Source: Methanosarcinales archaeon (GTDB lineage Archaea; Halobacteriota; Methanosarcinia; Methanosarcinales; Methanogasteraceae). From it: a DNA stretch of 6,184 bases. Made by a program: the position numbers and the translations under genes. Positions within the stretch are counted from its first letter, which is position 1. Each line of letters begins with the position of its first letter. Shown piece after piece: positions 1-6,184 of this stretch. The stretch lies in assembly GCA_030609345.1 (NCBI GenBank), contig JAUWCK010000071.1, positions 1 through 6,184 of the forward strand, in the 5' to 3' direction. The notes below the pieces were generated by a model. It saw only the letters and a list, made by a program, of their open reading frames with translations. It ran no database searches and had not been told where the DNA came from.

Positions 1-276
1 CATCAGCGTACAGGATACTCGAAGGGAGAACTGTACCTGAATGGGATCAATAAAGGAGACCGTGTGCTGGTCGTAGACGATGTGATCAGTACAGGGGGTA
101 CGATGAAAGCGGTCAGCCTTGCGCTCGAACTTGCCGGCGCCGAGGTCTCGGATATCGTCGTGGTCATCGAGCGCGGCGAAGGCGCGGCGGAATTGCGTGC
201 CTCGGGACGTGATGTGAAGACGCTGGTCTCAGTGGATGCGGATGCGGAGGGCGTCACGATCAAATCGGCTCAGTGA
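1..276 (+). CDS. hpt: Hypoxanthine/guanine phosphoribosyltransferase, archaeal type (3' part only)
   Basis: This is the C-terminal 91 residues of a purine-salvage phosphoribosyltransferase; the start lies upstream of the window. The enzyme transfers the phosphoribosyl group of PRPP to hypoxanthine and/or guanine in the cytoplasm. The PRPP-binding signature [13 protein letters not shown] is at visible residues 22-34, with the paired acidic residues and the STGGT phosphate loop. It is preceded by [18 protein letters not shown], which in archaeal HGPRTases sits in the same place. The usual family length is about 180-190 residues, so roughly half is seen. An adenine phosphoribosyltransferase is the main alternative, because the two are close in this lineage; the base specificity cannot be read from this half. 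The stop codon TGA (274-276) overlaps the next gene's ATG by one base, so the two genes are probably co-transcribed and translationally coupled. Confidence 0.87.
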
Positions 277-1073
277 TGGCTGACACGGTTCTTGTCTCTG
301 ATCTTGTCACCTATCTGCGATGTCCGCGCCTTGTATACTTCCGCAGCCGGAAAAACGACCGCGAACCGGTGGAGCGGGATGTGGATGCGAGATACTTAAC
401 CCGACTCATCTCAAAGGAACTTGCGCTCACGTATCACCGTGCTGTTGCAAGTGCAAGTGAAGATGCGGCAGAAGTGCTGCGGATCGAACTTGACCGCATC
501 GTAAACGACCTATCCGTGGTCTACCGTGCCGAACTTGCAGGTGTGGATCGCTCCGTGGTCCGGGACGCAGCAGAGAGCATCGATATCGGCGCAATCGGAT
601 CACGGATCGCGGACGTCATCCGGAAGACCGGGAGGGACGAACTGCTTGCAAGGATAACCCCGTGTGCGGTTGAGTACGCAATCTATTCGGACGCTCTCGG
701 GCTCGCGGGGTCTCCTGACAAACTGGTGCGGGTGGACGACCGCGTGCTGCCGTACATGATCAGGACGGGTGATAAGCCTGAAAACGGAGTATGGAAACCT
801 GACCGGCTACAGATCACGGCTTATGCGATGCTTGTGGAAGAGCGGTTCGGACAGGTCGTGGAGTACGGTTTTGTGGAGTACGCACGGTTCTTTGAGATAC
901 GGGAGGTGGTTATCAGATCGAGAGACCGGCGCAGGGTTCTCGAGCTGCGAAACCGGGTTCGGATGATCAAAGGCGGCAGGATGCCTGACCGCGCGCATGA
1001 TGCGCCGTGTGATCTCTGTGCATTCGAAGTGGATTGTGTCGCAAAGCGGTCGCTTGCATCGAAGTTCTGGTAG
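276..1073 (+). CDS. Stand-alone Cas4-family (RecB/Dna2-like, PD-(D/E)XK) protein with altered active site
   Basis: A 265-residue protein of the Cas4/DUF83 type. Cas4 proteins are iron-sulphur PD-(D/E)XK nucleases used in CRISPR spacer acquisition; stand-alone homologues are common in archaea and mostly of unknown role. Seen here are the N-terminal CPRLVYF block (C16), the GSPD motif (145-148, acidic D148), the QITAY box (Q179 and Y183, the QxxxY motif), and a C-terminal cysteine group C245, C248, C254 that with C16 would make the four-cysteine cluster site. Where Cas4 normally has E-x-K before a TG pair, this protein has M161-I-R163 before TG (164-165), so the metal-binding glutamate and catalytic lysine appear to be missing. 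No cas1, cas2 or CRISPR repeat is in the window. The start is taken at ATG 276, overlapping the hpt stop (TGATG). GTG at 273 is possible but adds one residue and has no better ribosome site. No strong Shine-Dalgarno sequence is seen, which fits translational coupling. Family call firm; nuclease activity doubtful. Confidence 0.84.
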   Translation: MADTVLVSDLVTYLRCPRLVYFRSRKNDREPVERDVDARYLTRLISKELALTYHRAVASASEDAAEVLRIELDRIVNDLSVVYRAELAGVDRSVVRDAAESIDIGAIGSRIADVIRKTGRDELLARITPCAVEYAIYSDALGLAGSPDKLVRVDDRVLPYMIRTGDKPENGVWKPDRLQITAYAMLVEERFGQVVEYGFVEYARFFEIREVVIRSRDRRRVLELRNRVRMIKGGRMPDRAHDAPCDLCAFEVDCVAKRSLASKFW

Positions 1074-1175
1074 CGTTTCCAAATTCTGTAATTTGTATTA
1101 AATATTAAAGATTTGCAGATGATCGAGCAAAAAGCATGCAATATATTTAAAGCAGAGACCAATATATAGTCACTG
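1074..1175. other. Intergenic region between the Cas4-like gene and glmU
   Basis: This 102-base AT-rich gap separates the hpt/Cas4-like pair from the amino-sugar genes. The first 35 bases contain short T-rich runs that could serve as a weak archaeal termination zone. The end carries a TATA-like box and no Shine-Dalgarno sequence. I see no RNA gene or clear hairpin in it. Confidence 0.6.
1141..1151 (+). promoter_or_regulatory. Archaeal TATA box for the glmU-glmS transcript
   Basis: The stretch ATATATTTAAA fits an archaeal TATA element. Its centre is about 30 bases before the glmU ATG at 1176. With the usual 22-27 base distance from box to start site, transcription would begin only a few bases before the ATG. 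The bases just upstream of the ATG contain no GGAGG- or GGTGA-like sequence, so a leaderless mRNA is the most likely arrangement. A second AT-rich run at 1161-1169 is too close to the ATG to serve as the box. Confidence 0.55.
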
Positions 1176-2381
1176 ATGAAGGCGGTTATTCTTGCTGCGG
1201 GTGAAGGGACGCGGTGCAGACCACTGACACTTACGAGATCAAAGGTGATGCTTCCGGTCGCAAACAAGCCAACGGTTGAGTATGTGGTGCAGGCGCTGCA
1301 TGACAGCGGCATCAGAGACATCGTAATGGTTGTTGGGTATGCAAAAGAGCGCATCATGAATTATTTTGGGAACGGGAAGGATTTTGATGTTAATATCGAA
1401 TATGCGGAGCAGAAACAGCAACTCGGTACGGCATACGCGATAAAACAGGTAAAGGATCTCGTGGAGGGCGAATTTCTTGTACTTAACGGGGACAATCTCG
1501 TGAGCGAAGAGACGATTACAGACCTCACAGAGAAACACACGGAAGGTGTATCGATTCTGACAGCAGCAAGAGCGGATGCCACCGGATATGCGCTTGTCGA
1601 GGAGAGGGACGGGAAGGTTCTAAAGATCATTGAGGGTCTAACGCTCAAGGACGTCCACAATGTCAATACAGGCATCTACATATTCGGTCCGGCTATCTTT
1701 GACGCGATCGAGGAGACGCTTAAGTCCGATCTCGGTGAATTCGGGATAACCGATTCGATACAGCGAATGGTCGATGCAGGATATGGGGTACATGCATACA
1801 GAACATATCATACGTGGATGGATGTGATACATTCATGGAACCTGCTCGGTGTGAATGCAAGGATTCTTGAGGACATTTCCGAATCGGTGCACGAAACCGC
1901 GGAGGTGGACGGTAAGATTAAAGGTAGAGTGGTTGTTGGCAGCGGTTCGATTATAGGAGAGGGTTCGTACATCAAAGGTCCCGTGATCATCGGAAGGGAC
2001 TGCGAGATCGGTCCGAATGTGGCCATCGCGCCGTCAACATCCATCGGAGACAATGTCACGATCGAGCCGTTCACATACATCAGGAACAGCGTGATCCTTG
2101 ATAACACGTACATCGGCTCGGGAAGCACCATAAAAAACTCCATTATAGGCGAGAACAACCTCATCGAGAGCCATTTCATCACAGAGAGCGGAAAGAACCT
2201 GATGATAGAACTGGAAGGGATGCTGCACCATGCAGACGAACTCGGCACCGTACTCGGCGATGGCAACAGGGTCGGATGCAACGTCTCGACTGCGGCTGGC
2301 ACGCTCGTTGGAACAGAGTGCAGGATCGAGACTGGTGCAGTCATCAGGAAGCAGATACCACCCCATGCGCTGGTGATGTGA
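1176..2381 (+). CDS. glmU: Bifunctional sugar-1-phosphate nucleotidylyltransferase / N-acetyltransferase (archaeal GlmU type)
   Basis: A 401-residue cytoplasmic enzyme expected to acetylate glucosamine-1-phosphate and join N-acetylglucosamine-1-phosphate to UTP, giving UDP-GlcNAc. The N-terminal nucleotidyltransferase domain (about 1-230) shows LAAGEGTRCRPLT (6-18), SKVMLPVANKP (22-32, K23), QLGTA (82-86), NGD (104-106, metal-binding D106), NTG (164-166) and WMD (214-216, second metal aspartate D216). From about residue 235 to the end is a left-handed beta-helix of hexapeptide repeats with V/I-G-x-x repeats, the acyltransferase fold. The length equals the two-domain archaeal enzymes such as Sulfolobus tokodaii ST0452 (from memory). 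The neighbour glmS makes the amino sugar upstream in the same pathway, which supports GlmU over a plain glucose-1-phosphate thymidylyl- or uridylyltransferase, though these remain alternatives for the N-terminal half. The ATG is fixed by the MKAVILAAG motif. The last codons carry a Shine-Dalgarno sequence (GGTGAT, 2372-2377) for whatever starts at 2383. Confidence 0.88.
   Translation: MKAVILAAGEGTRCRPLTLTRSKVMLPVANKPTVEYVVQALHDSGIRDIVMVVGYAKERIMNYFGNGKDFDVNIEYAEQKQQLGTAYAIKQVKDLVEGEFLVLNGDNLVSEETITDLTEKHTEGVSILTAARADATGYALVEERDGKVLKIIEGLTLKDVHNVNTGIYIFGPAIFDAIEETLKSDLGEFGITDSIQRMVDAGYGVHAYRTYHTWMDVIHSWNLLGVNARILEDISESVHETAEVDGKIKGRVVVGSGSIIGEGSYIKGPVIIGRDCEIGPNVAIAPSTSIGDNVTIEPFTYIRNSVILDNTYIGSGSTIKNSIIGENNLIESHFITESGKNLMIELEGMLHHADELGTVLGDGNRVGCNVSTAAGTLVGTECRIETGAVIRKQIPPHALVM
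2372..2377 (+). promoter_or_regulatory. Shine-Dalgarno sequence inside the glmU 3' end, serving ATG 2383
   Basis: GGTGAT matches the archaeal anti-Shine-Dalgarno complement (GGAGGTGATC) and lies 5 bases before the ATG at 2383. This good site now drives only a 50-codon frame. It suggests that 2383 was the original start of glmS, overlapping closely with glmU, before the intervening 153 bases were gained. Confidence 0.5.
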
Positions 2382-2382
2382 T

Positions 2383-2535
2383 ATGTGCGGCACAATTTTT
2401 TCTCCGAAAAAATTGGATGTTGTCCAACATTCCGCTAACGCCCTGCCCTTCGGGCAGTGGCGTCGATGGATTCCAAAGGAATCCATTACGCTCCAGTTGG
2501 ACTATCGATCTTTGATGATATGGTGGGTGGGGTAA
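2383..2535 (+). CDS. Possible 50-codon upstream ORF (remnant glmS start running into the hairpin element)
   Basis: From ATG 2383 a frame of 50 codons runs to TAA 2533-2535, which directly abuts the glmS ATG (TAAATG). It begins MCGT, nearly the same as the MCGI start of GlmS, then continues through the hairpin region and ends in a tryptophan-rich tail (IWWVG). It has a well-placed Shine-Dalgarno sequence (GGTGAT), so it may be translated. Ribosomes ending at its TAA could re-initiate on glmS. The peptide resembles no family I know and its composition follows from the palindromes, so a functional product is unlikely. If it matters, it is probably as a leader ORF that carries ribosomes through the hairpins. 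Confidence 0.25.
   Translation: MCGTIFSPKKLDVVQHSANALPFGQWRRWIPKESITLQLDYRSLMIWWVG
2393..2520 (+). repeat. Array of consecutive hairpins between glmU and glmS (probable palindromic element or structured leader)
   Basis: Nearly every base belongs to a short hairpin. H1: CAATTTTTTC (2393-2402) pairs with GAAAAAATTG (2406-2415), 10 bp, loop TCC. H2: ATGTTG (2417-2422) with CAACAT (2425-2430). H3: ACGCC plus CTGCCC (2438-2448) with GGGCAG, bulged T, GGCGT (2452-2463), 11 bp, loop TTC. H4: ATGGATTCC (2466-2474) with GGAATCCAT (2478-2486), 9 bp, loop AAA. H5: TCCA with TGGA (2492-2501), weak. H6: TATC-bulged G-ATC (2503-2510) with GATGATA (2514-2520), loop TTT. Three long perfect stems in under 100 bases are very unlikely by chance. 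The stretch has few stop codons in several frames on both strands, which recalls palindromic elements that insert into reading frames. It may be a dispersed genomic repeat, a regulatory leader of glmS, or both; which one cannot be decided from this window. Confidence 0.7.
2396..2401 (+). terminator. Possible oligo-T transcription termination signal after glmU
   Basis: A run of six T, 15 bases after the glmU stop codon, fits the oligo-T signals that end transcription in archaea. It is also the left arm of hairpin H1. If it acts, part of the transcripts would stop before glmS, lowering glmS expression relative to glmU. Confidence 0.25.
2522..2532 (+). promoter_or_regulatory. G-rich ribosome binding region of glmS
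   Basis: GGTGGGTGGGG ends three bases before the glmS ATG at 2536. It contains GGTG steps able to pair with the archaeal 16S 3' end, although it is less standard than the GGTGAT before 2383. It lies at the right end of the inserted stretch, so the present ribosome site of glmS would have been supplied by the insert. Confidence 0.45.
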
Positions 2536-4338
2536 ATGTGCGGCATCGTCGGTTATCTCGGCACATCCGGAGCCATGCCAGTTCTCTTTGATCTTTTGAA
2601 GAAACTGGAGTACCGCGGATACGACTCCGCAGGAATCGCTATCCTGAACGATGAAAATGATGAGATCCGGACATCCAAGACCGAAGGAAGCGTCGATGAC
2701 CTGATATCGATCACGCCTGATCTCGGAGGGCACATCGGAATCGGGCATACGCGGTGGGCAACGCATGGAAAGCCGTCGACCAGGAACGCGCATCCACACT
2801 CTGATGGCACAGGCAGGATCGCTCTTGTCCACAACGGGATCATCGAGAACTATACAGAGATCAAGGACAAATTGATCGATTCAGGTCATGAATTCAGGTC
2901 AGAGACCGACACAGAAGTACTTCCGCATCTGATCGAGGAATATTATGACGGTGATCTCGAATCAGCAGTGCGAAACGCGCTATCGATGGTTCGCGGGTCG
3001 TACGCGCTCGCGGCGATAAGTGTTGATGATCCGGGCAAGATCATTGTCGCGCGGAAGGATAGTCCACTCGTGCTCGGACTCGGGCGTGGCGGGTTTTTTA
3101 TAGCGTCCGACGTATCCGGGATCCTTAAGTACACGAGAGATGTCATCTTCATGAACGATGGGGAGATTGGTGTAATAACAGATTCCGGCATCGATATCAC
3201 GACGCTCGATGGGGTTTCTGTTGAGAAGAAGATCGAAACAATCGAATGGAATCCTGAGGCGGCAGAGAAGAGCGGTTATGAGCATTTCATGCTAAAAGAG
3301 ATATTCGAGCAGCCAGACACCATCAGGGATACGTTTTCAGGAAGAATATCGGCAGACGGGATCGATCTTGGTGTAGCGCTGCCGAACGTCAGGAGGATCG
3401 TGATCATCGCATGTGGAACCTCGTACCATGCCGGGCTCTTTGGGAGGTACGTGATCGAGCGGTTTGCCAGAATTCCCGTCGATGCCGAGATCGCATCCGA
3501 GTTCAGGTACACCGATCCGATCATCGATTGCGGCGATCTCGTGATAGCGATCACGCAGTCAGGAGAGACCGCTGACACCCTTGCAGCGATCAGGGAAGCA
3601 GGATCGAAGGGCAGCCAGAAACTCGGGATCGTCAATGCGCTTGGAAGCAGCATAACAAGGGAGTGCCAGTGCCTCTTCACGAGAGCGGGACCCGAGATCG
3701 GTGTTGCTGCCACCAAATCGTTCACATCGCAACTGGCATGTCTGCTCTTGCTTTCAGTGCAACTCGGTAAAGCGAGAAAGACGTTATCAACGGTAGATGT
3801 AAACGACTTTGTCTACGAATTAAAGCAGACGAGCGGGAACATCCAGCGTGTGCTCAACAGCGCGCCTGACATCCGGGAGTGCGCAAGCATGTTTGCTGAT
3901 GCTGAGCAGTTCCTGTTCATGGGCAGGGGCGCAAACTATCCAGCCGCGCTTGAAGGCGCGCTCAAATTAAAAGAGATCTCCTATATCCCGGCAGAAGGAT
4001 TTCCAGCAGGCGAACTGAAGCACGGTCCGCTTGCCCTGATCTACGAGGGAGTTCCTGTGGTTGCGATAGCGACAAAGGATCCGGTGTACGAAAAGACGCT
4101 TGGGAACATCAAGGAGGTGAAGGCAAGAGGCGCAACCGTCATCGGAATCGCAAACGAGAGCGACACCGAGATTGCGAAATACGTGGACTATGTGCTCAGG
4201 ATACCTGATACCGATCCGTGGATCGCGCCCGTCCTCTCTTCAGTCGTGCTCCAGTTGTTCGCATACTATGTCGCACATCACAGGGGTTGCGAGATCGATA
4301 AGCCGAGAAATCTTGCAAAGAGCGTTACTGTGGAGTGA
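2536..4338 (+). CDS. glmS: Glutamine--fructose-6-phosphate aminotransferase (isomerizing)
   Basis: A 600-residue cytoplasmic enzyme that makes glucosamine-6-phosphate from fructose-6-phosphate and glutamine, the first step toward UDP-GlcNAc. The N-terminal class II glutaminase domain has nucleophile C2 (MCGIVGY), YRGYDSAG (26-33), HTRWATHG (71-78), HNGIIEN (99-105) and SETDTE (122-127). The first SIS domain carries ACGTSYHAG (292-300), TQSGETADT (340-348) and ATKSFTSQ (392-399). The second SIS domain carries GRGANYPAALEGALKLKE (463-480) and GFPAGELKHGP (488-498). The C terminus ends in the family signature DKPRNLAKSVTVE (588-600). It is full length with no lesions. The start is fixed because C2 must follow the initiator Met. 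An almost identical start (ATGTGCGGCA) lies 153 bases upstream in the same frame, separated by hairpins and TAA. The gene is probably co-transcribed with glmU. glmM, needed between the two steps, is not in view. Confidence 0.97.
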   Translation: MCGIVGYLGTSGAMPVLFDLLKKLEYRGYDSAGIAILNDENDEIRTSKTEGSVDDLISITPDLGGHIGIGHTRWATHGKPSTRNAHPHSDGTGRIALVHNGIIENYTEIKDKLIDSGHEFRSETDTEVLPHLIEEYYDGDLESAVRNALSMVRGSYALAAISVDDPGKIIVARKDSPLVLGLGRGGFFIASDVSGILKYTRDVIFMNDGEIGVITDSGIDITTLDGVSVEKKIETIEWNPEAAEKSGYEHFMLKEIFEQPDTIRDTFSGRISADGIDLGVALPNVRRIVIIACGTSYHAGLFGRYVIERFARIPVDAEIASEFRYTDPIIDCGDLVIAITQSGETADTLAAIREAGSKGSQKLGIVNALGSSITRECQCLFTRAGPEIGVAATKSFTSQLACLLLLSVQLGKARKTLSTVDVNDFVYELKQTSGNIQRVLNSAPDIRECASMFADAEQFLFMGRGANYPAALEGALKLKEISYIPAEGFPAGELKHGPLALIYEGVPVVAIATKDPVYEKTLGNIKEVKARGATVIGIANESDTEIAKYVDYVLRIPDTDPWIAPVLSSVVLQLFAYYVAHHRGCEIDKPRNLAKSVTVE

Positions 4339-4341
4339 TAT

Positions 4342-4374
4342 GTTGGACCTACGCGGACGGTGGGTTTAAATATG
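4342..4374 (+). repeat. Possible relic of the hairpin element's right end downstream of glmS
   Basis: Just after the glmS stop, the order GTTGGAC (4342-4348), TACG, GGTGGGT (4359-4365), TAAAT then ATG resembles the right end of the glmU-glmS insert, which has GTTGGAC (2496-2502), TATCG, GGTGGGT (2522-2528), TAAATG. The spacer is 10 bases here and 19 there. Both places also follow a gene ending GTGATATGT (2378-2386 and 4335-4343). The match is short and gapped and may be chance. Confidence 0.25.
4365..4372 (+). promoter_or_regulatory. Archaeal TATA box of the three-gene cassette
   Basis: TTTAAATA matches the archaeal TATA consensus TTTAWATA exactly. A start site about 25 bases downstream (near 4394) would leave a leader of roughly 20 bases carrying the Shine-Dalgarno sequence at 4407-4411. 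The cassette therefore appears to have its own promoter and need not depend on glmS transcription. Confidence 0.6.
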
Positions 4375-4406
4375 CAATTATTACATATTATATTCCAACC
4401 ACAGAT

Positions 4407-4411
4407 GAGGT
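4407..4411 (+). promoter_or_regulatory. Shine-Dalgarno sequence that fixes the start at ATG 4416
   Basis: GAGGT lies 4 bases before ATG 4416. It favours this ATG over the in-frame upstream GTG at 4335, which overlaps the glmS stop codon and would place the TATA box inside the gene. Confidence 0.55.
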
Positions 4412-4415
4412 AAAC

Positions 4416-5036
4416 ATGGAAGCTAAACTTATACGGGCAGATATTGTGATAATAGCTTCAGCTCATAATCCGAGCATAATGGCTCCACAATGGCTCAAGG
4501 ATGAATCCTTGATATTGGAAGAACCCAGCCATTTTGTACATACCCCTGATTTAGCTATATTTGAATCGGAGTCTTTTTCATTGGTAGTTGATCATCATCG
4601 ACTGCAAATCGCAGTTAAAAAGCAAGACAATAAGTCATTAAAATCTTTAGCAAATATCGTTAGTAATTATGTAAAATTATTACCTCATATCCCCTACAAG
4701 GCACTTGGTTTAAACTTTATATGGACTATTGAAGTTGATGGTGGAGAGGAACTTCCAAAAATTGAGCTTAACATAAATAAAAGCGATTTAATGTCAGTTT
4801 TCGGGGGTTATGACGTCGATTGTGGTGGTATCATTTACGCAAGAAAAGAACCGTATATGCTTAAAGTTGTTATCGAACTTCAAGGAGGAAATACCATTGT
4901 TCACAATTTCAATTACAATTATGAACTTGAAGACATGTCGGTGGAATATATAGTAAAGTTGATAGATAATTTTTTAACTATGAAAGAAGATTCGTCGAGT
5001 ATTGTCAAAGGTCTTTACGCGATAGGAGAAAAGTAG
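4416..5036 (+). CDS. Uncharacterised protein, first gene of a HEPN-associated cassette
   Basis: A 206-residue soluble protein with no signal peptide or membrane segment. I do not recognise a named family. Visible blocks are ADIVIIASAHNPSIM (8-22), a segment around FSLVVDHHRLQIAV (54-67), and KLLPHIPYKALGLNFIW (87-103), followed by alternating beta-strand-like stretches and a C-terminal helix near 175-190. The HNP, PHxPY and ALGLN patterns look like conserved family blocks, and I have an uncertain memory of similar short accessory proteins (distantly like the sporadically distributed TIGR04255 group). The gene is far more AT-rich than glmS: the 60 bases from 4621 hold only 13 G or C, against 34 in the 60 from 3481. 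This supports acquisition. It stops at TAG 5034-5036, immediately followed by the next ATG, so the two genes are coupled. No catalytic motif is evident; a recognition or antitoxin-like role is speculation. Confidence 0.82.
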   Translation: MEAKLIRADIVIIASAHNPSIMAPQWLKDESLILEEPSHFVHTPDLAIFESESFSLVVDHHRLQIAVKKQDNKSLKSLANIVSNYVKLLPHIPYKALGLNFIWTIEVDGGEELPKIELNINKSDLMSVFGGYDVDCGGIIYARKEPYMLKVVIELQGGNTIVHNFNYNYELEDMSVEYIVKLIDNFLTMKEDSSSIVKGLYAIGEK

Positions 5037-5684
5037 ATGGTCATGCCACATCACACAGGTATCGAAGGGATAGGGACGTCAACAGGAGAGCTGTGGGAAG
5101 AAAGAGAAGCGCTAATGAGCGTTGGCTTTATGGGATCCCCAAACACTTTTTCCAGACTTCAACCTCCCACCACAGCGCCAAATATCTATTCAGTGCATCG
5201 TCCTATTTTTAACACTGTTTCCCAAAGGCTTGCAAGAGGAGAAGAATGGGGGTGCGAGCAATATTATAGCGTTGATCGTGCAAGTAAAAGCTTGCATTCG
5301 CTGATAGATTTGGTTGCTGGCACATCTCGGAATGAAACTTTATCAACTTATCCTACTTCGGATTTACGAAAGTTAGAACAGCATTACATCTTCCGAAATC
5401 GATCCGAAGTTGTGGGGTTTGCTGTGAACAATTCTTTCCTTTTACAGCCGCTCCACGAAGCATACGAACAGATTAGGAATTATTTTGGAGAGTCGGTACA
5501 GGCAGTTCTTGAGGTCGTTGCCGACCCCGAGTTTTTCGAAGATCAGGAATTAGTGATTTTTATTCGCACAGACCTTTCGCCAGATGAAGCTTTTGAAAAG
5601 ATGGAACAGATTGATGACGAATGGTGGTTGAATGTTCCTGCTAATGTGCGGAAAAAGCTATGTATTGATGTGGAATTCATATGA
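5037..5684 (+). CDS. Uncharacterised protein, middle gene of a HEPN-associated cassette
   Basis: A 215-residue soluble protein. Its ATG directly follows the upstream stop codon, with AGGAGA at 5024-5029 as Shine-Dalgarno sequence; ATG 5043 is a weaker alternative. The N-terminal part (1-60) is rich in G, S, T and P and looks loosely structured. A central part (about 60-120) contains WGCEQYYSVDRASKSL. The C-terminal part (about 125-215) looks like a compact domain, with HEAYEQIRNYFG (140-151), VLEVVADPEFFEDQELVIFI (157-176) and DEWWLNV (194-200) before a final strand. The VADPE, D-Q-E-L-V-x-F-I and DEWWL patterns look conserved, and I recall similar unnamed proteins encoded next to HEPN genes in bacteria and archaea, without a function. 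Its end overlaps the HEPN gene by four bases (ATGA), the usual sign of coupled partners, so this is the natural candidate for the protein that binds or controls the HEPN protein. Confidence 0.82.
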   Translation: MVMPHHTGIEGIGTSTGELWEEREALMSVGFMGSPNTFSRLQPPTTAPNIYSVHRPIFNTVSQRLARGEEWGCEQYYSVDRASKSLHSLIDLVAGTSRNETLSTYPTSDLRKLEQHYIFRNRSEVVGFAVNNSFLLQPLHEAYEQIRNYFGESVQAVLEVVADPEFFEDQELVIFIRTDLSPDEAFEKMEQIDDEWWLNVPANVRKKLCIDVEFI

Positions 5685-6058
5685 CTTTCGATTGGTCGGA
5701 ATATTTGAAACTTGCACAGGAACTTGCTGGAGATGGTGCAGGTTCACCGAATGAAGAGGCTAAGTTGCGTTCTTCTATGAGCAGGGCTTACTATGCTGCC
5801 TTTTGTAAAGCACGAAATTACTTACGCGATATCGATGGGTATCAAATTTCACAGCATGTAAACGTTCATAAACATGTTCGAGATCAATTCAAAGATAGTT
5901 CTGATAAGTCACGTAAAAAGATAGGCACTGATCTAGATCGATTGAGAAAACGCAGAAACAAAGCAGATTATGATGATTTTGTAAATAAACTACCACAATT
6001 GACGATAATGTCTTTAAAATCATCTCATAATATTATCTCTACACTAAACACCCTCTAA
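5681..6058 (+). CDS. HEPN domain-containing protein (UPF0332 type), last gene of the cassette
   Basis: A 125-residue all-helical protein matching small HEPN proteins. The N-terminal helix carries SRAYYAAFCKARNYL (34-48), the strong signature of the UPF0332-like group, and a second conserved block is LRKRRNKADYDDF (88-100). HEPN proteins are often RNases or toxins, using an R-x(4-6)-H motif, and are common in toxin-antitoxin, abortive-infection and CRISPR effector systems. Here the equivalent segment is R92-N93-K-A-D96-Y97. The usual histidine is absent from it, as in many RNxADY-type members, so RNase activity cannot be assumed. The ATG at 5681 overlaps the upstream TGA (ATGA), fixing the start and coupling the genes. 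It is AT-rich like its two neighbours. A nucleotidyltransferase (MNT) partner, usual in HepT-MntA pairs, is not present, which sets this cassette apart. Confidence 0.85.
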   Translation: MTFDWSEYLKLAQELAGDGAGSPNEEAKLRSSMSRAYYAAFCKARNYLRDIDGYQISQHVNVHKHVRDQFKDSSDKSRKKIGTDLDRLRKRRNKADYDDFVNKLPQLTIMSLKSSHNIISTLNTL

Positions 6059-6184
6059 TTAAGAATGAGTCGGCATGATTTCACCCTACGTTTGTCCACG
6101 CGCACCCCGTCGCACGACCTCCGGCCCCGCGATGCCCCGCCCTTCAGAGGCTGTCCCACAATTCAAAATCACAACAAAAAGAAG
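6059..6184. other. Non-coding right edge with GC-rich patch
   Basis: No gene on either strand is supported. After the AT-rich cassette the composition changes abruptly: 30 of the 40 bases at 6121-6160 are G or C, including a repeated CCCCGC (6125-6130 and 6135-6140). The last bases are again A-rich. No tRNA or clear terminator is seen. Confidence 0.5.
6147..6164 (+). mobile_element. Possible terminal inverted repeat of an insertion sequence continuing beyond the window
   Basis: GAGGCTGTCCCACAATTC resembles the GGCTGTCCCA-type ends found on several bacterial and archaeal insertion sequences (for example IS1182-like ends, from memory). If so, the element body lies to the right, outside the window. 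No transposase or matching second end is visible, so this is only a suggestion. Confidence 0.25.

Follow-up and report, generated by a model that had tools for sequence, protein, structure and literature searches.

Nested palindromic elements and a duplicated glmS start at the glmU–glmS junction of a Methanosarcinales archaeon

Results

The window (the whole stretch of 6,184 nucleotides analysed here) carries a glmU-type nucleotidyltransferase gene followed by glmS, and between these two genes lies a cluster of hairpins (Table 1). One base separates the glmU stop from a first copy of the ten bases with which glmS begins, ATGTGCGGCA, at position 2383, and the likeness around the duplicated start reaches further upstream, with mismatches, to a total of ~20-30 bp as judged by eye. 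Elsewhere in the window a gene for a Cas4/PD-(D/E)XK-type nuclease (273-1070) lies upstream of glmU, and the stretch 4416-6055 holds two genes without a Pfam match and then a HEPN-domain gene.

Table 1. Features of the glmU–glmS junction (positions are those of the window)
Feature	Positions	Strand	Details or basis
glmU-type nucleotidyltransferase gene	1176..2381	+	Pfam NTP_transferase and hexapeptide domains; stop TGA 2379-2381
First copy of glmS start, ATGTGCGGCA (duplicated target)	2383..2392	+	Uninterrupted junctions in relatives, e.g. L001, G040
Relay ORF, 50 codons and TAA	2383..2535	+	Runs through all hairpins, ends directly before glmS ATG
Element E1: T-rich hairpin, short linker and GTCC/GGAC stem with loop ATTCCGCTACGCTCCA	2393..2503	+	Copies elsewhere; stem covariation
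T-rich hairpin of E1	2393..2415	+	Arms 2393-2402/2406-2415, 10 bp, loop 3
5' arm of E1 GTCC stem, GTCCAAC	2422..2428	+	Partner 2496-2502; covariation
Element E2 with flanking TA dinucleotides	2436..2488	+	Hairpins 2438-2463 (11 bp, T bulge) and 2466-2486 (9 bp)
3' arm of E1 GTCC stem, GTTGGAC	2496..2502	+	Exact-stem search
Second copy of ATGTGCGGCA (working glmS start)	2536..2545	+	GlmS alignment to relatives begins here
glmS, glutamine--fructose-6-phosphate aminotransferase, 600 aa	2536..4338	+	Pfam SIS and GATase domains

A first-pass annotation had described five to six tight hairpins packed between the two genes, and the cluster is indeed real, as its fold lies far beyond that of shuffled sequences both as DNA (-35.9 kcal/mol for 2380-2540 against -17.8 +/- 2.9 in 200 shuffles; z -6.28, none as good) and as RNA (-60.7 against -43.8 +/- 3.9; z -4.28, none as good). 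When perfect arms of at least 9 bases with loops of 3-8 were sought, the cluster was the sole site in the 6184-base window (three hits, the first hairpin accounting for two), and an average of 0.175 such hits, with 3 at most, turned up in 200 Markov-1 randomisations of the entire window. The stems of 10, 6, 11 and 9 bp that the annotation had listed were recovered; its last stem, of ~7 bp at ~2504-2520, is weak and its sequence is not kept in the corresponding junctions of genomes G041, G039 and G038. Besides the T-rich hairpin there are perfect stems at 2417-2422/2425-2430 (6 bp, loop 2), at 2443-2448/2452-2457 (6 bp, extended by folding over the T bulge to 11 bp, 2438-2448/2452-2463) and at 2466-2474/2478-2486 (9 bp, loop 3). 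The two GC-rich hairpins are enclosed by a 7-bp long-range stem (2422-2428/2496-2502) which competes with the 6-bp hairpin at 2417-2430, and it is the long-range stem, not the 6-bp hairpin, that is repeated in copies elsewhere.

A GlmS scan of public genomes led to locus L001 (G001; 79% identity), where the glmU stop directly abuts ATGTGCGGCATC, and the junction without an insert reads TGA-T-ATG in several relatives. By this comparison of junctions, the hairpin cluster is an insertion between glmU and glmS that duplicated the glmS start, the 143 bp between the two copies of ATGTGCGGCA being extra. Among 17 glmS sequences (16 related genomes and the window) the insert is present in six, in a long form in the window, G030 and G026 and in a short form in G041, G039 and G038; full-length matches at the same place are 95% identical in G030 and 89% in G026. 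The other 11 sequences have no insert, and in ten of them glmU abuts glmS or is close to it, the remaining genome (G037) having other DNA upstream of glmS. On a glmS tree of 176 codons, which is well supported where G038-G041 group with G001 and poorly supported around the window (29-60), the presence of element E1 is patchy. All six glmS copies have a common boundary and a common T-hairpin subtype, CAATTTTTTC, that was not seen in the rpl37ae and fpoJ copies described below, which makes a single old insertion followed by losses a likelier history than repeated insertion; an uninterrupted glmU–glmS junction would return if the direct repeats recombined with each other.

Element E1 measures 60 bp without the nested E2, and the short form of the insert consists of E1 only. 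Its stem reads GTCCRRC - RTTCCGCTACGCTCCA - RYYGGAC across copies, with a few departures. A covariance model built from eight copies and run against 185 genomes of the order gave 18 matches at E <= 1e-5 in 11 genomes, eight of these matches being model sequences or identical to them; matches at E 0.05-0.5 in six out-of-clade genomes (G003, G055, G098, G107, G144 and G163) were treated as chance. A search for the E1 loop pattern found seven places in six of the 185 genomes (one match for the control), those in G122 and G138 being unlike E1. A plain DNA search with the window insert matched 18 of the 185 genomes, some at E values (0.004-0.009) that look like chance, and found nothing in G001 and G002, yet G001 has both E1 and E2 by the other searches, which marks the plain DNA search as insensitive.

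E1 also lies next to genes unrelated to glmS. It stands at the start of rpl37ae (Pfam Ribosomal_L37ae) in G031, G032, G034 and G036, and in G026 in a copy that holds a run of N; it also stands at the start of a second fpoJ gene in G032, G027, G001 and G038, an assignment that rests on an NCBIfam FpoJ score of 52.8 bits for a 60-residue piece, under the cut-off of 110. Further copies lie in or beside a nucleotide-sugar dehydrogenase gene, which at least in L252 looks disrupted, and two copies in tandem stand at one contig end. Two contigs of G036 (G036:C58 and G036:C113; L184 and L185) carry a tandem E1 array with units of ~98 bp before rpl37ae and end within it. The flanks of E1 are duplicated not only at glmS: the rpl37ae start of G031 carries a composite of E1 and E2 (94% over 82 nt) within an exact 24-bp direct repeat, GAGGTCTGAATAAATGGTAAAACA, that holds the start codon. 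No terminal inverted repeats are evident in E1.

Element E2 is a net insertion of 51 bp in the window and of 51-54 bp in other clean copies, with the sequence TA(ACGCCCTGCCC TTC GGGCAGTGGCGT CG ATGGATTCC AAA GGAATCCAT)TA between TTCCGC and CGCTCC. The E1 copies without E2 at glmS in G041 and G038 and at rpl37ae in G036 keep a single TA, TTCCGC-TA-CGCTCC being intact, and this empty site shows that E2 was added into the E1 loop. The E2 pattern was found in 21 copies in nine of the 185 genomes, against none for a backward-pattern control, and most aligned copies end in TAATG../..CATTA, which makes for very short inverted ends. Since the rpl37ae and glmS composites have a common E2 subtype, the two elements may have moved together as one composite, or conversion may have acted on it. 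At six places (L106, L108, L109, L120, L122 and L124) E2 has gone into the TA of a hairpin resembling CCCCGCTACTTG-TA-GCGGGG, and a degenerate Y1 transposase fragment lies near E2 in five of these. The whole insert was unmatched in plasmid and phage collections, and a phage or plasmid origin was discarded; three exact matches to the E2-like hairpin pattern in viral contigs were set aside, as by eye they had nothing beyond the pattern common to E2.

Covariation was sought in both elements. For the GTCC stem of E1, 18 copies were used, including those of G030 and G026 in which the stem is broken, and 12 cells were changed on both sides against 4.2 in shuffles, with a score of 0.290 against 0.172; pairs with changes on both sides numbered three, which was not beyond the shuffles (110 of 500 reached it), and neither were further pair types. 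The count refers to the GTCC stem, the T-rich hairpin being excluded because its copies align with shifted gaps, and the set left out the fpoJ copy of G027 (core same as in G032), the rpl37ae copy of G026 (run of N), further units of the G036 array (same sequence), the half copy L252 and all matches above E 1e-5 except a wecC-like one in G026. For E2, 15 of the 22 known copies were used (the window and 14 of the 21 pattern copies), with L109, L114, L120 and L121 left out as near copies of used rows and L110, L118 and L123 because of a degenerate or unclear right half. Here 23 cells were changed on both sides against 7.0 in shuffles, both-side changes occurred in seven of 20 pairs (11 of 500 shuffles get there) and pairing reached 95.7%, slid versions giving 52.1% at the most; further pair types again did not go beyond the shuffles.

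The first copy of the glmS start opens a reading frame, here called the relay ORF, in which the junction can be read through to the real start (Table 1), and the relay ORFs of G030 and G026 have their stop at the same position as in the window. The start codon is duplicated in 13 of the 15 E1 copies at gene starts, and in all 13 the relay frame stays open through the hairpins for 30-50 codons (one crosses the run of N) and has its stop 1 nt before the real ATG, directly at it, or 4 or 7 nt past it. The distances from ATG to ATG are varied (153, 140, 119, 102, 101, 94 and 89), and of the remaining 26 frames of the same inserts, eight end 8 nt or less before the real ATG or run past it. An insert of random sequence with the composition of the window would be open ~31% of the time, a figure calculated for the window insert alone, and copies at one gene are related and leave some six partly independent cases; chance is thus made unlikely solely by repetition over these. 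The other two of these 15 copies, which lie at rpl37ae in G034 and in the tandem array of G036, have no upstream ATG, so the relay ORF is not required everywhere.

We also considered whether the relay ORF encodes a conserved small protein. The relay peptide had no homologue in a database search, and its dN (0.04-0.15) and dS (0.08-0.13) are about equal in four of six pairs, with dN well below dS in the other two on only eight and six differences. The idea of a conserved protein was accordingly abandoned, and in view of this lack of clear constraint on the peptide, selection, if acting, would bear mainly on the open frame and the position of its stop.

Discussion

The reading that we favour, and hold to be likely, is that two short dispersed palindromic elements lie at this junction, E1 having been inserted with duplication of the glmS start and E2 having come to nest in the E1 loop, and that glmS was kept in use through the duplicated start and the relay ORF. 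The insertion and nesting, the dispersal and covariation of the elements, and the duplicated start with its open frame and stop position are shown by the results above. That ribosomes use the relay path, and that this is why the insert is tolerated, are the parts of the reading that we infer. The first-pass annotation had offered a dispersed palindromic element as one of its options, and this was right, or more exactly there are two kinds of element, nested, with copies elsewhere in related genomes; the second copies whose absence would have counted against it were found in relatives. E1 and E2 most likely spread as passengers, with no control role specific to glmS.

Many adjacent genes of archaeal operons are placed for the hand-over of ribosomes, with a start only a few bases from the preceding stop, and in Haloferax volcanii and Escherichia coli reinitiation drops steeply with distance and is nearly lost at ~20 nt, a stop-start distance of -8 to +6 nt being taken by the authors as indicative of reinitiation (all according to PMC10666635). 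DNA that inserts between two genes so arranged should therefore weaken the downstream one. The uninterrupted glmU/glmS junction (TGA-T-ATG) has the geometry of the coupled kind, and an insert of 100-150 bp would break the coupling. With the relay ORF in place, ribosomes ending glmU would start again one base further, at the first ATG, would unfold the hairpins as they translate the relay ORF, and would then restart at the second ATG, which is the real glmS start; these steps are suggested by the geometry of the stops and starts. The insert would thus be tolerated at glmS because the duplicated start brings its own initiation signals and because the relay ORF stops at the real start. All 13 relay stops, including that of the ORF which crosses the run of N, fall within the -8 to +6 nt range, as do stop and start in the coupled archaeal gene pairs described in PMC10666635. 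Unlike in known coupled pairs, the upstream partner here would be an ORF of mobile-element DNA standing between two original partners, and the likeness is one of geometry.

A stronger version of this proposal, which we put forward tentatively and regard as rather doubtful, is that E1, as a mobile element, has adapted to operon junctions, inserting at a coupled stop and start, duplicating the start and re-coupling the downstream gene by its open frame. If this were true, E1 would be a portable translational relay able to invade housekeeping operons (glmS, rpl37ae, fpoJ) without uncoupling them, and might tune the stoichiometry of the two genes. The inserts at the junctions of three housekeeping genes, of which 13 of 15 copies duplicate the start and stay open as far as the real one, point to a simple route by which mobile DNA may settle in a coupled junction.

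A quite different explanation is that the hairpins, in which the first-pass annotation had seen a possible new structured RNA of the glmS leader, form a regulatory RNA which senses an amino sugar, an amino acid or temperature and acts by attenuation or by occlusion of the start site. Its position just before glmS, its strong fold, a T-rich hairpin near the leader start and the retention of the insert at glmS in two sub-clades (six of 17 sequences) would suit such a role. The insert is, however, absent from the other 11 glmS sequences, the same element precedes rpl37ae and fpoJ, E2 has been added within E1, G030 and G026 have a broken E1 stem, and an Rfam search of 2300-2620 gave one chance hit to an unrelated family (14.4 bits against a gathering threshold of 70). 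The covariation that the annotation had proposed to look for does exist, but it goes with the mobile elements at whatever site they occupy and not with glmS. On this distribution and the Rfam result we rejected a riboswitch or other glmS-specific RNA, and a regulatory leader of glmS seems highly improbable. An assembly artefact, in which repeat collapse or a misjoin produced the hairpin cluster, can be virtually discounted: contigs of G036 do break within E1 arrays and one E1 copy of G026 contains a run of N, but the same junction occurs in two further genomes (95% and 89%) and E1 lies at the same boundary in three more.

The remaining alternatives concern what moves the elements. E1 and E2 could be REP-like hairpins moved as single strands by a tyrosine transposase of the IS200/IS605 type, as in REP/RAYT systems, and the two-hairpin architecture with covarying stems, the occurrence of matches to Y1 transposases in all but one of 15 genomes searched and the five places in which E2 sits within an end-like hairpin beside degenerate Y1 fragments all fit this. 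IS200/IS605 elements are not known to make a target duplication, whereas E1 lies between long direct repeats and a TA stands at either end of E2; moreover, among the 30 Y1 loci fetched (of 55 places) none has the E1 loop motif and three have the E2 core, inserted there in a hairpin that looks terminal, and we therefore think this mechanism unlikely. Somewhat less improbable, and still doubtful, is that E2 and the related 48-bp element E3 (see below) are miniature derivatives of an IS630/Tc1-type element, while E1 spreads in some other way, for instance by target-primed copying. TA stands on both sides of most E2 and E3 copies, their inverted ends are short, and a single TA stands at the E2 site where E2 is absent. 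Against this, none of the cores of E1, E2 and E3 is present in the 30 DDE_3 loci fetched from 38 places, of which 11 hold the bare 7-base end TAAYGCC, no more than chance would give for a motif of that length, and there is no DDE_3 match in G029, G030, G031, G033 and G034, all of which have E2 or E3 and may be incomplete genomes. With no linked copy in the 30 loci fetched for each family, neither IS200/IS605 (Y1_Tnp) nor IS630 (DDE_3) was accepted as the mobiliser.

The reading of E1 and E2 as dispersed palindromic mobile elements places them in a known general kind; what is new is the family, the nesting and the arrangement of a relay ORF at operon junctions. In the literature searched, which left most subscription journals outside its scope, we found no report of the E1/E2 family, and we do not claim its absence from print. 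Like the MITEs known in several archaea (PMC10969869), E1 and E2 are short, multicopy and non-autonomous and have target duplications. They differ from MITEs in that no parent transposon was found among the two families searched (Y1_Tnp and DDE_3; 30 loci each), and in that E1 is without evident terminal inverted repeats and has a target duplication that is long (24 bp exact at rpl37ae of G031). REP sequences, tagged GTAG or CGTC, are likewise short hairpin repeats found sometimes within coding regions, and those of the CGTC class apparently have no dedicated transposase (PMC3733652). In that account the GTAG or CGTC is unpaired at one end of the REP, whereas the GGCGTC of E2 has its CGT in a stem, where it varies to CAT; E2 differs further by its TA at both ends, and E1 by its long direct repeats.

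Rickettsia palindromic elements (RPEs), as portrayed in PMC10969869, are short palindromes spread over unrelated genes of related genomes, as is the case here, and insert in frame in genes; E2 is read in frame in the relay ORF, a likeness drawn from description and across domains of life. According to the same source RPEs measure ~150 bp and have a conserved peptide, against 51 bp net for E2, 60 bp for E1 and no clear constraint on the relay peptide, and unlike the RPEs depicted there the present insert precedes a gene and duplicates its start.

A close archaeal parallel to the Rickettsia elements is E3, a 48-bp palindromic element (TAACGCC...GGCGTTA) and sister of E2, with in-frame copies in GlmS itself, an aminoacyl-tRNA synthetase and a DNA polymerase. 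E3 lies in frame, singly or as a tandem pair, at about codon 9 of glmS in L156, L155, L127, L163 and L164 (G026, G030, G031, G029 and G032), the glmS of the window being without E3, and a GlmS entry of 616 aa (P0003) that is 97% identical over the E3-bearing region stands for 70 member sequences. Among L226, L195, L197, L205 and L227, E3 is in frame in genes for the DNA polymerase II large subunit, isoleucyl-tRNA synthetase, carbamoyl-phosphate synthase and a cobalt-type ABC ATPase, and six tandem copies occur in a MinD/ferredoxin-like protein. In all, 36 of 41 E3 copies, which are distinct by flank and partly orthologous, lie within frames of at least 200 codons, and E3 is read in four different frames, which speaks against a conserved encoded peptide. 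A shorter element of ~27 bp net (TAACGCCTCCGGCGTCGACGCTTGCGTTA), the left half of which is common to E3, occurs in L212, L214, L215, L216 and L220. E1 also has a sister of other sequence and the same plan (CAACCTTTTTTCCAAAAAGGTTG-ATCAAAAAC-hairpin) in L258-L264, which in six of the seven loci (L263 differs) follows much the same dockerin-like coding site, a call resting on one piece with a Pfam Dockerin_1 score of 20.5 bits, under the cut-off; in L262 three copies of this sister stand in a 111-bp tandem.
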